The position numbers were made by a program, and so were the translations under genes. From contig NZ_JAAMOZ010000001.1 of the NCBI RefSeq assembly GCF_011758645.1, forward strand, positions 1,736,001-1,800,000: 64,000 nt of DNA, written 5' to 3'. The notes below the pieces were generated by a model, which worked only from the letters and a program-made list of their open reading frames with translations, ran no database searches and was not told where the DNA came from. Source of the stretch: Brooklawnia cerclae. GTDB lineage: Bacteria > Actinomycetota > Actinomycetes > Propionibacteriales > Propionibacteriaceae. This document shows positions 1-64,000 of this stretch, in pieces (the first letter of the stretch is position 1; every line of letters starts with the position of its first letter).

Positions 1-213
1 GAGTGTGGTCGACAGGGACAGGGCCTGCGAGGTGGCGTTCGTGTCGCCGAACGCCGAGCCGGTGATGTACACGCTGAACACGAACGTGGTGATCACCGTG
101 TTGAAGGGTTGGGTTCCCCAGTCCCACATCGCCCAGCTGACGATCTTCTTCCGGGAGATGTCCTTGGGGGCGGCCAACGCCGTGGCCGGGGCTTGCGCAG
201 TGGTCTCGCTCAC
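1..213 (-). CDS. MFS transporter, UMF1/Atg22-like, N-terminal part only
   Basis: This is the first 71 codons of a leftward gene that runs off the window edge. Translation from the GTG at 213 gives a short Ala/Thr-rich cytoplasmic start followed by SWAMWDWGTQPFNTVITTFV, which closely resembles the first helix of UMF1-family (Atg22-like) major facilitator proteins, where a (Y/W)DWG..F.TV motif is typical. Those proteins are 12-helix permeases of mostly unknown substrate. A GGGAGG lies at 229-234, about 15 bases upstream of the GTG, which is a long spacing, so the start is likely but not certain. It lies 68 bp downstream of parE on the same strand. The substrate cannot be told from this fragment. 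Confidence 0.75.
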   Translation of the reverse strand, partial: MSETTAQAPATALAAPKDISRKKIVSWAMWDWGTQPFNTVITTFVFSVYITGSAFGDTNATSQALSLSTTL

Positions 214-281
214 GACCGCAACGTACAGCCTCCCGGTGAACGGTGGGCAAACTCCCACATTTCTGGTCGGACAAGCCTGGT

Positions 282-2372
282 TCAGGCGTCGATGCGCTCG
301 TCGTCCAGCTGGTAGGCACCCTCGATGATGAACTCTCGCCGTGGGCCGACCTCGTTGCCCATGAGCATCTCGAACGTCTGTTCCGCGATCATGGCGTCGT
401 CGACGGTCAGCCGACGCAGCATGCGGCCGCGGGGGTCCATCGTCGTCCCCGCGAGTTGGTCGGCGTCCATCTCGCCCAGCCCCTTGTACCGCTGCGGTTC
501 CTTGAACGCCTGTCCCTTCTTGGTCAGCTCGGCGAGTTTGCGCTGGTACTCGGGGTCCGAATAGGTGTAGACGAACTTCGGCGTCCCCTTCTTCGGGTTG
601 ATCAGCTCGAACCTGTGCAACGGCGGCACCGCGGAGAACACGCGCCCGGCCTCCACCATGGGACGCATGTAGCGGAAGAAGAGCGTCGCGAGCAGGCAGC
701 GGATGTGGGCGCCGTCCGAGTCGGCGTCGGCCATGAAGATGACCTTGCCATACCGGGCCGCGTCGATGTCGAAGGTCTTCCCGGATCCGGCTCCGACCAC
801 CTGGATGATGGACGCGCACTCGGCGTTCTTGAGCATGTCGCCCACGCTGGCCTTCTGCACGTTGAGGATCTTGCCGCGGATGGGCAGCAGCGCCTGGAAC
901 TCCGAGTTGCGAGCGAGGTTGGCCGTCCCGAGAGCCGAGTCACCCTCGACGATGAACAGTTCGGAGTGGTCGACCGAGCCGCTGCGGCAGTCCTTCAGCT
1001 TCGGCGGCAGCGTGGACGACTCCAGCGCGTTCTTGCGACGCTGGTTCTCCTTGTGGACGCGCGCGGCGACTCTCGTGCGGGACGCGTTCACCACCTTCTC
1101 CATGACCAGGCGCGCCTGCGGGCGCTCGTTGGCCTTGGTCGAGCCCAGGAACCTGCCCAGTTCACGCTCCACGACGCCCGCGACCAGGCGGGTCACCGGC
1201 GGGGTGCCCAGCACCTCCTTCGTCTGCCCCTCGAACTGCGGCTCGGGCAGCCGCACCGTGACCACGGTCGTCAATCCTTCGAGGACGTCGTCCTTGGTGA
1301 TCTCCTCGCCGCTCTTGAGCAGCCGCGTGCCCTCCAGGCCACCGACGAACGCCCTGAGCAGACCGCGTTCGAAGCCCTGCACATGCGTGCCGCCCTTGGG
1401 CGTCGCGACGATGTTGACGAACGAGCGCTCGACCGTGTCGTACCCGGTTCCCCAGCGCACCGCAATGTCGATGTCCAGTTGCCGCTCCACGTCGGTGGGA
1501 GTCATGGCGCCGTCCTCGTCCAGCATCGGGACGGTCTCGACGAAGCTCTCGGTCCCCTGGATGCGGACGATGTCGGTCACCGGCGGGTCGGAGGCCAGGA
1601 AGTCCGCGAACTCCGAGATGCCGCCCTCGTGCCGGAACAGTTCGGTGACCGGTTCCTCACCGCGGGCATCGGTCACGCGCAGTTCGAGCCCCGGCACCAG
1701 GAAGCTGGTCTGACGGGCCCGGTCGACGAGCTGGTCGACCGACAGCTGTGCGTCCTTGAGGAAGATCTGGCGATCCGGCCAGTACCGGACGCGGGTGCCG
1801 GTGACGCCCTTGGCCACCTTGCCGACCTTCCGCAGTCCGTGCGCGGTGGTGAACGGCGCATCAGGCCCCTCGCCGTCGAACACGCCCGGAGTCCCCCGGC
1901 GGAAGCTCATCGCCCAGGTGGCCCCGTTGCGATCCACCTCCACGTCGAGACGCGAGCTGAGTGCGTTCACGACGGACGCACCGACGCCGTGCAGGCCGCC
2001 GGTGGCGTTGTAGTTGCCGGTGCCGAACTTGCCGCCCGCATGGAGCTTCGTGTAGACGACCTCGACACCCGACAGCCCGGTGCGGGGCTCCGTGTCGACC
2101 GGGATGCCGCGCCCCTGGTCCCCGACGAAGATCGACCCGTCGGCGTCGAGCGAAACATCGATCGTCCGGCCGGATCCGGCGAGTGCCTCGTCCACCGCGT
2201 TGTCGATGATCTCCCACAGGCAGTGCATGAGGCCGCGGGTGTCTGTGGAGCCGATGTACATGGCCGGACGCTTGCGTACGGCTTCGAGGCCTTCGAGGAC
2301 GAGCAGGTTCTTCGCCTCGTATTCTCGTCCGGGAAGACCGGGGCTGTTGGTCGTGTTGGTCCGTGGTGGCAC
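282..2372 (-). CDS. parE: DNA topoisomerase IV subunit B (second GyrB-like protein)
   Basis: This 696-residue ATPase subunit of a type IIA topoisomerase would decatenate or relax DNA with a ParC/GyrA-type partner. A GHKL ATP-binding fold is seen at the N-terminus (EIIDNAVDEA near residue 54, DQGRGIP near 85, GGLHGVG at 125-131). The transducer follows, then a TOPRIM domain with EGDSA near 474 and DADSDGAH near 549, and the QRYKGLGEM block near 628. Position next to sigA, rather than next to dnaN/recF, matches the actinobacterial parE paralogue rather than gyrB; this is the main reason for the name, and the cleavage partner is not in the window. The start is GTG at 2372. A TAGGCT -10 element ends 7 bases before it and no Shine-Dalgarno is seen, so a leaderless mRNA is likely. 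Confidence 0.9.
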   Translation of the reverse strand: MPPRTNTTNSPGLPGREYEAKNLLVLEGLEAVRKRPAMYIGSTDTRGLMHCLWEIIDNAVDEALAGSGRTIDVSLDADGSIFVGDQGRGIPVDTEPRTGLSGVEVVYTKLHAGGKFGTGNYNATGGLHGVGASVVNALSSRLDVEVDRNGATWAMSFRRGTPGVFDGEGPDAPFTTAHGLRKVGKVAKGVTGTRVRYWPDRQIFLKDAQLSVDQLVDRARQTSFLVPGLELRVTDARGEEPVTELFRHEGGISEFADFLASDPPVTDIVRIQGTESFVETVPMLDEDGAMTPTDVERQLDIDIAVRWGTGYDTVERSFVNIVATPKGGTHVQGFERGLLRAFVGGLEGTRLLKSGEEITKDDVLEGLTTVVTVRLPEPQFEGQTKEVLGTPPVTRLVAGVVERELGRFLGSTKANERPQARLVMEKVVNASRTRVAARVHKENQRRKNALESSTLPPKLKDCRSGSVDHSELFIVEGDSALGTANLARNSEFQALLPIRGKILNVQKASVGDMLKNAECASIIQVVGAGSGKTFDIDAARYGKVIFMADADSDGAHIRCLLATLFFRYMRPMVEAGRVFSAVPPLHRFELINPKKGTPKFVYTYSDPEYQRKLAELTKKGQAFKEPQRYKGLGEMDADQLAGTTMDPRGRMLRRLTVDDAMIAEQTFEMLMGNEVGPRREFIIEGAYQLDDERIDA

Positions 2373-2379
2373 GGCGTGA

Positions 2380-2385
2380 AGCCTA
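2380..2385 (-). promoter_or_regulatory. parE -10 element, leaderless start
   Basis: TAGGCT on the minus strand (fits TANNNT) with 7 bases to the GTG start of parE. Transcription starting about 7 bases after the -10 would begin at the start codon itself. Confidence 0.5.
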
Positions 2386-2570
2386 CCCGGAACCGCACCG
2401 GGAGCCCTTGAACGACGCCGGGGGGTTCGTCACGCAACCGCAACGTGATCGTGACGCGCCGCTGATGGTGCCCGCTTGGGTGACAGGTAGTGTTGTGCGC
2501 GGGGAACAAACCCGAAGACGTCACCGTTGTGGTGGCGACCGGGTGATATCCCGGGTTGAGGAGGAGCACG

Positions 2571-2768
2571 ATGAACACCAACGTGGTCGATGACCAGACC
2601 CTGACCGCCGCCGACCGCTGCGACCGCTGTGGGGCGCAGGCCTACCTTCGCGTAACGCTGCCCACCGGTGGCGAACTCCTCTTCTGCGCCCACCACGCAC
2701 GGATGCACGAGGACAAGCTGAAGCAGGTCGCCCTGCGAATCCATGACGAGACCGATCGGCTTCGCTGA
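2571..2768 (+). CDS. Small zinc-ribbon-like protein, DUF7455 type
   Basis: A 65-residue protein with a CDRCG motif near residue 17 and CAHH near 43, an arrangement expected to bind one zinc ion through three Cys and a His. Short proteins of this type are common next to sigA and parE in Actinobacteria; the function is unknown. The ATG at 2571 is preferred over an in-frame TTG at 2556 because the perfect ribosome binding site GAGGAGGAG (2558-2566) lies just before it and overlaps the TTG. It is divergent from parE, and a strong intrinsic terminator follows 14 bases after the stop, so it is probably a single-gene transcript. Confidence 0.8.
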   Translation: MNTNVVDDQTLTAADRCDRCGAQAYLRVTLPTGGELLFCAHHARMHEDKLKQVALRIHDETDRLR

Positions 2769-2782
2769 CAAGAAGAAACGTG

Positions 2783-2814
2783 AGACGGCCCGGCTCGAAC
2801 GAGCCGGGCCGTCT
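2783..2814 (+). terminator. Intrinsic terminator after the DUF7455 gene
   Basis: Perfect 14-bp stem (AGACGGCCCGGCTC) with a GAAC loop, directly downstream of the small zinc protein gene and only 16 bp before the ybaK start. The 3' side is TGCTATG rather than a U-run, as is usual in GC-rich Actinobacteria. Confidence 0.75.
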
Positions 2815-2830
2815 GCTATGTGGAGAACAG

Positions 2831-3289
2831 ATGAGTGAAGAACGCGCCCTGGGCGCGATGAAGCAATTGGGGTTGGAACAGGTGGTGACCCGCCACGGTC
2901 GCGTCGAGTCGCTGGAGGAGGCGGCCAAGCTGCGCGGCATCCAGCCACGGGACATCGTCAAGACCCTGGTGGTCCGGAGAGGCGATGACGACTACCTGTT
3001 CGTCCTCGTTCCCGGTGACCGGGAATTCAGTTGGACGAAATTGCGGACGCTGCTGGGCGTCAAACGGCTCTCGATGCCGGACGCAGGCACCGCCCGCGAT
3101 GTGACCGGCTACGAGCGCGGAACGATCACCCCGTTCGGGGCCACCCACGCATGGCCCGTGATCGCCGACGCATCGATCCCGGGGCGGCGGATCTCGATGG
3201 GCGCGGGTGCCCAGGGGGTGTCCGTCAGCCTGAACGCCGATTCCATGCTGACGGCGCTGAACGCCACCGTCGCCGATATCAGCAACTGA
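2831..3289 (+). CDS. ybaK: Cys-tRNA(Pro)/Cys-tRNA(Cys) deacylase, YbaK/EbsC family
   Basis: A 152-residue single-domain protein of the YbaK/ProXp family, which hydrolyses misacylated tRNA, mainly Cys-tRNA(Pro), in trans. The sequence shows the family features: a short helical N-terminus, the strand KTLVVRRGDDDYLFVLVPGD around residues 47-66, a K/R-rich helix, and the glycine-rich end GRRISMGAGAQGVSV. Length is normal for free-standing YbaK proteins. It starts with ATG at 2831 after GGAGAACAG. The next gene begins 1 bp after its stop, so the two are very likely co-transcribed. Confidence 0.85.
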   Translation: MSEERALGAMKQLGLEQVVTRHGRVESLEEAAKLRGIQPRDIVKTLVVRRGDDDYLFVLVPGDREFSWTKLRTLLGVKRLSMPDAGTARDVTGYERGTITPFGATHAWPVIADASIPGRRISMGAGAQGVSVSLNADSMLTALNATVADISN

Positions 3290-3290
3290 C

Positions 3291-4208
3291 ATGGACTGGC
3301 CCGGCGACGCGACTCTCACGGCGTTCGGGCGCCAGGCCCTGTCGCTGGTCGCACAGGAACTGCGGAAGTTCCGGGTGACCTCGCTGCTCGCCCCCGACTA
3401 CTACTGCCCCACCATGCTCGTCCCGTTCTCCATGGAGGGGATACATGTACACGTCGTGGAGACCGGCCACGACTGCCTGATGCGTTCACACGCCTTGGAC
3501 GAGGCGCTCCGCACGCATCGTGGAAGCGCCGTCCTGCACTGCGAGACGTTCGGCAGCCGGGCGGACGAGGAACTGGCGGACGTCCTGTGCACGGCACGAC
3601 AGGCGGGAACCAAGGTCGTGATCGACCGGACGCACAGTTGGCCGGAGCCGGGCGAGGACTCCGGCGACTACATCGTGGCCAGCCTGCGCAAAATGGTCCC
3701 GACACCCGACGGCGCCTACGTCACCGGGCTGCGGCTGCCGCCCCGGGTGATCCCCAACGAGGCGACCCGCCGGGCCACGCGTGCGCGGATGAGTCATCTG
3801 GCGAACCCCACCCTCGAGACCTTCGAGGCGGCCGAGGATCTCGCGGACGACGCCTGGGTGCCCGCTCCGCCGAGTCTCGAGGCGATGAGCCGCGTCGACG
3901 AGTTCGACCACGAGTCCGACCGGACGCAGCGAGCGCGCACGGCCGCGGCACTGAGGCATGCGCTGACCGGGATGGACATCGTCAACCCGGACGCGTCGTG
4001 CTGTGTGGCGCTCAGCCATCCCCGCGCGCACCAGATCATGGACACGCTGGCGGCGCGCGGCGTCCACGGACCGATCTATTGGGGCCAGCCATTGCATCTG
4101 CCCCACACACGGCGATGGCGGGACGATGTGTTCACCCTGCCCGTGGACGAGCGATGGGCCGGACGCGAGGACGAACTCGCCTCCTGGGTGCGGCAGGCCG
4201 CCGGCTGA
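3291..4208 (+). CDS. Unrecognised protein with aminotransferase-fold (PLP type I-like) features
   Basis: A 305-residue soluble protein not firmly recognised. It begins 1 bp after ybaK and probably shares its mRNA. What can be seen: an N-terminal LLAPDYYCPTM segment, a VVIDRTHSW block at about 109-117 reminiscent of the DxxH strand that holds the pyridine ring in DegT/aspartate-aminotransferase folds, and SLRKMVPTPDGAYV at 131-144, where Lys134 could be a Schiff-base lysine. The C-terminal third looks like a small alpha/beta domain. There is no signal peptide or membrane segment. Length is shorter than standard sugar aminotransferases (about 370). The PLP assignment is inference from local motifs; a degenerate, non-catalytic relative is equally possible. 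Confidence 0.55.
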   Translation: MDWPGDATLTAFGRQALSLVAQELRKFRVTSLLAPDYYCPTMLVPFSMEGIHVHVVETGHDCLMRSHALDEALRTHRGSAVLHCETFGSRADEELADVLCTARQAGTKVVIDRTHSWPEPGEDSGDYIVASLRKMVPTPDGAYVTGLRLPPRVIPNEATRRATRARMSHLANPTLETFEAAEDLADDAWVPAPPSLEAMSRVDEFDHESDRTQRARTAAALRHALTGMDIVNPDASCCVALSHPRAHQIMDTLAARGVHGPIYWGQPLHLPHTRRWRDDVFTLPVDERWAGREDELASWVRQAAG

Positions 4209-4275
4209 CTAGGCGACCGCGCCGGACACGACATCGAATCGACACCTGCGTCGCCAGCCCAGGGTCCGCCTTCGA

Positions 4276-4520
4276 CTACGAAGGATTCGCCATCACCAGC
4301 CGCAGGACAGTGTCCTCGATGAGTTCGCGGACCCGCGGCGAATCGGCCTCACCGAGCATGTCCCGCCCGAACATCGCACGAAACGTCCACCGATGCTCTG
4401 CCCGGTTGAGCACCAACGCGGACAGAACTTCATGGACGTCGAGGGCCGTCGGCGCGTTCGGGCCTGTGCGGAAGGCTCCCGACTGTCTGCCACGGTCACG
4501 ACCACATGGCCCACGTCTGG
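4276..4520 (-). pseudogene. Truncated regulator-like fragment (TetR C-terminal-like)
   Basis: The 320-bp stretch between the PLP-like gene and sigA has no intact gene. On the minus strand one frame reads without interruption to TAG at 4276-4278 and gives FRTGPNAPTALDVHEVLSAL, then LVLNRAEHRWTFRAMFGRD, ending in RELIEDTVLRLVMANPS. This is amphipathic, protein-like and resembles the ligand-binding end of TetR-family repressors. There is no start codon with a ribosome binding site and no DNA-binding domain; the frame runs back into the end of sigA. I read it as the remnant of a deleted gene. The family call is tentative. Confidence 0.45.
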
Positions 4521-4528
4521 CTACCGAC

Positions 4529-5974
4529 TCATTCCAGGTAGTCGCGGAGGATTTGCGACCGGGAGGGATGACGCAGCTTGCTCATCGTCTTGGACTCGAT
4601 CTGGCGGATCCGCTCGCGAGTGACTCCGTAGACCTTGCCGATCTCGTCGAGGGTCTTGGGCTGCCCGTCGGTGAGACCGAACCTCATCGACACGACGCCC
4701 GCCTCGCGCTCCGAGAGCGTGTCGAGCACGTCGTGCAGCTGCTCCTGCAGCAGGGTGAAGTTCACCGCGTCGGCAGGGACGATGGCCTCGGAATCCTCGA
4801 TCAGGTCGCCGAACTCCGAATCGCCGTCCTCGCCCAGCGGGGTGTGCAGGGAGATCGGCTCGCGTCCATACTTCTGAACCTCGACGACCTTCTCGGGGGT
4901 CATGTCGAGTTCCTTGGCCAGTTCCTCGGGAAGGGGCTCGCGCCCCAGGTCCTGCAGCATCTGGCGCTGGACGCGGGCGAGCTTGTTGATGACCTCGACC
5001 ATGTGCACCGGGATGCGGATGGTGCGCGCCTGATCGGCCATGGCCCGGGTGATCGCCTGCTTGATCCACCACGTCGCGTAGGTGGAGAACTTGTAGCCCT
5101 TGGTGTAGTCGAACTTCTCGACCGCGCGGATCAGGCCGAGGTTGCCCTCCTGGATGAGATCGAGGAAGAGCATGCCGCGTCCGGTGTAGCGCTTCGCGAG
5201 CGACACGACCAGGCGGAGGTTGGCCTCGAGCAGGTGGTTCTTGGCCCGCCGCCCGTCCTCGACGATCCACTCGTAGTCGATGCGGTCCTTGTCGCGGACG
5301 TTGTCCTCGCCCAGCTGCTCCTCGGCGAACAGACCGGCCTCGATACGCTTGGCGAGGCTGACCTCCTGCTCGGCGTTGAGCAGTGCCACCTTGCCGATCT
5401 GCTTCAGGTAGTCCTTCACGGGATCGGCCGTGGCACCCGCCGAGACCACCTGCTGCTCGGGCTCGTCCGCGTCGTCGGAGTCGGAGAGGTTGAAGCCCTC
5501 CTCCTCGGCATTGATCTCGGCCTCGTCCTTCTCCGCTTCCTTGGAGTCGAACTGGGTGTCGTCCACCTCGTCGAGGTTTCGCTTCTTGCCCCCAACGGTG
5601 AGGACGACATCGTCGCCGTCACGCTGCACCGTGACATTCACCAGCTTCTCGTCATCGGCGGACGCCCCGGCTGTGGGCTTGGTCGTCGTCTTCGACGTCT
5701 TGCGCGTCCGTCGAGCGCTGCCGTTGGTCGTCTTGCCGGTGCCGGACCTACCCATACTGCTGCTGCTCCCTGTCTGCTTGGCGGTCGTGGCGGACTTGGT
5801 GTCGCCTGAATCAGCGACGTTCGTCGTCTCCGGCGCCTTGCGCCCGGATCGGCTGCCATTGGCCGAGGCAGTCACCGACGTGGCGTCGTCCTTGACGGCT
5901 TTTGTTCGGCGAGTGCGCCGACCCGTCGGGGATTCCGTGGTGGAGGCAGCCTGATCGATGATGCTTGGCGTCAC
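4529..5974 (-). CDS. sigA: Primary RNA polymerase sigma factor SigA (RpoD/HrdB)
   Basis: The housekeeping sigma factor, 481 residues. The first 160 or so residues are Ser/Thr/Lys-rich and low in complexity, followed by an acidic stretch, as in actinobacterial HrdB proteins. Region 1.2 ([20 protein letters not shown]) follows. Region 2 contains [37 protein letters not shown] and the -10 recognition helix [15 protein letters not shown]. Region 3 comes next, and region 4 carries the -35 reading helix [19 protein letters not shown] near the end. The GTG at 5974 is chosen because GAAAGG sits 6 bases upstream (5981-5986); an open frame continues upstream to about 6106 but is not family-like. It is divergent from sigB. 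Confidence 0.93.
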
Positions 5975-6237
5975 AAGTGGCCTTTCGGAAGCCGTGTACC
6001 ATGAGGGCGCACCCAACGCCGATGGTGTCAAGCGCGCTTCGTTCAATAGTGCCACGTACACCAAGCCGGAACCGAACCGGGTCGTCGCCCTCCGGTTGCT
6101 GCCCACAGCGGCCCGCCATCAGACCCCAGTCGCACCCCGCCCCCGAATCGATCCCGTTTCCAGCTTTTTCACGGCTTGGGTGAATGAAATCGGTCGTCTT
6201 TTGCGTTACACAGTACGAGCAACAGAAAGGCATGCCC
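5975..6237. promoter_or_regulatory. Divergent sigA/sigB intergenic region
   Basis: These 263 bp separate two divergently transcribed sigma-factor genes and must hold both promoters. A perfect -35-like TTGACA is present on the minus strand at 6026-6031 toward sigA, but no good -10 lies 16-18 bases after it, so I do not assign it. AGAAAGG at 6224-6230 is the sigB ribosome binding site. No long inverted repeat was seen. Confidence 0.4.
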
Positions 6238-7173
6238 ATGGACTCGAAGACTCGTGTGCGCAGCAACGACGGCATCGACGGCAAGGACTCGGTAGGTCTC
6301 TACCTCGAATCGATCGCCAAGACGCCGCTGTTGAGCGCCGAACAAGAGGTTGAACTGGCACGCCTGATCGAAGCCGGCCAGTACGCCCAGGCCGTTCTCG
6401 ACGGTCGTGCCGAGCGCACCGCGCAAGCGACCGACGACGAACTCGAGCTCGTCGCTCGCGAGGGTGAACAGGCCATGCAGCACTTCGTCCAGGCGAACCT
6501 TCGTCTGGTGGTCTCCGTCGCACGCAAGTACGGACGCTCGCAGATGCCGCTGCTCGATCTGGTGCAGGAAGGCAATACCGGCCTGATCAGGGCAGTCGAG
6601 AAGTTCGACTACACCAAGGGTTTCAAGTTCTCCACGTACGCCACATGGTGGGTGCGCCAGGCCATCAGCCGCGGCATCGCCCAGCAGGGACGCATCGTCC
6701 GGCTTCCGGTGCACGTCGCCGAGCAGGTCAACCAGATCTCCGCCGTGCGCCGCAACCTGGAGCGCACGCTCGGACGCGAACCTGAGGTGCAGGAGATCGC
6801 CCGCGAGCTCGACGTCGAAGAGGACAAGGTCGTCGACCTGATCCGCTACAGCCGAGAGCATGTGAGCCTGGACGCCCCGGTTGAGGAGGACGGCGACACC
6901 TCGCTCGGCGACCTGATCGCCCGCGAGACCGCTCCCGGCCCCGACGAGGTCGTCCTCAGCCAGGAAGACCGTGAACGGCTCGACACCATGCTCGAGGGCC
7001 TGGACGAGCGTTCGGCGGATGTCGTCCGCCGCCGCTACGGCCTGCTCGACGGCCGCCAGGCGAAGTTGTCCGACATCGGCCAGGTGTGGGGCATCACCGC
7101 TGAGCGCGTCCGCCAGATCGAGCGCGCCGCGCTCGTGCTGCTGCGCGAGCGCACGTCGGTGTCGGTGGGCTGA
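6238..7173 (+). CDS. sigB: Group 2 RNA polymerase sigma factor SigB
   Basis: A 311-residue alternative but sigA-like sigma factor. Regions 1.2 (SVGLYLESIAKTPLLSAEQE), 2 ([48 protein letters not shown]), 3 and 4 (GITAERVRQIERAALVLLRE) are all present, but the long N-terminal extension of SigA is missing, which defines group 2. In mycobacteria and corynebacteria the equivalent protein works in stationary phase and stress. The ATG at 6238 is chosen over the ATG at 6232 because AGAAAGG ends at 6230, giving 7 bases of spacing instead of 1. It converges with tesB, with 15 bp between the stop codons. Confidence 0.9.
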   Translation: MDSKTRVRSNDGIDGKDSVGLYLESIAKTPLLSAEQEVELARLIEAGQYAQAVLDGRAERTAQATDDELELVAREGEQAMQHFVQANLRLVVSVARKYGRSQMPLLDLVQEGNTGLIRAVEKFDYTKGFKFSTYATWWVRQAISRGIAQQGRIVRLPVHVAEQVNQISAVRRNLERTLGREPEVQEIARELDVEEDKVVDLIRYSREHVSLDAPVEEDGDTSLGDLIARETAPGPDEVVLSQEDRERLDTMLEGLDERSADVVRRRYGLLDGRQAKLSDIGQVWGITAERVRQIERAALVLLRERTSVSVG

Positions 7174-7188
7174 CCACCCCTCACCGCG

Positions 7189-8094
7189 TCATTTGCTGAA
7201 CCCGTCGCTCCCCGAGATCTCCGTGGTCTCGGGGAGTACGCGTATCAGGCCCTCCTGGGACGCGGAGCCCACCATGATCCCGTTCTGGAAGAGCCTGCCG
7301 GTCGAGTATCCGAGCGAACTCGACGCCGTCGGCGAGATCTGGTCGTACAGGATCCACTGGTCGGCGCGGAACGGCCGGTGGAACCACATCGTGTGATCGA
7401 TCGACCGCACCATGAGACGTGGGGACGTGAAGTTGACGGCATGAGGGACGACACTCGCGCTGAGCAAGGTGATGTCGGACAGATAGGCCATGACCGCTTG
7501 ATGCAGCCTGAGGTCGTCGGGCATGGCATCGGTCGTCCTCACCCACACGCGTAGGTGGGAGCTGTGCACGCGCGGGGTGATCTGATGGGACGCACCGGAG
7601 TCGCCCGCGAACCGGACATCGAGGGCGTTCCATTCGTTCCACAGTTCCGAGGCGCCGAACCGCTCGACCATCACATCGCGCAAGGACGGGCACTCCTCGG
7701 GCAGCGGGGCCGGCTGTGGCAAGGGATCGGAATGCTCCAGCCCGTCCTCGGGCACATGGAACGACGCCGACATCCAGAAGATCACACGACCGTCCTGCAT
7801 CGCGATGACCAGGCGGGAGGCGAACGTCCGCCCGTCACGCACCCTGTCGACCACGTACTCGATGTCCTGGTCGGCCACGCCGGGACGCAGGAAGTAGGCC
7901 CCCAGATGGTGGGCCACCTGTTCGTCGCGGACCGTGGCATAGGCCGCCATCAAGGCCTGGGCCAGCACCTGGCCCCCGAAGGTCCGCTGCAGATGGGTCG
8001 ACAGGTGGGGGCCGATGAACAGGTCGTCGTCCGCGGGCACGACATGAAGTAGTTCGATCAGTTCGGCAGTCGTCGCTGGCACGCCACCAACCAT
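7189..8094 (-). CDS. tesB: Acyl-CoA thioesterase II
   Basis: A 301-residue double hot-dog enzyme that hydrolyses medium and long acyl-CoA esters to free acid and CoA in the cytosol. The first hot-dog half includes the family block TFGGQVLAQALMAA at about residues 33-46 and HHLGAYFLRPG. The second half ends with VRSIDHTMWFHRPFRADQW, LYDQISPTASSSLGYSTGRL and FQNGIMVGSASQEGLIR, which is diagnostic for TesB. The ATG at 8094 has GGAG (8103-8106) 8 bases upstream; the frame stays open a further 66 bases without a better start. The 3' end converges on sigB. Confidence 0.92.
   Translation of the reverse strand: MVGGVPATTAELIELLHVVPADDDLFIGPHLSTHLQRTFGGQVLAQALMAAYATVRDEQVAHHLGAYFLRPGVADQDIEYVVDRVRDGRTFASRLVIAMQDGRVIFWMSASFHVPEDGLEHSDPLPQPAPLPEECPSLRDVMVERFGASELWNEWNALDVRFAGDSGASHQITPRVHSSHLRVWVRTTDAMPDDLRLHQAVMAYLSDITLLSASVVPHAVNFTSPRLMVRSIDHTMWFHRPFRADQWILYDQISPTASSSLGYSTGRLFQNGIMVGSASQEGLIRVLPETTEISGSDGFSK
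7208..7236. terminator. Hairpin at the convergent sigB/tesB ends
   Basis: A 10-bp perfect stem CTCCCCGAGA/TCTCGGGGAG with a 9-base loop, 35 bases beyond the sigB stop and inside the last codons of tesB. It could terminate sigB transcripts; no U-run follows. Confidence 0.35.
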
Positions 8095-8123
8095 GCCACA
8101 ACTCCGGTTGTGGCAACGCAAGA

Positions 8124-8166
8124 ATCCGGGTGGGGGGACGCTCGTCGCGCGTCCACCCACCCGGAT
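8124..8166 (-). terminator. Terminator of the helical-repeat protein gene
   Basis: An 18-bp stem with one mismatch (ATCCGGGTGGG... / ...CCCACCCGGAT) and a 7-base loop, starting 8 bases after the stop codon of the leftward gene and followed on that strand by TTCTTGC. Confidence 0.7.
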
Positions 8167-8174
8167 GGTGGAAC

Positions 8175-8639
8175 TCAGTTCTGGGTCTGGTCCTGCGCGG
8201 CGTCCTCAACCGCGTCGGCCACGTCATCAGCGGCTTGCGTCGCCTGCTCGGCTGCTTCCCCCGGGGTCGCGGGAGCGGCCTGGTCGAAAGACGCCTTGAG
8301 ATCGGTGAACTTCGCCCCGAGGTCGGCCTTGAGCCCGTCGAACTTCTCGTCGAGATCGGAGTCCTCGTACTTGGCCTTCACACTGTCCGAGACCTCGCGG
8401 TACTTGTCGCCGATCGAAGTGGTGAAGCTGTGGAACTTGTCGTCCAGCTCCGTGTCGTCCAGCTTGTCCTTGACCGAACCCGCGAAGTCGTTGTAGCGGT
8501 CGGTGACCTCCTGCGTAAAGGAGGCCAGCTTGTCGTCGATGTCGGAATCCTCGTACTTGTCCTTGACGGAATCGACGAAGCTGTTGACGCGGGACTGCGC
8601 CTGCTTCGCGAAATCCTGGAGCCTGTCTCCAAAGTCCAT
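8175..8639 (-). CDS. Acidic helical protein with three tandem 31-residue repeats
   Basis: A 154-residue protein of unknown function. It has no signal peptide and no membrane helix, and is rich in Asp, Lys and Ala. Three consecutive repeats of about 31 residues are visible, each starting SVK(D/A)K and containing a (E/D)D(S/T)(D/E)(I/L)D(D/E)K block: SVKDKYEDSDIDDKLASF, SVKDKLDDTELDDKFHSF and SVKAKYEDSDLDEKFDGL. The C-terminal 30 residues are Ala/Asp/Gln-rich and probably disordered. The pattern predicts amphipathic helices, as in LEA-like or YtxH-like stress proteins. A strong terminator follows and treY is divergent. The start ATG at 8639 follows GGAAGGGACAGAC. The product name is descriptive only. 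Confidence 0.6.
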   Translation of the reverse strand: MDFGDRLQDFAKQAQSRVNSFVDSVKDKYEDSDIDDKLASFTQEVTDRYNDFAGSVKDKLDDTELDDKFHSFTTSIGDKYREVSDSVKAKYEDSDLDEKFDGLKADLGAKFTDLKASFDQAAPATPGEAAEQATQAADDVADAVEDAAQDQTQN

Positions 8640-8760
8640 GTCTGTCCCTTCCCTCCTGGCTGCGCCATCAAGCCTAGTGAACCAAAGGGCTTCGGCAGGC
8701 CAGGCGAGTGAAATCTCCGGGAAGGTCCCGGGTCGCCTGCTTCGCGGGTGCCGGGAGCGC

Positions 8761-8766
8761 TAGGTT
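8761..8766 (+). promoter_or_regulatory. treY -10 element
   Basis: TAGGTT 10 bases before the treY ATG, with no Shine-Dalgarno in between; predicts an mRNA with a leader of only about 3 bases. Confidence 0.4.
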
Positions 8767-8776
8767 GTATCTCACC

Positions 8777-11485
8777 ATGCCTGCTGCTCGTGTCACTCAG
8801 ACGACCCATCTGCCGTCGCTCGGACGCCGCACTCCGGTGTCGACCTACCGACTGCAGTTGGGCCCTGGCCTGACCTTCGACCAGGCGATCGGCTGCCTCG
8901 ACTACCTCGACGACCTCGGTGTGACCGACCTCTATCTCAGCCCGATCCTGCAGGCCGCCCCGGGCAGCACCCACGGCTACGACGTCGTCGATCACACGCG
9001 CATCAGCGACGTCATGGGAGGCCGCGCCGGCTTCGAACGCCTGGCACGAGCCGCCCACAAGCGGGGAATGGGCGTCATCGTCGATGTCGTCCCCAACCAC
9101 ATGGGCGTGCCCACGCCGATCTACCACAATCGCGCGCTGTGGTCGGTGCTCAAGGACGGGCCGCAGTCGCCGTACGCGGGATGGTTCGACGGCACCGACG
9201 ACGGCGACGGCATCCTCATGCCCTTCCTCGGCGCGCGGATCGGAACCGTGCTGAGCAACGACGAGATAACCCTCGAACGGCGTGTCATCCCCGGGTTCGA
9301 GGAGGACGGCGCCCAGCCGGTCCTCGCCTATTACGACCACGTGTTCCCGATTCGTGCGGGCACCGAACAGCTCCCGATCCCGGTGTGCATCGCTCAGCAG
9401 TACTACCGCCTCGCGTACTGGAAGGTCGCCTCCGAAGAACTGAACTTCCGCCGGTTCTTCGACGTCGACACGCTGCTGGCCGTGCGCGTCGAGGATCCCG
9501 GGGTGTTCGACGCCACGCACGCCCTGCTGCTCGAACTGTTCCACGCAGGCCTGATCGACGCGTTCCGTATCGACCACCCCGACGGCCTCGCCGACCCGCG
9601 CGGGTACATGCGTCGGCTGTCGAAGGCCACCGGCGGGGCCTGGATCGCGGCCGAGAAGATCCTCGAGGCCGACGAGCCCATGCAGGACGACTGGCCCGTG
9701 GCAGGTACGACCGGCTACGACGCGTCCTGGCGTATCGGCGCGCTGCAGGTCGACCCGAACGGTTACGGCGATCTCGGCTCGATCGCCCACGAGGTCGCCG
9801 GGGACATCCCCGGCACCCTCGATCAGGCGGTCGCCCAGGCCAAGCGGGAGATCACCACCACCTCACTCATCGCCGAGGTGCATCGCATCGCCGCCCTCGC
9901 CTATCAGATCTGCCGGGACGACATCATGCTGCGCGACCACACGCAGGGCTGGATCGCCAAGTGCGTGACCGAACTCGTCGTCGCCTTTCCCCGCTACCGC
10001 GCCTACGTCGTGCCCGGCGAGGAGGCCCCCGAGGAGGCGGTCGACCTGGTCGGCCAGGCAGCCGATCGGGCCCGCAGGGTGCTCGACCCGGAGCTCCACG
10101 ACACCCTCGCCGTGGTCGTCGACCTCGTCCTCGGACGCGAAGTCGGCTCCCGGGGACGCGCTCAGCGCGAGCAGCGGGACGAACTGGTCGTCCGGTTCCA
10201 GCAGGTGTGTGGAGCGGTCACGGCCAAGGGGGTCGAGGACACCGCGTTCTACCGCTGGACGCATCTGGTCTCGCTGAACGAGGTCGGTGGCTCCCCCGCC
10301 ACGTGGGGCATGTCCGCCGACGACTTCCATCGCTGGTGTTCGCAGACCGCCGACCACTGGCCCGCGACGATGACGTGCGGGACGACGCATGACACGAAAC
10401 GTTCCGAGGACGTCCGCAGCCGCATCTCCGTGCTGGCGCAGTACTCGGGCGAATGGCGGACTCTGCTGGGCAAGCTCCACCGGTACGCGAGCAGCACCGA
10501 GGGCCACACCGAGAATCTCCTGTGGCAGGTACTCGCCGGCACCTGGACCGACGCCGGCCCGATCGAGCGGGAGCGCCTCGAGCAGTACATGGTCAAGGCA
10601 GCCCGCGAGCAGAAGATCTGGACCTCATGGACCAGCCCCAACAGCGAGGACGAGACGCGGCTCCTCGAGACCATCCGCTCGCTCTACGCCGACGACGTGG
10701 TCATCGGGACGCTCACCGACTGGTACGACTTCACACGGGAGTCCGCGCGAGTGGCGATCCTCGCCAGGAAGGCGATCCAGCTGACCTGTGTCGGCGTCGC
10801 CGACAACTACCAGTCCTGTGAGACGGTGCAGAACTACCTCGTGGATCCCGACAACCGGCAACCGGTCGACTTCGCGGCACTGGCCGCCACGACCGCCACC
10901 CTCAATCAGCACGAACCCGAGACCCTTGCCGAGGAGAAGCTTCACCTGACCAGGCAGATCCTGCGGCTGAGGCGGCGCCGCCCGGAGGTCTTCGTCGGGT
11001 CCGGGGCCGCCTACCGGCCGCTGCCCAGTTCCACAGGCCACGTGCTCAGCTTCGCGCGGGGTGACACACCCCAGGTCGTCACCATCGCGACCACGGCCTT
11101 CCGCTCCGCAGCCGAGGTGGAGGGCTTCAACGACCACACCGTCGTCCTGCCCGAGGGCCACTGGTTCGACGTGCTGACCGGCCGCGAATACGAGGCCGGC
11201 AACGTGGAACTGGCACCGATGCTCTCGCGGTTCCCCTGCGCTGTACTCGAGGACGTCTCCGACGGAGAGCGCACCACGACGATGCGCGCCGTCATGCAGG
11301 CGCCCCACCACCCGGTGCATCCGCGTCCCACTACGACCGAGGCCGACGCCGCCCCCGGAGGTCTGCTGGGATGGCTCACTCGCAGGTTCGGCGAAAGGGA
11401 CCAGACCGAGCAGAAGAACGGACGCGAGGTGAACGGCACTCACCCGGTTCCCGCCGACAAGCCAAGACGGGATCGTCCCGAATGA
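8777..11485 (+). CDS. treY: Maltooligosyl trehalose synthase
   Basis: A 902-residue GH13-family enzyme that turns the reducing-end alpha-1,4 bond of maltodextrins into an alpha,alpha-1,1 bond, forming maltooligosyl trehalose. Family blocks seen: STYRLQLGPGLTFDQA at the N-terminus, LYLSPILQAAPGSTHGYDV, VIVDVVPNHMG, DAFRIDHPDGLADPRGY with the nucleophile Asp region, and the TreY signature CGTTHDTKRSEDVRSRI in the long insertion. The C-terminal 60-70 residues after the catalytic part are an unusual Pro/Arg-rich tail containing GGLLGWLTRRFG, not typical of TreY. Its stop overlaps the treZ start (ATGA), so the two are translationally coupled. A treX debranching gene is not nearby. Confidence 0.95.
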   Translation: MPAARVTQTTHLPSLGRRTPVSTYRLQLGPGLTFDQAIGCLDYLDDLGVTDLYLSPILQAAPGSTHGYDVVDHTRISDVMGGRAGFERLARAAHKRGMGVIVDVVPNHMGVPTPIYHNRALWSVLKDGPQSPYAGWFDGTDDGDGILMPFLGARIGTVLSNDEITLERRVIPGFEEDGAQPVLAYYDHVFPIRAGTEQLPIPVCIAQQYYRLAYWKVASEELNFRRFFDVDTLLAVRVEDPGVFDATHALLLELFHAGLIDAFRIDHPDGLADPRGYMRRLSKATGGAWIAAEKILEADEPMQDDWPVAGTTGYDASWRIGALQVDPNGYGDLGSIAHEVAGDIPGTLDQAVAQAKREITTTSLIAEVHRIAALAYQICRDDIMLRDHTQGWIAKCVTELVVAFPRYRAYVVPGEEAPEEAVDLVGQAADRARRVLDPELHDTLAVVVDLVLGREVGSRGRAQREQRDELVVRFQQVCGAVTAKGVEDTAFYRWTHLVSLNEVGGSPATWGMSADDFHRWCSQTADHWPATMTCGTTHDTKRSEDVRSRISVLAQYSGEWRTLLGKLHRYASSTEGHTENLLWQVLAGTWTDAGPIERERLEQYMVKAAREQKIWTSWTSPNSEDETRLLETIRSLYADDVVIGTLTDWYDFTRESARVAILARKAIQLTCVGVADNYQSCETVQNYLVDPDNRQPVDFAALAATTATLNQHEPETLAEEKLHLTRQILRLRRRRPEVFVGSGAAYRPLPSSTGHVLSFARGDTPQVVTIATTAFRSAAEVEGFNDHTVVLPEGHWFDVLTGREYEAGNVELAPMLSRFPCAVLEDVSDGERTTTMRAVMQAPHHPVHPRPTTTEADAAPGGLLGWLTRRFGERDQTEQKNGREVNGTHPVPADKPRRDRPE

Positions 11486-13266
11486 TGGCCTCCGACCGGG
11501 AGATCCGGCTGTGGGCGCCGCTGGCGAAGCGGGCGGACGCGGTGGTCGTCCCCGCTACACCGCGTGGCAGGCTCGACCGGCCGTTGTCCGCCGAGGAGCT
11601 GTCAGGGGCACAGTGGCTGCCGATGGCCCGGCTGGACGACGAGCACTGGGCGATCGCCCTGCCCGCGGGCACCGACTACCTCCTGTCGGTCGACGGAGGC
11701 GATCCCCGCCCCGATCCGCGGAGCGCCCGCCAGCCGTACGGCGTCCACGGGCCCTCCCGGGTCTTCGACGAGACCGCCTTCTCCTGGACCGATGGCGAGT
11801 GGGGCGGGCTCGACGTGCTCGGCGAGGTGTTCTACGAGCTCCACGTGGGCACCTTCACCCCGCAGGGAACGCTCGACGCCGCCATCGACCGGCTCGACCA
11901 CCTCGTGAACCTCGGTGTGCGGGTCGTCGAGCTGATGCCGGTCGTCCCCTTCCCCGGCGAGCGCGGATGGGGCTACGACGGAGTGTCGCTCTACGCGGTT
12001 CACGAGGCCTACGGCGGGCCGGAGGCACTCCAGCGCTTCGTGGACGCCTGTCATGCGCGCAGGCTGGGCGTGTGCCTGGACGTCGTCTACAACCACTTCG
12101 GCCCGGCCGGGAACTACGCGTCCGTGTTCGCCCCCTACCTGACCGGTCGCCACCAGACCCCGTGGGGGGACGCCATCAACCTGGACGACGCGCACAGCGA
12201 CGGCGTCCGGGCCTTCATCACCGACAACGCGTGCCGGTGGCTTCGCGATTTCCACGCCGACGCCCTGCGCCTGGACGCCGTCCACGAGCTCAGGGACGAC
12301 TCGCCGGTCCACATCCTGGCCGAACTCAGCCGACGGGTCGACGATCTTCGCCCTGCGCTCGGGCGGCCCGTGTCCCTCGTCGCCGAGTCGGACCGGAACC
12401 AGCCCTCCACCGTGCTTTCCCGTGACGACGGCGGGCTCGGTCTGGACGCGCAGTGGGCCGACGACGTCCATCACGCCCTCCACGCCTACCTCACGGGCGA
12501 GCGGTTCGGCTACTACGTGGACTTCGGCTCGCCCGAGGTACTCGGCAAGGCGTTGGAGCACGTGTTCGTCCACGACGGTTCGTGGTCCACGTTCCGTGGC
12601 CGCCCCTGGGGCGCCCCGGTGCCCGACGATCTCGACCGCCGACGTTTCGTCGTGTTCACCCAGAATCACGACCAGGTCGGCAACCGGGGACGCGGGGACC
12701 GCCCCGACGCCCGGCTGGAGCCCGGCATCGTCGCCGGCGGGGCGGCGATCCTGCTGCTCGGCCCCTTCACCCCGATGCTCTTCCAGGGGCAGGAGTGGGG
12801 TACCACCCGTCCCTTCCAGTTCTTCACCGACCACGACCCCGACCTCGGGCGAGCGGTCACGGCCGGTAGGCTCCGCGAGTTCCAGGGACACGAGTGGTCG
12901 CAGATCTACGGCACGGACGCCGCGGTTCCCGACCCCCAGTCCCCCGCGACGTTCACCGCGAGCAAGCTCGACTGGGACGAACCGTCGCGTCCCGAGCACG
13001 CACGCATGCTCAGCTGGTACCGGACTCTGATCGATCTGCGCCGCGCCGAGTTGCCGGGCGACGGGTCCCCGGCGACGACCGCTCACGGGCCAGGCTGGTT
13101 CTCGATGACGTACGGCCCGTTCACGGTCGTCCTCGCACCGGGAACCGCGTCCGCCGATGTGGCCGTCCGTGCGTCCGGGCTCGTGACCGGCTTCGGGCAG
13201 GCCGAACTCGACACGTCCGGTGTGCTGTACCTGCCGGGCGGTTCCGTCGCCGTCCTGCGGAACTGA
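11482..13266 (+). CDS. treZ: Malto-oligosyltrehalose trehalohydrolase
   Basis: A 594-residue enzyme that releases trehalose from the TreY product. It has an N-terminal CBM48-like beta domain (IRLWAPLAKRADAVVV) and a GH13 barrel with FYELHVGTFTPQGTLDAA, VELMPVVPFPGERGWGYDGV, DVVYNHFGPAGNY, DALRLDAVHEL (nucleophile region), LVAESDRNQPS (acid/base region) and FTQNHDQVGNRGRGDR. The start overlaps the treY stop by 4 bp; the adjacent ATG at 11485 is an equally possible start one codon later. Length is normal. The gene converges with the YeiH exporter gene, 31 bp apart. Confidence 0.95.
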   Translation: MMASDREIRLWAPLAKRADAVVVPATPRGRLDRPLSAEELSGAQWLPMARLDDEHWAIALPAGTDYLLSVDGGDPRPDPRSARQPYGVHGPSRVFDETAFSWTDGEWGGLDVLGEVFYELHVGTFTPQGTLDAAIDRLDHLVNLGVRVVELMPVVPFPGERGWGYDGVSLYAVHEAYGGPEALQRFVDACHARRLGVCLDVVYNHFGPAGNYASVFAPYLTGRHQTPWGDAINLDDAHSDGVRAFITDNACRWLRDFHADALRLDAVHELRDDSPVHILAELSRRVDDLRPALGRPVSLVAESDRNQPSTVLSRDDGGLGLDAQWADDVHHALHAYLTGERFGYYVDFGSPEVLGKALEHVFVHDGSWSTFRGRPWGAPVPDDLDRRRFVVFTQNHDQVGNRGRGDRPDARLEPGIVAGGAAILLLGPFTPMLFQGQEWGTTRPFQFFTDHDPDLGRAVTAGRLREFQGHEWSQIYGTDAAVPDPQSPATFTASKLDWDEPSRPEHARMLSWYRTLIDLRRAELPGDGSPATTAHGPGWFSMTYGPFTVVLAPGTASADVAVRASGLVTGFGQAELDTSGVLYLPGGSVAVLRN

Positions 13267-13284
13267 ACGCTCGAGGCAGCGGCC

Positions 13285-13307
13285 GATCGGGGAGCCATCA
13301 CCCGATC
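13285..13307. terminator. Weak hairpin between treZ and the YeiH gene
   Basis: A 7-bp stem GATCGGG/CCCGATC with a 9-base loop spanning the convergent gene ends. It may serve both strands; no U-run is seen. Confidence 0.35.
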
Positions 13308-14383
13308 AGGAGCGTGCCGGTGAGGGCGACCGCAGACACGATCAGGGAGGCGATCACGCCCAGCACCACGGGACGGGCCCCGATACCGCGCAGCCTCCCC
13401 ACGACGATGCCGGTTCCCAGCGCGGCCATCGCCATCGCCAGGCAGAAAGTCTGAACGAGCTTCACGGCCGCGGCCAACCCCGCCGGCACGCTGACGATCG
13501 AACCGACGACGACCATGGCCAGGAACCCGAGAACGAATCCCGGGACCAGCGGGGGACGGCGTCCGCCCGTGTGGGGCTCATCGGAGCGGCGCATGGCGAT
13601 TCCCAGCGCAGCCATGACCGCCGCCAGCAGCACGACCCGGGCCAACTTGACGACCACCGCCACGGTCATGGCGTCCCCGCCGACGATCGCGGCGGCCGCG
13701 ACGACCTGCGCCACCTCGTGGACGCTGCCTCCCACCCAGACCCCGGCGGCGTGACTGCTGAGGCCCAGCAGGTGGGCGAGGGCCGGGGTGACCGGGATCG
13801 CGATCGTGCCGAATACCACGACGAGCGCGAGTGCCGAGGCGGTCTCCTCGTCGTCGGCGCCGACGGTCTCACGGGCTGCCGCGACCGCGGCCGCACCACA
13901 GATCGAGCATCCACAGGCGATGAGCGCGGTCATTCGCGGAGGCACCCCCAGCAAACGGCCGATCAGCACCGTGCCACCCACCCCGAGTGTCACCACGCAC
14001 ACCACCAACAGCAGCGTGGGCCACCCCAGTCCGAGGAGCGAAGCGATCGGCACCTGAAGACCCAGCAGGACGATGCCGGCACGCAGCAGGGTCTTCGATG
14101 CCACCGCGATCCCGGGACGCCACGCCGACGGCACCGGACGTACGTTTCCCACCACCGCTCCGGCGACGATGGCCACCAGGAGCGCGCTGATGGTGGGGAC
14201 GAACCGGTTGACGATCACCGCTGCGGCCGCGATGACGGCGCACGCCAGCAGGCCCTTCACCAGGGAGGACGGGGTGGGTGTGTCAGCGGCGATCGCTCGT
14301 TCACGAGCAGGAATGGACTTCACCCCAGCCACTGTGGCCGATCCCTGGGTGGTCCACCAGATCGAAGTGGACATGCCTGCCAT
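13298..14383 (-). CDS. YeiH-family putative sulfate/anion exporter
   Basis: A 361-residue polytopic membrane protein (about 10 helices) of the YeiH/UPF0324 family, first helix KGLLACAVIAAAAVIVN. Family motifs are GIVLLGLQVPIASLL, ACGCSICGAAAVAAA and VWVGGSVHEVAQVVAAA. Some members have been linked to sulfate or sulfite export; the substrate here is unknown. The start is uncertain. The ATG at 14383 sits inside a palindrome shared with the divergent LysR gene and has no ribosome binding site. A GTG at 14332 has AGGGA about 9 bases upstream and would remove a 17-residue, family-atypical N-terminus. Pairing with a LysR regulator matches the yeiE-yeiH arrangement in other bacteria. Confidence 0.85.
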   Translation of the reverse strand: MAGMSTSIWWTTQGSATVAGVKSIPARERAIAADTPTPSSLVKGLLACAVIAAAAVIVNRFVPTISALLVAIVAGAVVGNVRPVPSAWRPGIAVASKTLLRAGIVLLGLQVPIASLLGLGWPTLLLVVCVVTLGVGGTVLIGRLLGVPPRMTALIACGCSICGAAAVAAARETVGADDEETASALALVVVFGTIAIPVTPALAHLLGLSSHAAGVWVGGSVHEVAQVVAAAAIVGGDAMTVAVVVKLARVVLLAAVMAALGIAMRRSDEPHTGGRRPPLVPGFVLGFLAMVVVGSIVSVPAGLAAAVKLVQTFCLAMAMAALGTGIVVGRLRGIGARPVVLGVIASLIVSAVALTGTLLIG

Positions 14384-14399
14384 ATCATACCGATATGGC
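14379..14399. promoter_or_regulatory. Palindrome holding both start codons of the YeiH/LysR pair
   Basis: GCCATATC-N5-GATATGGC, a perfect 8-bp inverted repeat. The minus-strand ATG of the exporter (14383-14381) and the plus-strand ATG of the LysR gene (14395-14397) occupy mirror positions in it. TATCAT at 14383-14388 fits a -10 element 6 bases before the LysR ATG, predicting a leaderless transcript. The repeat fits the T-N11-A type of LysR operator and is probably the autoregulatory site. Confidence 0.6.
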
Positions 14400-15318
14400 T
14401 TGGCCTGATCTTGCGGCTCTGGAACTCCTCGTTCGCGTGGGCGAACTGGAAAGCCTCACGCGCGCCGCGAGCGCCTGCGGCATCGCCCAACCCAATGCGT
14501 CCCGGACGATCGGCCGGCTCGAACGCCAGCTCGGTCACGCACTCGTCGTGCGCTCGTCGACCGGGTCGAGGCTCACTCCGACAGGCGCCCTGGTCGCCCA
14601 ATGGGCCTCGCCCCTGCTCTCGGGGGCTGTGCAGTTCACCGCCGCGTTGGCGTCGCTCGGTGCGGAGCTCCGTCACGAGTTGGCCATCCTCGCCTCTCAG
14701 ACGGTGGCCGAGTGCTATGCACCGCGGTGGCTCGCGGAGTACCACCGCACCAGGCCCGACACGGCGGTCAGGATGTCGGTGCACAACTCCACCCAGATCA
14801 TGGACGCGCTGTCGGCCGGCGACGAGAGGCTCGGCCTCGTCGAGACCCCCACCCTGCGTCCCGGCCTCGCCCGACGCCTGATCGGCCACGACCAGCTCGT
14901 GGTCGTCGTCGGACGGGGGCACGCGTGGGCGCGGCGGCGCAGGCCGCTGTCGCTCGCCCAGTTGGCAGTGACAAGCCTGGTGGTGCGCGAGCAGGGCTCG
15001 GGCACCCGCGAGACGCTCGACCGGGCGCTCGCACGGTTCGACCCGGTGCCCCCGGAGCTCGTCGTCAGCAGCAACGCCGGCGTCCTGGCGAGTGTCGCCG
15101 CCGGCGCTGGACCGGCTGTCCTCAGCGAACGCGCCGTCTCGGCGGCCGTGTCGCTCGGCCAGGTGCGTCCCGTCCCGGTGGACGAGCCCCAGCGCCTGCG
15201 CCGTCCGCTCCATGCCGTGTGGAACCCCGGCGCGCCGTTGCTCGGCGCCGCGAGCGAACTCCTGGCCCTGGTGCAGGCGGCCTCGCGTCCTACGGGAGCG
15301 CCGCGATCGCCTTCCTGA
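14395..15318 (+). CDS. LysR-family transcriptional regulator
   Basis: A 307-residue regulator. The N-terminal winged helix-turn-helix is clear (LELLVRVGELESLTRAASAC, IAQPNASRTIGRLERQLGHA), followed by a linker helix and a LysR substrate-binding domain with two alpha/beta lobes (about residues 85-290). The ATG at 14395 is right for the family because the first helix starts about 6 residues later. It is divergently transcribed from the YeiH exporter and likely controls it and itself through the palindrome over both starts. The effector is not evident. Its last 29 bases overlap the 3' end of hrpA on the other strand. Confidence 0.9.
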   Translation: MAWPDLAALELLVRVGELESLTRAASACGIAQPNASRTIGRLERQLGHALVVRSSTGSRLTPTGALVAQWASPLLSGAVQFTAALASLGAELRHELAILASQTVAECYAPRWLAEYHRTRPDTAVRMSVHNSTQIMDALSAGDERLGLVETPTLRPGLARRLIGHDQLVVVVGRGHAWARRRRPLSLAQLAVTSLVVREQGSGTRETLDRALARFDPVPPELVVSSNAGVLASVAAGAGPAVLSERAVSAAVSLGQVRPVPVDEPQRLRRPLHAVWNPGAPLLGAASELLALVQAASRPTGAPRSPS

Positions 15319-18300
15319 TCCGCTTCGGCGACACCGTCAGCGAGGTGCCGAGGGTCTGCGCGAACGCCTGGACGCGAAGTTCCTCGATCCAGAACCCGAC
15401 GTCGTCCACGGCATCCGGCATCCGGCCCGGCGGGAGCGCACCGACCAGATCGTCGTACTCGTCGCTCACCTCGTCGATCGGGGCAATGAGTTGCGCTTCG
15501 CGCGCCGGGTTGGCGGCAGCCAGGTCGAGTCTCGCGATCATCGCCTTGAGGTAGCGGGGCAGGTGGTCGTACCAGGGATCGCGGATGTAGGAGATGAACC
15601 CATCGAACACCAGATTGTCGAGCTGTCCGAGCACCTCGGCGCCGATGGACGGCACCCGCGCAGCCTTCGCCCGCACCTCCCGGGCGAGTTCGAGGACGCT
15701 CGCCGCGGTGGTCACCACACGCCGCATCTGATCGGCCTGTTCCTGCCTCACCGCCAGGGCGAGACGCTCGAAGGCGGCCTCGTCCCTGACCGACGCAGGG
15801 TCGGTCACCCGGCGGGCGCATTGATCCACGGCTTTCAGCCGCGCGTCCGCCAGCAGACTGGGCACCGACGGGTAGGGCCCCGTCGGCAGCACGAGCTTCT
15901 CGGCGTTGCTGAGGTGCGAGACGGTCCACCGCGTCGGATCGGGGTTGACCAGGACGAGCAGGCGCCGCACGCCGAGCCTGTGGCTCGCGGCCTGCTGCTC
16001 GGGCGTGGTCGCCATGACGACCGTGACCGCGCGGCCGAGGTCCTTGAGCGCCGGATATCCGACGGCCGTGATGCCCGACCGGCGGATCTGCACCTGGGGC
16101 TCGATGGTGCCGAACGTCCACGACGTGGCCTCCACCGCCTTCGGCGCCGCACGGGTGATCGTCCGGCTGACCTGCTGGGACAGCTCCTGCCGTAGCGCCG
16201 CGAGATCGCGTCCGTAGCGCGACGGCTTACCCGGGGAGGTCACCTCGAAGCCGACCCGCAGGTGCGCGGGAACCAGGTCGGGCCGCCACTGATCCGCGTC
16301 CACCACGACGCCGGTCAGCGCCCTCAGCGCGCGGCCGAGCTCGTCACAGAATCGGCGTTCGTGATCCGGCGAGTGGTCTTCCAGCCACGTGAGGGCATTG
16401 CGCGCGTGATCGGGGGCGGGCACGAAGTTCGTACGCACCTGCTTGGGCAACGCTCTGACGAGTTCGGTGGCCAGCTCCAGGCGAAGTCCCGGCACCTGCC
16501 AGCTGAACGGCTCGGGCTCCAACTGGTTGAGCTGGGCGAGCGGCACGCGGACGGCGACCCCGTCGCGCTCGTGCCCGGGCTCGAACACGTAGCTGACCGG
16601 CAGGTTGAGCCCGGCGATCGGCCAGCGCTCGGGGAACCCGGCCAGGGCATCGTCCAGTTCGTCGGAGTCGGTGAGCATGTCGAGCGAGAACTCGAGCGCT
16701 GTGGGGTCGGGCTGACCCCGCCACCAGTCGTCGAACGTCGCGCCCGACACCACCGACGACGGCAACCGCAGGTCGTAGAAGTCGTAGACGTCCTGATCGT
16801 CCACCACCATTCCACGCCTCCGGATGCGGTCGGACGCGTCCTCCGCGTCGCGCAGCACGGCCGCGTTGTGGGCCAGGAAGCCGTGATCGGCGTGCGTGTC
16901 GGAGGGATGCCACTGCCCCTCGACCAACCCGGAACGGATGAAGATCTGACGGGCCACCGCCGCGTCGACCGACGCGTAGCCCACGGCCCGGTCGGCGATG
17001 ATGGGCACGCCCAGCAAGGTCACCTTCTCGTAGGCAACCACGCTGGCCGAGCTGGACGACCAGTGCGGCTCGGAATAGCTGCGCTTCAGCAGGTGGGCGC
17101 CCACCTGCTCGACCCACTCGGGCTCGACGGCCGCCACCGTGCGGGCCCACAGCCGCGACGTCTCGACCAGTTCCACCGCCATCACCAGTTGCGGGTCGCG
17201 ACGGGCCAGCGCCGATCCGGGTTGGATCGCGAACCGCGCTCCCCTGGCTCCCGCGTACTCGGTCACGGGACGACGGCGCCGTCCCTTCGCACCCGGCTCG
17301 CGGGCCGGCGGCGGGAGTTGGAGACCGACGTGCGACAAGAGCCCCGACAACACGGAGGTGAGCACCTGTTCGGTGGGCGCCTCGCGACCGTTGCGGTGCA
17401 TGTCGAGGTCCTTGCACACCTGCTTGAGCTGGATGTGCAGGTCTTGCCACTCCCTGACCCGCAGGTAGTTGAGGTACTCGTCCCGGCACATCCGGCGGAA
17501 CTGGTTGCCCGACAGCTCCCGGCGGCGCGTCTCCAGGTAACGCCAGAGCCGGACGATGGCCATGATGTCCCCACCCGGGTCGCCGCGGACCGAATCCGTT
17601 CCCGCGGACGAGATCTTGCCCGCGGAACCTGAATTCGTCCGCGACTTGTTCCCGCCTCGGCGTTTGCCCGCCAGCATCTGGGCACGCAGCGCGCCCGAGG
17701 TGTGCGCGGTGTGACGCAGGGGCTCCCCCGGCCCACCCGCATCCTGGAGATTCCCCTGTCGACCGTCCTGAAGATTGCCCTGTCGACTGTCCTGGAGATT
17801 GCCCTGCCGACGGTCCTTGAGCTCGTCGAAAGGACGGGCCGCCCCACCCGCATCCGAAGACTCCCGGCCGGCGTCCTCCAGGCCGTCGTCGGAGAAGAAC
17901 CTCGCATGCAGCCGATCGGCCTCGTCCCGGTGTTCGGCGGGTCGCTCCCGCACGTCGGGGATGGCGAGGAACGAGACGACGACCAGCACCTCGCGCAGTG
18001 CATCCCGTCCGGACGCCTCGATGAGCATCCGCCCCAGCCTCGGGTCGATCGGGAGATCGGCCAGCGCACGTCCCACACGGGTGAGCCGGACGACCGAACC
18101 GCCCGGGACCTCCGAGCCCCGCCGAGCACCGCCAGCGCCTCGCGCCCCACCGGCACGCGGCTTCAGGGCGCCGAGTTCGTCCAGCAGCCTGATGCCGTCG
18201 CCGATCTGGCCGGCGTCCGGGGCCTCGACGAACGGGAAATCGGTGATGTCGCCCAAGTCGGCGCGAGCCATCTGCAAGATCACCGACGCCAGGTTCGTCC

Positions 18301-19420
18301 GCAGGATCTCGGGCTCGGTGAACTCCGGCCGCGACTCGTAGTCCTCCTGGGAGTACAGCCGCACACAAATGCCGGGGGCCACGCGACCGCAACGGCCCGC
18401 CCGCTGATTCGCCGACGCGCGGCTGATCGGCTCGATCGGCAATCGCTGCACCTTGGTGCGGGCGGAGTAGCGCGAGATGCGCGCCGTGCCCGCGTCCACC
18501 ACGTAGCGGATGCCCGGCACGGTGACCGACGTCTCGGCGATGTTGGTGGACAGGATGATCCGGCGTCCGGCATGAGGGCTGAACACCCGATGCTGCTCGT
18601 TCGACGACAAGCGCGAATGCAGCGGAAGCACCTCGGTGCCGTCGAGGCGGGCATTGGTCAGCGCCGTGTCCGCGTCCCGGATCTCACGATCGCCGGAGCA
18701 GAAGACCAGGATGTCGCCGGGCCCTTCCGCCGACAGTTCCCTGACGGCACGGACGATGCCCTCGGCCTGCTCCAGCGGCTCGACCTCGGGCCGGTCGGGC
18801 TCGTCCAGCGGCCGGTAGCGCACCTCCACGGGGAAGGTGCGCCCCGACACCTCCACGACGGGTGCGTCCCCGAAGTGCTCACTGAACCGCGCGGTGTCGA
18901 TCGTCGCCGAGGTGATGATGACTCTCAGGTCGCGGCGCCGGGGCAGCAACTGCTTCAGGTAACCCAGCAGGAAGTCGATGTTGAGGCTACGTTCGTGTGC
19001 CTCGTCGATGATGATCGTGTCGTAGTGCCGCAGCTCGCGGTCGCGGGTGATCTCGGCCAGCAGGATGCCGTCGGTCATGACCTTGATCCGCGTGTCCCGT
19101 CCGGCCTGGCGCGTGAACCGCACCTGGTAGCCGACGAGGTCGCCCAGCTGGACGTCGAGCTCGGAGGCGAGGCGTTCGGCCACGCTCCGCGCCGCGATCC
19201 GGCGCGGCTGGGTGTGGCCGATGTGCTCGCGCCCGATCTGCAGACAGATCTTCGGCAGCTGTGTGGTCTTGCCCGACCCCGTCTCGCCGGCGACCACGAT
19301 CACCTGGTGATCACGCAGCAGGCCGGCGATCTCGTCGACGTGGGCGCTGATCGGCAGTGCGGGGTCGTAGGAGACCCGCGGCGCGGGGGACGTCAGGATG
19401 TTGGGCGCAGGATCACTCAT
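15290..19420 (-). CDS. hrpA: ATP-dependent RNA helicase HrpA
   Basis: A 1376-residue DEAH-box helicase. Walker A is GETGSGKT at 45-52, the DEAH box is at 139-142, SAT follows near 171, and motif VI is QRAGRCGR. After the two RecA lobes come the winged-helix/ratchet region (LADLPIDPRLGRMLIEA), the OB-fold, and the large C-terminal DUF3418 domain that marks HrpA. HrpA proteins rescue stalled or collided ribosomes and unwind RNA. Around residues 530-600 there is a non-family insertion that includes tandem RQGNLQD repeats and a Gly/Arg/Lys-rich segment. The start ATG at 19420 follows a TAGGCT -10 (19430-19435) by 9 bases. Confidence 0.95.
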   Translation of the reverse strand: MSDPAPNILTSPAPRVSYDPALPISAHVDEIAGLLRDHQVIVVAGETGSGKTTQLPKICLQIGREHIGHTQPRRIAARSVAERLASELDVQLGDLVGYQVRFTRQAGRDTRIKVMTDGILLAEITRDRELRHYDTIIIDEAHERSLNIDFLLGYLKQLLPRRRDLRVIITSATIDTARFSEHFGDAPVVEVSGRTFPVEVRYRPLDEPDRPEVEPLEQAEGIVRAVRELSAEGPGDILVFCSGDREIRDADTALTNARLDGTEVLPLHSRLSSNEQHRVFSPHAGRRIILSTNIAETSVTVPGIRYVVDAGTARISRYSARTKVQRLPIEPISRASANQRAGRCGRVAPGICVRLYSQEDYESRPEFTEPEILRTNLASVILQMARADLGDITDFPFVEAPDAGQIGDGIRLLDELGALKPRAGGARGAGGARRGSEVPGGSVVRLTRVGRALADLPIDPRLGRMLIEASGRDALREVLVVVSFLAIPDVRERPAEHRDEADRLHARFFSDDGLEDAGRESSDAGGAARPFDELKDRRQGNLQDSRQGNLQDGRQGNLQDAGGPGEPLRHTAHTSGALRAQMLAGKRRGGNKSRTNSGSAGKISSAGTDSVRGDPGGDIMAIVRLWRYLETRRRELSGNQFRRMCRDEYLNYLRVREWQDLHIQLKQVCKDLDMHRNGREAPTEQVLTSVLSGLLSHVGLQLPPPAREPGAKGRRRRPVTEYAGARGARFAIQPGSALARRDPQLVMAVELVETSRLWARTVAAVEPEWVEQVGAHLLKRSYSEPHWSSSSASVVAYEKVTLLGVPIIADRAVGYASVDAAVARQIFIRSGLVEGQWHPSDTHADHGFLAHNAAVLRDAEDASDRIRRRGMVVDDQDVYDFYDLRLPSSVVSGATFDDWWRGQPDPTALEFSLDMLTDSDELDDALAGFPERWPIAGLNLPVSYVFEPGHERDGVAVRVPLAQLNQLEPEPFSWQVPGLRLELATELVRALPKQVRTNFVPAPDHARNALTWLEDHSPDHERRFCDELGRALRALTGVVVDADQWRPDLVPAHLRVGFEVTSPGKPSRYGRDLAALRQELSQQVSRTITRAAPKAVEATSWTFGTIEPQVQIRRSGITAVGYPALKDLGRAVTVVMATTPEQQAASHRLGVRRLLVLVNPDPTRWTVSHLSNAEKLVLPTGPYPSVPSLLADARLKAVDQCARRVTDPASVRDEAAFERLALAVRQEQADQMRRVVTTAASVLELAREVRAKAARVPSIGAEVLGQLDNLVFDGFISYIRDPWYDHLPRYLKAMIARLDLAAANPAREAQLIAPIDEVSDEYDDLVGALPPGRMPDAVDDVGFWIEELRVQAFAQTLGTSLTVSPKRIRKAIAALP
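17744..17820 (-). repeat. Tandem 24-bp repeat inside hrpA
   Basis: About three copies of a 24-base unit, GTCGACAGGGCAATCTxCAGGAC with small changes, coding on the hrpA strand for repeated RQGNLQD. The unit length is a multiple of three, so copy-number change keeps the frame. Confidence 0.7.
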
Positions 19421-19429
19421 CTCACAGCC

Positions 19430-19435
19430 AGCCTA
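19430..19435 (-). promoter_or_regulatory. hrpA -10 element
   Basis: TAGGCT on the minus strand, 9 bases before the hrpA ATG, with no Shine-Dalgarno in between. Predicts a leaderless or nearly leaderless mRNA. Confidence 0.4.
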
Positions 19436-19501
19436 GGCGTCGGGCCGAAGCGAGGCCCAGTCGGCGGGAATCACGGACAGCGGCCCAGCCTGCCAGACGC
19501 C

Positions 19502-19545
19502 GATGGGCGCCAGACGAGCCTGTCGAGACCCGTCCGGCGCCCATC
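19502..19545 (-). terminator. Phosphoketolase terminator
   Basis: A 15-bp stem with one mismatch (GATGGGCGCC.GACG) and a 14-base loop, about 20 bases after the phosphoketolase stop. The loop contains TCGACAGGCT on the minus strand, the same core as the tandem repeat at 59573-59711. Confidence 0.6.
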
Positions 19546-19566
19546 AGGAAGGTTCCTGGCGGCTGC

Positions 19567-22074
19567 TCAGTGCTCCACGAGCACGTCGCCCTGCTCGGCA
19601 CCCTCTGGAGCGTCGACCTGGGCGTCGAGCGCTTCGAGGCGCTCCTCCTCCGCCTTGTTGTCGAGGTCGTCCTTGGCGATCAGCGCCGTCTCCCAGGCGT
19701 GCGCACCGAGACGCCAGTCGCGCACCTCGGGCATGTCCTCCAGGTACTCGACGATGTAGTCCTCGTGCCGTCGCAACTGCTGCTCGCACCATTGGTACAG
19801 CTCGTGGCTGCCTGCCGGCTTGTTGCGGGCGTTGTTGATGCAGTCCATCACCAGGTGGTAGCGGTCGACCTCGTTGCGCACCACCATGTCGAACGGCGTG
19901 GTGGTGGTGCCCTGCTCGCGGAAGCCGCGAGCGCGGAAACGGTCGGCGTCCGGGCGTCCGTGGACGAGCTGATGGATCGCCCCCGGGTAGCCGTGGAAGG
20001 CGAAGACCACGTCGACGTCGTCGGTGAACAGATCGGAGAACTGCTTGGCGCTCATGCCGTGCGGGTGATCCTTCGTGCGGTAGAGCGTCATCAGGTCGAC
20101 GACGTTCACGAAGCGCACCGTGAGTTCGGGCAGCTGCTGCTTGAGGATCTCGGCTGCCGCCACGGCCTCCATGGTCACCACGTCACCCGCACAGGCCAGC
20201 ACGATGTCGGGCTTCTCGTCGCCCAGACCCTCGGTGCCCGCCCAGTCCCACACACCGAAACCGCGGGTGCAGTGTTCCTGTGCCTCGTCGATGCTCAGCC
20301 ACTGGGGCTGGGGCTGCTTGTCCTGCACGATCAGGTTCACGCAGTTGCGCGACTTGAAGCAGGCGTCGGCGACCACCAGCAGGCTGTTGGCGTCCGGGGG
20401 CAGGTAGATGCGCGAGACGTCGCCCCGCAGGTTGAGCACGACCTGGAGCAACTCCGGTGACTGGTGCGAGAACCCGTTGTGGTCGTTGCGCCAGCAGGTG
20501 GAACTCAGCAGGACGTTGGTGCTCGGCACCTTCTTGCGCCACTCGAGGTGATTGGCCTCCTGGAGCCACTTGGCCTGCTGCATCGTCATGGACGCCGACA
20601 CCATGCCGAATGCCTCATAGGACGCGAACACGCCATGGCGACCGGTCAGGGTATACCCGTCGAGCCATCCGTGACAGTTGTGCTCCGAGAGCACCTCCAT
20701 GACCCGCCCGTTGGAGCTGAGCTTCTCGTCGATCATGTTGGTCCGCTCCATGAAGGTGCGGTCCGACACCTCGAGCACCGCGCCCAGGCGGTTCGAGTTC
20801 GTCTCGTCGGGGCAGAAGAGCCGGAAGTTGGTCGGGTTCTTCACGTAGATGTCGCGCATGAGCTCGCCCAGTTTGCGGGTCGACTCGATGCGATCGGTCG
20901 CGCGGGTCTCGGAAGTCACCTCGACCGCGTAGTCGCGGAAGTCGGGCAGGTCGAGATCGACGGTCAGCCGGCCGCCGTTCGCGTACGGGCTGGCCGACAT
21001 GCGCTTGTCACCCACCGGATTGTTGGACGCCACCAGGTCGGTCAGCGTGCCGTCGGCGTGGAACAGCTCGTCGATGTTGTAAGAGCGCATCCACTCCTCG
21101 AGCGACGCCAGGTGGTCCAGATCGGTCTTCACACCGGACAGCGGCACCTGATGAGCACGCCATGTGCCCTCAACGGTGTTCCCGTCCACGGTGTGCGGGC
21201 CGGTCCACCCCTTCGGGGTGCGCAGCACGATCATCGGCCAGTGGGGGCGCTCACCATCCCAGTTGCCGCTGCGCGCGTCCGACTGGATCTGCTTGATCCG
21301 GTCGTAGCAGTACGTGAGGGCGTCGGAGAAGCGCTCGTGCATCCAGGGCAGATCGTCACCCTCGACCCAGACGACCTCGTACCCGTGCCCCTCGAACAGG
21401 GCGTTGACCTCTTCGGGATCCTTGCGGGCCAGCACCGTGGGGCTGGCGATCTTGGCGCCGTTGAGGTGCAGGATCGGTAGCACCGCGCCGTCGTGTACGG
21501 GGTTGAGGAAACTGATGCCCTTCCAGCCGCCCTCGAGCGGGCCGGTCTCGGCCTCGCCGTCGCCGACGACCGCCGTGACGAGCAGGTCGGGGTTGTCGAA
21601 GGCCGCGCCGAAAGCGTGGGACAGCGCGTAGCCGAGCTCACCACCCTCGTGGATCGAACCCGGGGTCGTGACCGAGGCGTGGCTGGGGATACCACCCGGC
21701 GCGCTGAACTGGCGGAACAGCCTGCGCAGACCGTCGGCGTCCTGGGTGACCTTCGGGAACACCTCCGAGTAGTAGCCCTCGAGATAAGCGGCAGCCACCA
21801 GCGCGGGCCCACCGTGACCGGGGCCGGCGATGTAGACGACGTCCTGACCGGTGTGCCGGATCAGGCGGTTGATATGGGAGTAGATGAAGCTGAGACCTGC
21901 GCTCGTCCCCCAATGGCCCAACAGACGAGGCTTGATGTCGTCCGGGCTGAGGGAGCGGGTCAGCAGCGGGTTTTCCTGAAGGTAGATCTGTCCGACGATC
22001 AGGTAGTTCGCGGCGCGCCACCAGGCGTCCACGCGTCGGAGTTCATCCTTGGAGAGTTTCGGGACAGATGCCAT
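19567..22074 (-). CDS. xfp: Xylulose-5-phosphate/fructose-6-phosphate phosphoketolase
   Basis: An 835-residue thiamine-diphosphate enzyme that splits xylulose-5-P (and fructose-6-P) with phosphate into acetyl phosphate plus glyceraldehyde-3-P (or erythrose-4-P). Family blocks: GHWGTSAGLSFIYSHINRLI, IAGPGHGGPALVAAAYLEG, the ThDP-binding VVGDGEAETGPLEGGW, LHLNGAKIASPTVLAR, RNDHNGFSHQSPELLQVV and FVNVVDLMTLY. Length is close to the bifidobacterial enzymes. It makes a phosphoketolase shunt likely. The gene stands alone with its own terminator; the start at 22074 leaves a 130-bp upstream region shared with the AEC permease gene on the same strand. Confidence 0.95.
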   Translation of the reverse strand: MASVPKLSKDELRRVDAWWRAANYLIVGQIYLQENPLLTRSLSPDDIKPRLLGHWGTSAGLSFIYSHINRLIRHTGQDVVYIAGPGHGGPALVAAAYLEGYYSEVFPKVTQDADGLRRLFRQFSAPGGIPSHASVTTPGSIHEGGELGYALSHAFGAAFDNPDLLVTAVVGDGEAETGPLEGGWKGISFLNPVHDGAVLPILHLNGAKIASPTVLARKDPEEVNALFEGHGYEVVWVEGDDLPWMHERFSDALTYCYDRIKQIQSDARSGNWDGERPHWPMIVLRTPKGWTGPHTVDGNTVEGTWRAHQVPLSGVKTDLDHLASLEEWMRSYNIDELFHADGTLTDLVASNNPVGDKRMSASPYANGGRLTVDLDLPDFRDYAVEVTSETRATDRIESTRKLGELMRDIYVKNPTNFRLFCPDETNSNRLGAVLEVSDRTFMERTNMIDEKLSSNGRVMEVLSEHNCHGWLDGYTLTGRHGVFASYEAFGMVSASMTMQQAKWLQEANHLEWRKKVPSTNVLLSSTCWRNDHNGFSHQSPELLQVVLNLRGDVSRIYLPPDANSLLVVADACFKSRNCVNLIVQDKQPQPQWLSIDEAQEHCTRGFGVWDWAGTEGLGDEKPDIVLACAGDVVTMEAVAAAEILKQQLPELTVRFVNVVDLMTLYRTKDHPHGMSAKQFSDLFTDDVDVVFAFHGYPGAIHQLVHGRPDADRFRARGFREQGTTTTPFDMVVRNEVDRYHLVMDCINNARNKPAGSHELYQWCEQQLRRHEDYIVEYLEDMPEVRDWRLGAHAWETALIAKDDLDNKAEEERLEALDAQVDAPEGAEQGDVLVEH

Positions 22075-22204
22075 GTCTCCACGCTAACCGCCCCGCGAGC
22101 ACGATAATGCAACTTGCGCATTCCGGATGGCCAACAAAGTTGCCATCCATGCGTGATAAGTGCAGCAGCATGTTCCGGATTGGCTGCCAACCCGGCGTAT
22201 TCGC

Positions 22205-23143
22205 TCACACCACCGCGTGGACGAGGGCGGCGAGCATCGTGACGGTCGGTATGGAGGCGAACGACGTGATGAAGATGGCATCGCGGGCCAACTGCACCGA
22301 CTGCTCACCGCGCATCGCGAACACGAACACGTTCTGTGCCGTCGGCAGGCCTGCCATGACAGTCACCGCGAGCACCGTCGTCGGATCGAGATGGAACACC
22401 CAGTGCGCGAGGACCAGCGCGATGAGCGGCTGGACGACGACCTTGAGCACCGACACCGTCACCGTCTCGGTCACATTGCCCTGCCCGGGCAGCGGACCCA
22501 ACCGCAGTGAGATGCCGAAGGCCAACAGCATCGCAGGCACGGCGATTCCACCGACCAGCGAGATCGTGTCGGTGACCACCGTGGGCAGGGGGACGTCCAG
22601 CAGGTTCACGACCAGCCCGGCCAGCACACCCAGGGTCATCGGATTGCGCACCGGCAGCGTCGCGTTGCTCAGCCACGAGGTGGGGCGTCCCTGGCGCCGC
22701 GCGACCAGCGCGTCCAGGATGCTCAGCCCCACCGGTTGCAGGAAGACCACCTGGATGAGGAGGATCGGCGCCACCCAACTGGTGTCGTGCAACACATAGT
22801 TGGCGATGGGCAGCCCCATGTTGTTCGCGTTGACGTAGCAGGACGCGAACCCACCGATCACCTGGTGGCCCGCCGAACGCTTCCACACCACCATGGCCAG
22901 CACCTGGTAGATCCCCAGCGTCGCGAAGATCGCGATCAGCGAGACGACGACGTTGGTGGAGAAGATGCGTCCCAACTCGGCGACCCGCAGGCTGCTGAAC
23001 AGCAGAGCGGGAAGGCCGACCAGGAACGAGACCTTCGACAGCAGCCTCTGTGCCGACTCGTCGAGCACCTTCAACTGCGCCAGCGCCCATCCCAGGCCGA
23101 TGACCGCCCAGATGGTGAAGAAGCCCGCCAGCACGTCTGCCAC
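22205..23143 (-). CDS. AEC-family transporter (auxin efflux carrier type)
   Basis: A 312-residue permease with about ten predicted helices in two groups of five. The N-terminus is FFTIWAVIGLGWALAQLKVL, and a conserved ASCYVNANNMGLPIANYVL motif (Asn-rich crossover helix) and FLQPVGLSILDAL follow. The second half holds NPMTLGVLAGLVVNL, GGIAVPAMLLAFGISL and VMAGLPTAQNVFVFA. AEC proteins in bacteria move organic anions such as malate or malonate; the substrate here is unknown. It starts with GTG at 23143. A small unrelated gene lies 76 bp upstream on the same strand. No transport partner genes are adjacent. Confidence 0.88.
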   Translation of the reverse strand: MADVLAGFFTIWAVIGLGWALAQLKVLDESAQRLLSKVSFLVGLPALLFSSLRVAELGRIFSTNVVVSLIAIFATLGIYQVLAMVVWKRSAGHQVIGGFASCYVNANNMGLPIANYVLHDTSWVAPILLIQVVFLQPVGLSILDALVARRQGRPTSWLSNATLPVRNPMTLGVLAGLVVNLLDVPLPTVVTDTISLVGGIAVPAMLLAFGISLRLGPLPGQGNVTETVTVSVLKVVVQPLIALVLAHWVFHLDPTTVLAVTVMAGLPTAQNVFVFAMRGEQSVQLARDAIFITSFASIPTVTMLAALVHAVV

Positions 23144-23219
23144 GAGGGTTCAGCTTACGACGCACGGCGCCGCATGGGCACCGAACGCGCCTGATGGGAC
23201 GCGGGCCGCGTCCCCGGGC

Positions 23220-23420
23220 TCAGCGCCTCAGTTCCCTGACCCGCTGGGGATCGATGTAGAGGTGCACTTCCCCCGTCTGCTGATCGACAGTCGCCTTCAG
23301 CGGCACACGACGTCTCTTCTGCCAGTTCCCGGGTTGCGAGATCTCCACAGGGAAGACGCCCTGCGCATGCACGTCGAGCCCGATCAGCGGCTGGTCCGGG
23401 GGCACTTTTCGTCCGAACAT
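23220..23420 (-). CDS. Hypothetical 66-residue basic protein
   Basis: A small protein not recognised. It begins MFGRKVPPDQPLIGLDVHAQ, has a QKRRRVPLKA basic segment in the middle, and ends YIDPQRVRELRR. There is no signal or membrane helix; the alternating pattern suggests a small beta fold with a C-terminal helix. It is considered real because GAGGAGGGACG directly precedes the ATG at 23420 and codon use is typical of the genome. It could be co-transcribed with the AEC permease downstream. Confidence 0.55.
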   Translation of the reverse strand: MFGRKVPPDQPLIGLDVHAQGVFPVEISQPGNWQKRRRVPLKATVDQQTGEVHLYIDPQRVRELRR

Positions 23421-23514
23421 CGTCCCTCCTCATTGGTCCGATCCCCATCATCGTCCCTGGGACGCGGGATCGGGCGCAGGTAGATTGTGAGCATCGCCCG
23501 ACAGGAGGACGCCC

Positions 23515-24036
23515 GTGAACCCACTGGCCTGGGACGCCCCCAAGCTGGTCGTCTACGCCGCACTGTTCGTCATCGTCACCTGCCGGGCGACCGGCACCTA
23601 CTGGGTGGGACGGGGCGTCGTGAGCGGAATCGGCCACAGCCGCTTCAAGCGGATCCTGGCCGACTCCCGCTACCGTCGCGCGGCCGACATCGTGGCCCGC
23701 TACGGTGCTCCCGCTGTCGCGCTGTGCTTCGTGACCGTCGGGTTCCAGACGATGGTGCTCGTCGCCGCCGGGGTGGCCCGCATGCCCGCTCCGCGTTTCG
23801 TGCCCGCCGTGGCCGTGGGCGGAGTGGCCTGGGCCCTGATCTACGGCACCGTGGGCTTCGTCGGGCTGGAGCTGTGGCTGGCCGCCTACCGCCTGTCGCC
23901 GAGTCTGACCATCGTGGGCTCGCTCGCCCTGGCGGCGGCCGCCGCCCTCTTCGTCCTCGTGCAACACCGCGTCCGACGCCGCTCGCCGCACGCGCCGGCC
24001 ACCGCTGCGGACGATCACTCTGCAGACGCCGCATAA
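23515..24036 (+). CDS. Small membrane protein, DedA/VTT-like
   Basis: A 173-residue membrane protein with about four helices: LVVYAALFVIVTCRATGTYW, then VARYGAPAVALCFVTVGFQT and VPAVAVGGVAWALIYGTVGFV, and a last helix at LTIVGSLALAAAAALFVLV. The order short amphipathic segment, R-x-G-A, then paired helices resembles half of a DedA/VTT-domain protein, which are lipid scramblase or transporter-like. The assignment is moderate. The GTG at 23515 has a perfect AGGAGG at 23503-23508. A TAGATT -10-like element lies at 23481-23486. Confidence 0.6.
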   Translation: MNPLAWDAPKLVVYAALFVIVTCRATGTYWVGRGVVSGIGHSRFKRILADSRYRRAADIVARYGAPAVALCFVTVGFQTMVLVAAGVARMPAPRFVPAVAVGGVAWALIYGTVGFVGLELWLAAYRLSPSLTIVGSLALAAAAALFVLVQHRVRRRSPHAPATAADDHSADAA

Positions 24037-24065
24037 GAGACAGGGGACGACCGTTCCCCATGGGC

Positions 24066-24071
24066 TACGGT
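24066..24071 (+). promoter_or_regulatory. azlC -10 element, leaderless start
   Basis: TACGGT exactly 6 bases before the GTG at 24078, with no ribosome binding site between. Confidence 0.4.
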
Positions 24072-24077
24072 TGGCGG

Positions 24078-24761
24078 GTGCCTGCCTCTGCTCCCGCTCG
24101 TCGTGGCCCCGGCCCAGCGGTACGAATGGGACTGTCGGTATCGATCGCCACCGGCCTGTACGGGGTGTCGTTCGGGGCGTTGTCGATGGCCGCGGGCCTC
24201 GATCGTGTGCAGACGCAGCTGTTGAGCGCCCTCATGTTCACCGGTGGCTCACAGTTCGCCTTCATCGGCGCGATAGCCGGTGGTGGCGGTGGTGCACTGG
24301 CGGCAGCCAGCCTTCTCGGCGTTCGCAACGCCGTGTACGGGGCCCAACTCAACGCCGCACTGAAGCCACGGGCGATCGTCAAGCCCGTCATGGCCGAACT
24401 GTCCATCGACGAATCGTTCGCCACCTTCGCCGCCCAGGACGATCCGGCCGAACGACGACGAGGTTTCTGGGCCGCCGGCATCGGCGTCTGGGTGCTGTGG
24501 AACCTGTTCACCTTCATCGGTGCCTGGGCGGGCGAGTCCCTCGGGGATCCGAAACGATGGGGCCTCGACGGTGCGGCCACCGCCGCGTTCCTGGGGCTCC
24601 TGTGGCCCCGGCTGAGGAGCCGTGACGCCGTCGCCGTCGCCATCACGTGCGCGGTCGTGACCGTCATCGCGGTTCCGCTCGTCCCCGTCGGCACTCCCCT
24701 GCTGCTCGCCGCCGTGGTCGCGGTCGGCATGAGCGCGATCACGCATCGAGGACGCCGATGA
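24078..24761 (+). CDS. azlC: Branched-chain amino acid exporter large subunit AzlC
   Basis: A 227-residue integral membrane protein of the AzlC/YgaZ family, which with a small AzlD/YgaH partner exports branched-chain amino acids or analogues. Typical sections: MGLSVSIATGLYGVSFGALS, the QTQLLSALMFTGGSQFAFIG block, AASLLGVRNAVYGAQLNA and AELSIDESFATFAAQ. The GTG at 24078 is preferred because TACGGT sits exactly 6 bases upstream (leaderless); an in-frame ATG at 24060 is an alternative. The stop overlaps the azlD start by 4 bp. Confidence 0.9.
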   Translation: MPASAPARRGPGPAVRMGLSVSIATGLYGVSFGALSMAAGLDRVQTQLLSALMFTGGSQFAFIGAIAGGGGGALAAASLLGVRNAVYGAQLNAALKPRAIVKPVMAELSIDESFATFAAQDDPAERRRGFWAAGIGVWVLWNLFTFIGAWAGESLGDPKRWGLDGAATAAFLGLLWPRLRSRDAVAVAITCAVVTVIAVPLVPVGTPLLLAAVVAVGMSAITHRGRR

Positions 24762-25069
24762 GTCTCACCGCGTGGGTCCTGCTCGCATGCCTGGTCGCTT
24801 TCGCCACCAAACTCGTCGGCTACCTCCTACCCCATCGGCTGCTCGAATCGGAGCGGTTCGGACGGGTGAGTCGCGCGATGACGATCGGCCTGCTCGCGGC
24901 GCTGGTCGCGTCCAACGCCTTCGCGTCCGGAAGCCACATCGAACTCGACTCGCGTGTCCTGGCCCTGGTGGTCGCCGGGGTCGCGCTGTGGGCCCGGGCA
25001 CCCTTTCTTCTGGTCGTCGTGTTGGGTGCTCTCGCCGCTGCTCTGGGACGAGCCGCCGGACTGCCGTGA
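24758..25069 (+). CDS. azlD: Branched-chain amino acid exporter small subunit AzlD
   Basis: A 103-residue protein with about four helices: LTAWVLLACLVAFATKLVGY, SRAMTIGLLAALVASNAF, VLALVVAGVALWARAPF and LVVVLGALAAALGRAAGLP. Size and its position directly after azlC identify it. The ATG overlaps the azlC stop (ATGA), indicating translational coupling. Together with leuBCD, ilvE and cimA elsewhere in the window it suggests active control of the branched-chain amino acid pool. Confidence 0.9.
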   Translation: MSLTAWVLLACLVAFATKLVGYLLPHRLLESERFGRVSRAMTIGLLAALVASNAFASGSHIELDSRVLALVVAGVALWARAPFLLVVVLGALAAALGRAAGLP

Positions 25070-25195
25070 GGCGCCCACCGGCCGGTTATCGCTCAGCGAG
25101 AACTTGTGCCGATCCTCTGCAGTTGAAGCCTTGACGGCCTACTCTGGAGTGGCGCTGGGCAGCCGCCGGCACGAGTCGAGAGAAAGGAGGTCCTG

Positions 25196-25369
25196 ATGGG
25201 TACGTTCGACGACATCAAGGCCGCCGTCGCAGGCCATGAGGACCAGGTGGAGCAAGTCATCGACAAGGTCGGTGATCTGGTCGACGAGAAGACCGAGGGC
25301 AAGTTCGCCGCTCAGGTCGACCAGGCTCAGAACTTCCTCAAGGACCAGATCGACGATGCCAAGGCCTGA
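25196..25369 (+). CDS. MT0933-like small antitoxin-family protein
   Basis: A 57-residue helical protein, MGTFDDIKAAVAGHEDQVEQ then VIDKVGDLVDEKTEGKFAAQ and a short C-terminal helix. The IDK.GD.VDEKT.GK pattern is the hallmark of the actinobacterial MT0933/Rv0909-like antitoxin family. In mycobacteria the relative is paired with a toxin; here no toxin-sized partner is adjacent, so a role outside toxin-antitoxin pairs is possible. AAAGGAGG at 25183-25190 is a perfect ribosome binding site. A strong terminator follows at 25425. Confidence 0.75.
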   Translation: MGTFDDIKAAVAGHEDQVEQVIDKVGDLVDEKTEGKFAAQVDQAQNFLKDQIDDAKA

Positions 25370-25424
25370 ACAGGCCGAAGGCTTCAGGCGGCCGTGAGCC
25401 GTCAAAGACACACCCTATGTATCT

Positions 25425-25457
25425 GACTGGGGGTCGGCATGGCGCCGGCCCCCAGTC
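25425..25457 (+). terminator. Terminator after the MT0933-like gene
   Basis: GACTGGGGGTCGGC/GCCGGCCCCCAGTC, a 14-bp stem with one G-U pair and a 5-base loop, followed by CCGTCTT. Confidence 0.7.
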
Positions 25458-25497
25458 CCGTCTTCCGTATCGAGTTGGAGGGGCCGAGGAGGATGTC

Positions 25498-25830
25498 ATG
25501 GGCCAGACCCACGTGACCGACAACAAGCAGGCGCACCGTTTCGAGATCTCCGTGGACGGCGAACCGGCCGGCTTCGCGGACTACATGCTCGCCGACGACC
25601 TCATCGTGTTCACCCACACCGAGGTGGACGACGCGTTCGCCGGACGCGGGCTCGGCTCCCAGCTCGTCCGGGCCGCGATGGACGACGTGCGAGCCGAAGG
25701 AACCCGCCAGGTGCTCACGACCTGTTCCTTCGTCCAGGCGTGGCTCGATCACCATCCCGACTACACCAGTCTTCGCTACGGCATGAGCAGCGGGCGCGCT
25801 CCTGTCCCGGACGACACCCAGCAGCGCTGA
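25498..25830 (+). CDS. Small GNAT-fold N-acetyltransferase (YjdJ type)
   Basis: A 110-residue minimal acetyltransferase of the YjdJ/COG2388 type. It has the short GNAT core: RFEISVDGEPAGFADYM, IVFTHTEVDDAFAGRGLGSQ with the acetyl-CoA binding R-G-x-G-x loop, LVRAAMDDVRAEG, then the conserved CSFVQAWLDHHPDY end. Family members lack one half of the usual GNAT fold; substrates are mostly unknown. The ATG at 25498 follows GAGGAGGATGTC. It is separated from the preceding gene by a terminator, so it has its own promoter. Confidence 0.85.
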   Translation: MGQTHVTDNKQAHRFEISVDGEPAGFADYMLADDLIVFTHTEVDDAFAGRGLGSQLVRAAMDDVRAEGTRQVLTTCSFVQAWLDHHPDYTSLRYGMSSGRAPVPDDTQQR

Positions 25831-26005
25831 TCGCAGCGTCCAGGGCGGTACGCGAACACCGGTACTTGAGTTTTCATCTTCCCTCGTCCCTCGCCCGGAC
25901 AGCGAGTTACATTCCTCGTGCCAGCCGCACGGAATGGCGCGGCGGGGTGTCCACCCGGTGGCGCCAGGAACACCGAGGTCTCGCTCACGTCCGCGAAGGC
26001 CACCC

Positions 26006-26554
26006 ATGACCACGGCCGTCGAATCGGCCGTCCACTGGACCCTGCCGGTGTTGCTCCCGGTCGCCGCGTGGCTGTTCCTGTTCCGGCCCGCGCTGAGCGA
26101 CGCGGCTGGGCGGTCGTCCCTCTGCGCGGCACCCATCCCGAGATCGCACTGCGCCACACCGCGGGATGGTCCCCCATCGCGGCGAGCGCCGACTTCCGCG
26201 TCGAGGCGCCCTACGGCCCGCAATGGACGATCTACGCGGAGCCCGAGTTCCTCCCCCTGGCCAGCTGTGGGCGGTGATCGACGTCCTGATGGCGAACGCG
26301 GCGGCAGACGGCATGCCGCTGATCCCTGGCATTCCGCCGGAGTCCACGTCGTCGGACGGTCGGCAGCCGAGTTTCACCCCCGAGACGGCCCGCGGACTGC
26401 TTGGACGTATCGGGCGCCACGTGACCTAGCCGCCGATCGGGAGAAGCGACGTTGCGGGCCCGTTCTCCTCGGCACCGCGCTGCTGTTCGGCGGGCTGTAC
26501 GCAGCGGGATTCCTGCTCACCGGCGATGCCCTGTTCTTCTTGCACCAGAGTTGA
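26006..26554 (+). pseudogene. Frameshifted membrane-protein gene
   Basis: The gene-free stretch 25831-26792 contains a decayed coding region. Protein-like segments follow one another in three frames: MTTAVESAVHWTLPVLLPVA with a first membrane helix (from 26006), then RGTHPEIALRHTAGWSPIAA (to a stop at 26275), then LWAVIDVLMANAAADGMPL (to a stop at 26427-26429), then LLGTALLFGGLYAAGFLLTG, a C-terminal membrane helix ending at 26554. At least three frame changes are needed to join them. The family is not recognised. Sequencing error could mimic this but would have to occur several times. Confidence 0.5.
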
Positions 26555-26593
26555 GCGATTCCCGGGCCGGCGGCCCCCTGCGGGCGAACCCGC

Positions 26594-26690
26594 GTGACAC
26601 AGTTCCTTCAAATCAGGCCGGGCGGTGGCTCACGTCAGCATCACCCGTAGCCACCAGGTCAGGCCGAAAAATTTGAAGGAACTGTGTCAC
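26594..26690. repeat. 97-bp element with 20-bp perfect terminal inverted repeats
   Basis: GTGACACAGTTCCTTCAAAT at 26594-26613 and its exact reverse complement at 26671-26690 enclose 57 bases. Inside, GGTGGCT/AGCCACC forms a second inverted pair, and CAGGCCG occurs twice in direct orientation. It lies between the pseudogene and the convergent nrdJ terminator. It may be a miniature mobile element or a bidirectional terminator-like structure. Confidence 0.6.
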
Positions 26691-26738
26691 GGCCTGGCCC
26701 GGTGACTCCGGGTGCGAACGTGTTTTCTGCCCCACACA

Positions 26739-26782
26739 GACGGCGGGCCGGCCCCTCCCGGAGGAGGAACCGGCCCGCCGTC
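26739..26782 (-). terminator. nrdJ terminator
   Basis: A 13-bp perfect stem GACGGCGGGCCGG/CCGGCCCGCCGTC, with an internal CCTCC/GGAGG hairpin in the loop, 10 bases after the nrdJ stop. Confidence 0.7.
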
Positions 26783-26792
26783 AGGGCGTCGA

Positions 26793-29633
26793 CTAGCTGC
26801 AGCCGCTGGTCGAGCCGCAGCCCTCGCAGACGTAGCAGCTTCCGGACGGCCGCATCTTCGTGCCGCAGGTCATGCACAGTGGCGCGTCCACCGCCAAGCC
26901 CGTCATGGTCTCGAGCAACTCGGCCGTGGTGTGCGGCTTCGCCTCGATCAGCACCGGCTGGAGCGGCCCGGCACCGTCGACCCGGAGGTCGTCGCCCGCG
27001 TCGTTCTTGAGCTGCTCCGACTCAGGCATCTCGGCCGCTTCCTCCTCCGAGAGGTAGCTGCCCGTCTCCACGTAGCGAGCGCGCTCGGACGCGGTGTAGA
27101 TGCCCAACTCCGCCCGCTCGTCGAACGAGAGGTAATCGAGCGCCAGCCGCCGGAAGATGTAGTCCATGATCGACTGGGCGATCCGGATGTCCGGGTCGTC
27201 GGTCATGCCGGCGGGCTCGAACTTCAGGTTCGTGAACTTCTGGACGAAGCTCTCCAGCGGCACCCCGTACTGCAGGCCGATCGACACCGCGATCGAGAAC
27301 GCGTCCATCACACCGGCCAGGGTCGACCCCTGCTTGCCGAGCTTCAGGAACACCTCACCCAGACGCCCGTCGTCGTACGAACCCGAGGTCATGTAGCCCT
27401 CGGCCCCCGCCACGGAGAAGCTCGTGGTGCGGCCCGAACGCGACTTGGGCAGGCGCTGGCGGCGCGGTCGGTACTCGATGCGCACCTCGGGCTCCGGAGT
27501 CGCGGCCTTCTCGTCGACCTTCTTCGCGTCCGACAGCGGCTGACCGACCTTGCAGTTGTCGCGGTAGACCGCGATCGCCTTGAGGCCCAGGCGCCAGCCC
27601 TCCATGTACACGTCGGCGATATCGTCGACCGACGCACTCTCGGGCAGGTTGACGGTCTTGCTGATCGCACCCGACAGGAACGGCTGCACAGCGGCCATCA
27701 TGCGCACGTGCCCCATCGGCTTGATCGCCCTGGCGCCCATGGCGGTGTCGAAGACCTCGTAGTGCTCGGGCCTCAGGCCCGGGGCGTCGATGACATTGCC
27801 GTGCTCGCTGATGTGCGCGACGACCGCCTCGACCTGCTCCGGCTGGTAGCCGAGGTTCTTGAGGGCCTGGGGCACCGTCTGGTTGACGATCTGCATCGAG
27901 CTGCCGCCGACCAGCTTCTTGAACTTGACCAGCGAGAAGTCGGGCTCGATGCCCGTGGTGTCGCAGTCCATCATGAAGCCGATGGTGCCGGTCGGGGCCA
28001 GCAGGGACGCCTGGGCGTTGCGGAACCCGTTGTGGGCGCCGAGTTCGATCACGTGCTCCCACTCATGGCCGGCGGCGTCACGCACCTCGCGGTCGAGCGA
28101 GTGCAGCGGCCGGAGGTCGTCGTTCGCGGTCTGGTGCTTGCGCATCACCCGCTGGTGGGCATCGGCGTTGCGGGCGTACCCCGTGTAGGGGCCGACCACA
28201 GCGGCCAGTTCTGCGCTGCGCCGATAGGCGACGGCAGTCATCAACGAGGTGATGGCGGCGGCGAGCGCGCGTCCGCCCTCCGAGTCGTATCCCTTGCCGA
28301 GCGCCATCAACAGGGCGCCCAGGTTCGCATACCCGATGCCGAGCTGACGGTAGTCGCGGGTGGTCTTCGCGATCGGCTCGGTCGGGAAGTCGGCGAACGT
28401 GATCGAGATGTCCATGGCGAGGATGATCAGTTCGACGGCCTTGGTGAACCGGGCGGTGTCGAAGGTGTCGTCCGGACGCAGGAACTTCATGAGGTTGAGG
28501 CTCGCCAGGTTGCACGACGAGTTGTCCAGGCTCATGTACTCCGAGCACGGGTTGGACGCGGTGATGCGTCCCGACTCGGGGTTGGTGTGCCAGGCGTTGA
28601 TCGTGTCGTCGTACTGCAATCCGGGGTCGGCGCACTCCCACGCGGCCTGGGCGATCTTGCGGAACAACTCGGGAGCGGCGACCGTGTCGATGACCTCACC
28701 GGTCGTGCGTGCCCTCAGGCCGAACGAGCCACCGTCGACGACGGCCTGCATGAACTCGTCACTCACCCGCACGGAGTTGTTCGCGTTCTGGTACTGCACC
28801 GAGGCGATGTCCCTGCCGCCCAGGTCCATGTCGAAACCGGCGTCGCGCAGAACGCGGATCTTCTCCTCCTCGCGGGCCTTGGTCTCGACGAACTCCTCGA
28901 TGTCGGGGTGATCGACGTCGAGGACGACCATCTTCGCGGCCCGGCGGGTCGCGCCACCCGACTTGATCGTGCCCGCCGACGCGTCCGCGCCACGCATGAA
29001 GCTCACCGGGCCCGAGGCGGTGCCGCCGGACGAGCGGAGCAGTTCCTTGGACGAACGGATCCGCGAGAGGTTCAGGCCGGCACCCGAGCCGCCTTTGAAG
29101 ATCATGCCCTCCTCGCGGTACCAGTTCAGGATCGACTCCATCGAGTCGTCCACACTGAGGATGAAGCAAGCGCTGACCTGCTGCGGTGCCTCCGTGCCCA
29201 CGTTGAACCACACGGGCGAGTTGAAGCTGAAGTACTGGTGCAGCAGCAGCCACGTGAGCTCGTCGGCGAAGACGCCCGCATCGGCCTCGGAAGCGAAATA
29301 GCCGTTGTCGAGGCCGGTCTGGCGATACTTGCCGACGACGCGGTCGATGAGCGTCTTCAGGCTGGCCTCGCGCCGGGGTGTGCCCAGCGCCCCCCGGAAG
29401 TACTTCGTGGTGACGATGGTGGACGCGTTGACGCTCCAGAAGTCGGGAAACTCGACGCCATGCTGTTCGAAGACGGTCTCCCCGGTCTTCCAGTTCGTCT
29501 GGACGACGTCACGCAGTTCCCAGGTCACCTGGTCGTACGGGTGCACCCCTTCGGTGGTGAACACACGCTCGATGGTCATTCCGCGGCCTGCGGACTGCAG
29601 GTCGGTCCTCTGGTCATACGTCGTGTCGGTCAC
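26793..29633 (-). CDS. nrdJ: Vitamin B12-dependent class II ribonucleotide reductase
   Basis: A 946-residue adenosylcobalamin-dependent reductase that makes deoxyribonucleotides with or without oxygen. Key blocks: FNSPVWFNVG, QQVSACFILSVDDSMESI (one of the redox cysteines), FKGGSGAGLNLSRIRSS, ASNPCSEYMSLDNSSCNLAS (radical-site region), LAPTGTIGFMMDCDTTGIEP and LPESASVDDIADVYMEGW. The last 25 residues form a zinc-ribbon tail with repeated CxxC pairs (CMTCGTKM, CYVCEGCG, ending SGCS), which re-reduces the active site in class II enzymes. The GTG at 29633 has AGGAGA upstream. It lies 55 bp after nrdR and is probably co-transcribed with it. Confidence 0.96.
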   Translation of the reverse strand: MTDTTYDQRTDLQSAGRGMTIERVFTTEGVHPYDQVTWELRDVVQTNWKTGETVFEQHGVEFPDFWSVNASTIVTTKYFRGALGTPRREASLKTLIDRVVGKYRQTGLDNGYFASEADAGVFADELTWLLLHQYFSFNSPVWFNVGTEAPQQVSACFILSVDDSMESILNWYREEGMIFKGGSGAGLNLSRIRSSKELLRSSGGTASGPVSFMRGADASAGTIKSGGATRRAAKMVVLDVDHPDIEEFVETKAREEEKIRVLRDAGFDMDLGGRDIASVQYQNANNSVRVSDEFMQAVVDGGSFGLRARTTGEVIDTVAAPELFRKIAQAAWECADPGLQYDDTINAWHTNPESGRITASNPCSEYMSLDNSSCNLASLNLMKFLRPDDTFDTARFTKAVELIILAMDISITFADFPTEPIAKTTRDYRQLGIGYANLGALLMALGKGYDSEGGRALAAAITSLMTAVAYRRSAELAAVVGPYTGYARNADAHQRVMRKHQTANDDLRPLHSLDREVRDAAGHEWEHVIELGAHNGFRNAQASLLAPTGTIGFMMDCDTTGIEPDFSLVKFKKLVGGSSMQIVNQTVPQALKNLGYQPEQVEAVVAHISEHGNVIDAPGLRPEHYEVFDTAMGARAIKPMGHVRMMAAVQPFLSGAISKTVNLPESASVDDIADVYMEGWRLGLKAIAVYRDNCKVGQPLSDAKKVDEKAATPEPEVRIEYRPRRQRLPKSRSGRTTSFSVAGAEGYMTSGSYDDGRLGEVFLKLGKQGSTLAGVMDAFSIAVSIGLQYGVPLESFVQKFTNLKFEPAGMTDDPDIRIAQSIMDYIFRRLALDYLSFDERAELGIYTASERARYVETGSYLSEEEAAEMPESEQLKNDAGDDLRVDGAGPLQPVLIEAKPHTTAELLETMTGLAVDAPLCMTCGTKMRPSGSCYVCEGCGSTSGCS

Positions 29634-29688
29634 GATCTTCTCCTGCTCATGAGTGATGGCGGTGGGTGGGTTGGTGCGCGCTGACGGA

Positions 29689-30192
29689 TCAGTGCGTGGC
29701 GGTCGGTTCGAGGTCCTGGTCGCCCAGATCCCCTGCTTCGGCCAGTAGCTCGGTGGCGCGCATCCGGGCGATCTCGTCCAAGAAGTCGTCGACCGAGTTG
29801 TAGTGCTTGTAGACGCTCGCGAAGCGCAGATAGGCCACGGGGTCGAGTTCGCTCAACGGGCCGAGGATGGCCACACCGACGTCCTCCGTCGGGATCTCGG
29901 CCTGGCCGGACGCGCGTACGGCCTCCTCGACAGCCTGCCCGAGCCGTGCCAACTGGGCTTCGGTGACAGGACGCCCCTTGCAGGCCTTCCGGACGCCGGC
30001 TACGACCTTGTCGCGATTGAACGGTTCGACCACACCGGACTTCTTCACCACGACCAGTTGCATCTGCTCGATCGTCGTGAAACGCCGTTCGCATGCCGGG
30101 CACTGACGACGACGGCGGATGCTCGCACCGTCCTCGGAGACCCGGGAGTCGAGCACGCGCGAGTCGCAATGGTGACAATAGGGGCAGTGCAT
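29689..30192 (-). CDS. nrdR: Transcriptional repressor NrdR
   Basis: A 167-residue repressor of ribonucleotide reductase genes. The N-terminal zinc ribbon has Cys3, Cys6, Cys31 and Cys34, followed by the [16 protein letters not shown] motif; an ATP-cone domain that senses ATP/dATP follows ([20 protein letters not shown] onward). Length is normal; the C-terminus is slightly extended and acidic. The ATG at 30192 is chosen because GGAGGAAC lies just upstream; the open frame continues to 30276 without family resemblance. It is first in the nrdR-nrdJ unit, so autoregulation with nrdJ is expected. Confidence 0.95.
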
Positions 30193-30217
30193 CGTTCCTC
30201 CTCGGCTGCCGTGCGTC

Positions 30218-30269
30218 TGTGGATAGCTCTGTGGACATCTTGTGGGTGGTGACCACAATCTGTGGACAA
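30218..30269. promoter_or_regulatory. Three DnaA-box-like sites upstream of nrdR
   Basis: TGTGGATAG (30218-30226), TGTGGACAT (30230-30238) and TGTGGACAA (30261-30269). The last is the reverse complement of TTGTCCACA, a consensus actinobacterial DnaA box; the others differ by one base. TTGTGG-N7-CCACAA (30240-30258) overlaps the cluster. Confidence 0.5.
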
Positions 30270-30281
30270 AAGACATCCGTG

Positions 30282-30317
30282 TAACTACTAGATGTAGGAA
30301 CAGTACATCTTTTGATC
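30282..30317. promoter_or_regulatory. Probable NrdR box pair
   Basis: TAACTACTAGATGTAGGAA (30282-30300) resembles actinobacterial NrdR boxes (CTACATCTAGT on the other strand); a weaker AGTACATCTTTTGATC follows at 30302-30317. NrdR boxes normally occur in pairs upstream of nrd genes. The second box is uncertain. Confidence 0.45.
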
Positions 30318-30386
30318 ATCAAATCAAGGAGGTTTGGGAACGACGCGCGGGGAAACCGGGCGATTCGGCGTGTCGCCGCGATTGCG

Positions 30387-30809
30387 TCAGACGATGTTGC
30401 GCACGACGGCGAAGACCACGCCGATGACACCGACGATGACATACAGCCTGTTCTGCCGCAGGAGCGGACGCGCCCACCGCGGAGGACGAACGGCCGGACC
30501 GCCCAGGGCCTCCACCGCCCACACGACCCCGCAGACGATCAAGACGCCCACGGCCACGACGAACAGTGCATTGAGCGACCATGCGGACGCCACGTCTCCC
30601 CTTGTCAGCCGCAGTGCCGCCCGCGTCGAGCCGCACAATGGGCACTGCAGGCCGGTCAGTTCGCGGAACGGACACGGGACTCCCACTCCCAGGACCGCGT
30701 GAGCGGCAGCGATCGCCCCTCCCACGAGCACGAATGCACCCAGCCTTGTCAACGCGCGACGCGCGGAGAAGGCTGGGAGCACGGGTGCCGGCGCAGACAT
30801 AGTGGCCAT
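30387..30809 (-). CDS. DUF2752 membrane protein
   Basis: A 140-residue membrane protein with three predicted helices. The family signature CPFRELTGLQCPLCGSTRA lies at residues 46-64, with Cys46, Cys56 and Cys59 at a membrane face. Helices cover about 22-44, 79-100 and 122-139. Function unknown; the Cys cluster suggests metal or redox binding. The ATG at 30809 has AAGGA 7 bases upstream. It is divergent from the RDD gene; in other actinobacteria DUF2752 and RDD/CD225-type membrane genes are often close neighbours. Confidence 0.82.
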   Translation of the reverse strand: MATMSAPAPVLPAFSARRALTRLGAFVLVGGAIAAAHAVLGVGVPCPFRELTGLQCPLCGSTRAALRLTRGDVASAWSLNALFVVAVGVLIVCGVVWAVEALGGPAVRPPRWARPLLRQNRLYVIVGVIGVVFAVVRNIV

Positions 30810-30888
30810 TATCCGTCCTTCTGAGCTTCGATGCGACCCATCGGCCCGTAGGATTCAGTGCAGTCACGCAACGCGATTGGAGAATGCT

Positions 30889-32499
30889 GTGAGCAACGAC
30901 TACTGGGGTCGACCGGCCGACCCGAGCCAAGACCCAGCTGGTCACGAGCCTGGGCAGTCGGACCAGGACTCCACCCCGCAGGCTGAGCAGACCCCGACCG
31001 GTGACGGGCAGCCCACATACGGCCAACCCGCTTACGGCCAGCAGCCTTCGCCCAATCAGACCAGCCCCTCCGAGCAGAGCGGCCCATCGGCAGGCTCCTC
31101 GGCCACCTCCGACCCCACTGCCCCCTACGGACAGTCGCCGTACGGAAGCCCTTCCCCTTCGCCCTACGGTTCCGCGCCGTACGGACAGCAGCCCTCCGGG
31201 CAGGCCGGTGCCTACGGGCAGACCGGTGCCACTCCGGCCGGGCAGCCGTCGTCGCCCTACGGCCAGTCGCCGTACGGTCAGACGTCCTACGGACAGTCGT
31301 CGTACGGCCAGTCGTCGTACGGCCAGACCGGCACACCGTCCACCCCGGGGACGAGTTCCACCCCGACCGCGAGCCCCTACGGGACGCCCAGCCCGTACGG
31401 ACAGGCCAGCACCCCCGGCTACGGGCAGGCGGGCACATCGGGCTCCTACGATCAGGCCGGGCAGTCGGGATACGGACAGCCGGGTGCCACCAGTCCCTAC
31501 GACCCGACCGCACAGTCGGGCTACGGACAGCCCACGTACGGGCAGTCGGGATACGGGCAGACACCCTCGTCCCAGTCCCCGTACGGTCAGCAGCCCGCCG
31601 GATCCCCGACCTCGCAGGGATCGCCGAGCTACGGCTCGTCCTACGGGCAGAGCGGCTACGGTCAGACCGGTTCTCCTGCCCAGGACGCCTACGGGCAATC
31701 GTCCGCGTCCCCGACCTCCCAGGGTTCCCCGAGCTACGGTTCCTCGACGTCCTATGGCCAGAGCGGCTACGGACAGACCGGCGCCTACGGACAGGACGCC
31801 AACCAGGCTTCCCCGAACTACGGGCAGACCGGCGCCTACGGGCAGAGCGCGGGCTACGGCACCCCGTCGTACGGGCAGGACGCGGGATATGCGACCCCGG
31901 GCGCTTCCGGCGGCTACGGACAACCCGGCTACCCGCCGCAGGATTCGTACGGGCAGCAGCCGAACTACGGCTACGGCCAGCCCGCATACTCCGGCGAGGT
32001 GTACGGGCCGGTGGGCGCAACCGGTGCGCCGTACGCATCGTGGGGCAAGCGTGCCCTCGGTTGGCTCGTCGACTACCTGGCCCCCGCGATCGTCACGGGG
32101 ATCATCGGCTCGGCGATCAACGGGGTCGCCGGGACGGACTACAACGGTAACGGGATCGGCAACGTGGTCGAGTACGTGCTCTTCTACGGTTTCCTCATCT
32201 ACAACACGGGTTACCTCGGCGGCACCACCGGCCAGTCGTACGGGCGCCGGATCGCGAAGACCCGCCTCGTGGCGGAGTCGACCGGCGCTCCTCTCGGCTT
32301 CGGCATGGGCTTCCTGAGGTTGGTCGCCCACTTCCTCGACAGCCTGATCTGCGGCATCGGCTGGCTGTTCCCGCTGTGGGACGCCAAGCGCCAGACGCTG
32401 GCTGACAAGGTGACGTCCAGCGTGGTCATCGACGAGTCGGTGAGCCCTGTGCCTCCCACCGGCTACCCGCAGCAGCCCCAGCAACCGATGGGATACTGA
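30889..32499 (+). CDS. RDD-family membrane protein with a long Tyr-Gly-Gln-rich N-terminal region
   Basis: A 536-residue protein. Residues 1-40 are polar. About 41-380 are low complexity, made of Tyr, Gly, Gln, Ser, Pro, Thr and Ala, with about 29 YGQ tripeptides in contexts such as SYGQSSYGQ, GYGQ and SPYGQ. Lys and Arg are nearly absent from this part. The C-terminal 150 residues form an RDD domain: KRALGWLVDYLAPAIVTG, a second helix VVEYVLFYGFLIYNTGYLG, GQSYGRRIAKTRLV, and a third helix ending in FPLWDAKRQTLADKV. RDD proteins are small membrane proteins, some transporting ions. The GTG at 30889 has GGAG 6 bases upstream. A double hairpin terminator follows. Confidence 0.9.
   Translation: MSNDYWGRPADPSQDPAGHEPGQSDQDSTPQAEQTPTGDGQPTYGQPAYGQQPSPNQTSPSEQSGPSAGSSATSDPTAPYGQSPYGSPSPSPYGSAPYGQQPSGQAGAYGQTGATPAGQPSSPYGQSPYGQTSYGQSSYGQSSYGQTGTPSTPGTSSTPTASPYGTPSPYGQASTPGYGQAGTSGSYDQAGQSGYGQPGATSPYDPTAQSGYGQPTYGQSGYGQTPSSQSPYGQQPAGSPTSQGSPSYGSSYGQSGYGQTGSPAQDAYGQSSASPTSQGSPSYGSSTSYGQSGYGQTGAYGQDANQASPNYGQTGAYGQSAGYGTPSYGQDAGYATPGASGGYGQPGYPPQDSYGQQPNYGYGQPAYSGEVYGPVGATGAPYASWGKRALGWLVDYLAPAIVTGIIGSAINGVAGTDYNGNGIGNVVEYVLFYGFLIYNTGYLGGTTGQSYGRRIAKTRLVAESTGAPLGFGMGFLRLVAHFLDSLICGIGWLFPLWDAKRQTLADKVTSSVVIDESVSPVPPTGYPQQPQQPMGY
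31010..32010 (+). repeat. Degenerate in-frame coding repeats of the YGQ tail
   Basis: Tandem degenerate TACGGxCAG units with short spacers. One larger duplication of roughly 65 bp is visible: the stretch from about 31602 (coding SPTSQGSPSYGSS) recurs from about 31711 with an added Ser-Thr pair. Codon variation between copies shows the repeats are old or under protein-level selection. Confidence 0.65.
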
Positions 32500-32505
32500 C
32501 ACCTT

Positions 32506-32576
32506 CGTTCGCAGGCGCCCCACAGCGACCTGCGAACGATGCACGAACGGCGCCTGCCCTCGCGGCGGGCGCCGTT
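32506..32576 (+). terminator. Double hairpin terminator after the RDD gene
   Basis: CGTTCGCAGG/CCTGCGAACG (32506-32538), then AACGGCGCCtGCC/GGCgGGCGCCGTT (32546-32576) followed by TCCTG. It lies between convergent genes. Confidence 0.7.
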
Positions 32577-32613
32577 TCCTGTGCACGCAGCTGGACAACG
32601 GATCGGGCCACGA

Positions 32614-33129
32614 TCAGGAAAGACCGGTCGCGGAAGTGGCGTCGAGCGACAGGTACTGCGCACCGATCACCACAAGGCCCAGCACGACCACCAGCGCGAA
32701 CGCGATCATGACCACCGCGAGGCCGCGTTCCGTCAGTCTGATCGGCTGACCGATCACGTCGCGTCGAGCAGCGGGTTGCGATCCGGAAGAGGTGCGCAGT
32801 TGGGTCTGCCGCGAGGACGTCTCCCTCTGCGGCACCGGGGACGCGGGCAACGTGACAGTGGCCCTGTGGACGATGACCCGGCCGGCGACGACCGAGGACC
32901 CTACCAACGGGGCGCCGGGCTGACTCGGGCGGCCACCGGGAGCAAGCGGCCTGGTGACCGCGGACCGTGAACGACGCCGACGCAGTTCCGCCCGCGCTTC
33001 GGGAGTGAGGGGGAACTGCCGGATCACGGCACCTTCCGCGTCGCTCGCCGACGATGCAGCATCGCGGGCGCCCGGCGTCCCTCCGTCGTCATCGCCGACC
33101 TGCTGGAAATGATGAACTGTCGCGCTCAT
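32614..33129 (-). CDS. Single-pass membrane protein divergent from lexA (DivS/YneA-position SOS protein)
   Basis: A 171-residue protein. The first 130 residues are hydrophilic, basic and low in complexity (AELRRRRSRSAVTRPLAPGG); one membrane helix follows at about 136-158 (GLAVVMIAFALVVVLGLVVI) and only 13 residues remain after it. In many actinobacteria the gene divergent from lexA codes for an SOS-induced membrane protein with a LysM or similar extracellular domain that blocks division (DivS, Rv2719c). Here the position, topology and LexA boxes agree, but no LysM domain is present, so function is inferred only from context. The start ATG at 33129 follows GGGGAA. Confidence 0.6.
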   Translation of the reverse strand: MSATVHHFQQVGDDDGGTPGARDAASSASDAEGAVIRQFPLTPEARAELRRRRSRSAVTRPLAPGGRPSQPGAPLVGSSVVAGRVIVHRATVTLPASPVPQRETSSRQTQLRTSSGSQPAARRDVIGQPIRLTERGLAVVMIAFALVVVLGLVVIGAQYLSLDATSATGLS

Positions 33130-33199
33130 GATGTTCCCCCGTCTGTCCGTCTTCCCGGCCGCCGTCTTCCATCCGTTTCAGCACCACGACCCGGCCATG

Positions 33200-33215
33200 T
33201 CGAACATTTGTTCGA
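33200..33215. promoter_or_regulatory. LexA box 1
   Basis: TCGAACATTTGTTCGA, a match to the actinobacterial SOS box, 71 bp upstream of the leftward membrane-protein gene. Confidence 0.85.
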
Positions 33216-33242
33216 TACAAGACTCTAAGCCTTCTCACACCT

Positions 33243-33258
33243 TCGATCAAGTGTTCGA
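33243..33258. promoter_or_regulatory. LexA box 2
   Basis: TCGATCAAGTGTTCGA, a one-mismatch version of the palindrome, between the two divergent genes. Confidence 0.65.
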
Positions 33259-33334
33259 TTCGAAACTCGGTCCGGCGAGTCGTCCACCATCGCACCAGGC
33301 AGGTCTGACATTTTTCACGCAGGTCGCGACATCT

Positions 33335-33350
33335 TCGAACAGGTGTTTGA
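33335..33350. promoter_or_regulatory. LexA box 3, over the lexA promoter
   Basis: TCGAACAGGTGTTTGA, centred about 39 bases upstream of the lexA ATG, over the expected -35 region of the lexA promoter whose -10 is TAGTGT (33370-33375). Confidence 0.8.
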
Positions 33351-33369
33351 ATCCGAGGCGTGTTTTCCC

Positions 33370-33375
33370 TAGTGT
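33370..33375 (+). promoter_or_regulatory. lexA -10 element, leaderless start
   Basis: TAGTGT followed by 6 bases and the lexA ATG, with no Shine-Dalgarno. Predicts transcription from the start codon. Confidence 0.5.
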
Positions 33376-33381
33376 TGTGCC

Positions 33382-34194
33382 ATGATCACAGTCAGGCGTC
33401 CGGGAACAGGCCCCACTCCCCCACGACGGCGAGCAGGTCGTCCCACCGACGAGTCGGTCGCCCGGGAAATGGCCACCTCGGCGTCCATCAGCGAGTTGCC
33501 CGACGGCCCGGCTGATCCCGATGGTCTGACTCCTCGCCAGCGCCGCATTCTCGAGTTCATCCAGGCCACGGTCGAGTCACGGGGCTACCCGCCGACCATC
33601 CGTGAGATGGGTGAAGCCGTCGGGCTCGCCAGCCCGTCCAGCGTGTCGCACCAGCTCAAGGCACTCGAGTCCAAAGGTTTCCTGCGGCGGGATCCGAATC
33701 GTCCCCGGGCGCTTGAGGTCCGCCTTCCCGCGCCGCGCCCGTCGAGCGAGAACATCCTCGCCGGAGTCCCCGACCCGGACGACCCCGCCGACCCGACCGA
33801 CATGGCCGATGCGTTCCCAGTCGCGGTGCAGGTCCCGCTCCTCGGACGAATCGCGGCCGGTGCGCCCATCCTCGCGGAAGAGCAGGTGGAACAGATCATG
33901 CCGCTTCCTCGCCAACTCGTCGGCGACGGCACGTTGTTCATGCTGGAGGTCCGCGGCGACTCCATGGTGGACGCGGCCATCTGCGACGGCGACTATGTCG
34001 TCGTCCGGCAACAGCCCTCGGCCGACAACGGGGCGATCGTCGCGGCGATGATCGACGGCGAGGCCACGGTCAAGACCCTGCAGCGCACTCCCGGGCAGGT
34101 GTGGCTGATGCCGCACAATCCTGCCTATCAGCCGATCGACGGGAACCAGGCAGTCATTCTCGGTAAGGTCGTCGCGGTTCTCCGGCACGTCTGA
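33382..34194 (+). CDS. lexA: SOS repressor LexA
   Basis: A 270-residue SOS repressor. The winged helix-turn-helix covers about 50-112 ([40 protein letters not shown]). The self-cleavage site is Ala159-Gly160 in [13 protein letters not shown]; the catalytic serine is Ser194 in [11 protein letters not shown] and the lysine is Lys231 in GEATVKTLQ. The N-terminus has about 45 extra residues compared with E. coli, as is common in Actinobacteria. Three LexA boxes lie upstream, one over its own promoter. It converges with the dinG-type helicase gene. Confidence 0.97.
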
Positions 34195-34224
34195 GATTCG
34201 CGTACCAGGAGAAGAGTTCGTGCG

Positions 34225-36234
34225 TCAGGCCTTGTCGGCAAGCCGCTGAAGGGCCTGGACGACGATATCGGCGTCCGTGGTCGTCCAGAAGGGCGGAAGG
34301 GACGCCCGCAGGTAGCTGCCGTATCGTGCCTTCATCAGCCGGGGGTCGAGCACGGCGACCACCCCGCGGTCGTCCGTCCGCCGGATCAGCCTGCCGGACC
34401 CCTGCGCCAGCAGCAGTGCCGCATGGTTCGCCGCCACCTGCATGAACCCGTTGCCACCCGCATCGGCCACCGCCTGCTGGCGTGCCTGCATCAACGGGTC
34501 GTCGGGCCTGGGGAAGGGAAGCTTGTCGATGACCACGAGCCGGCAGGTGTCGCCCGGGACGTCGATCCCCTGCCACAAGGACAGCGTGCCGAACAGGCAG
34601 GACTGCTCGTCGGCCACGAACACGCGCGTCAGCTCACTCAGTTGCGCGTCGCCCTGGCACAGCACCGTCACGCCGGGGAGCTCGCGTCGCACGTGGTCGG
34701 TGGCCAGTTCGGCAGACCGCTGCGACGCGAACAAGCCCAGGGTGCGTCCGTCGGCCGCCCACACCAGCTCGGCCAGTCGCGCCAACGCGTCCCCGGCGAT
34801 GCCGTCACGACCCGGGTTGGCCAGATCCGTGGCGACGTAGAGGATCCCCTGACGGGCGTAGTCGAACGGCGAGCCCACGTCGATGCCGCGCCAGGCGAGC
34901 TCATCAGCAGGTTCGTCCGCATCGTCCAGCCGAGCGGAGCGCCGCAACCCCACGTCCCCTGCGAGCGCGTCGAACGAGCCCCCGATCGACAGCGTCGCCG
35001 ACGTCAGGATCGTCGTGCATTCGCCGAGCACCTTGTCGCGCATGAGCCCGGCCACGGACAACGGGGCGACGTTGGCCTGCCTACCAAAGCGTTCGCGATC
35101 GCTGACCCAGACCACGTCGGTCGCCTCCAGCTTCGCCATCCTCTCGGCGACCTCGAAGATCTCCTTCATCGCGGCGGCCGCCTGGGATCGCTCCGGATCG
35201 GCCTGCTCCCCGCCCTGCGACATGGCGGACACCGCCCGGCGCGTCACCTCGCGCACGACGCCGAACGCGAGTGCCGCCGGCGACTGGCCGTCGGTGACGC
35301 GCCCGGGAGCTGTCTCGTCCAGCGCGTCGCGCAACGCGTCCACCACGTCCAGCAACTCGACGGACAGGTCATCGTCGAGCCAGGACGACGATCGTTTGGC
35401 GACGCGATCGATCTGCTGCGGGGACAGCTCGCTGCTCGCGGCCCCGGTGACGCGGGTCACCAGCTCGTGCGCCTCGTCGATGATCACGGCGGCGTGATCG
35501 GGGAGCGCCGTTCCCCCGTGCATGGCGTTGATCGCGAGCAGCGCGTGATTGGTCACGACGAGATCAGCCTGCCGGGCACGGGCACGCGACTCCTCGACGA
35601 AACACTCGGCGCCGTAAGGGCAGGCATTCACCCCGAGGCATTCACGGGCCGGCACCGAAACCTGGGCCCAGGCGCGAAGCGAATGAGCAGGGGCGTCGTC
35701 CCTATCGGCCAGGCCCCCATCACGTGCCTGCTCCTCGGCCCATTCGCGCAGCGCCACGACCTCGGCACCGAGCACGGTCTCGGCGTCGGCCCCCGAGGTC
35801 CTCACCGCGTCGGCGACATCGGCTCCCGCGATGAGTGTCTCCTGGTCGGCACCCAGTTGATCGCGGATGCGCAACAGGCACGCGTAGTTCGACCGTCCCT
35901 TCACCACCTCGGTGCGCGGGCGCCGGCCGAGCACACGCTCGATCGCGTCGCACGCCACCGGGATGTCCTTGCCGGCCAACTGCGACTGGAGCGCGAGTGT
36001 CGCGGTCGCCACCACCACACGCTGGTCGGAGCGCATCGCCCAGACCAGCGCCGGAGCCAGATAGCCCAGCGACTTACCCGTGCCCGTGCCGGCCTGGACG
36101 AGCAGGTGCGCGCCGTCGTCCAGCGAACGGGCGACCGCGTCGGCCATCGTCTGCTGCCCCGGCCGTGCGGACCCGCCGATACTGGCGACCGACTCGGCGA
36201 GGACAGCCGCGTGCTCCGGTTCAGCGTTCGTCAT
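34225..36234 (-). CDS. dinG: DinG-type ATP-dependent DNA helicase
   Basis: A 669-residue XPD/DinG-like superfamily 2 helicase. Walker A is QAGTGTGKSLGYLAPAL near residue 42, the DEAH box is IIDEAHELV near 253, and the C-terminal half contains LTSATLSIGGSFDAL, SLWQGIDVPGDTCRLVVIDK, PFPRPDDPLM and QGSGRLIRRTDDRGVV. Cysteines near residues 200-216 (CLGVNACPYGAECF) together with CLLRIR upstream suggest the 4Fe-4S cluster seen in XPD-like helicases. The start overlaps the hflX end by 14 bp, so it ends the miaB-to-dinG unit. No LexA box was seen directly in front. Confidence 0.9.
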   Translation of the reverse strand: MTNAEPEHAAVLAESVASIGGSARPGQQTMADAVARSLDDGAHLLVQAGTGTGKSLGYLAPALVWAMRSDQRVVVATATLALQSQLAGKDIPVACDAIERVLGRRPRTEVVKGRSNYACLLRIRDQLGADQETLIAGADVADAVRTSGADAETVLGAEVVALREWAEEQARDGGLADRDDAPAHSLRAWAQVSVPARECLGVNACPYGAECFVEESRARARQADLVVTNHALLAINAMHGGTALPDHAAVIIDEAHELVTRVTGAASSELSPQQIDRVAKRSSSWLDDDLSVELLDVVDALRDALDETAPGRVTDGQSPAALAFGVVREVTRRAVSAMSQGGEQADPERSQAAAAMKEIFEVAERMAKLEATDVVWVSDRERFGRQANVAPLSVAGLMRDKVLGECTTILTSATLSIGGSFDALAGDVGLRRSARLDDADEPADELAWRGIDVGSPFDYARQGILYVATDLANPGRDGIAGDALARLAELVWAADGRTLGLFASQRSAELATDHVRRELPGVTVLCQGDAQLSELTRVFVADEQSCLFGTLSLWQGIDVPGDTCRLVVIDKLPFPRPDDPLMQARQQAVADAGGNGFMQVAANHAALLLAQGSGRLIRRTDDRGVVAVLDPRLMKARYGSYLRASLPPFWTTTDADIVVQALQRLADKA

Positions 36235-37696
36235 CGGTGACCGTGAAGGCCGCGACCTGCGCGGCCAGATCCGGATGGACGCGGGCGTCGATCCGGGTGC
36301 CTTCGTCGTGATGCTCCAGTGCGACGATCTCGCCCTCGCGGTGTATGCGATCGACCAGGTCTCCGCGGGCCCAGGGAATCAGCACCCGCACCTCGACCTG
36401 CGGAACGGGCAGCCGTTCCTCGATCACGCGGCGCAGATCGTCCACGCCCTCACCCGTGCGGGCGGAGACCAGGATCGCGTCCGGGACCTGCAGCTGAAGG
36501 ACGGCGAGCGCGTCACGGTCGGCCTGATCGATCTTGTTGATCACCAGTTGCTCGGGACGATCCTGTGCGCCGACGTCGTGCAGCACCTCACGGACCGCGG
36601 CGATCTGCCCGAGCGGGTCGGGATCGGAGCCGTCGACCACGTGCAGCAGCAGGTCCGCCTGAGTCGTCTCCTCCAGAGTGGAACGGAACGCCTCCACCAG
36701 ATCGGTCGGCAGGTGTCGCACGAATCCGACGGTGTCGGTGAGTGTGAAGACACGCCCGTCGTCGGTGGTCGCACGCCGCGTGGTGGGGTCCAGGGTGGCG
36801 AACAGCGCGTCTTCCACCAGTACGCCGGCATGAGTGAGCCGGTTGAGCAGCGACGACTTCCCCGCGTTCGTGTATCCCACGATCGCCACGGACGGGACGG
36901 CGTGACGCTGCCGGTCGGCGCGCTTGATGGCGCGCGTGCCCTCCATGTCGCGCAGCTTGTGCCGCAACTGCGAGATGCGATGGCTGATGCGCCGCCGGTC
37001 CGTCTCGATCTTCGTCTCACCGGGGCCGCGCCCGCCGATACCCGCGCCGGACGACGCCCGGCCACCGACCTGACGGCTCAGGCTGTCGCCCCAGCCGCGC
37101 AGGCGTTGCTTGAGGTAGTTCAGCTGGGCGAGTTCCACCTGTGCCTTGCCCTCGACGCTCTTGGCGTGCTGGGCGAAGATGTCGAGGATCAGTGCCGTGC
37201 GGTCGACGACCTTCACCCCGACCCTGTCCTCCAGCGTGCGCAGCTGCGCAGGGGTGAGCTCACCGTCACAGATCACCGTGTCCGCGCCGGTCGAGACCAC
37301 CACCTCACGAAGCTCCTGCACCTTGCCGGAACCGATGTACGTTGCCGGATCGGGATGCTGGCGACGCTGGATGAGCCCGTCGAGCACCTGCGACCCGGCG
37401 GTCTCGGCCAGCGCCTTCAACTCGAACATCGTGTTGTCCGCGTCCTGCTGCGTGCCGCTCGTCCACACGCTCACCAGGACGACCCGCTCCAGCCGCAGCT
37501 GGCGATACTCGACCTCCGTGACGTCGGCCAGCTCGGTCGAAAGACCAACGACCCGGCGCAGCGAGTTGCGCTCCTCGAGGTCGAGGTCGCCGGGGGCCGG
37601 TTCCTCGTCCCACACGGGGTCGTCGATCCGATCAGTCGGACGTTCGGGAAGGACAGCCTCGTCGTCCCATCGGTCCGAGGCGAAATGCTCAGTCAT
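36221..37696 (-). CDS. hflX: GTPase HflX
   Basis: A 491-residue ribosome-associated GTPase that splits stalled ribosomes and assists heat stress recovery. It has the HflX N-terminal domain (VLVSVWTSGTQQDADNTMFE, DPATYIGSGKVQELR, ICDGELTPAQLRTLED), the glycine-rich linker GGRASSGAGIGGRGPGETK, and the G domain with G1 VAIVGYTNAGKSSLLNRL near 273-290, G3 DTVGFVRHLP and G4 NKID. The first 50 residues are acidic and variable. It sits between dapF (34 bp) and dinG (overlap). Confidence 0.95.
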   Translation of the reverse strand: MTEHFASDRWDDEAVLPERPTDRIDDPVWDEEPAPGDLDLEERNSLRRVVGLSTELADVTEVEYRQLRLERVVLVSVWTSGTQQDADNTMFELKALAETAGSQVLDGLIQRRQHPDPATYIGSGKVQELREVVVSTGADTVICDGELTPAQLRTLEDRVGVKVVDRTALILDIFAQHAKSVEGKAQVELAQLNYLKQRLRGWGDSLSRQVGGRASSGAGIGGRGPGETKIETDRRRISHRISQLRHKLRDMEGTRAIKRADRQRHAVPSVAIVGYTNAGKSSLLNRLTHAGVLVEDALFATLDPTTRRATTDDGRVFTLTDTVGFVRHLPTDLVEAFRSTLEETTQADLLLHVVDGSDPDPLGQIAAVREVLHDVGAQDRPEQLVINKIDQADRDALAVLQLQVPDAILVSARTGEGVDDLRRVIEERLPVPQVEVRVLIPWARGDLVDRIHREGEIVALEHHDEGTRIDARVHPDLAAQVAAFTVTDDER

Positions 37697-37730
37697 CGTC
37701 GGTCCAGAGTACGCGATGACCAGGACGCCG

Positions 37731-38552
37731 TCACGGCAGCACGACGGTGCCGTGGGCGACGACGACCGCCGGCCCGGTCAGGAAGACACCGTCCTCGGCG
37801 AGGTCGACGCGCAGGTCTCCCCCGGGGACGTGCACATCGACGCCGCCGCGGAACCCGGCATGTGCGGCCTGCGCCGCCGCGACCGCCACGATCCCGGTGC
37901 CGCACGACTCCGTCTCACCCACGCCGCGCTCGTGGACGCGCATCTGCAGATCGCGGTCCCCGCGAGCCACGTAGAACTCGACGTTGACACCCTGGGGATA
38001 GATCTGCGGGTCGAAGATCGGCGCCACGCCGAGATCGAGCGCCCGCAGGGCATCGAGGTCGGCGAGTTCGACGACCGCGTGGGGATTGCCCACGTCGACG
38101 GTCGTGGCCGGGTACTCGATTCCCGCATGCCGTACCCAGGTCGGGGTCTCGGCCACTTCCGCGTGCCCGAGACTGATGCGGATGAGGCCACCGTCCAGAG
38201 GCCAGGCCTCCATGAGCCCGGCTCGCGTCGCGATCTGGATCGGCGTCTGGTCGACGAGCCCCTCTTCGAGCAGGAATCTCACGAACACGCGAAGCCCGTT
38301 GCCGCACATCTCCGCCAGGGACCCGTCGGCGTTGCGGTAGTCCATGAACCACACATCGGGGCGTCCCGACCACTCGGGCATGTGCGAGGCACGGACCGCA
38401 CGCAGCAATCCGTCACCACCGATGCCCGCACGACGGTCGCACAGGAAGCGGACGACATCAGGCCCGACCGGCAGGATTCCCTCGCGGTCGAGGACGATCA
38501 CGAAGTCATTCCGCGTGCCGTGGCCTTTGGCGAAGTTCAGCGTGGTCACCAC
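37731..38552 (-). CDS. dapF: Diaminopimelate epimerase
   Basis: A 273-residue PLP-independent racemase that converts LL- to meso-diaminopimelate for lysine and peptidoglycan. The two catalytic cysteines are visible: Cys83 in EMCGNGLRVF and a second near 216 in ETESCGTGIVAVA. GIGGDGLL and GNPHAVV blocks are also typical. It starts with GTG at 38552, 9 bp after miaA, within the miaB-miaA-dapF-hflX-dinG series. Confidence 0.95.
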   Translation of the reverse strand: MVTTLNFAKGHGTRNDFVIVLDREGILPVGPDVVRFLCDRRAGIGGDGLLRAVRASHMPEWSGRPDVWFMDYRNADGSLAEMCGNGLRVFVRFLLEEGLVDQTPIQIATRAGLMEAWPLDGGLIRISLGHAEVAETPTWVRHAGIEYPATTVDVGNPHAVVELADLDALRALDLGVAPIFDPQIYPQGVNVEFYVARGDRDLQMRVHERGVGETESCGTGIVAVAAAQAAHAGFRGGVDVHVPGGDLRVDLAEDGVFLTGPAVVVAHGTVVLP

Positions 38553-38561
38553 CCCAGTGTG

Positions 38562-39500
38562 TCACTGCGGCTGCTCGATGCCCGAGCTGGTCGTGATTCG
38601 CCGCGAGGCCTCACGGTCCGTGACCGGTATCCAGCTGATTCGCGGGTCGCGCCGGAACCACGCCAGCTGTTTGCGAGCGAATCTGCGGGTGCCGTCGACG
38701 GTCGCACGCCTGGCCTCCTGCTCGTCCATGTCCCCGGCGAGACAGGCCAACACCTGTTGATACCCCAGCCCTCGCGAAGCCGTCACACCACGCCTCAGGC
38801 CGGCTTCGACCAGCCCGCGGACCTCGTCGACAAGACCTTGACGCCACATCTCGTCCACCCGGGCGGCGATGCGCTCGTCCATCTCCTCCCGGGGAAGCTC
38901 CAGGCCGAACTGATGCACTCCGGCGAGTGCATAGGTCGGCTCGGGGAGCCGTGCGGTGAAAGTGCCCGTGAGATCGATCACTTCAAGGGCACGGACGATG
39001 CGTCGGCCGTTGCCGGGAAGGATCGCAGCGGCAGCCTCCGGGTTGCGGTCGGCGAGAACGCGATGCAGGGCGTGGGGGCCGATCGCCTCCAACTCGTCCT
39101 CCCAGCGTCGGCGCACCTGCGGATCGGTGCCGGGAAAGTCGAAGACGTCCAGGATCGCCCTCATGTACAGGCTGCTTCCCCCGACGACGATCGGGACGAC
39201 ACCCCGGTCGCGGAGATCGGCGATCACTCCCCTGGCCAGCCCCTGGAACTCGGCCACGGACGCCGACTGCGTGACGTCCATGATGTCGACGAGGTGGTGG
39301 GGCACTCGTCTCCGCTGTTCGACGGTGGGTTTCGCCGTGCCGATGTCCATCCCCCGATAGACGAGCATGGAATCCGCGTTGACCACTTCGGCGCGTCCGC
39401 CCAGCGAGGCGATCCGCTCGGCGACCTCGATGGCCAGCGAACTCTTACCGCTGGCGGTCGGGCCGACCAGCGCCACGACCGGCGGTGTCCCGGCGTCCAT
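38562..39500 (-). CDS. miaA: tRNA dimethylallyltransferase
   Basis: A 312-residue enzyme that adds dimethylallyl to N6 of A37 in tRNAs reading U-starting codons. The P-loop is LVGPTASGKSSLA near residues 11-23, followed by VVNADSMLVYRGMDIGTAKP, HHLVDIMDV, PIVVGGSSLYMRAILDV and the C-terminal RKQLAWFRRDPRISW. It starts 3 bp after miaB, which acts next in the same modification pathway, so the pair is translationally close. Confidence 0.96.
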   Translation of the reverse strand: MDAGTPPVVALVGPTASGKSSLAIEVAERIASLGGRAEVVNADSMLVYRGMDIGTAKPTVEQRRRVPHHLVDIMDVTQSASVAEFQGLARGVIADLRDRGVVPIVVGGSSLYMRAILDVFDFPGTDPQVRRRWEDELEAIGPHALHRVLADRNPEAAAAILPGNGRRIVRALEVIDLTGTFTARLPEPTYALAGVHQFGLELPREEMDERIAARVDEMWRQGLVDEVRGLVEAGLRRGVTASRGLGYQQVLACLAGDMDEQEARRATVDGTRRFARKQLAWFRRDPRISWIPVTDREASRRITTSSGIEQPQ

Positions 39501-39503
39501 GGT

Positions 39504-41003
39504 TCACCTGCCCGGGATCGCCGGTAGCCCGAGCCCGACGCCCGTCGGCGCGGCCTCCGAACCCTGCCGGGCCTGCCATGCGTCGCCCCCACGGGTGCGT
39601 CGCAGGCCGTGGATCGGCGAGTCGGCCACCAGATGATGCGGTGCCGCGTAGGTGATCTCCACCTCGCCGAGGTCCCCGGGACGCGGGCGCAGGCTCTCGT
39701 CGGCCGGTGCGGCCACGTGGACGAGGCGGTTGTCGCGCGCTCTGCCCGAGATCCGGGAGGTGCGCTCGTCCTTTCGCCCCTCACCGGCGGCGAACATCAC
39801 CTCGACCCGCTGCCCGACGAGCCTGCGGTTCTCCTGCCAGGCCATGTCGTCGATCTCGCGCACGAGACGCTCATAGCGCTCCTGGACGACCTCGGGCGGC
39901 ACCTGATCGGGCATCGTCGCGGCAGGCGTGCCGGGCCGGATCGAATACTGGAAGGTGAAGGCCGCGCTGAACCGGGCCTCGCGGACGACGTCCACGGTGC
40001 GCTGGAAGTCCTCCTCGGTCTCCCCGGGAAAGCCGACGATGATGTCGGTGGTGATGGCGGCCTGCGGCATCGCCTCGCGTACCCGTCCCAGGATGTCGAG
40101 GAACCGCGCACTGCGGTAGCTGCGACGCATATCACGAAGAACCTTGTCGGAGCCGGATTGCAGTGGCATGTGAAGACTCGGCATGACATTGCGGGTCTCG
40201 GCCATCGCCGCGATCACGTCATCGGTGAACGATGCCGGGTGCGGGCTGGTGAATCGCACGCGCTCCAGCCCCTCGATCTCACCGCAGGCCCTCAGCAGCT
40301 TCGCGAACGCCTGCCGATCACCGAACTCGACACCATAGGTGTTGACGTTCTGCCCCAGCAACGTGATCTCCTGGACGCCCTCGTCCACCAGCGCCTCGAT
40401 CTCCCGCAGGATCTCGCCGGGACGCCGATCGGTCTCCTTGCCACGCAGGCTGGGCACGATACAGAAGGTGCAGGTGTTGTTGCAGCCGACGCTGACCGAG
40501 ACCCATGCCGCGTAGGCCGACTCGCGCCGGGCCGGGAGATTGGAAGGGAACATCTCCAGCGCCTCGGAGATCTCGACCTGGGACGCCTGCTCGACGCGCG
40601 CCCGCTCGAGCAGCACCGGCAGAGACCCGATGTTGTTGGTCCCGAACACGACGTCCACCCAGGGGGCACGCGTGGTGACGATCTCGCGATCCTTCTGTGC
40701 CATGCAGCCGCCCACCGCGACCTGCATACCGGGACGGTCCCGTTTCAGACGCGCGATGTGACCGAGATTGCCGTACAGCCGATTGTCGGCGTTCTCGCGA
40801 ACGGCGCACGTGTTGAACACGACGATGTCGGCCTCGGGCAACTCGCCTCGTGGCTGCGGTGCCCGCACGTAGCCGGCCCGCTCCAGCAGACCGCTGATGC
40901 GTTCCGAGTCATGGACGTTCATCTGGCATCCGTAGGTGACGACCGCATATGTGCGGACGCCATCCGGGCGCAGGTCGGCGGGATCGAGGCGAGAAGTAAC
41001 CAT
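39504..41003 (-). CDS. miaB: tRNA-2-methylthio-N6-dimethylallyladenosine synthase
   Basis: A 499-residue radical SAM methylthiotransferase that converts i6A37 to ms2i6A37. It has the N-terminal UPF0004 domain ([20 protein letters not shown]), the radical SAM cysteines in [12 protein letters not shown] near residue 178, [18 protein letters not shown], and a TRAM domain (about 385-445). The C-terminal 30 residues are an extension. It heads the miaB-miaA-dapF series, 119 bp from recX. Confidence 0.96.
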
Positions 41004-41122
41004 GGCTCATCCACTGTAGACGGTCGGCTCCAACATGGCTTGCCGAGCGATACGGCTCTCGACACCGGACGCGTCCTGACGCGACCCGCCACCCCCGGCA
41101 CCGCACACCCGCACGCACACGA

Positions 41123-41641
41123 TCAGAACGGGTACGAATCCTCCGACTCCCCCAGCACCTGGCGGAGCGCGGCGAGCGACACCTCGGAGCCGAAGCCGCG
41201 CCGACCGAGCGCCCCGAGGATTCGGCGGCGGACCACGTCCTCGGGAACACCGTGCAGTGCCCGGGCCTTGCGTCGGGCCAACTCCAGAGCGGCCGATGCC
41301 TCACCGTCGTCGTCCACCTGCGCCACCGCGTCCGAGATGATCTCGTCCGGCAGGCCCTTACGGAGCAACTCTCGACGCAGCGCCCGCCGCGAGAGGAGGC
41401 GGCCGGCGTGGCGCGACTCCACCCACTGCGCGGCGAACGCCTCGTCGTCCAGAAGGCCGACCTCCCCCAGACGGTTCAGCACCTGCTTCACGGTCTGCTC
41501 ATCGGTTCCGCGGCGTAATAGGTAGGCCCCCAGCTCCTCCCGGGCGTAGGCGCGGCGATCAAGAGCCCGGAGCGCGATCTCTCGTGCGACGGCGTAGGGA
41601 TCTGCCTGCCGATCAGGGCTTGGTGACGACGGTTCGTCCAC
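41123..41641 (-). CDS. recX: RecA regulator RecX
   Basis: A 172-residue inhibitor of RecA filaments with the three-times-three helical repeat layout: AREIALRALDRRAYAREEL, LGEVGLLDDEAFAAQWVESR, RRALRRELLRKGLPDEII and RRRILGALGRRGFGSEV. It starts 2 bp after the recA stop, the usual arrangement, which couples it to SOS-induced recA transcription. The N-terminal 20 residues are disordered. Confidence 0.93.
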   Translation of the reverse strand: MDEPSSPSPDRQADPYAVAREIALRALDRRAYAREELGAYLLRRGTDEQTVKQVLNRLGEVGLLDDEAFAAQWVESRHAGRLLSRRALRRELLRKGLPDEIISDAVAQVDDDGEASAALELARRKARALHGVPEDVVRRRILGALGRRGFGSEVSLAALRQVLGESEDSYPF

Positions 41642-41643
41642 GC

Positions 41644-42687
41644 TCAGAAGTCGACCTCACCTGTCTCGGGGTCGACGCCCTGGGGGACGTCGACCTCACC
41701 CATGCCCATGGCGACGCGAATCCTGGAATCCAGTTCGTTCGCGACCTCGGGATGGCTGAGCAAGAAGTTCCGGGCGTTCTCCTTGCCCTGTCCCAGTTGG
41801 TCGTCACCGTAGGTGAACCAGGCGCCGGCCTTGCGGATGAGCCCGGCCTCCACGCCCATGTCGAGCAGGCTGCCCTCCCGGGAGATGCCCTTGCCGTACA
41901 TGATGTCGAACTCGGCCTGCTTGAACGGCGGGGCCACCTTGTTCTTGACCACCTTGACACGCGTGCGGTTGCCCACCACTTCGTTGCCGTCCTTGAGCGA
42001 CTCGATGCGGCGCACGTCCAGCCGTACGGAGGAGTAGAACTTCAACGCCCGACCGCCGGTGGTGGTCTCGGGACTGCCGAACATGACACCGATCTTCTCG
42101 CGCAACTGGTTGATGAAGATCGCGGTGGTGTTCGCCGTGTTCAGCGCGCCGGTGATCTTGCGGAGCGCCTGGCTCATGAGACGTGCCTGGAGACCCACGT
42201 GGCTGTCGCCCATCTCGCCCTCGATCTCGGCCTTCGGCGTGAGCGCCGCGACCGAGTCGATCACGATGAGCGCCAGCGCACCGGAGCGGATCAACGTGTC
42301 GGCGATCTCCAGCGCCTGTTCACCGTTGTCGGGCTGGCTGACCAGCAACGAGTCCGTGTCCACCCCGAGCGCCGCGGCGTACGTCGGGTCCAGCGCGTGC
42401 TCCGCATCGATGAACGCGCAGATGCCGCCCTCGGCCTGCGCGTTCGCGATCGCGTGCAGCGCGACGGTCGTCTTGCCGCTCGACTCCGGGCCGTAGACCT
42501 CGACGATGCGTCCCCGGGGAAGCCCCCCGATGCCCAGCGCCACGTCCAGAGCGATCGAACCGGTGGGAATGACCTCGATCTGTGCGTGCGTCTGGTCGCC
42601 CAGGCGCATGATCGAACCCTTGCCGTGCTGCTTCTCAATCTGAGCGAGGGCGGCCTCCAGTGCCTTCTCGCGGTCTGCCACAGCCAT
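41644..42687 (-). CDS. recA: Recombinase RecA
   Basis: A 347-residue strand-exchange protein and LexA/SOS co-protease. Walker A is GPESSGKT at 66-73, Walker B is [11 protein letters not shown], and the DNA-binding L2 loop is [20 protein letters not shown]. The acidic C-terminus ([12 protein letters not shown]) is normal. The start ATG at 42687 leaves a leader of about 150 bases below a perfect LexA box at 42836-42851. No intein is present. Confidence 0.98.
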
Positions 42688-42792
42688 CCGTGTGTCCTCT
42701 CTCGTCCAGGTCGCCCTGGTGAAGTCTCATGGTCGTCTCCTGCACTGGGACTGTAGGCGTGAGGTCTGACACTTCGTCAGATTCGCCGCACC

Positions 42793-42801
42793 TGTGGATA
42801 A
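42793..42801. promoter_or_regulatory. DnaA box in the recA leader
   Basis: TGTGGATAA, the reverse complement of TTATCCACA, a perfect DnaA box, between the recA promoter and start. It is single, so it may be chance. Confidence 0.3.
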
Positions 42802-42835
42802 CCCCGGTGGAATCGTGACCCACCACAAAGAATAT

Positions 42836-42851
42836 GCGAACACGTGTTCGA
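42836..42851. promoter_or_regulatory. LexA box of recA
   Basis: A perfect 14-base palindrome CGAACACGTGTTCG (42837-42850) in SOS-box context. On the recA strand, CATATT follows immediately as a likely -10. Confidence 0.85.
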
Positions 42852-42885
42852 AAGCAGCATTGCCAGGGCGTGTCGCGCGCGGTTC

Positions 42886-43080
42886 TCAGCGCTCCGAGAC
42901 CGGCAACTCCAACTGCGCCCAGACCGCCCGCCAGATCGCCTTGCACGGCACCCCGGCGGCAAGAGCCTCACGCACGGTTCGCTCGTCCAGATCTGCCAGG
43001 ACGATCTGCTCGGCCCACACACGGGAGTAGGCCGCCCCCAGGTGCGTGTCAAGACGCTGCCATAGTTCCGCTTCGCGCAC
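42886..43080 (-). CDS. DUF3046 protein
   Basis: A 64-residue protein of the actinobacterial DUF3046 family, always found just upstream of recA. The sequence MREAELWQRLDTHLGAAYSR, then WAEQIVLADLDERTVREAL, then AAGVPCKAIWRAVWAQLELP follows the family closely. Function unknown; three helices are predicted. It starts with GTG at 43080, between clgR and the recA promoter, and is the last gene of its unit before recA. Confidence 0.9.
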   Translation of the reverse strand: MREAELWQRLDTHLGAAYSRVWAEQIVLADLDERTVREALAAGVPCKAIWRAVWAQLELPVSER

Positions 43081-43134
43081 GAGCCAACGGTACGCGAGCC
43101 CGGAAACCGAACGGCACCGCCCCGTCGGCGACGG

Positions 43135-43401
43135 TCAGGCCGCCAGGACCGCCTCTTCGCGCGCGTCCGCCTCGGCGAATCGTTGCGCCACCGACCCGTA
43201 CAACCGCGACTGTGAGACGCCGAGCGCCCCGGCGATCGACTGGAGAAGTTCGCTGGAGGCCTCCTTCTGCCCCCGCTCCACCTCGGACAGGTATCCCAAG
43301 CTCACACGGGCCGCCAGGGACACCTCGCGCAGGGTCCGGCGCTGGCGCATGCGCTCTTCGCGTAACACTTCACCGAGCAGCTCACGAGCAAGAACGGCCA
43401 T
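43135..43401 (-). CDS. clgR: ClgR-type XRE-family regulator
   Basis: An 88-residue helix-turn-helix activator of clp protease and stress genes in Actinobacteria. The domain covers most of it: [40 protein letters not shown] and [16 protein letters not shown]. It ends in EEAVLAA; terminal Ala-Ala makes ClgR-type proteins substrates of the ClpP protease in Streptomyces, which fits a feedback loop. A CGC-N5-GCG site lies upstream at 43454-43464, and a hairpin plus TTTT lies in its leader. The short relative PopR cannot be fully excluded. Confidence 0.85.
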
Positions 43402-43423
43402 GTCGCATCCCCCCTCGAAAAGG

Positions 43424-43440
43424 GCCGCCCAACGGGCGGC
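43424..43440 (-). terminator. Hairpin plus T-run between pncC and clgR
   Basis: GCCGCCC-N3-GGGCGGC followed on the minus strand by CCTTTTCG, 23 bases before the clgR ATG. It could end the rimO-pgsA-pncC transcript or act as an attenuator in the clgR leader. Confidence 0.55.
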
Positions 43441-43453
43441 GATATCTTCCCAA

Positions 43454-43464
43454 CGCGACGTGCG
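43454..43464. promoter_or_regulatory. Candidate ClgR operator
   Basis: CGCGACGTGCG, matching the CGC-N5-GCG core reported for ClgR boxes; the flanking GTT half is not conserved. Overlapping AACGC-N11-GCGTT symmetry is also present. Likely autoregulation of clgR. Confidence 0.4.
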
Positions 43465-43520
43465 GAAGCGTTATTCCTGTGTGCCGCGCTCTGTGCCTGG
43501 CGGCAAGGGGTGCGTCGCGG

Positions 43521-44033
43521 TCACACGCGTGGGGGCTCGCGCAGGCAATCGGACAACCAGGTGAGCGCAGCGGCGACGGTCCGCGTGCGGATCTCGGCGC
43601 GATCACCGTCCAGTTCGAGAAGACGGGCGCGGACTCGGTCGTCCCGGGTCACCGGCAACGTCAGCCCGAGCCACACCGTTCCGGGAGCGGCACCGTCCTC
43701 GCCGTCCGGACCGGCCACCCCGGTGACCGACAGGCCGACATCGGCACGGCAGACACGGGCGGTACCGAGCGCCATCTCCTCGGCGGTCCGTCGGTTGATG
43801 ACACCGTTGGCGGCGACGAAATCGGCGTCGACGCCCGCGAGAGCGACCTTCAGATCGGTGGCATAGGTGATGAGACCGCCCCGGAAGACCGCCGATGATC
43901 CCGCCACCGATGTCAGGGCGGCACCGATCCCGCCACCGGTCATCGACTCACAGGTGGCGATCGTCCAGTGGCCGCGCTTCAACAGTTCGATCGCCTCGGC
44001 CGCGGCCGGCCACAGCACCTGGGCGGCGGTCAT
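43521..44033 (-). CDS. pncC: Nicotinamide-nucleotide amidohydrolase, CinA C-terminal type
   Basis: A 170-residue stand-alone CinA C-terminal domain that deamidates NMN to nicotinate mononucleotide in the pyridine nucleotide salvage cycle. Motifs: IATCESMTGGGIGAALTSVA, GSSAVFRGGLITYATDLKV, AEEMALGTARVCRADVGLSV and TGVAGPDGEDG. The N-terminal MoCF domain of full CinA is absent, as in most actinobacteria. The ATG overlaps the pgsA stop by 4 bp, so it is translated from the rimO-pgsA-pncC message. Confidence 0.92.
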   Translation of the reverse strand: MTAAQVLWPAAAEAIELLKRGHWTIATCESMTGGGIGAALTSVAGSSAVFRGGLITYATDLKVALAGVDADFVAANGVINRRTAEEMALGTARVCRADVGLSVTGVAGPDGEDGAAPGTVWLGLTLPVTRDDRVRARLLELDGDRAEIRTRTVAAALTWLSDCLREPPRV

Positions 44034-44722
44034 GACAGCGGCTGCGTCCCGTCCCCCGGCTCGGTCGCGGCCGAGCCCGCCTGCCCCGAACCGTGTGCAT
44101 CAGGCAGGGTCACCGGACCGCCGGCGGCAAGCGACGCGGCACGCAGCTTGCGCGCCTCGACAAGGTAGTCGAGGCCGGTCACCACCGTGAGGACGAACGC
44201 GATCCACATGAGCGCCCACTTGACGACCTCGAACCAGACCCCGAACCCGGGAAGCCACAACAGGAAAGCGATGAGCGCGAACGACTGGATCAGGGTCTTC
44301 AGCTTGCCGCCCCGGTTGGCAGCCATCACACCGTACTTGAGGATCGCGAACCGCAGCGCGGTGATGCCCCACTCCCGCACGAGGATGATGATCGTCATCC
44401 ACCACGGGAGCTCCCCCACGATCGACAGCCCGATGAACGCCATGCCGGTGAGAAGCTTGTCGGCGATCGAATCCCAGATCTTGCCGAAGTTGGTCACCAG
44501 GTCGTAACGGCGCGCGATGTACCCGTCCGCCGAATCGGTGAGGATGGCGATCACGAAGACCGCCGTCGCGACGAGCCGCCACCCCTGGTCGTGGGGATGG
44601 AGGAGGAACACCGCGACGAACACGGGGACGAGCACCATCCGCAACAGGGTCAGCGCGTTCGGAACGTTCCAGGAGAAACCGAGCGTCCTGCCCCCGGAAC
44701 CGGGTCCGTCCACGTGCGTCAT
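44030..44722 (-). CDS. pgsA: CDP-diacylglycerol-glycerol-3-phosphate 3-phosphatidyltransferase
   Basis: A 230-residue membrane enzyme for phosphatidylglycerol phosphate synthesis. The CDP-alcohol phosphatidyltransferase motif D-G-x2-A-R-x8-G-x3-D-x3-D is complete with Asp66, Gly67, Ala70, Arg71, Gly80, Asp84 and Asp88. About six helices are predicted. The C-terminal 25 residues are a polar extension. It overlaps rimO by 4 bp upstream and pncC by 4 bp downstream. A phosphatidylinositol-phosphate synthase paralogue is possible, but the context favours pgsA. Confidence 0.92.
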
Positions 44723-46224
44723 GCGGGCTCCTCACTCACGCCTTCGATGGCGGGCTGTCGATCCACTCTACCGCCGAGCCACACCGGGGCCGAGCCAGCA
44801 TCCGTGGCGACGACGTCGGCCACCAGATCGACTCCCTCGCTGGCCACCACCATGGCGTCCACGAGATCGCCGACCCGGGTATCGTCCGCGTGCAGGAGCG
44901 TCGTCGTCCCGTCGACCTCGGGCCCCTGGTGGGCGGCACGCCCCGTCACGCCGCCGACCGTGTCCTCGACCAGCACCCGCACCCGCTGCCCCACCCGGTC
45001 CTCCGCCCGCTGGTTGCACAGCTCGTCGACCAGGGACGACACCTGCGCCACCCGTTCAGCGATCTCGTCGTCCACGACATGGCCGGGCAGCGAGACGGCC
45101 TGGGTGCCCTCCTCGTCCGAGTAGCCGAACACGCCGACCACATCCATCCGTGCCCGCGCGAGGAAGTCGCGGAGCACGGCCACGTCGTCCGGCGTCTCAC
45201 CGGGGAACCCCACGATCACATTGCTGCGGATCCCCGCCTCCGGTGCGAGTGCCCGGATCCGCTCGATCAGTCCCAGGAAACTGTCCGCATCACCGAAGCG
45301 CCTCATCGCACGGAGAACACCCGGGGAGGCGTGCTGGAACGACAGGTCGAAATACGGCACGACGCCCGGGATCGACGTCATCGCCGTCACCAGTTCCGGA
45401 CGCAGCTCGGCCGGCTGCAGGTAGCTCACCCGGATGCGCTCGAGGCCCTCCACACGTGACAGGTCCCGGAGCAGCCCGGGGAGGGCCTGTTGCTCACCCA
45501 GGTCCTTGCCGTAGCTGGACGAGTTCTCGCTCACGAGCATCACCTCGCGGACGCCCTCACCGACGAGCCAGCGTGCCTCGGCGACGATCTCGTCCGGCCG
45601 CCGTGACAGGTAGGAGCCCCGGAACGAGGGAATCGCGCAGAAGGAGCAGCGCCGATCACAGCCCGAGGCGATCTTCAGCGGCGCGAAGGGACCGCCGGTG
45701 AGCCGGCGCCGCAGCACCCTCGGGCCGGACACGGGCGCCACGCCCTCGGGCAGATCGGGGACGCCCGCGTGGCCCGGCGTGGGCCGCGCCGCACCCTGCC
45801 GGGCGATCGGGCTCAGCGGAAGGAGCGTGCGCCTGTCGGCGGGCACATGCGACTCGAGGTGCTCCCCACCGAGGATCCGGCGCAGGCGATCGGCGACGTC
45901 GGGATAGTCGTCGAAGCCCAGCACCGCGTCCGCCTCGGGCAATGCCTCGGCCAGTTCGCGCCCGTAGCGCTCGGCCATGCACCCCACGGCGACGACTGCC
46001 TTCGCCTGCCCGGCATCCTTGCGATCGGCAGCGGCCAGCAGCACGTCGATCGAGTCCTTCTTGGCCTGTTCGATGAACCCGCAGGTGTTGACCATGATGA
46101 CGTCGGCGTCCCCGGCCTCGTCCACCAGGCTGAACCCCTCGGCCTCCAGACGTGCCGCGAGCTCTTCGGAATCGACGTCGTTGCGCGAGCAGCCGAGGCT
46201 CACCAGGTGCACAGAGGTAGTCAT
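44719..46224 (-). CDS. rimO: Ribosomal protein S12 methylthiotransferase RimO
   Basis: A 501-residue radical SAM enzyme that methylthiolates the conserved Asp of ribosomal protein S12. UPF0004 domain: [20 protein letters not shown] with Cys12 first, and [20 protein letters not shown]. The radical SAM motif is [17 protein letters not shown] near residue 191; a TRAM domain lies at the C-terminus. The [11 protein letters not shown] motif separates it from MiaB. The ATG at 46224 is preferred (leaderless; GATACT at 46234-46239); an upstream in-frame ATG adds 10 atypical residues. Confidence 0.95.
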
Positions 46225-46233
46225 GATGGGGCC

Positions 46234-46239
46234 AGTATC
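46234..46239 (-). promoter_or_regulatory. rimO -10 element
   Basis: GATACT on the minus strand, 9 bases before the rimO ATG. Its first base touches the ftsK terminator stem. Confidence 0.35.
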
Positions 46240-46270
46240 GCTCACGGGCGGCAATCCCCGCCCGTGAGCG
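46239..46270 (-). terminator. ftsK terminator
   Basis: CGCTCACGGGCGG/CCGCCCGTGAGCG, a perfect 13-bp stem with a 6-base loop, 3 bases after the ftsK stop and directly abutting the rimO -10 element. Confidence 0.7.
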
Positions 46271-46273
46271 GCA

Positions 46274-48766
46274 TCAGGAGCCCGAGCTGAGGTTGGTGAG
46301 CACCTCGTCCAGGTCGTCCGGCTTCACGAGCACATCGCGGGGCTTGCTGCCCTCCGAGGGCCCCACGACGCCCCGCGTCTCCAGGATGTCCATGATCCTG
46401 CCCGCCTTGGCGAAGCCGATACGCAGCTTGCGCTGAAGCATGGACGTCGACCCGAGCTGCAACTCGATGACGTGCCGGGCGGCATCGAGGACGAGCTCCA
46501 GATCGTCACCGATGTCCTCCGCCGGCTTCGCCGCCGACTCGGGGACGGTGGTCACGTCCTCCCGGTACTGCGGCTGCACCTGCTCCTTGATGAACTCGGC
46601 CACCTCACGGATCTCGGCCTCGGTGACCCACGATCCCTGCACGCGCATCGGCTTGGACGCGCCCATGGGCAGGAACAGGCCGTCGCCCTGACCGACGAGC
46701 TTCTCGGCTCCCGGCTGGTCGAGGATGACCCGAGAGTCGGTCATGGAACTGGTCGCGAAGGCCAACCGGGACGGCACGTTGGCCTTGATCAGCCCGGTCA
46801 CCACGTCGATCGAGGGACGCTGGGTGGCCAGGACCAGATGGATGCCGGCCGCACGCGCCAACTGCGTGATCCGGACGATCGAGTCCTCGACGTCGCGCGG
46901 CGCGACCATCATGAGGTCGGCGAGCTCGTCCACCACCACGAGCAGATACGGGTAGGGCGTGATGACCCGCTCGCTGCCCTCGGGAAGCTTGATCTGCCCC
47001 GCACGCACCGCCTTGTTGAAGTCGTCGACGTGCCGGAACCCGAACGCCGCCAGGTCGTCATAGCGCTGGTCCATCTCGCGGACGACCCACTGCAGCGCGT
47101 CGGCGGCCTTCTTGGGGCTCGTGATGATCGGCGTCACCAGGTGCGGGATGCCCTCGTAGTGGTTGAGCTCGACCCGCTTCGGGTCGACGAGCATCATGCG
47201 CACCTCGTCGGGGGTCGCACGCATCATCACCGACGTGATCAGCGAGTTCACGAAGCTCGACTTGCCCGAGCCTGTCGCGCCGGCCACCAGCAGGTGGGGC
47301 ATCTTGGCCACGTTCGCGATGACGTAGGCGCCCTCGACGTCCTTGCCGAGACCGACGGTCAGGGGATGATGGTCGTTGCGTGCCTTCTGGCTGCGCAGGA
47401 CGTCGCCGAGCGAGACGACCTCCTTGTCGCGGTTGGGGATCTCCACACCGATCGCCGACTTGCCGGGGATCGGCGCGAGGATGCGCACATCGGCCGACCC
47501 GACGGCGTAGGCGATGTTCTTCGACAGGCCCGTGACCTTCTCGACCTTGACACCGCTGCCGACCTCGACCTGGTAGCGGGTGACGGTGGGGCCACGGGTG
47601 TAGCCGGTCACCGCCGCGTCGATGTCGAACTCGTTGAAGACCTCCTGGAGCTTACCCACGATCGCATCGGACGCCTCGGTGCGCGCCTTGGGCACGGTGC
47701 CCGCGCGCAGCAGCCCCGGGTCGGGAAGGGTGTACTGCACGTCTCCCGACAACTGCAACTGCTCGACGCGCTGCGGAGCGGGGGTGTGCTGCGGTGCCTC
47801 CAACTCGGGTGGCAACCCAGCCGTGGTCTTCTCCTTCGTCAGGGGCAGGGAGGGCTGCTCCAACTCGGCGGCATCGCCGGGCTCGTCCTGGCCGTCGGCG
47901 TCCGCATGCTCGGCGTCCTGCTCGTCGGCCTCACTCCGGTCGCCGACGATGGGGCTGTCGTAGGCCTCGTCCACGCCGAACCGCAGCTTCTCGGCGTGCG
48001 CCTGCCGCCCGGCACGGAACCGCTCGGCGCACCACTCGACCGCGGCGCGGCCGCCCTCGGCCCACTCGTGCAGGGGACGCCCGACGATCACCACCGCCCC
48101 GAACAGGCAGACGAGGGTGAGCACGAAGGCGGCGAGCCAGACCGGCAGCAACTGGGTGAGCATCGAACTCGCGACGTAGCCGACGATCCCGCCGTAGGAC
48201 CGCATGAGCTCGGGATCCGACGGCGCGGGCAGCGGGGTATGGCTCAGGTTCACGATTCCGAGCAGGCCGAACAACGCCATCGACCAGCCGACGACCTGGC
48301 GACCGGCCGGGCCGTTGGCCAGCGGATTGCGCAGCGTCCGCCAGCTCATACCCAGCAGGAAGACGGGGAGGGCGTACGAGACCAGACCGAACACCGACGC
48401 CAGCCCGACGCGCAGCCCGTTGCCCACCGCACCGGGGATCACGATCCAGAAAGCGGAAGCGACCAGCACCGCCAACCCCAGCAGCCCCAGCCCGACCCCG
48501 TCACGCCTCAAGGCCGGATCGATCGCCGAGGCGCCGCTACCGATACCGCGCACAAGACCACCCAGCCCGTTCGCCAAGCCATGCCACACGGCCGATACGC
48601 CGCGGACAAGCGGGTTCTTCGGGGTCGTCGAACGTTTCGTCGTGCCCGATCGGCGCGACGAAACCTTCTTCGAGCTTCCGGACGCGCGCGAACTCGAGGA
48701 CCTCGATCCCGACGAACGGGTCGAAGCGGCACGAGGCCGCGCCGGGGAAGATGCGCGGGTCGCCAT
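46274..48766 (-). CDS. ftsK: DNA translocase FtsK/SpoIIIE
   Basis: An 830-residue septal DNA pump. The N-terminus is Ser/Arg/Lys-rich, followed by four membrane helices at about 93-220 ([18 protein letters not shown] and so on), an acidic/Gln-rich linker, and the motor: [18 protein letters not shown] near 490-508 (Walker A), [14 protein letters not shown] (Walker B), [18 protein letters not shown]. The gamma domain for KOPS/FRS reading is at the end ([20 protein letters not shown]). The ATG at 48766 follows TAGTCT (48773-48778) by 6 bases, so a leaderless mRNA is likely. Confidence 0.96.
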
Positions 48767-48772
48767 GTGGGC

Positions 48773-48778
48773 AGACTA
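48773..48778 (-). promoter_or_regulatory. ftsK -10 element, leaderless start
   Basis: TAGTCT on the minus strand with 6 bases to the ftsK ATG. Confidence 0.5.
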
Positions 48779-48858
48779 ACCCCGCGCTGTGCGCGCGGGC
48801 GTCGTCCACGCCGGGGAGCACTCGATTCGTGAGACCGGGCGAGCGAGCACGCGAGCGC

Positions 48859-49836
48859 TCAGAGCGCCGAGAAGTGGGTCCATCCCGGATCGCCCTCCCA
48901 GTGGCGGCCGTCCACCAGGACGCACGGGCCCTCGTCCGGATCAGGGTCGACGACGCGTCCCACGACCTGCCAGTCGTCGGGGACGTCGTCCGGGGCGAAG
49001 GTCGCCGCCAAGGCATGGTCCTCGCCACCGGTGAGGACGAAACCGAGCGGGTCCTTGTTGATCGCCGTGGCGACCGCACGCACAGGATCGGCCACGTCGA
49101 AGCGCTCCGAGTCCAGGGCGATGCCGACCTCACTGGCGTCCGCAATGTGCCCGAGGTCTGCCAGCAGGCCGTCGGAGACGTCGATCATGGCGGTCGCCCC
49201 CGCCAACGCGGCCTCCTTGCCTGCCCCGTAGGGCACCTTGGGCGTGCGTTGTGAGTCCACCGCGGCTCTGGGTGACCGGAAGCCCCTCCCGAGCGCGGCG
49301 AGACCCGCCGCGGCCCATCCGAGGCGTCCCTTGACGGCCACGACCTGCCCGGGCTCGGCACCCGAACGCAGCACCGGGGTGCGTCCACCCGTCTCACCGA
49401 TGACGGTGACACACACCGTGATGTCTCGTGCCCCGGTCATGTCGCCACCCACGAGCGCCACACCCGCGAGGTCCGCCTCCTCGCGCACCCCGGTCATGAA
49501 CTCCTTCACCCAGCTCACCGGGAGGTCGGGAGGCGCCCCGAACCCGATGACCATGGCCACCGGCGAGGCTCCCATCGCCTCCAGATCGGCGACGTTGACC
49601 GCGACCGACTTGTGGCCGACGTCGGCCGCGCTCGACCAGCTGCGGCGGAAATGAACGTTCTCGACGAGCATGTCGACGCTGGTGACCGACGAACCGTTCA
49701 CCAGGAAGACGGCCCCGTCGTCGCCCGGCCCCACCGAGACCGCCGGAGGCAACTCCAGCCGTCGCGTCACCTGGGAGATCAACCCGAACTCCCCGATGTC
49801 GCGAATGGTCTGGGGACCAGCGCCGGAAGTCGTCAT
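48859..49836 (-). CDS. thiL: Thiamine-monophosphate kinase
   Basis: A 325-residue PurM-like kinase that makes thiamine diphosphate, the cofactor of the phosphoketolase elsewhere in the window. Motifs: GPGDDGAVFLVNGSSVTSVD, MLVENVHFRR, DLEAMGASPVAMVIGFGAP, GGDMTGARDITVCVTVIGE and MIDVSDGLLADLGHIA. The start ATG at 49836 has TACGGT 6 bases upstream, so thiL probably has its own leaderless transcript besides read-through from ddl (47 bp upstream). Confidence 0.94.
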   Translation of the reverse strand: MTTSGAGPQTIRDIGEFGLISQVTRRLELPPAVSVGPGDDGAVFLVNGSSVTSVDMLVENVHFRRSWSSAADVGHKSVAVNVADLEAMGASPVAMVIGFGAPPDLPVSWVKEFMTGVREEADLAGVALVGGDMTGARDITVCVTVIGETGGRTPVLRSGAEPGQVVAVKGRLGWAAAGLAALGRGFRSPRAAVDSQRTPKVPYGAGKEAALAGATAMIDVSDGLLADLGHIADASEVGIALDSERFDVADPVRAVATAINKDPLGFVLTGGEDHALAATFAPDDVPDDWQVVGRVVDPDPDEGPCVLVDGRHWEGDPGWTHFSAL

Positions 49837-49842
49837 GACGCA

Positions 49843-49848
49843 ACCGTA
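49843..49848 (-). promoter_or_regulatory. thiL -10 element, leaderless start
   Basis: TACGGT on the minus strand, 6 bases before the thiL ATG. Confidence 0.45.
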
Positions 49849-49883
49849 GCGCCTTCACCCCGACAGGGCGGGACGCAGGGCTG

Positions 49884-51047
49884 CTAGCGGATGACTCCGA
49901 CTTCCCTGCCGAGCGCCTGGTCGAGGAGATCGGTGATGAGGGAGCGGTAGTCGATACCGCTCGCCTGCCACAGGCTCGGGAACATCGACAGCTGTGTGAA
50001 GCCGGGCATCGTGTTGACCTCGTTGACCACGACTTCGCCGTCGGCGGTCACGAACGTGTCGACACGCGCCAGCCCTTCGGCTCCGATGGCCTCGAAGGAT
50101 CCCGCGGCGAGCTCGCGGACGCGGGCCTCCACTGCCTCGTCGAGTTCCGCCGGCACCCGCAGGTCGACCTCGCCGCTCTTCGGCAGGTACTTGGCCTCGT
50201 AGTCGTAGAACGCGTCATCGGTGTGGACGACGATCTCGCCCGGCCGGGACGTACGAGGCAGCCCCGCACGCTCACGCGGCCCCAGGACGGCGCACTCGAC
50301 CTCGCGGGCCTTGACGAATCCCTCCTCCACGACCACCTTCGGGTCGAACCGGTGGGCATACGCGATCGCGTCGGCCAGTCCCGAGGGGTCGGTGACACGG
50401 ACGATGCCCACCGACGACCCCCCTCTGGCCGGCTTGACGAACACGGGGAACCGCAGGCGAGCGGCCACCCGGTCGCAACACGCCACGGGGTCGGAGACCC
50501 ACTGCCCCGGGAGAAGCACCTCGTAGGGCCCGATCGGCATTCCGGCCGCGGCCAATGCCACCTTCATCAGGTGCTTGTCCATGCCGACCGCGCTCGCGGC
50601 CACACCCGATCCCACGTAGGGCAGCCCCAGCATCTCGAACTGGCCCTGGATGGTGCCGTCCTCCCCGTAGGCCCCGTGGAGCAGGACGAGGGCGACGTCC
50701 ACGCCCACCGGATCGACGAGGCGGTCGTCCTCGACGCCCGCCATCACCACACCGTCGGGGCGGCGTATCAGCGCCGCGCACGGAGCGTCGTCACCCAGCG
50801 CGGGCAACGTACCGTCGTCGGTTCGCAGGGCCTCGACGTCCGCGAGTTCCATACGATGCCACGTACCCGATTTCGCGATCCCGATCCCGTGCACCTCGAA
50901 CCGGTCGGTGTCGATGGCGCCGGCGACGCAGGCTGCCGTCAGGCACGAGATCTCGTGCTCGGTACTCTGCCCGCCGAACACGAGCGCAACCCGTGTACGA
51001 CCGGGTGCGCCGCCGGAGCTTGTGCCGTTGGATGCCGACTCTGCCAT
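49884..51047 (-). CDS. ddl: D-alanine--D-alanine ligase
   Basis: A 387-residue ATP-grasp ligase for the D-Ala-D-Ala dipeptide of peptidoglycan. Motifs: VALVFGGQSTEHEISCLTAA, LHGAYGEDGTIQGQFEMLGL, PYVGSGVAASAVGMDKHLMK, FPVFVKPARGGSSVGIVRV, and the C-terminal VVNEVNTMPGFTQLSMFP. Tyr in the GLPYVGS context and Lys in KYLP are those of a normal Ddl, with no sign of D-Ala-D-Lac specificity tested. The ATG at 51047 has AAAGGAAG upstream. It follows plsC; the gpsA gene usually found between these two in actinobacteria is absent. Confidence 0.95.
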   Translation of the reverse strand: MAESASNGTSSGGAPGRTRVALVFGGQSTEHEISCLTAACVAGAIDTDRFEVHGIGIAKSGTWHRMELADVEALRTDDGTLPALGDDAPCAALIRRPDGVVMAGVEDDRLVDPVGVDVALVLLHGAYGEDGTIQGQFEMLGLPYVGSGVAASAVGMDKHLMKVALAAAGMPIGPYEVLLPGQWVSDPVACCDRVAARLRFPVFVKPARGGSSVGIVRVTDPSGLADAIAYAHRFDPKVVVEEGFVKAREVECAVLGPRERAGLPRTSRPGEIVVHTDDAFYDYEAKYLPKSGEVDLRVPAELDEAVEARVRELAAGSFEAIGAEGLARVDTFVTADGEVVVNEVNTMPGFTQLSMFPSLWQASGIDYRSLITDLLDQALGREVGVIR

Positions 51048-51102
51048 GGTCTTCCTTTCGGGCGATGCGCCCCTCAACCCTACAATCCGTGCCGGCCGAC
51101 GA

Positions 51103-51900
51103 TCAGACGACTGCCTCGTCGCGGGGGACGCGCGCCTTCCGCCGGGGAAGCCAGCGTCCCTGTGGTGCGCTCAGGCCTCGTGCTTGCTCGGCCATAGCGG
51201 TGATCGCGTCCATGATTCTCGCCGTGGCCGGGCGTACGGTCTCGCGGTCCTCGGCACGGCCCGCGAATTCCGAGAGGTCGACGGGATCACCGCAGATGAC
51301 CGTCACCGGGTAGCGCCCGCGCTTGAACGGCCGGAAGGGGCGGATCCCGCGCGGCGGCACCGCGAGGTTCGCACCCCACTGACCGATGGGGACGACCGGC
51401 GCCCCGGTGCGAAGGGCGAGTCTGGCCGCCCCGGTGTGACCCGCCATCGGCCATTCGTCGGGATCGAAAGTGATCGTTCCCTCGGGATAGATGACCACGG
51501 CCCTGCCCTGGTCCAGCATCGCTTCCGCGTCCCGGAGTGAACCCGCGGCCGCCGTGCTGCCCCGGTGCACCGGAATCTGCTCGGCGGCCCGCAGCGCCGC
51601 GCCCAGCACCGGTATCTCGAACAGGTTGGCCCGCGCCAGGAAGTGCGGCCACCGCCCGTTGTAGGCCAGGTATTCCCCGACGATCACCGGATCCAGCGAA
51701 CTGACATGATTCGCGACGAAGATCACGGGACCACGACGCGGGACGCGCTCGCCCTGGCGCCAGTCGGTCACCGTCAGCAGCCGCATCACACGATGGGCGA
51801 CCACCGCAGCAACGGCCAGGGTGCGGTTGGCCGGCTCGTGATTGACCCGCCCCAGCAGGCCCCGATAATGAGGCCCGGGGGCTGCGACGCCCGAATCCAT
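51103..51900 (-). CDS. plsC: 1-acyl-sn-glycerol-3-phosphate acyltransferase (PlsC-like)
   Basis: A 265-residue acyltransferase of phosphatidic acid synthesis. The HX4D catalytic motif is VANHVSSLDPVIVGEYL, the acceptor-binding block is VVIYPEGTITFDPD, and PVVPIGQWGAN matches motif IV. The C-terminal RRKARVPRDEAVV is basic. The ATG at 51900 with AGGA 7 bases upstream is preferred over the upstream TTG at 51918. It stands between leuD and ddl on the same strand. Confidence 0.9.
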   Translation of the reverse strand: MDSGVAAPGPHYRGLLGRVNHEPANRTLAVAAVVAHRVMRLLTVTDWRQGERVPRRGPVIFVANHVSSLDPVIVGEYLAYNGRWPHFLARANLFEIPVLGAALRAAEQIPVHRGSTAAAGSLRDAEAMLDQGRAVVIYPEGTITFDPDEWPMAGHTGAARLALRTGAPVVPIGQWGANLAVPPRGIRPFRPFKRGRYPVTVICGDPVDLSEFAGRAEDRETVRPATARIMDAITAMAEQARGLSAPQGRWLPRRKARVPRDEAVV

Positions 51901-51954
51901 GCCCCCATCCTGCCCCAACGACAGGCTTCAGGGGTCATCGCCCCCGTGGCGCCG

Positions 51955-52560
51955 TCAGTCGCCGAGCGGCGCCGGGATCGTCGTGGGCTTGAACGAGGGA
52001 CGCTGAGCCTCGAAGGCCACGATCTCGTCCAGGTGCCGCAGAGTCGACCCGATGTCGTCCAGTCCCTCGATCAGGCGGCCGGCGGTGTAGTCGTCGATGT
52101 CGAACGGGAAGCCGTGGTCGCCGGCGATGATCGTCCTGCTGGGCAGGTCGACCGTGAGCTCGGTGCCCGGCGCCCGCTCGATGTAGGCCCACAGCTCCTC
52201 CACCACCTCAGGCGCCACGGTCGCGATCAGCAGGCCGGCCTTGCCCGAGTTGCCGCGGAAGATGTCGCCGAAACGCGAGCCGATCACGACCCGGAAGCCG
52301 TAGTTCTGCAGAGCCCATACCGCGTGCTCGCGCGACGATCCCGTGCCGAAGTCGGGCCCGGCTACCAGGATCGATCCGCTGGTGTAGGCAGGCTGGTTGA
52401 GGACGAAATCGGGGTCCTTGCGCCAGGCCGCGAACAGTCCGTCCTCGAAGCCGGTGCGAGTGATCCGCTTGAGATAGACGGCCGGGATGATCTGGTCGGT
52501 GTCGACGTTGCTGCGGCGCAACGGGACCGCGACGCCTGTGTGGCTGATGAACTTCTCCAT
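51955..52560 (-). CDS. leuD: 3-isopropylmalate dehydratase small subunit
   Basis: A 201-residue small subunit that completes the LeuCD isomerase converting 2- to 3-isopropylmalate in leucine synthesis. Motifs: [40 protein letters not shown], and [20 protein letters not shown]. The gene starts 12 bp after leuC and is translated from the same message. Confidence 0.95.
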
Positions 52561-52572
52561 GTCAACTGCCTC

Positions 52573-53979
52573 TCAGAGGTCGGACGGCGCCGCCAGGCGC
52601 CCGATGACGGCGGTCGCCGCGGCAACTGCCGGACTGACCAGATGGGTGCGGCCACCCTTGCCCTGGCGGCCCTCGAAGTTGCGGTTGCTGGTGGACGCGC
52701 TCCGCTCGCCAGGGGTCAGCTGGTCGGCGTTCATGCCCAGGCACATGGAACAGCCCGCGGCCCGCCATTCCGCGCCGGCCGCCACGAAGACCTCGTCCAG
52801 CCCCTCGGCCATCGCCTGCTCACGCACGCGCGCCGAGCCCGGGACGACCAGCATGCGCACGCCATCGGCCACCTGGCGTCCCTTGATCACACCGGCGGCG
52901 AGCCGAAGGTCCTCGATCCGGCCGTTGGTGCAGCTTCCGAGGAAGACCGTGTCGATCGGGATGCTGCGCATCGGGGTACCCGCCGTGAGCCCCATGTAGT
53001 CGAGTGCCCGCTGAGCGGTGGTCCGGGCGACATCGTCGCCGTACTCGGTCGGGTCGGGAACCACCGCGCTGAGCGGAACTCCCTGCCCGGGATTGGTTCC
53101 CCAGGTGACGAAGGGTGTCAGGCCGGACACGTCGAGATCGACCTCGGCGTCGAACACAGCATCGGGATCGGTGTGCAGCGTCCGCCAGTAGGTCAGGGCC
53201 GCGTCCCAGTCAGCCCCCTGCGGCGCGTTCGGACGACCCTGCAGGTAGTCGAAAGTGTTCTGATCGGGGGCGACCATGCCCGCACGCGCGCCCCATTCGA
53301 TCGACATGTTGCAGATCGTCATCCGGCCTTCCATCGACATGTTCTCGATGGTGTCGCCGCGGTACTCGACCATGTATCCCTGGCCGCCGCCGGTGCCGAC
53401 CTTGGCGATCAGCGCGAGGACGACGTCCTTGGGCGTCACGCCCTCGGCGAGGCTGCCCGTGATGTTGACGGCCATGGTCTTCGGTCGCGACTGGGGCAGG
53501 GTCTGGGTGGCCAGCACGTGCTCCACCTGCGAGGTGCCGATTCCGAAGGCCAGTGCGCCGAAAGCGCCGTGCGTCGAGGTGTGTGAATCCCCGCACACGA
53601 TCGTCATGCCCGGCTGGGTGAGCCCCAGCTGCGGGCCGATGATGTGGACGACGCCCTGGTCGCGGTCGCCGAGCGAATGGATCGGCACACCGAAGTCGGC
53701 GGCGTTCTTCCGCAGCGTCTCGATCTGCGTCCGGCTGACGGGGTCGGCGATCGGCTGGTCGATGTTGAGGGTCGGGGTGTTGTGATCCTCCGTGGCCAAC
53801 GTCAGGTCGGGACGTCGCACATCTCGCCCGGCGAGCCGCAGGCCCTCGAACGCCTGCGGGCTCGTGACTTCGTGACACAGATGCAGATCGATGTAGAGGA
53901 GATCCGGCTCGCCCTCGGCACTGCGGACGACGTGATCATCCCAGAGCTTCTCACTCAAGGTCTTACCCATGAGTGCCAT
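52573..53979 (-). CDS. leuC: 3-isopropylmalate dehydratase large subunit
   Basis: A 468-residue aconitase-type subunit. Motifs: [80 protein letters not shown] and [12 protein letters not shown], the last two carrying the three 4Fe-4S cysteines. The ATG at 53979 (MALMGK) is taken; the ATG at 53970 is nearly equal. The open frame extends upstream far into the divergent regulator gene and is not real. A palindrome shared with the regulator lies 23 bp upstream. Confidence 0.95.
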
Positions 53980-54001
53980 GGTGCCATTGCTGCCCACTCT
54001 T

Positions 54002-54017
54002 TGAGATGATAATCTCA
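54002..54017. promoter_or_regulatory. Operator-like palindrome between leuC and the IclR gene
   Basis: TGAGAT-GATA-ATCTCA, a perfect 16-bp palindrome. GATAAT within it is the -10-like element 8 bases before the regulator ATG, and TATCAT on the other strand is a -10 for leuC. It is the likely LtbR/NdgR-type operator controlling both directions. Confidence 0.65.
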
Positions 54018-54021
54018 CGTT

Positions 54022-54747
54022 ATGGACGAATCCTCTGGCGTGGGCGTGCTTGACAAGGCCGCGATGGTGCTGGCGGCACTCGAGTCGGGACCCATGACAC
54101 TCGCCGGGCTGGTCCAGTCGACCGGGCTCGCCCGGCCGACCGCGCACCGCCTCGCGGTAGCCCTCGAACATCATCGGCTGGTCGGCCGCGATCTGCAAGG
54201 CCGTTTCATCCTCGGCCCCAGACTGGCCGAGCTGGCCGCCGCCGCGGGCGAAGACCGGTTGCTGGTGACCGCCGGCCCCATCCTCTCCCGGCTCCGTGAC
54301 ATCACCGGCGAATCGGCCCAACTCTTCCGGCGACAGGGGGACGCCCGGGTCTGCGTCGCGGCGGCCGAGCGTCCCAGCGGACTGCGCGACTCGATTCTCG
54401 TGGGCAGCCAACTGTCGATGAGTGCCGGTTCGGCCGCCCAGGTGCTACTCGCCTGGGAGGAACCGGAGCGCATCCAGCGCGGGCTGGCACATGCCAACTT
54501 CTCCGCCGTCGCGCTCACGGCCGTGCGCCGCAGGGGCTGGGCGCAGTCGGTGGCCGAACGCGAACCCGGTGTGGCCTCGGTGAGCGCTCCCGTGCGCTCC
54601 CCCGGCGGCAAGGTGATCGCCGCGGTCTCCGTGTCGGGGCCGATCGAACGCCTCACCCGCCAGCCCGGCCGCCTGCACGCCGCCGCGGTGATGGCCGCAG
54701 CCGAGCGCCTCAGCGAGGTACTGCGCCGAACCGGTGCCGACGAGTAG
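54022..54747 (+). CDS. IclR-family regulator of leucine genes (NdgR/LtbR type)
   Basis: A 241-residue regulator with an N-terminal winged helix ([39 protein letters not shown]) and an IclR effector domain (about 75-235). NdgR in Streptomyces and LtbR in Corynebacterium are divergent from leuCD and control leucine and related genes; both position and length match. The ATG at 54022 lies 8 bases after GATAAT, so a leaderless message is plausible. Ends at 54747, followed by a long inverted repeat. Confidence 0.9.
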
Positions 54748-54767
54748 ACCTGCCTACGAACGAGAAA

Positions 54768-54846
54768 CGCACGAGAATCTGACGCTCGATGGCCCCATGG
54801 CCCCGATGTGTGCCAGTAGAGGCATCTGGCGTCAGATTCTCGTGCG
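54768..54846. repeat. 79-bp inverted-repeat element, 18-bp perfect arms
   Basis: CGCACGAGAATCTGACGC at 54768-54785 and its exact complement at 54829-54846 enclose 43 bases. It lies between two convergent genes (21 bp after the regulator, 44 bp from the end of the dehydrogenase). It could be a bidirectional terminator or a small non-autonomous mobile element. Confidence 0.6.
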
Positions 54847-54889
54847 GATCCGTGGCTGCTCCGGGTCGTGAGCCGGCAGCCGACCGGCG

Positions 54890-55786
54890 TCAGGCCTGCT
54901 CGGCCGGGCGCTCCTCGATGTACTTCTGGACGATGGCGGTGTCGTCCCAGCCCCAGCCGGCGTCCACCACACCCTGGAACGCCTCCAGCAGTCGGTCACC
55001 CTGGACACTCGGCGTCCCCGTGCGACCCGCCTCGTCCAGGTAGGCGAGAAGGTCCTTGATCCAGAAGATCGCCGCGCCCGAGACCGCGTAATCCTTGGCG
55101 ATGAAACGCGGCGCCTTGTCGGTCATGATCGTGCTGCCCGCGTAACCGCCCTTCATCAGGTCGAAGAGCTTCTGGAGGTCGAGCCCGGCTCGTTCGGCGA
55201 CCACGGCGGCCTCGGCGTTGGCGACGATGTTCGCCGCGCAGATCAACTGGTTGCAGGCCTTCGCGACCTCACCGGCGCCCGTCGGCCCCAGGTGCACGGG
55301 CCTGCCGGCGAGTTGCAGATACGGGAGCGCCTTGGCGACCAGGTCGTCCGCGCCGCCGACCATGATCGACAGCGTGCCGGCCTTGGCCCCCACCTCGCCA
55401 CCGGAGACCGGGGCGTCGATGACGCGGACACGTCCTTCGGTGGCCTGTGAGATCTCGGCGTCCAACGTCCGTACCGCGTCGGGGGCGACCGTGGAGCATA
55501 CGACGAGCAGCAGTTCCCCGTCGACCCCGGCGAGCAGCCCGTCGGCACCCTCCAGCACCGCACGCACCTGCGGCACGTCGGGCACCATGAAGAAGACGAC
55601 GTCGGCCGCAGCGCCCAGTTCACGCGCCGTCGGTGCCCACACCGCGCCGCCCTCCAGCAGATCGGTCACCCGCTCGGACGAGATGTCATGGAGAACCATG
55701 GTGTCGCCCTCGGGCAGGGAACCGAAGATGTGGCCCGCCATCGGGCGTCCCATAGTGCCGAGTCCCACGAATCCGACTGTCGTCAT
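54890..55786 (-). CDS. Beta-hydroxyacid dehydrogenase (GarR/3-hydroxyisobutyrate dehydrogenase family)
   Basis: A 298-residue NAD(P)-dependent oxidoreductase. The Rossmann start is VGFVGLGTMGRPMAGHIF, the substrate-binding block is IDAPVSGGEVGAKAGTLSIM, and the catalytic lysine is in GAGEVAKACNQLICAAN. The KGGYAGSTIM segment and the conserved KDL (FWIKDLLAYLDEA) are of tartronate semialdehyde reductase/GarR type. 3-Hydroxyisobutyrate dehydrogenase (valine breakdown) is an alternative; the substrate cannot be fixed. It stands alone between the inverted-repeat element and the tRNA genes. Confidence 0.85.
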   Translation of the reverse strand: MTTVGFVGLGTMGRPMAGHIFGSLPEGDTMVLHDISSERVTDLLEGGAVWAPTARELGAAADVVFFMVPDVPQVRAVLEGADGLLAGVDGELLLVVCSTVAPDAVRTLDAEISQATEGRVRVIDAPVSGGEVGAKAGTLSIMVGGADDLVAKALPYLQLAGRPVHLGPTGAGEVAKACNQLICAANIVANAEAAVVAERAGLDLQKLFDLMKGGYAGSTIMTDKAPRFIAKDYAVSGAAIFWIKDLLAYLDEAGRTGTPSVQGDRLLEAFQGVVDAGWGWDDTAIVQKYIEERPAEQA

Positions 55787-55952
55787 TGATGCCTCCTGAT
55801 CTGGTTGCTGGCCCGCGAAAGCCTACGGCACCGGTCCGCCGCGCCGGAAGACCGCCCGAGAGGCGGCGCCGCGACGCTGCCGTCCGCCGTCGAGGACCAC
55901 TTCGGAGACCGGATCCGGGTCCCCGTGCGCGCACGTGGCGGAAGAAACGATC

Positions 55953-55999
55953 AGGCCCGTGCCCGGCTGCGTCCGAAGACGCCTGCCGGGCACGGGCCT
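55953..55999 (-). terminator. tRNA-Glu terminator
   Basis: AGGCCCGTGCCCGGC/GCCGGGCACGGGCCT, a perfect 15-bp stem with an inner GCGTC/GACGC extension, 14 bases after the tRNA and followed on the minus strand by GTTTCTTCC. Confidence 0.75.
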
Positions 56000-56012
56000 G
56001 CTCGAGCCTGGG

Positions 56013-56085
56013 TAGCCCCGAGCGGATTCGAACCGCCGTTACAGCCTTGAGAGGGCCGCGTGCTAGGCCACTACACTACGGGGCC
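56013..56085 (-). tRNA. tRNA-Glu(CTC)
   Basis: A 73-base tRNA. Acceptor GGCCCCG pairs with CGGGGCT (G1-U72 as in other actinobacterial tRNA-Glu); U8 and A9 are standard; the anticodon loop is CTCTCAA with anticodon CTC; the T-loop is TTCGAAT. The 3' CCA is not encoded. A strong terminator follows. Confidence 0.93.
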
Positions 56086-56254
56086 ATCGAACCGAGCTCG
56101 CCTTCCGGTTCGCTCGCCTCATGGATCTTCAATTGTCACAACGATGCGCCCCGCAGCACGGGGCCCAAGCAGGCTACCGGATCGGCAACCATCGGCCAAG
56201 TCTAGACCGATGATGCTTGCCAGGTCTCGTTTCCGTGACCTGCGGCATCCTGCG

Positions 56255-56326
56255 TTGGGGTACCAGGACTCGAACCTGGACTGACGGAACCAGAATCCGG
56301 CGGGCTGCCAATTACCCCATACCCCA
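56255..56326 (-). tRNA. tRNA-Gln(CTG)
   Basis: A 72-base tRNA. Acceptor TGGGGTA pairs with TACCCCA, the anticodon stem-loop GGATTCTGGTTCC gives anticodon CTG, and the T-arm is CCAGGTTCGAGTCCTGG. CCA is not encoded. It lies 169 bp upstream of tRNA-Glu on the same strand. Confidence 0.93.
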
Positions 56327-56382
56327 GTCCGTGCGGCGTGTGCGCAACGACGAGTAACAATAGCGGATGGACGCGCGTCGCA

Positions 56383-57354
56383 TCAAACCGGGCGGCCCCT
56401 GAGGAAGGGTCGCGTCCCCTCCCCTGCGGAGGGAGTGACAGTGGCCACCCGCATGCGCCGACCGACGAGCCAGGCGGCAACCGCCACCAGCGCATAGCCC
56501 AACAGATCCCAGGCGGTGGTCGCCCACGTGGAGACCTGCATCGTCCGGGCCTGCGCCAACCCACCCGACAGCACCGCATAGCTGAACGCGAACACGTTGT
56601 TCACGGCGTGCGCCGCGATCGACGCCTCGAGTCCCCCTGTGGCCACGACCAGCACGCCGGCGAGCAACCCGAACCCCAGCCGGTCGACGAACAGCGGAAG
56701 GTTCTGTGTGCCGTGCATGAGCGCGAACACCAGCGCCGACCCGATGACGGCGTACACCGCGCGCTGGCCGATCGCCCCGGTCGCCTGCAGCAGGTAGCCA
56801 CGGAAGAGGAACTCCTCCCCCGCCGCCTGGAGCGGAGCGGTGAGGACGATCACCAGCAGCCACCAACCGACCTGGGGGCTCGGATTCCACGTGAACGGCT
56901 CACCGATTCGCGACACCCAGTAGACGGTGTTGAGACCCACCACCGACACCAAGGCACATGCGAGCGCGTAGCGCCACCGGAAGCCCGGTTGCACCGAGCA
57001 CAGCCAGCGGGGATGCCGATGGTGTATGTAGCGGACGACGGCCATGGCCAGGACGATCAGGGACGCGATGGCGACGTGCGTGGCCACCGTCCCGTCGATG
57101 TACTCGTACTCCAGCGCGGCGGTGCGGAACGCCTCGAACGTGTCGGGTCGTCCCCGCGCCAGCCAGGTGGCACCGGTGATCAGATAGGCGATGCCGGGCA
57201 CGAGGATCGCATACCCGGCGAGCACCGCCAAGACACCGCCGATCGCCCGCATGGCTCCCGTCGTGACCGGTTCGATGCGCAGGGTCGCGGCGTAGTCCAC
57301 GCCCTCCGGCGGCTCCTCGAGGTCGTCGCCGGGGGCCCAGAGCGGGTTCCTCAC
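56383..57354 (-). CDS. CPBP-family intramembrane metalloprotease
   Basis: A 323-residue multi-pass membrane protein with a CPBP/Abi domain. The three metal/catalytic motifs are in order: EExxxR in AGEEFLFRGYLLQ near residue 181, FxxxH in FALMHGTQNL, and HxxxN in AAHAVNNVFAFSY. Eight or nine helices are predicted, with the first four specific to this protein. Such proteases cut prenylated or membrane substrates, or act in bacteriocin immunity; the role here is unknown. The GTG at 57354 overlaps the FAH-gene stop by 4 bp (GTGA). Confidence 0.85.
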   Translation of the reverse strand: MRNPLWAPGDDLEEPPEGVDYAATLRIEPVTTGAMRAIGGVLAVLAGYAILVPGIAYLITGATWLARGRPDTFEAFRTAALEYEYIDGTVATHVAIASLIVLAMAVVRYIHHRHPRWLCSVQPGFRWRYALACALVSVVGLNTVYWVSRIGEPFTWNPSPQVGWWLLVIVLTAPLQAAGEEFLFRGYLLQATGAIGQRAVYAVIGSALVFALMHGTQNLPLFVDRLGFGLLAGVLVVATGGLEASIAAHAVNNVFAFSYAVLSGGLAQARTMQVSTWATTAWDLLGYALVAVAAWLVGRRMRVATVTPSAGEGTRPFLRGRPV

Positions 57355-58175
57355 CGGGCCGACTCGTCGTCCGGGACGTCGTCCACGACCGGGTTCGTGA
57401 GCGTTCCGATGCCGTCGATCTCTACGCTGACCTGCTGGCCCGCGAGCATCGGCCCGACGCCCTTGGGGGTGCCGGTGAGAAGCACGTCGCCCGGGAGCAG
57501 GGTCGTGAACTGGGAGACGTGGCTCACCAGCCGCGCGATGTCGTAGACCATGAGGGCGGTCGACGAGTCCTGCTTCACCTGCCCGTCGAGGGAGGTGACC
57601 AGCGACAGGTCCTGGGCCTCGTCCAGGCCGAGATGGGTGACGATCCAGGGGCCGAGCGGGCAGAACGTGTCGAAGCCCTTCGCCCGCGTCCACTGGCCGT
57701 CGCCGGCCTGCAGGTCGCGCGCGGTGACGTCGTTCGCACAGGTGTACCCGAAGATCACCTCGGCGACCCGGTCGGCGGGCACCTTGCGGCAGATGCGCCC
57801 GATCACGACGGCCAGTTCACCCTCGTAGTGGACGTTCTGCGAGATCGCCGGCCGGACGATCGGATCGCCGGGCCCGATCACCGAGGTGTTCGGCTTCATG
57901 AAGATCAGCGGCTCGGGAGGTACCTCGCTGCCCAGTTCGGCGGCGTGCTCGACGTAGTTCTTGCCGACGGCCAGCACCTTGCTGCGCGGGATCACAGGGG
58001 CGAGCAGCCGCACGTCGTCCAGGGCCAGACGCTCACCGGTGTAGTTGACCGGGCCCGCGAGCGGGTCGGCGTCGATCACGGCGACGGTGTCGGGGAACTG
58101 ACCCTGGTCGGATTCGAGCTCCACAAGCCCGAAACGGGGATCCTCGCCGGCGGTGGCGAAACGAGCGATACGCAT
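57351..58175 (-). CDS. Fumarylacetoacetate hydrolase-family enzyme
   Basis: A 274-residue FAH-fold metal enzyme. Motifs: SKVLAVGKNYVEHAAELGSE, PLIFMKPNTSVIGPGDPIV, the metal-binding HYEGELAVVIGRICR, YTCANDVTARDLQ and LLTGTPKGVGPMLAGQQVSV. Relatives are acylpyruvases, oxaloacetate decarboxylases or 2-hydroxyhepta-dienedioate isomerases; generic FAHD1-like oxaloacetate/acylpyruvate activity is most likely. The ATG at 58175 has TAGACT 7 bases upstream (leaderless). The CPBP gene overlaps its stop. Confidence 0.85.
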   Translation of the reverse strand: MRIARFATAGEDPRFGLVELESDQGQFPDTVAVIDADPLAGPVNYTGERLALDDVRLLAPVIPRSKVLAVGKNYVEHAAELGSEVPPEPLIFMKPNTSVIGPGDPIVRPAISQNVHYEGELAVVIGRICRKVPADRVAEVIFGYTCANDVTARDLQAGDGQWTRAKGFDTFCPLGPWIVTHLGLDEAQDLSLVTSLDGQVKQDSSTALMVYDIARLVSHVSQFTTLLPGDVLLTGTPKGVGPMLAGQQVSVEIDGIGTLTNPVVDDVPDDESAR

Positions 58176-58182
58176 GGGCGCG

Positions 58183-58188
58183 AGTCTA
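58183..58188 (-). promoter_or_regulatory. FAH-gene -10 element, leaderless start
   Basis: TAGACT on the minus strand, 7 bases before the ATG. Confidence 0.45.
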
Positions 58189-58240
58189 GTGCCACCCGCC
58201 CATGCGCTCGTCGCTCGTCCCGGACGCCATACTTGTGCCC

Positions 58241-59518
58241 ATGACCACCTACAGCGCCGTCGAACTGATCCGCTCCAAGCGGGACGGCCACACCCTCGAG
58301 CCCGACGCGATCCGGTGGCTCATCGACGCCTACACCTCCGGGCGCGTGGCGGACGAGCAGATGTCGGCCATGGCGATGGCCGTGTTCTTCCGGGGAATGA
58401 CCGACGCCGAGTTGTCGGTGTGGACGCAGGCCATGATCGACACCGGCGAGCGCATGACCCTGCCCGGGCTGGCGCGTCCCACGGTCGACAAGCACTCCAC
58501 GGGCGGGGTCGGTGACAAGATCACCCTCCCGCTGGCGCCACTGGTGGCCGCCTGCGGCGCCGCGGTGCCGCAGTTGTCGGGCAGGGGGCTCGGCCACACC
58601 GGCGGCACGCTCGACAAGCTGGAGTCGATCCCCGGTTGGCGGGCTGAGCTCGGAGGCGACGAGATGCTGGCGCAGTTGCGCGACGTGGGTGCCGTCGTCT
58701 GCGCCGCGGGCACGGGCCTGGCGCCCGCCGACCGCAAGCTCTACGCTCTGCGCGATGTCACCGGCACCGTCGAGTCGATCCCCCTGATCGCGAGCTCGAT
58801 CATGAGTAAGAAGATCGCCGAGGGGGCGCAGGGCCTCGTCCTGGACGTCAAGGTTGGCAGCGGCGCTTTCATGACCAACGAGCCTGCGGCTCGCGAACTG
58901 GGCGAACGCATGGTGGCGTTGGGCCGGGACGCAGGCGTCCGCACGGTCGCGCTGCTCACCGACATGGACGCGCCGCTGGGCCTGACGATCGGCAACGCCC
59001 TGGAGGTGCGCGAAGCGGTCGAGGTGCTCGCCGGGGGCGGGCCGGGCGATGTGGTCGAGCTGACCCTCGCGCTGGCACGCGAGATGCTCGCGCTCGCCGG
59101 GTTGGACGCCGATCCCGCCGAGGTACTGGCGTCCGGCCGGGCGATGGACGTGTGGCGACGCATGATCGCCGCCCAGGGGGGCGATCCCGACGCCCCCCTG
59201 CCGGTGGCCCGTCACAGCGAGGTCGTGGCCGCCGAGGCCTCCGGCGTCGTCCAGCGGATGGACGCGATGGCGCTCGGTGTGGCGTCGTGGAGGCTCGGCG
59301 CCGGGCGCACACGCAAGGAGGACGCGGTGCAGGCGGGCGCGGGCATCGAGTTGCTCGTCCGCCCCGGCGATCGCGTCGTGGCCGGCCAGGGGCTGCTCGT
59401 CTGCCACACCGACACCCCGGAGGCATTCACGGCTGCCCGGGAGGCGCTGGCGGGCGGCATCGAGATCGGCGAGCAGTCGGCTCCTCCGCGTCCGCTGATC
59501 ATCGACCGGATCGTGTAG
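58241..59518 (+). CDS. deoA: Thymidine phosphorylase
   Basis: A 425-residue pyrimidine nucleoside phosphorylase that releases deoxyribose-1-phosphate from thymidine. Motifs: AVELIRSKRDGHTLEPDAI, VDKHSTGGVGDKITLPLAPL (phosphate site), LSGRGLGHTGGTLDKLESIP (family signature), MSKKIAEGAQGLVLDVKVGS and AGRTRKEDAVQAGAGIELLV. The ATG at 58241 follows CATACT (58228-58233) by 7 bases, with no ribosome binding site. It is divergent from the FAH gene with 65 bp between them. Confidence 0.95.
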   Translation: MTTYSAVELIRSKRDGHTLEPDAIRWLIDAYTSGRVADEQMSAMAMAVFFRGMTDAELSVWTQAMIDTGERMTLPGLARPTVDKHSTGGVGDKITLPLAPLVAACGAAVPQLSGRGLGHTGGTLDKLESIPGWRAELGGDEMLAQLRDVGAVVCAAGTGLAPADRKLYALRDVTGTVESIPLIASSIMSKKIAEGAQGLVLDVKVGSGAFMTNEPAARELGERMVALGRDAGVRTVALLTDMDAPLGLTIGNALEVREAVEVLAGGGPGDVVELTLALAREMLALAGLDADPAEVLASGRAMDVWRRMIAAQGGDPDAPLPVARHSEVVAAEASGVVQRMDAMALGVASWRLGAGRTRKEDAVQAGAGIELLVRPGDRVVAGQGLLVCHTDTPEAFTAAREALAGGIEIGEQSAPPRPLIIDRIV

Positions 59519-59572
59519 TCACGGCGGGCCGACCACGCCCGACTCAACCGGACGGAGCCTCCAGACGTCCCT

Positions 59573-59711
59573 TCGACAGGCTCAGGGACCGAAAATCAAC
59601 TCGACAGGCTCAGGACCGAAAATCAACTCGACAGGCTCAGGGACCGAAAATCGACTCGACAGGCTCAGGGACCGGAGACCGACCCGACAGGCTCACAGTC
59701 GGGAGATCGAC
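59573..59711. repeat. Tandem 28-bp repeat, five copies
   Basis: Copies start at 59573, 59601, 59628, 59656 and 59684. The unit is TCGACAGGCTCAGGGACC plus about ten bases; copy 2 has lost one base and copies 4-5 have drifted. A more degenerate sixth copy follows near 59728. The TCGACAGGCTC core is a common actinobacterial intergenic repeat and recurs at the phosphoketolase terminator. The block fills the space between the convergent deoA and cimA genes. Confidence 0.8.
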
Positions 59712-59786
59712 CGAGCCACAGTGTCCCTCCGACAAGCCCAGGGAGCAGGCGCCGACTGAACTCGTCGAAGCCGCCCCGCAGCGGGG

Positions 59787-61373
59787 TCAGTAGCCCTTGA
59801 TCAGCCCGTACAGGTAGGCGTCCGACAGCGCCTCCCAGGACGCCTCGATCACGTTCGTCCCGACGCCCACCGTCGTCCATCCGTGCCGCCCGTCGCTGGT
59901 GTCGATGAGGACGCGCACCGTGGCGTCCGTGCCCCGGCCCTCGTCCAGGATGCGGACCCGGTAGTCGGTGAGTTCATAGCCCCTCACCTGCGGGTATGCG
60001 GGCTCCAGCGCTTTCACCAGGGCCCCGCCGAGCGCGTTCACCGGGCCGTTGCCCTCGCCGATCTCGGCGCGGCGCTCGCCCTTCGCACGAAGTTTCACGG
60101 TTGCCTCCGACGCGTCGGGGCTCACCTGACCGGGCACCTCCTCGGTGAAGACGCGCCAGCCGATCAGTTCGAAGGGCTGCTCCAACCGGCCGGTCATCGA
60201 GCGGACGAGCAGTTCGAAGGACGCGTCGGCGGCCTCGTAGGAGTACCCCTGCGCCTCGCGCTGCTTGACCACGTCTGTGATCTGCCCCGCGAGCTGCCGA
60301 TCGGACAGGTCGATGCCCAACTGCTGACCCTTGATCTGGATGCTCGCCCGCCCGGCCATGTTGCTGATCAGCATCCGCATGTCGTTGCCCACCAGCTCGG
60401 GCCGGGTGTGCTGATAGAGGTCCTCGTTCACCTTGATGGCACTGGCGTGCAGCCCCGCCTTGTGGGCGAAGGCCGAACTGCCCACGTAGGGCTGCCGGGT
60501 CACGTGCGGCTGGTTGGCGATGTCGGCGATGGCATGGCTGGTGTGAGTGAGCCCCGCGAGCCGCTCCGGGGCGAGCACCGGCCACCCGTACTTCAACTGC
60601 AGATCGGCGATCAACGTCGTCAGATCCATGTTCCCCGTGCGCTCGCCGTAGCCGTTGACCGTTCCCTGAACGTGCATCGCGCCCGCGTCGATCGCGGCCA
60701 GGGAGTTGGCCACCGCGCACCCTGAGTCGTTGTGGCAGTGGACTCCGAGATCCACCCCGATCTGGGCCGCCGCGGAGACCACGTCGCCCATCCTGCTGGG
60801 CAGCATGCCCCCGTTGGTGTCGCACAGGATGACGACCTCGGCCCCCGCTTCCGCCGCGACCCGGATGACATCGAGCGCGTAGGCCCGGTTGGCCCAGAAC
60901 CCGTCGAAGAAGTGCTCGCAGTCGACGAACACGTGCTTGCCGAGATCGACCAGGTACGACACCGTGTCCTCGATCATGGCGAGGTTCTCCTCGGTGGTCG
61001 TCCGGAGGGCCTGCAGGACATGCGTGTCGTGCGACTTCGCGACGAGACAGATGTAGTCGGTGCCCGCGTCGACCAGGGCACGGGTGAGCGGGTCCGTGGC
61101 CGCCCGGCCGCCCGCCTTGCGGGTTGCCCCGAACGCGACGAGCTTCGCACTGGTCAACGACAGCTCCTGGGGAGCACGGGCGAAGAACTCGGTGTCGGCG
61201 GGGTTGGCACCCGGCCAACCGCCCTCGATGAACGTCACCCCCAGGTCGTCCAGGTAGCGCGCGATCCGGAGCTTGTCGTCCACCGTCAGGTGGATGCCCT
61301 CCTGCTGGGCGCCGTCGCGCAGCGTCGTGTCGTACAGGTGGAACTCGTCCGGCATGGCCGGTGTGGTGGGCAT
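59787..61373 (-). CDS. cimA: Citramalate synthase
   Basis: A 528-residue enzyme of the isopropylmalate synthase family that joins pyruvate and acetyl-CoA into (R)-citramalate, the threonine-independent entry to isoleucine. Motifs: FHLYDTTLRDGAQQEGIHLT, FIEGGWPGANPADTEFF, GVHCHNDSGCAVANSLAAID, NGYGERTGNMDL and the C-terminal LeuA-type regulatory domain (about 370-528), which binds isoleucine in relatives. GGWPGANPAD separates it from LeuA/homocitrate synthases. The ATG at 61373 has GGAGGTT 2-3 bases further upstream; an open frame upstream is not family-like. Probably downstream of ilvE in one unit. Confidence 0.94.
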   Translation of the reverse strand: MPTTPAMPDEFHLYDTTLRDGAQQEGIHLTVDDKLRIARYLDDLGVTFIEGGWPGANPADTEFFARAPQELSLTSAKLVAFGATRKAGGRAATDPLTRALVDAGTDYICLVAKSHDTHVLQALRTTTEENLAMIEDTVSYLVDLGKHVFVDCEHFFDGFWANRAYALDVIRVAAEAGAEVVILCDTNGGMLPSRMGDVVSAAAQIGVDLGVHCHNDSGCAVANSLAAIDAGAMHVQGTVNGYGERTGNMDLTTLIADLQLKYGWPVLAPERLAGLTHTSHAIADIANQPHVTRQPYVGSSAFAHKAGLHASAIKVNEDLYQHTRPELVGNDMRMLISNMAGRASIQIKGQQLGIDLSDRQLAGQITDVVKQREAQGYSYEAADASFELLVRSMTGRLEQPFELIGWRVFTEEVPGQVSPDASEATVKLRAKGERRAEIGEGNGPVNALGGALVKALEPAYPQVRGYELTDYRVRILDEGRGTDATVRVLIDTSDGRHGWTTVGVGTNVIEASWEALSDAYLYGLIKGY

Positions 61374-61501
61374 GGAACCTCCAGGTTGTGCCGGGACGCC
61401 GTTGGCGGGCATGGCCCCCATCGTCCCCGACGACTATCCCGGACGCAAGGAATCTCGCGAGCCGGGACGATCGTCGCGGCCCGGCCGTCACCCCGGCGAG
61501 G

Positions 61502-62584
61502 TCAGCAGACCTTCTGCGTCCAGCCGAACGGATCGTCCACGCGCCCGTACTGGATGTCGAGCAGCAGGTTGCGCAGCGGCAGCGTACGGGTGGCGCGGTC
61601 GACGTCGATCACGTACTCGTGGCCGTCGTCCTTGAGCGAGCGGATGGGCGTGATCACCGCCGCGGTGCCACACGCGAACAACTCGCGGACGGTGCCGTCG
61701 CCGATGCCCGTGACGACCTCCTCGAGGCTCACGCGGCGCTCCACCGGGGTCAGACCCAGCTGCGGCGCGACCTTCAGCAGGGAGTCGCGTGTCACGCCCG
61801 GCAGGATGTTCCCGTTGAGCTCGGGAGTGACCAACTGGTCGTCGCTGGTGATCATGAAGAAGTTCATGCCACCCAGTTCCTCGATCCAGCGGCGCTCGGC
61901 GGCGTCCACGAACAGCACCTGGCTACAGCCCTGGGCGTAGGCCAACTCCTGGGGCAGCAGGGACGATGCGTAGTTGCCGCCGCACTTGGCCGAGCCGGTA
62001 CCGCCGGTCGCCACACGGCTGTACTCCTTGCTCACCCAGATGTCGACGGGTGCGACGCCACCGGAGAAGTAGGAGCCCACGGGGCTGGCGATCACCGAGT
62101 AGAGAACGCGTTTCGACGGGCGCACACCGAGGAACGACTCGCTGGCGAGCATGAAGGGACGCAGGTAGAGGCTCTGTTCCTCACCCGAGGGCACCCACCG
62201 CTCCTCCAGGGCGACCAGCTGCCGCACACTGGTCACGAAATCGGACTCGGGCAGCTCCGGAAGCGCAAGCCGGACGGCCGAGTTGCGGAAGCGGGCCGCG
62301 TTGGCCTCCGGGCGGAACAACCAGACCGAGCCATCGGCGCGCCGGTACGCCTTCAGCCCCTCGAAGATCTCCTGCGCATAGTGATAGACGGCGCCGGCCG
62401 GGTCGAGCGTCAGCGGTGAGTAATCGACGATTCGATCGTTTTCCCAGCCGTCCTCGGCGGTCCAGTTCGCCACTGCCATGTGGTCGGTGAAGTACTTGCC
62501 GAACCCCGGATCGGCGCACACGCCCGCGATCACGTCGTCCGCCAGATACGTGGGATTCTGCGGAGGATCGAACAACAAAGCCAT
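61502..62584 (-). CDS. ilvE: Branched-chain amino acid aminotransferase
   Basis: A 360-residue fold-type IV PLP enzyme. Motifs: YHYAQEIFEGLKAYRRADGS, YLRPFMLASESFLGVRPSKR, the PLP lysine near 198 in GTGSAKCGGNYASSLL, EELGGMNFFMI, and GDGTVRELFACGTAAVITPI. It carries out the last step of Leu, Ile and Val synthesis. The ATG at 62584 lies 7 bases after TAGGCT (leaderless). It is divergent from leuB and 128 bp upstream of cimA. Confidence 0.96.
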   Translation of the reverse strand: MALLFDPPQNPTYLADDVIAGVCADPGFGKYFTDHMAVANWTAEDGWENDRIVDYSPLTLDPAGAVYHYAQEIFEGLKAYRRADGSVWLFRPEANAARFRNSAVRLALPELPESDFVTSVRQLVALEERWVPSGEEQSLYLRPFMLASESFLGVRPSKRVLYSVIASPVGSYFSGGVAPVDIWVSKEYSRVATGGTGSAKCGGNYASSLLPQELAYAQGCSQVLFVDAAERRWIEELGGMNFFMITSDDQLVTPELNGNILPGVTRDSLLKVAPQLGLTPVERRVSLEEVVTGIGDGTVRELFACGTAAVITPIRSLKDDGHEYVIDVDRATRTLPLRNLLLDIQYGRVDDPFGWTQKVC

Positions 62585-62591
62585 GGGGTGC

Positions 62592-62597
62592 AGCCTA
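62592..62597 (-). promoter_or_regulatory. ilvE -10 element, leaderless start
   Basis: TAGGCT on the minus strand, 7 bases before the ilvE ATG. Confidence 0.5.
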
Positions 62598-62748
62598 GTT
62601 GTCTTGCCTTGCGAGGTGAACCAGGGGGCACATGGTGAACCTTCCCGCGTCACCGGTCGCCCCCCAGGCTTCGGCGTCGTGGGGGGGTCCGGGCGATCCT
62701 TGCCGGCAAAGCCGTGAGATCCGGGCCGGCGCGCACCGCTCACCCGTA

Positions 62749-62754
62749 TACATT
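62749..62754 (+). promoter_or_regulatory. leuB -10 element, leaderless start
   Basis: TACATT, 6 bases before the leuB ATG. A TGAGAT half-site of the leuC operator lies at 62715-62720, near the expected -35. Confidence 0.45.
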
Positions 62755-62760
62755 GCCGGT

Positions 62761-63861
62761 ATGACTGCTGAATCCAGCACCGGACTGCCCAGCGCCGCCC
62801 CCGCTCGCCCGAACATCGCCGTCATCCCGGGTGACGGCATCGGCCCCGAGGTGGTCGCCGAGGCGCTGAAGGTGCTCACGGCCACCGTCGGCCCGGACGC
62901 CTTCACCTTCACCCACTACGACCTCGGGGCAGATCACTGGCTCGACACCGGTGAGGTGCTCAACGACGACACACTGGCCGACCTCGCCACCAAGGACGCG
63001 ATCATCCTCGGTGCCGTGGGTGCCGCCCCCGGCAGCACAACCGTCCCCAGCGGGCTCCTGGAGCGTGGTCTGCTGCTCAAGCTGCGATTCGCGCTCGACC
63101 AGGACGTCAACCTGCGCCCCAGCAAGCTCTACCCCGGTGTCCGCAACCCCCTCGCGCCATGGGTGACATGTGGCGGGGACGTGGACTTCGTCGTCGTCCG
63201 CGAGGGAACCGAGGGTCTGTACGCCGGCAACGGCGGCTCGCTGCGCAAGGGGACCCCGGACGAGGTCGCCACGGAGGTGAGCGTCAACACCGCCTTCGGT
63301 GTCGAGCGGGTGATCCGGTATGCGTTCCAGCTCGCGATCCGCAGGCGAGGCCATCTGACCCTGCTGCACAAGCACAACGTCCTGGTGCACGCGGGCGGCC
63401 TGTGGAACCGCGTGTTCACCGAGGTCAGCAAGGAGTTCCCCGGGGTCACGACCTCCTACCTGCACATCGACGCCGCCACCATCGCCATGGTCACCGACCC
63501 TGCACGGTTCGATGTCATCGTCACCGACAACCTGTTCGGCGACATCATCACGGACGAGGCCGCGGCGGTCACGGGCGGTATCGGCCTGGCGCCCAGCGCG
63601 AACATCAACACCGCACACACCTTCCCGTCGATGTTCGAGCCCGTCCACGGTTCGGCGCCCGACATCGCCGGCAAGGGGATCGCCGATCCCACGGCCGCGA
63701 TCTCGTCCATGGCGCTCATGCTCGACCACCTCGGGCGCCCTCGGGACGCCGCCCGCATCGAGGCCGCCGTGGCTGCCGACATGGCCGGACGAACCAGCGC
63801 GACCCGCCACACCTCCGAGATCGGGGACGCGATCGCGTCACTGGTCGCCGGGGCGTCCTGA
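62761..63861 (+). CDS. leuB: 3-isopropylmalate dehydrogenase
   Basis: A 366-residue NAD-dependent decarboxylating dehydrogenase of leucine synthesis. Motifs: [79 protein letters not shown], and [20 protein letters not shown]. The size and YAGNGG site match the actinobacterial subgroup. The ATG at 62761 lies 6 bases after TACATT. A terminator follows 18 bases after the stop. Confidence 0.96.
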
Positions 63862-63879
63862 TCCCGTCGACGGCGCGCT

Positions 63880-63907
63880 CCTGAGCCGACGATCCCGTCG
63901 GCTCAGG
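63880..63907 (+). terminator. leuB terminator
   Basis: CCTGAGCCGACG/CGTCGGCTCAGG, a perfect 12-bp stem with an ATCC loop. Confidence 0.75.
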
Positions 63908-63918
63908 TCTGTGCCGCC

Positions 63919-63992
63919 TCACCGGTGACATCGGGCCAACCGTTTGGCAGGCATCCTCCGAGGTCGATGCTCTGCTGCTGCATCACCGGTGA
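63919..63992. repeat. Repeated palindrome TCACCGGTGA
   Basis: The 10-bp palindrome TCACCGGTGA, followed by CA both times, occurs at 63919-63928 and 63983-63992. A two-site operator for the next gene, outside the window, is possible. Confidence 0.4.
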
Positions 63993-64000
63993 CAGGCCAC

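Follow-up and report, generated by a model that had tools for sequence, protein, structure and literature searches.

Conserved aromatic density and an exchangeable membrane anchor suggest a functional low-complexity tail on an RDD protein of Brooklawnia cerclae

Introduction

What could a bacterial membrane protein do with a long N-terminal tail that recalls the tyrosine-rich low-complexity domains of FUS and EWS? The question is raised by a gene of Brooklawnia cerclae (Propionibacteriaceae) located in a window of 64,000 nucleotides, the window being the whole stretch of DNA that was analysed (contig NZ_JAAMOZ010000001.1, positions 1,736,001 to 1,800,000). A preliminary description reported a long tail of Y, G, Q, S, P, T and A with about 29 YGQ tripeptides in front of an RDD membrane domain, and its composition, reading frame, start and coordinates proved correct (Table 1).

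The tail-RDD gene and its locus

The tail-RDD gene follows the minus-strand genes nrdJ, nrdR and DUF2752, and is followed by a minus-strand gene for a small protein that has a single hydrophobic segment, then by lexA and a dinG-type helicase. As the order nrdR-DUF2752-tail-RDD-lexA is maintained in many Propionibacteriaceae, comparisons of the tail-RDD gene among these are comparisons of true orthologues. A scan of positions 30200-33400 for promoters and terminators placed no site in the divergent stretch that separates DUF2752 from the tail-RDD gene.

Table 1 Features of the tail-RDD locus in coordinates of the window
Feature	Position	Strand	Evidence
Tail-RDD protein gene, 536 aa	30889..32499	+	GTG start, GGAG at 30879-30882, Pfam
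N-terminal motif VSNDYWGRP with the sole Trp of the tail	30889..30915	+	Genus/family comparison, genome pattern search
Low-complexity tail, Tyr every 8.5 residues on average, G/S/Q/P/T/A spacers, 29 YGQ	31015..32031	+	
Internal near-duplication, period 111 bp	31603..31800	+	
RDD membrane domain (PF06271)	32032..32412	+	Pfam, AlphaFold model, charge distribution
Short C-terminal P/Q/Y tail ending PPTGYPQQPQQPMGY, similar across the genus	32434..32496	+	
DUF2752 (PF10825) small protein, divergent neighbour	30387..30809	-	E 1.2e-17
Divergent intergenic region, 79 bp, DUF2752 / tail-RDD	30810..30888	.	
nrdR, syntenic marker	29689..30276	-	
lexA, syntenic marker on the opposite flank	33382..34194	+	

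The 3.79-Mb genome encodes four RDD proteins, and a search for a second copy left the tail-RDD gene as the sole YGQ-tail gene. A tandem pair of RDD genes at C1:664988-666184 (L001, L003) is without YGQ tails. The reverse layout is also found in this genome (L004:1471-3003, at C3:56474), with RDD first and then a long Q/P/Y-rich linker leading to what by eye appears to be an FHA domain, and a transglutaminase-like gene adjoining.

Composition and predicted disorder of the tail

The tail (residues 1-381) is built from 75 G, 65 S, 53 P, 52 Q, 43 Y, 33 A and 32 T, lacks I, L, M, F and C, and carries 17 acidic residues, many of them within its first 75 residues, beside one Arg, one His and no Lys. 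The earlier view of a tail with almost no charge needs refinement, the net charge being about -16. YGQ occurs 29 times; in 2000 shuffles of the same residues it averaged 1.16 and never exceeded 6. There are 37 YG, and the strict FUS-type motif (S/G)Y(S/G)Q is present 15 times, about half the number of YGQ. A DNA pattern for YGQ-x2-YGQ had nine matches in the whole genome, all nine inside the tail-RDD gene, and its reversed control had none. The even spacing of Tyr in this tail was not significant against shuffles (p 0.22), and the same applies to several members of the genus; most tails are more even than their shuffles.

The tail is predicted to be disordered: a single-sequence AlphaFold run gave residues 1-378 no secondary structure, with a pLDDT of 30-45 over most of them, and a Pfam search found no domain in the tail.

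The RDD domain and the side of the membrane

Pfam places the RDD domain (PF06271) at residues 382-508 (E 9.3e-17, 62 bits against a cut-off of 24.1). The AlphaFold model built from 93 sequences (pLDDT 83.6) has two long helices, a strand in the loop after them, a helical pair with a break and, at the C-terminus, a second strand; the domain comprises two transmembrane helices and then a probable re-entrant helical pair. The two strands are read as pairing, so that the N and C ends would share one side. Mean K+R falls from 1.48 immediately ahead of helix 1 to 0.27 in the loop joining helices 1 and 2 (net -1.06) and reaches 3.62 in the loop joining helices 2 and 3 (net +2.42). Under the positive-inside rule, the basic residues before TM1 and the acidic TM1-TM2 loop would put the tail on the cytoplasmic side, and this prediction from charge and model agrees with the preliminary description, which had assumed a membrane-anchored tail facing the cytoplasm.

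Variation of the tail among relatives

The repeated units of the tail differ among relatives and include YGQ, YGT/YGS, GGYEPP/YTPPP and QPGQYGQ. One member of the genus (L011) has YGT/YGS in place of YGQ, and at the same locus L027 carries a mainly Pro/Ala tail, nearly without YGQ, with an aromatic density of 6.9%. Tessaracoccus SD287, at an nrdR-DUF2752-lexA locus, has a GWDQSQGQQ tail with 14 Trp and 6 Tyr; this Trp version is nested within the Tyr-tailed Propionibacteriaceae in an RDD tree of 141 columns with many weak forks. Its sequence (L099) is the same as that at L194:4382-5527, where Trp (14) replaces most Tyr and GWDQ is repeated. The tail of Amycolatopsis decaplanina is of the FGQQ type with 11 Phe, and other actinobacteria have FGQQ, poly-Pro with Tyr, or almost no tail. 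Lengths range from about 64 to 390 residues, with very short tails in Streptosporangiaceae and Dactylosporangium.

Across 68 non-redundant tails, a set that omits tails with at least 37% Pro (mostly mycobacterial), the aromatic fraction was 0.112 with a CV of 0.20, while the CV of the G, P, Q, S, T and A fractions ranged from 0.32 to 0.67, with several-fold differences in Q, S, T and A. Aromatic residues are on average about 7-10 apart in most relatives: the tail of the B. cerclae protein has a mean spacing of 8.5, YEPP tails have 7.9-8.9 and the Trp version of Tessaracoccus SD287 has 10.1. YGQ as the conserved unit was rejected, since relatives use YGT, YEPP, GWDQ (Trp) or FGQQ (Phe) instead; as read from these sequences, the conserved property is aromatic density. 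To the question raised beforehand, whether orthologues share YGQ density rather than exact sequence, the answer is that YGQ is lineage-specific and that aromatic density, not the exact sequence, is kept. Loss of the tail in close relatives, or its replacement by unrelated proline-rich sequence, had been taken in advance to speak against a scaffold. No close relative with an RDD gene at the locus lacks the tail; some tails are indeed replaced by proline-rich sequence, and these mostly retain aromatic spacing. The tail-RDD gene is absent in many Propionibacteriaceae, and these losses together with the nearly tailless RDD relatives in other orders indicate that RDD function and viability do not depend on the tail, and that the gene is likewise dispensable.

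A long tail on an RDD protein is already a known feature in actinobacteria, an example being the RDD protein Rv2560 of Mycobacterium tuberculosis. Such Pro/Gly-tailed proteins belong to the same RDD family and share a disordered N-terminal tail with Tyr among spacers, and the mycobacterial RDD relatives are 40-45% identical. The mycobacterial tails differ in being short, with Pro as the main residue (about 38-48% P), in lacking YGQ and in having no DUF2752 gene alongside.

Selection on the tail

In the closest well-aligned orthologue pair (L036/L037) the tail has a dN of 0.070 and a dS of 0.52 (dN/dS ~0.13), and the RDD domain a dN of 0.043 and a dS of 0.40 (dN/dS 0.11). Other close pairs gave a tail dN/dS of ~0.12-0.27, and the ratio was far under 1 in every computable pair; the near-identical pair G006/G007, with four tail differences, is uninformative in this respect. 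Tyr was kept at 250 of 256 aligned tail positions in close pairs (98%), compared with 94% for G, 93% for Q, 91% for P, 82% for A and 73% for both S and T. Retention in mid-distance pairs was 87% for Tyr, 73% for G, 67% for Q, 66% for P and 35-39% for S, T and A, a set in which the Tyr value is flattered by the weight given to Tyr by the aligner, much more so than in close pairs, just as low-complexity alignment inflates apparent Tyr conservation for distant pairs in general. To judge from its relatives, the tail is a selected feature.

In mammalian FUS the tyrosines are reported to be fully conserved within a fast-evolving domain in which Q-to-P changes occur (PMC7947763), and the tail described here likewise conserves Tyr in a fast-drifting sequence. 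The likeness to the FET proteins (FUS, EWS and TAF15) lies in Tyr stickers set in low complexity with G/S/Q spacers, where Tyr is kept while the spacers drift and Q and P interchange (PMC7947763). In contrast to the FET proteins, the protein of the window has no RRM, RGG or zinc finger (RDD being its only Pfam domain), and it is membrane-anchored and bacterial. Arginine is the partner of Tyr in FUS; the tail differs in having a single Arg and no Lys. A phmmer search of the tail against PDB sequences gave no match at E 10, low-complexity sequence being poorly searchable. The FUS likeness is best read as one of mechanism type rather than of homology: the strict motifs, the YGQ repeats and the type of sticker grammar uphold the comparison that was originally drawn, which breaks down at the missing Arg-rich or RNA-binding part.

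Exchange of the membrane anchor

Within one genus (g5), G011 (L188:2712-4463) combines a YGQ tail with RDD, while G136 (L187:3310-4800) combines a YGQ tail (43 Tyr, 22 YGQ) with DUF805 (PF05656, E 4.5e-19), and an RDD search in G136 gave no match. The gene of G136 occupies the same locus, divergent from DUF2752-nrdR and facing lexA, and a promoter-like CTGACAGGT-N14-CTAGACTCCGG is found upstream in both. Both tails have YGQSPAYGP near their start, and the N-terminal 80 residues of the two score 4.9 sd over shuffles. A further case (G031) has a YPQPG tail with DUF805 at the nrdR-lexA locus. On this comparison the membrane anchor of the tail is exchangeable: the DUF805 proteins of the family carry the same kind of tail, in G136 also with the same locus and promoter, but on a membrane domain of another family. 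As YGQ-tailed DUF805 proteins are also present elsewhere in Propionibacteriaceae, recombination between tailed genes offers a simple route. Since the tail is preserved through both the change from Tyr to Trp and the swap of the membrane part, it is probably the tail itself that does the work. In another genus a DUF805 protein (L213, G108) opens with MSNDQWGPYN, near the SNDYWGRP of the window despite its different membrane domain.

Linkage to DUF2752

In 65 loci, of which about six are one genome under two ids, a DUF2752 gene is the neighbour of the RDD gene: it lies divergently upstream in 57, upstream on the same strand in seven and downstream on the same strand in one. This linkage in three orientations points to DUF2752 and the tail-RDD protein being functional partners. 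The 31 loci with upstream sequence but without DUF2752 comprise 28 from Mycobacteriaceae and one each from Allobranchiibius, Acidimicrobiia and Streptomyces. The genome of B. cerclae has a single DUF2752 copy, the one adjoining the tail-RDD gene. A search of the accessible literature found no paper on DUF2752, and the tie to tailed RDD and DUF805 proteins gives this family a concrete lead. In several loci of large genomes from the same order (L024, L028, L029, L030, L031), arrays of at least two tandem tailed RDD genes stand beside one DUF2752. A weak tailless RDD match (E 2e-8) adjoins DUF2752 at L171:3450-4032 (G124) and is possibly a decaying copy.

Proposed mechanism and alternatives

We tentatively favour, with a probability somewhat short of even, sticker-driven clustering: a cytoplasmic tail of aromatic stickers and spacers, carried on an exchangeable anchor, would cluster a DUF2752 complex. 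The tail would behave as a cytoplasmic polymer with aromatic stickers every ~8-9 residues and flexible G/Q/S/P/T/A spacers between them, anchored in the membrane through a small domain, RDD in B. cerclae and DUF805 in some relatives, which may cooperate with the product of the adjacent DUF2752 gene. Weak aromatic contacts among many tails, that is, their putative self-association, would probably gather the complexes into membrane clusters, with the conserved N-terminal SN(D/E)xW motif as a possible recruitment site for a partner. The RDD domain could oligomerise as well, by analogy with the RDD protein SppI, which was purified at octamer size (PMC7568657). The clusters would presumably hold a client, and condensation of the tail is what we infer. 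The broader formulation, with the aromatic tail as the functional unit of a membrane scaffold whose sticker, spacers and anchor were exchanged at a kept sticker density, and with a condensate or cluster formed with DUF2752, we regard as rather unlikely. The original suggestion of a candidate scaffold has nonetheless gained evolutionary support, while the FUS label attached to it fails beyond the type of grammar.

An unlikely alternative, though the strongest of those considered, is that the tail acts as a long flexible tether, or entropic spacer, in which SN(D/E)xW docks a cytoplasmic partner to RDD-DUF2752 and Tyr sets only solubility or reach. Across the genus, and in several further Propionibacteriaceae genera, the protein opens with M(S/T)N..W or a near variant; this conservation across genera despite such different tail lengths would suit a tether. 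So would the motif Trp, which is the sole Trp in most motif-bearing tails, the single occurrence of the SNDYWGRP-type pattern in the genome, and the similar N-termini of DUF805 versions (MSNDQW in L213, MTSNW in L196). A plain tether, however, would need neither a Tyr retention far above that of the spacers nor an aromatic density of ~11%, and the motif is missing from many Propionicimonas and other families that retain Tyr tails.

It is distinctly improbable that the tail is extracytoplasmic, forming a mucin-like or wall-interacting stretch that might be O-mannosylated at Ser/Thr near Pro and whose Tyr would touch wall polymers. One study of M. tuberculosis glycoproteins includes Rv2560 in its list (PMC10719292), proline-rich sites are preferred by the M. 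tuberculosis PMT (PMC12331936), and the L187 tail matches Pfam Mucin-like, probably through its composition. Against this, the N-tail of ~380 residues is not preceded by a signal sequence, the charges around TM1 predict an inside location, and few tail residues are less conserved than Ser and Thr.

Very doubtful, too, is a reading that makes RDD a domain for ion antiport or protease inhibition, with a modulating tail that serves, for instance, as a gating or tuning segment. The Arg and Asp residues from which the family takes its name are still present (R29 and D147 invariant, D36 and D139 near-invariant in 93 sequences), a likeness shared with SppI of Bacillus subtilis and the RDD antiporter of Halobacillus. 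SppI binds and inhibits SppA, and Na+/H+ antiport is reported for the Halobacillus protein (PMC7568657); no long tail is described there for either, and SppI itself showed no salt phenotype (PMC7568657). Moreover, at the same locus the tail can be followed by DUF805 in place of RDD, and sppA does not adjoin the tail-RDD gene of the window, the single S49 peptidase of the genome being encoded at C1:1279805, ~490 kb away.

Neutral low-complexity sequence from repeat slippage, which the tandem repeats (15-111 bp units) and their length variation might suggest, was rejected as extremely unlikely on the low dN/dS, with which the Tyr retention of 98%, the mixed Gly codons within YGQ (10 GGG, 9 GGA, 7 GGC, 3 GGT) and the near-duplication agree, the latter having 10 of 10 differences synonymous in an aligned 23-codon block that was picked for its matching peptide and is supportive only.

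The rules that govern aromatic stickers come mainly from work on human and yeast proteins, and a literature search for bacterial membrane-anchored condensates of the sticker-tail sort gave nothing on point. The exchanges of Tyr for Trp, of spacers and of anchors that bacterial evolution has seemingly run at one syntenic locus would provide a natural test set.

Structural resemblance of the RDD model

Pfam scans of the 93 RDD domains returned no peroxin family among the 25 families listed, and a Foldseek search with the RDD model returned nothing significant, its three best matches being Pex chains of 7t92 (E 0.17, 0.32 and 4.4). Compared with the Pex2/10/12 membrane domain of 7t92, the model of the window's RDD domain gave a VIA Z of 9.5 with an rmsd of 4.3 over 146 residues, the next entry reaching a Z of 3.1. 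A remote relation between RDD and the peroxisomal ligase Pex2/10/12, or a shared helical arrangement, is possible on the basis of this model.
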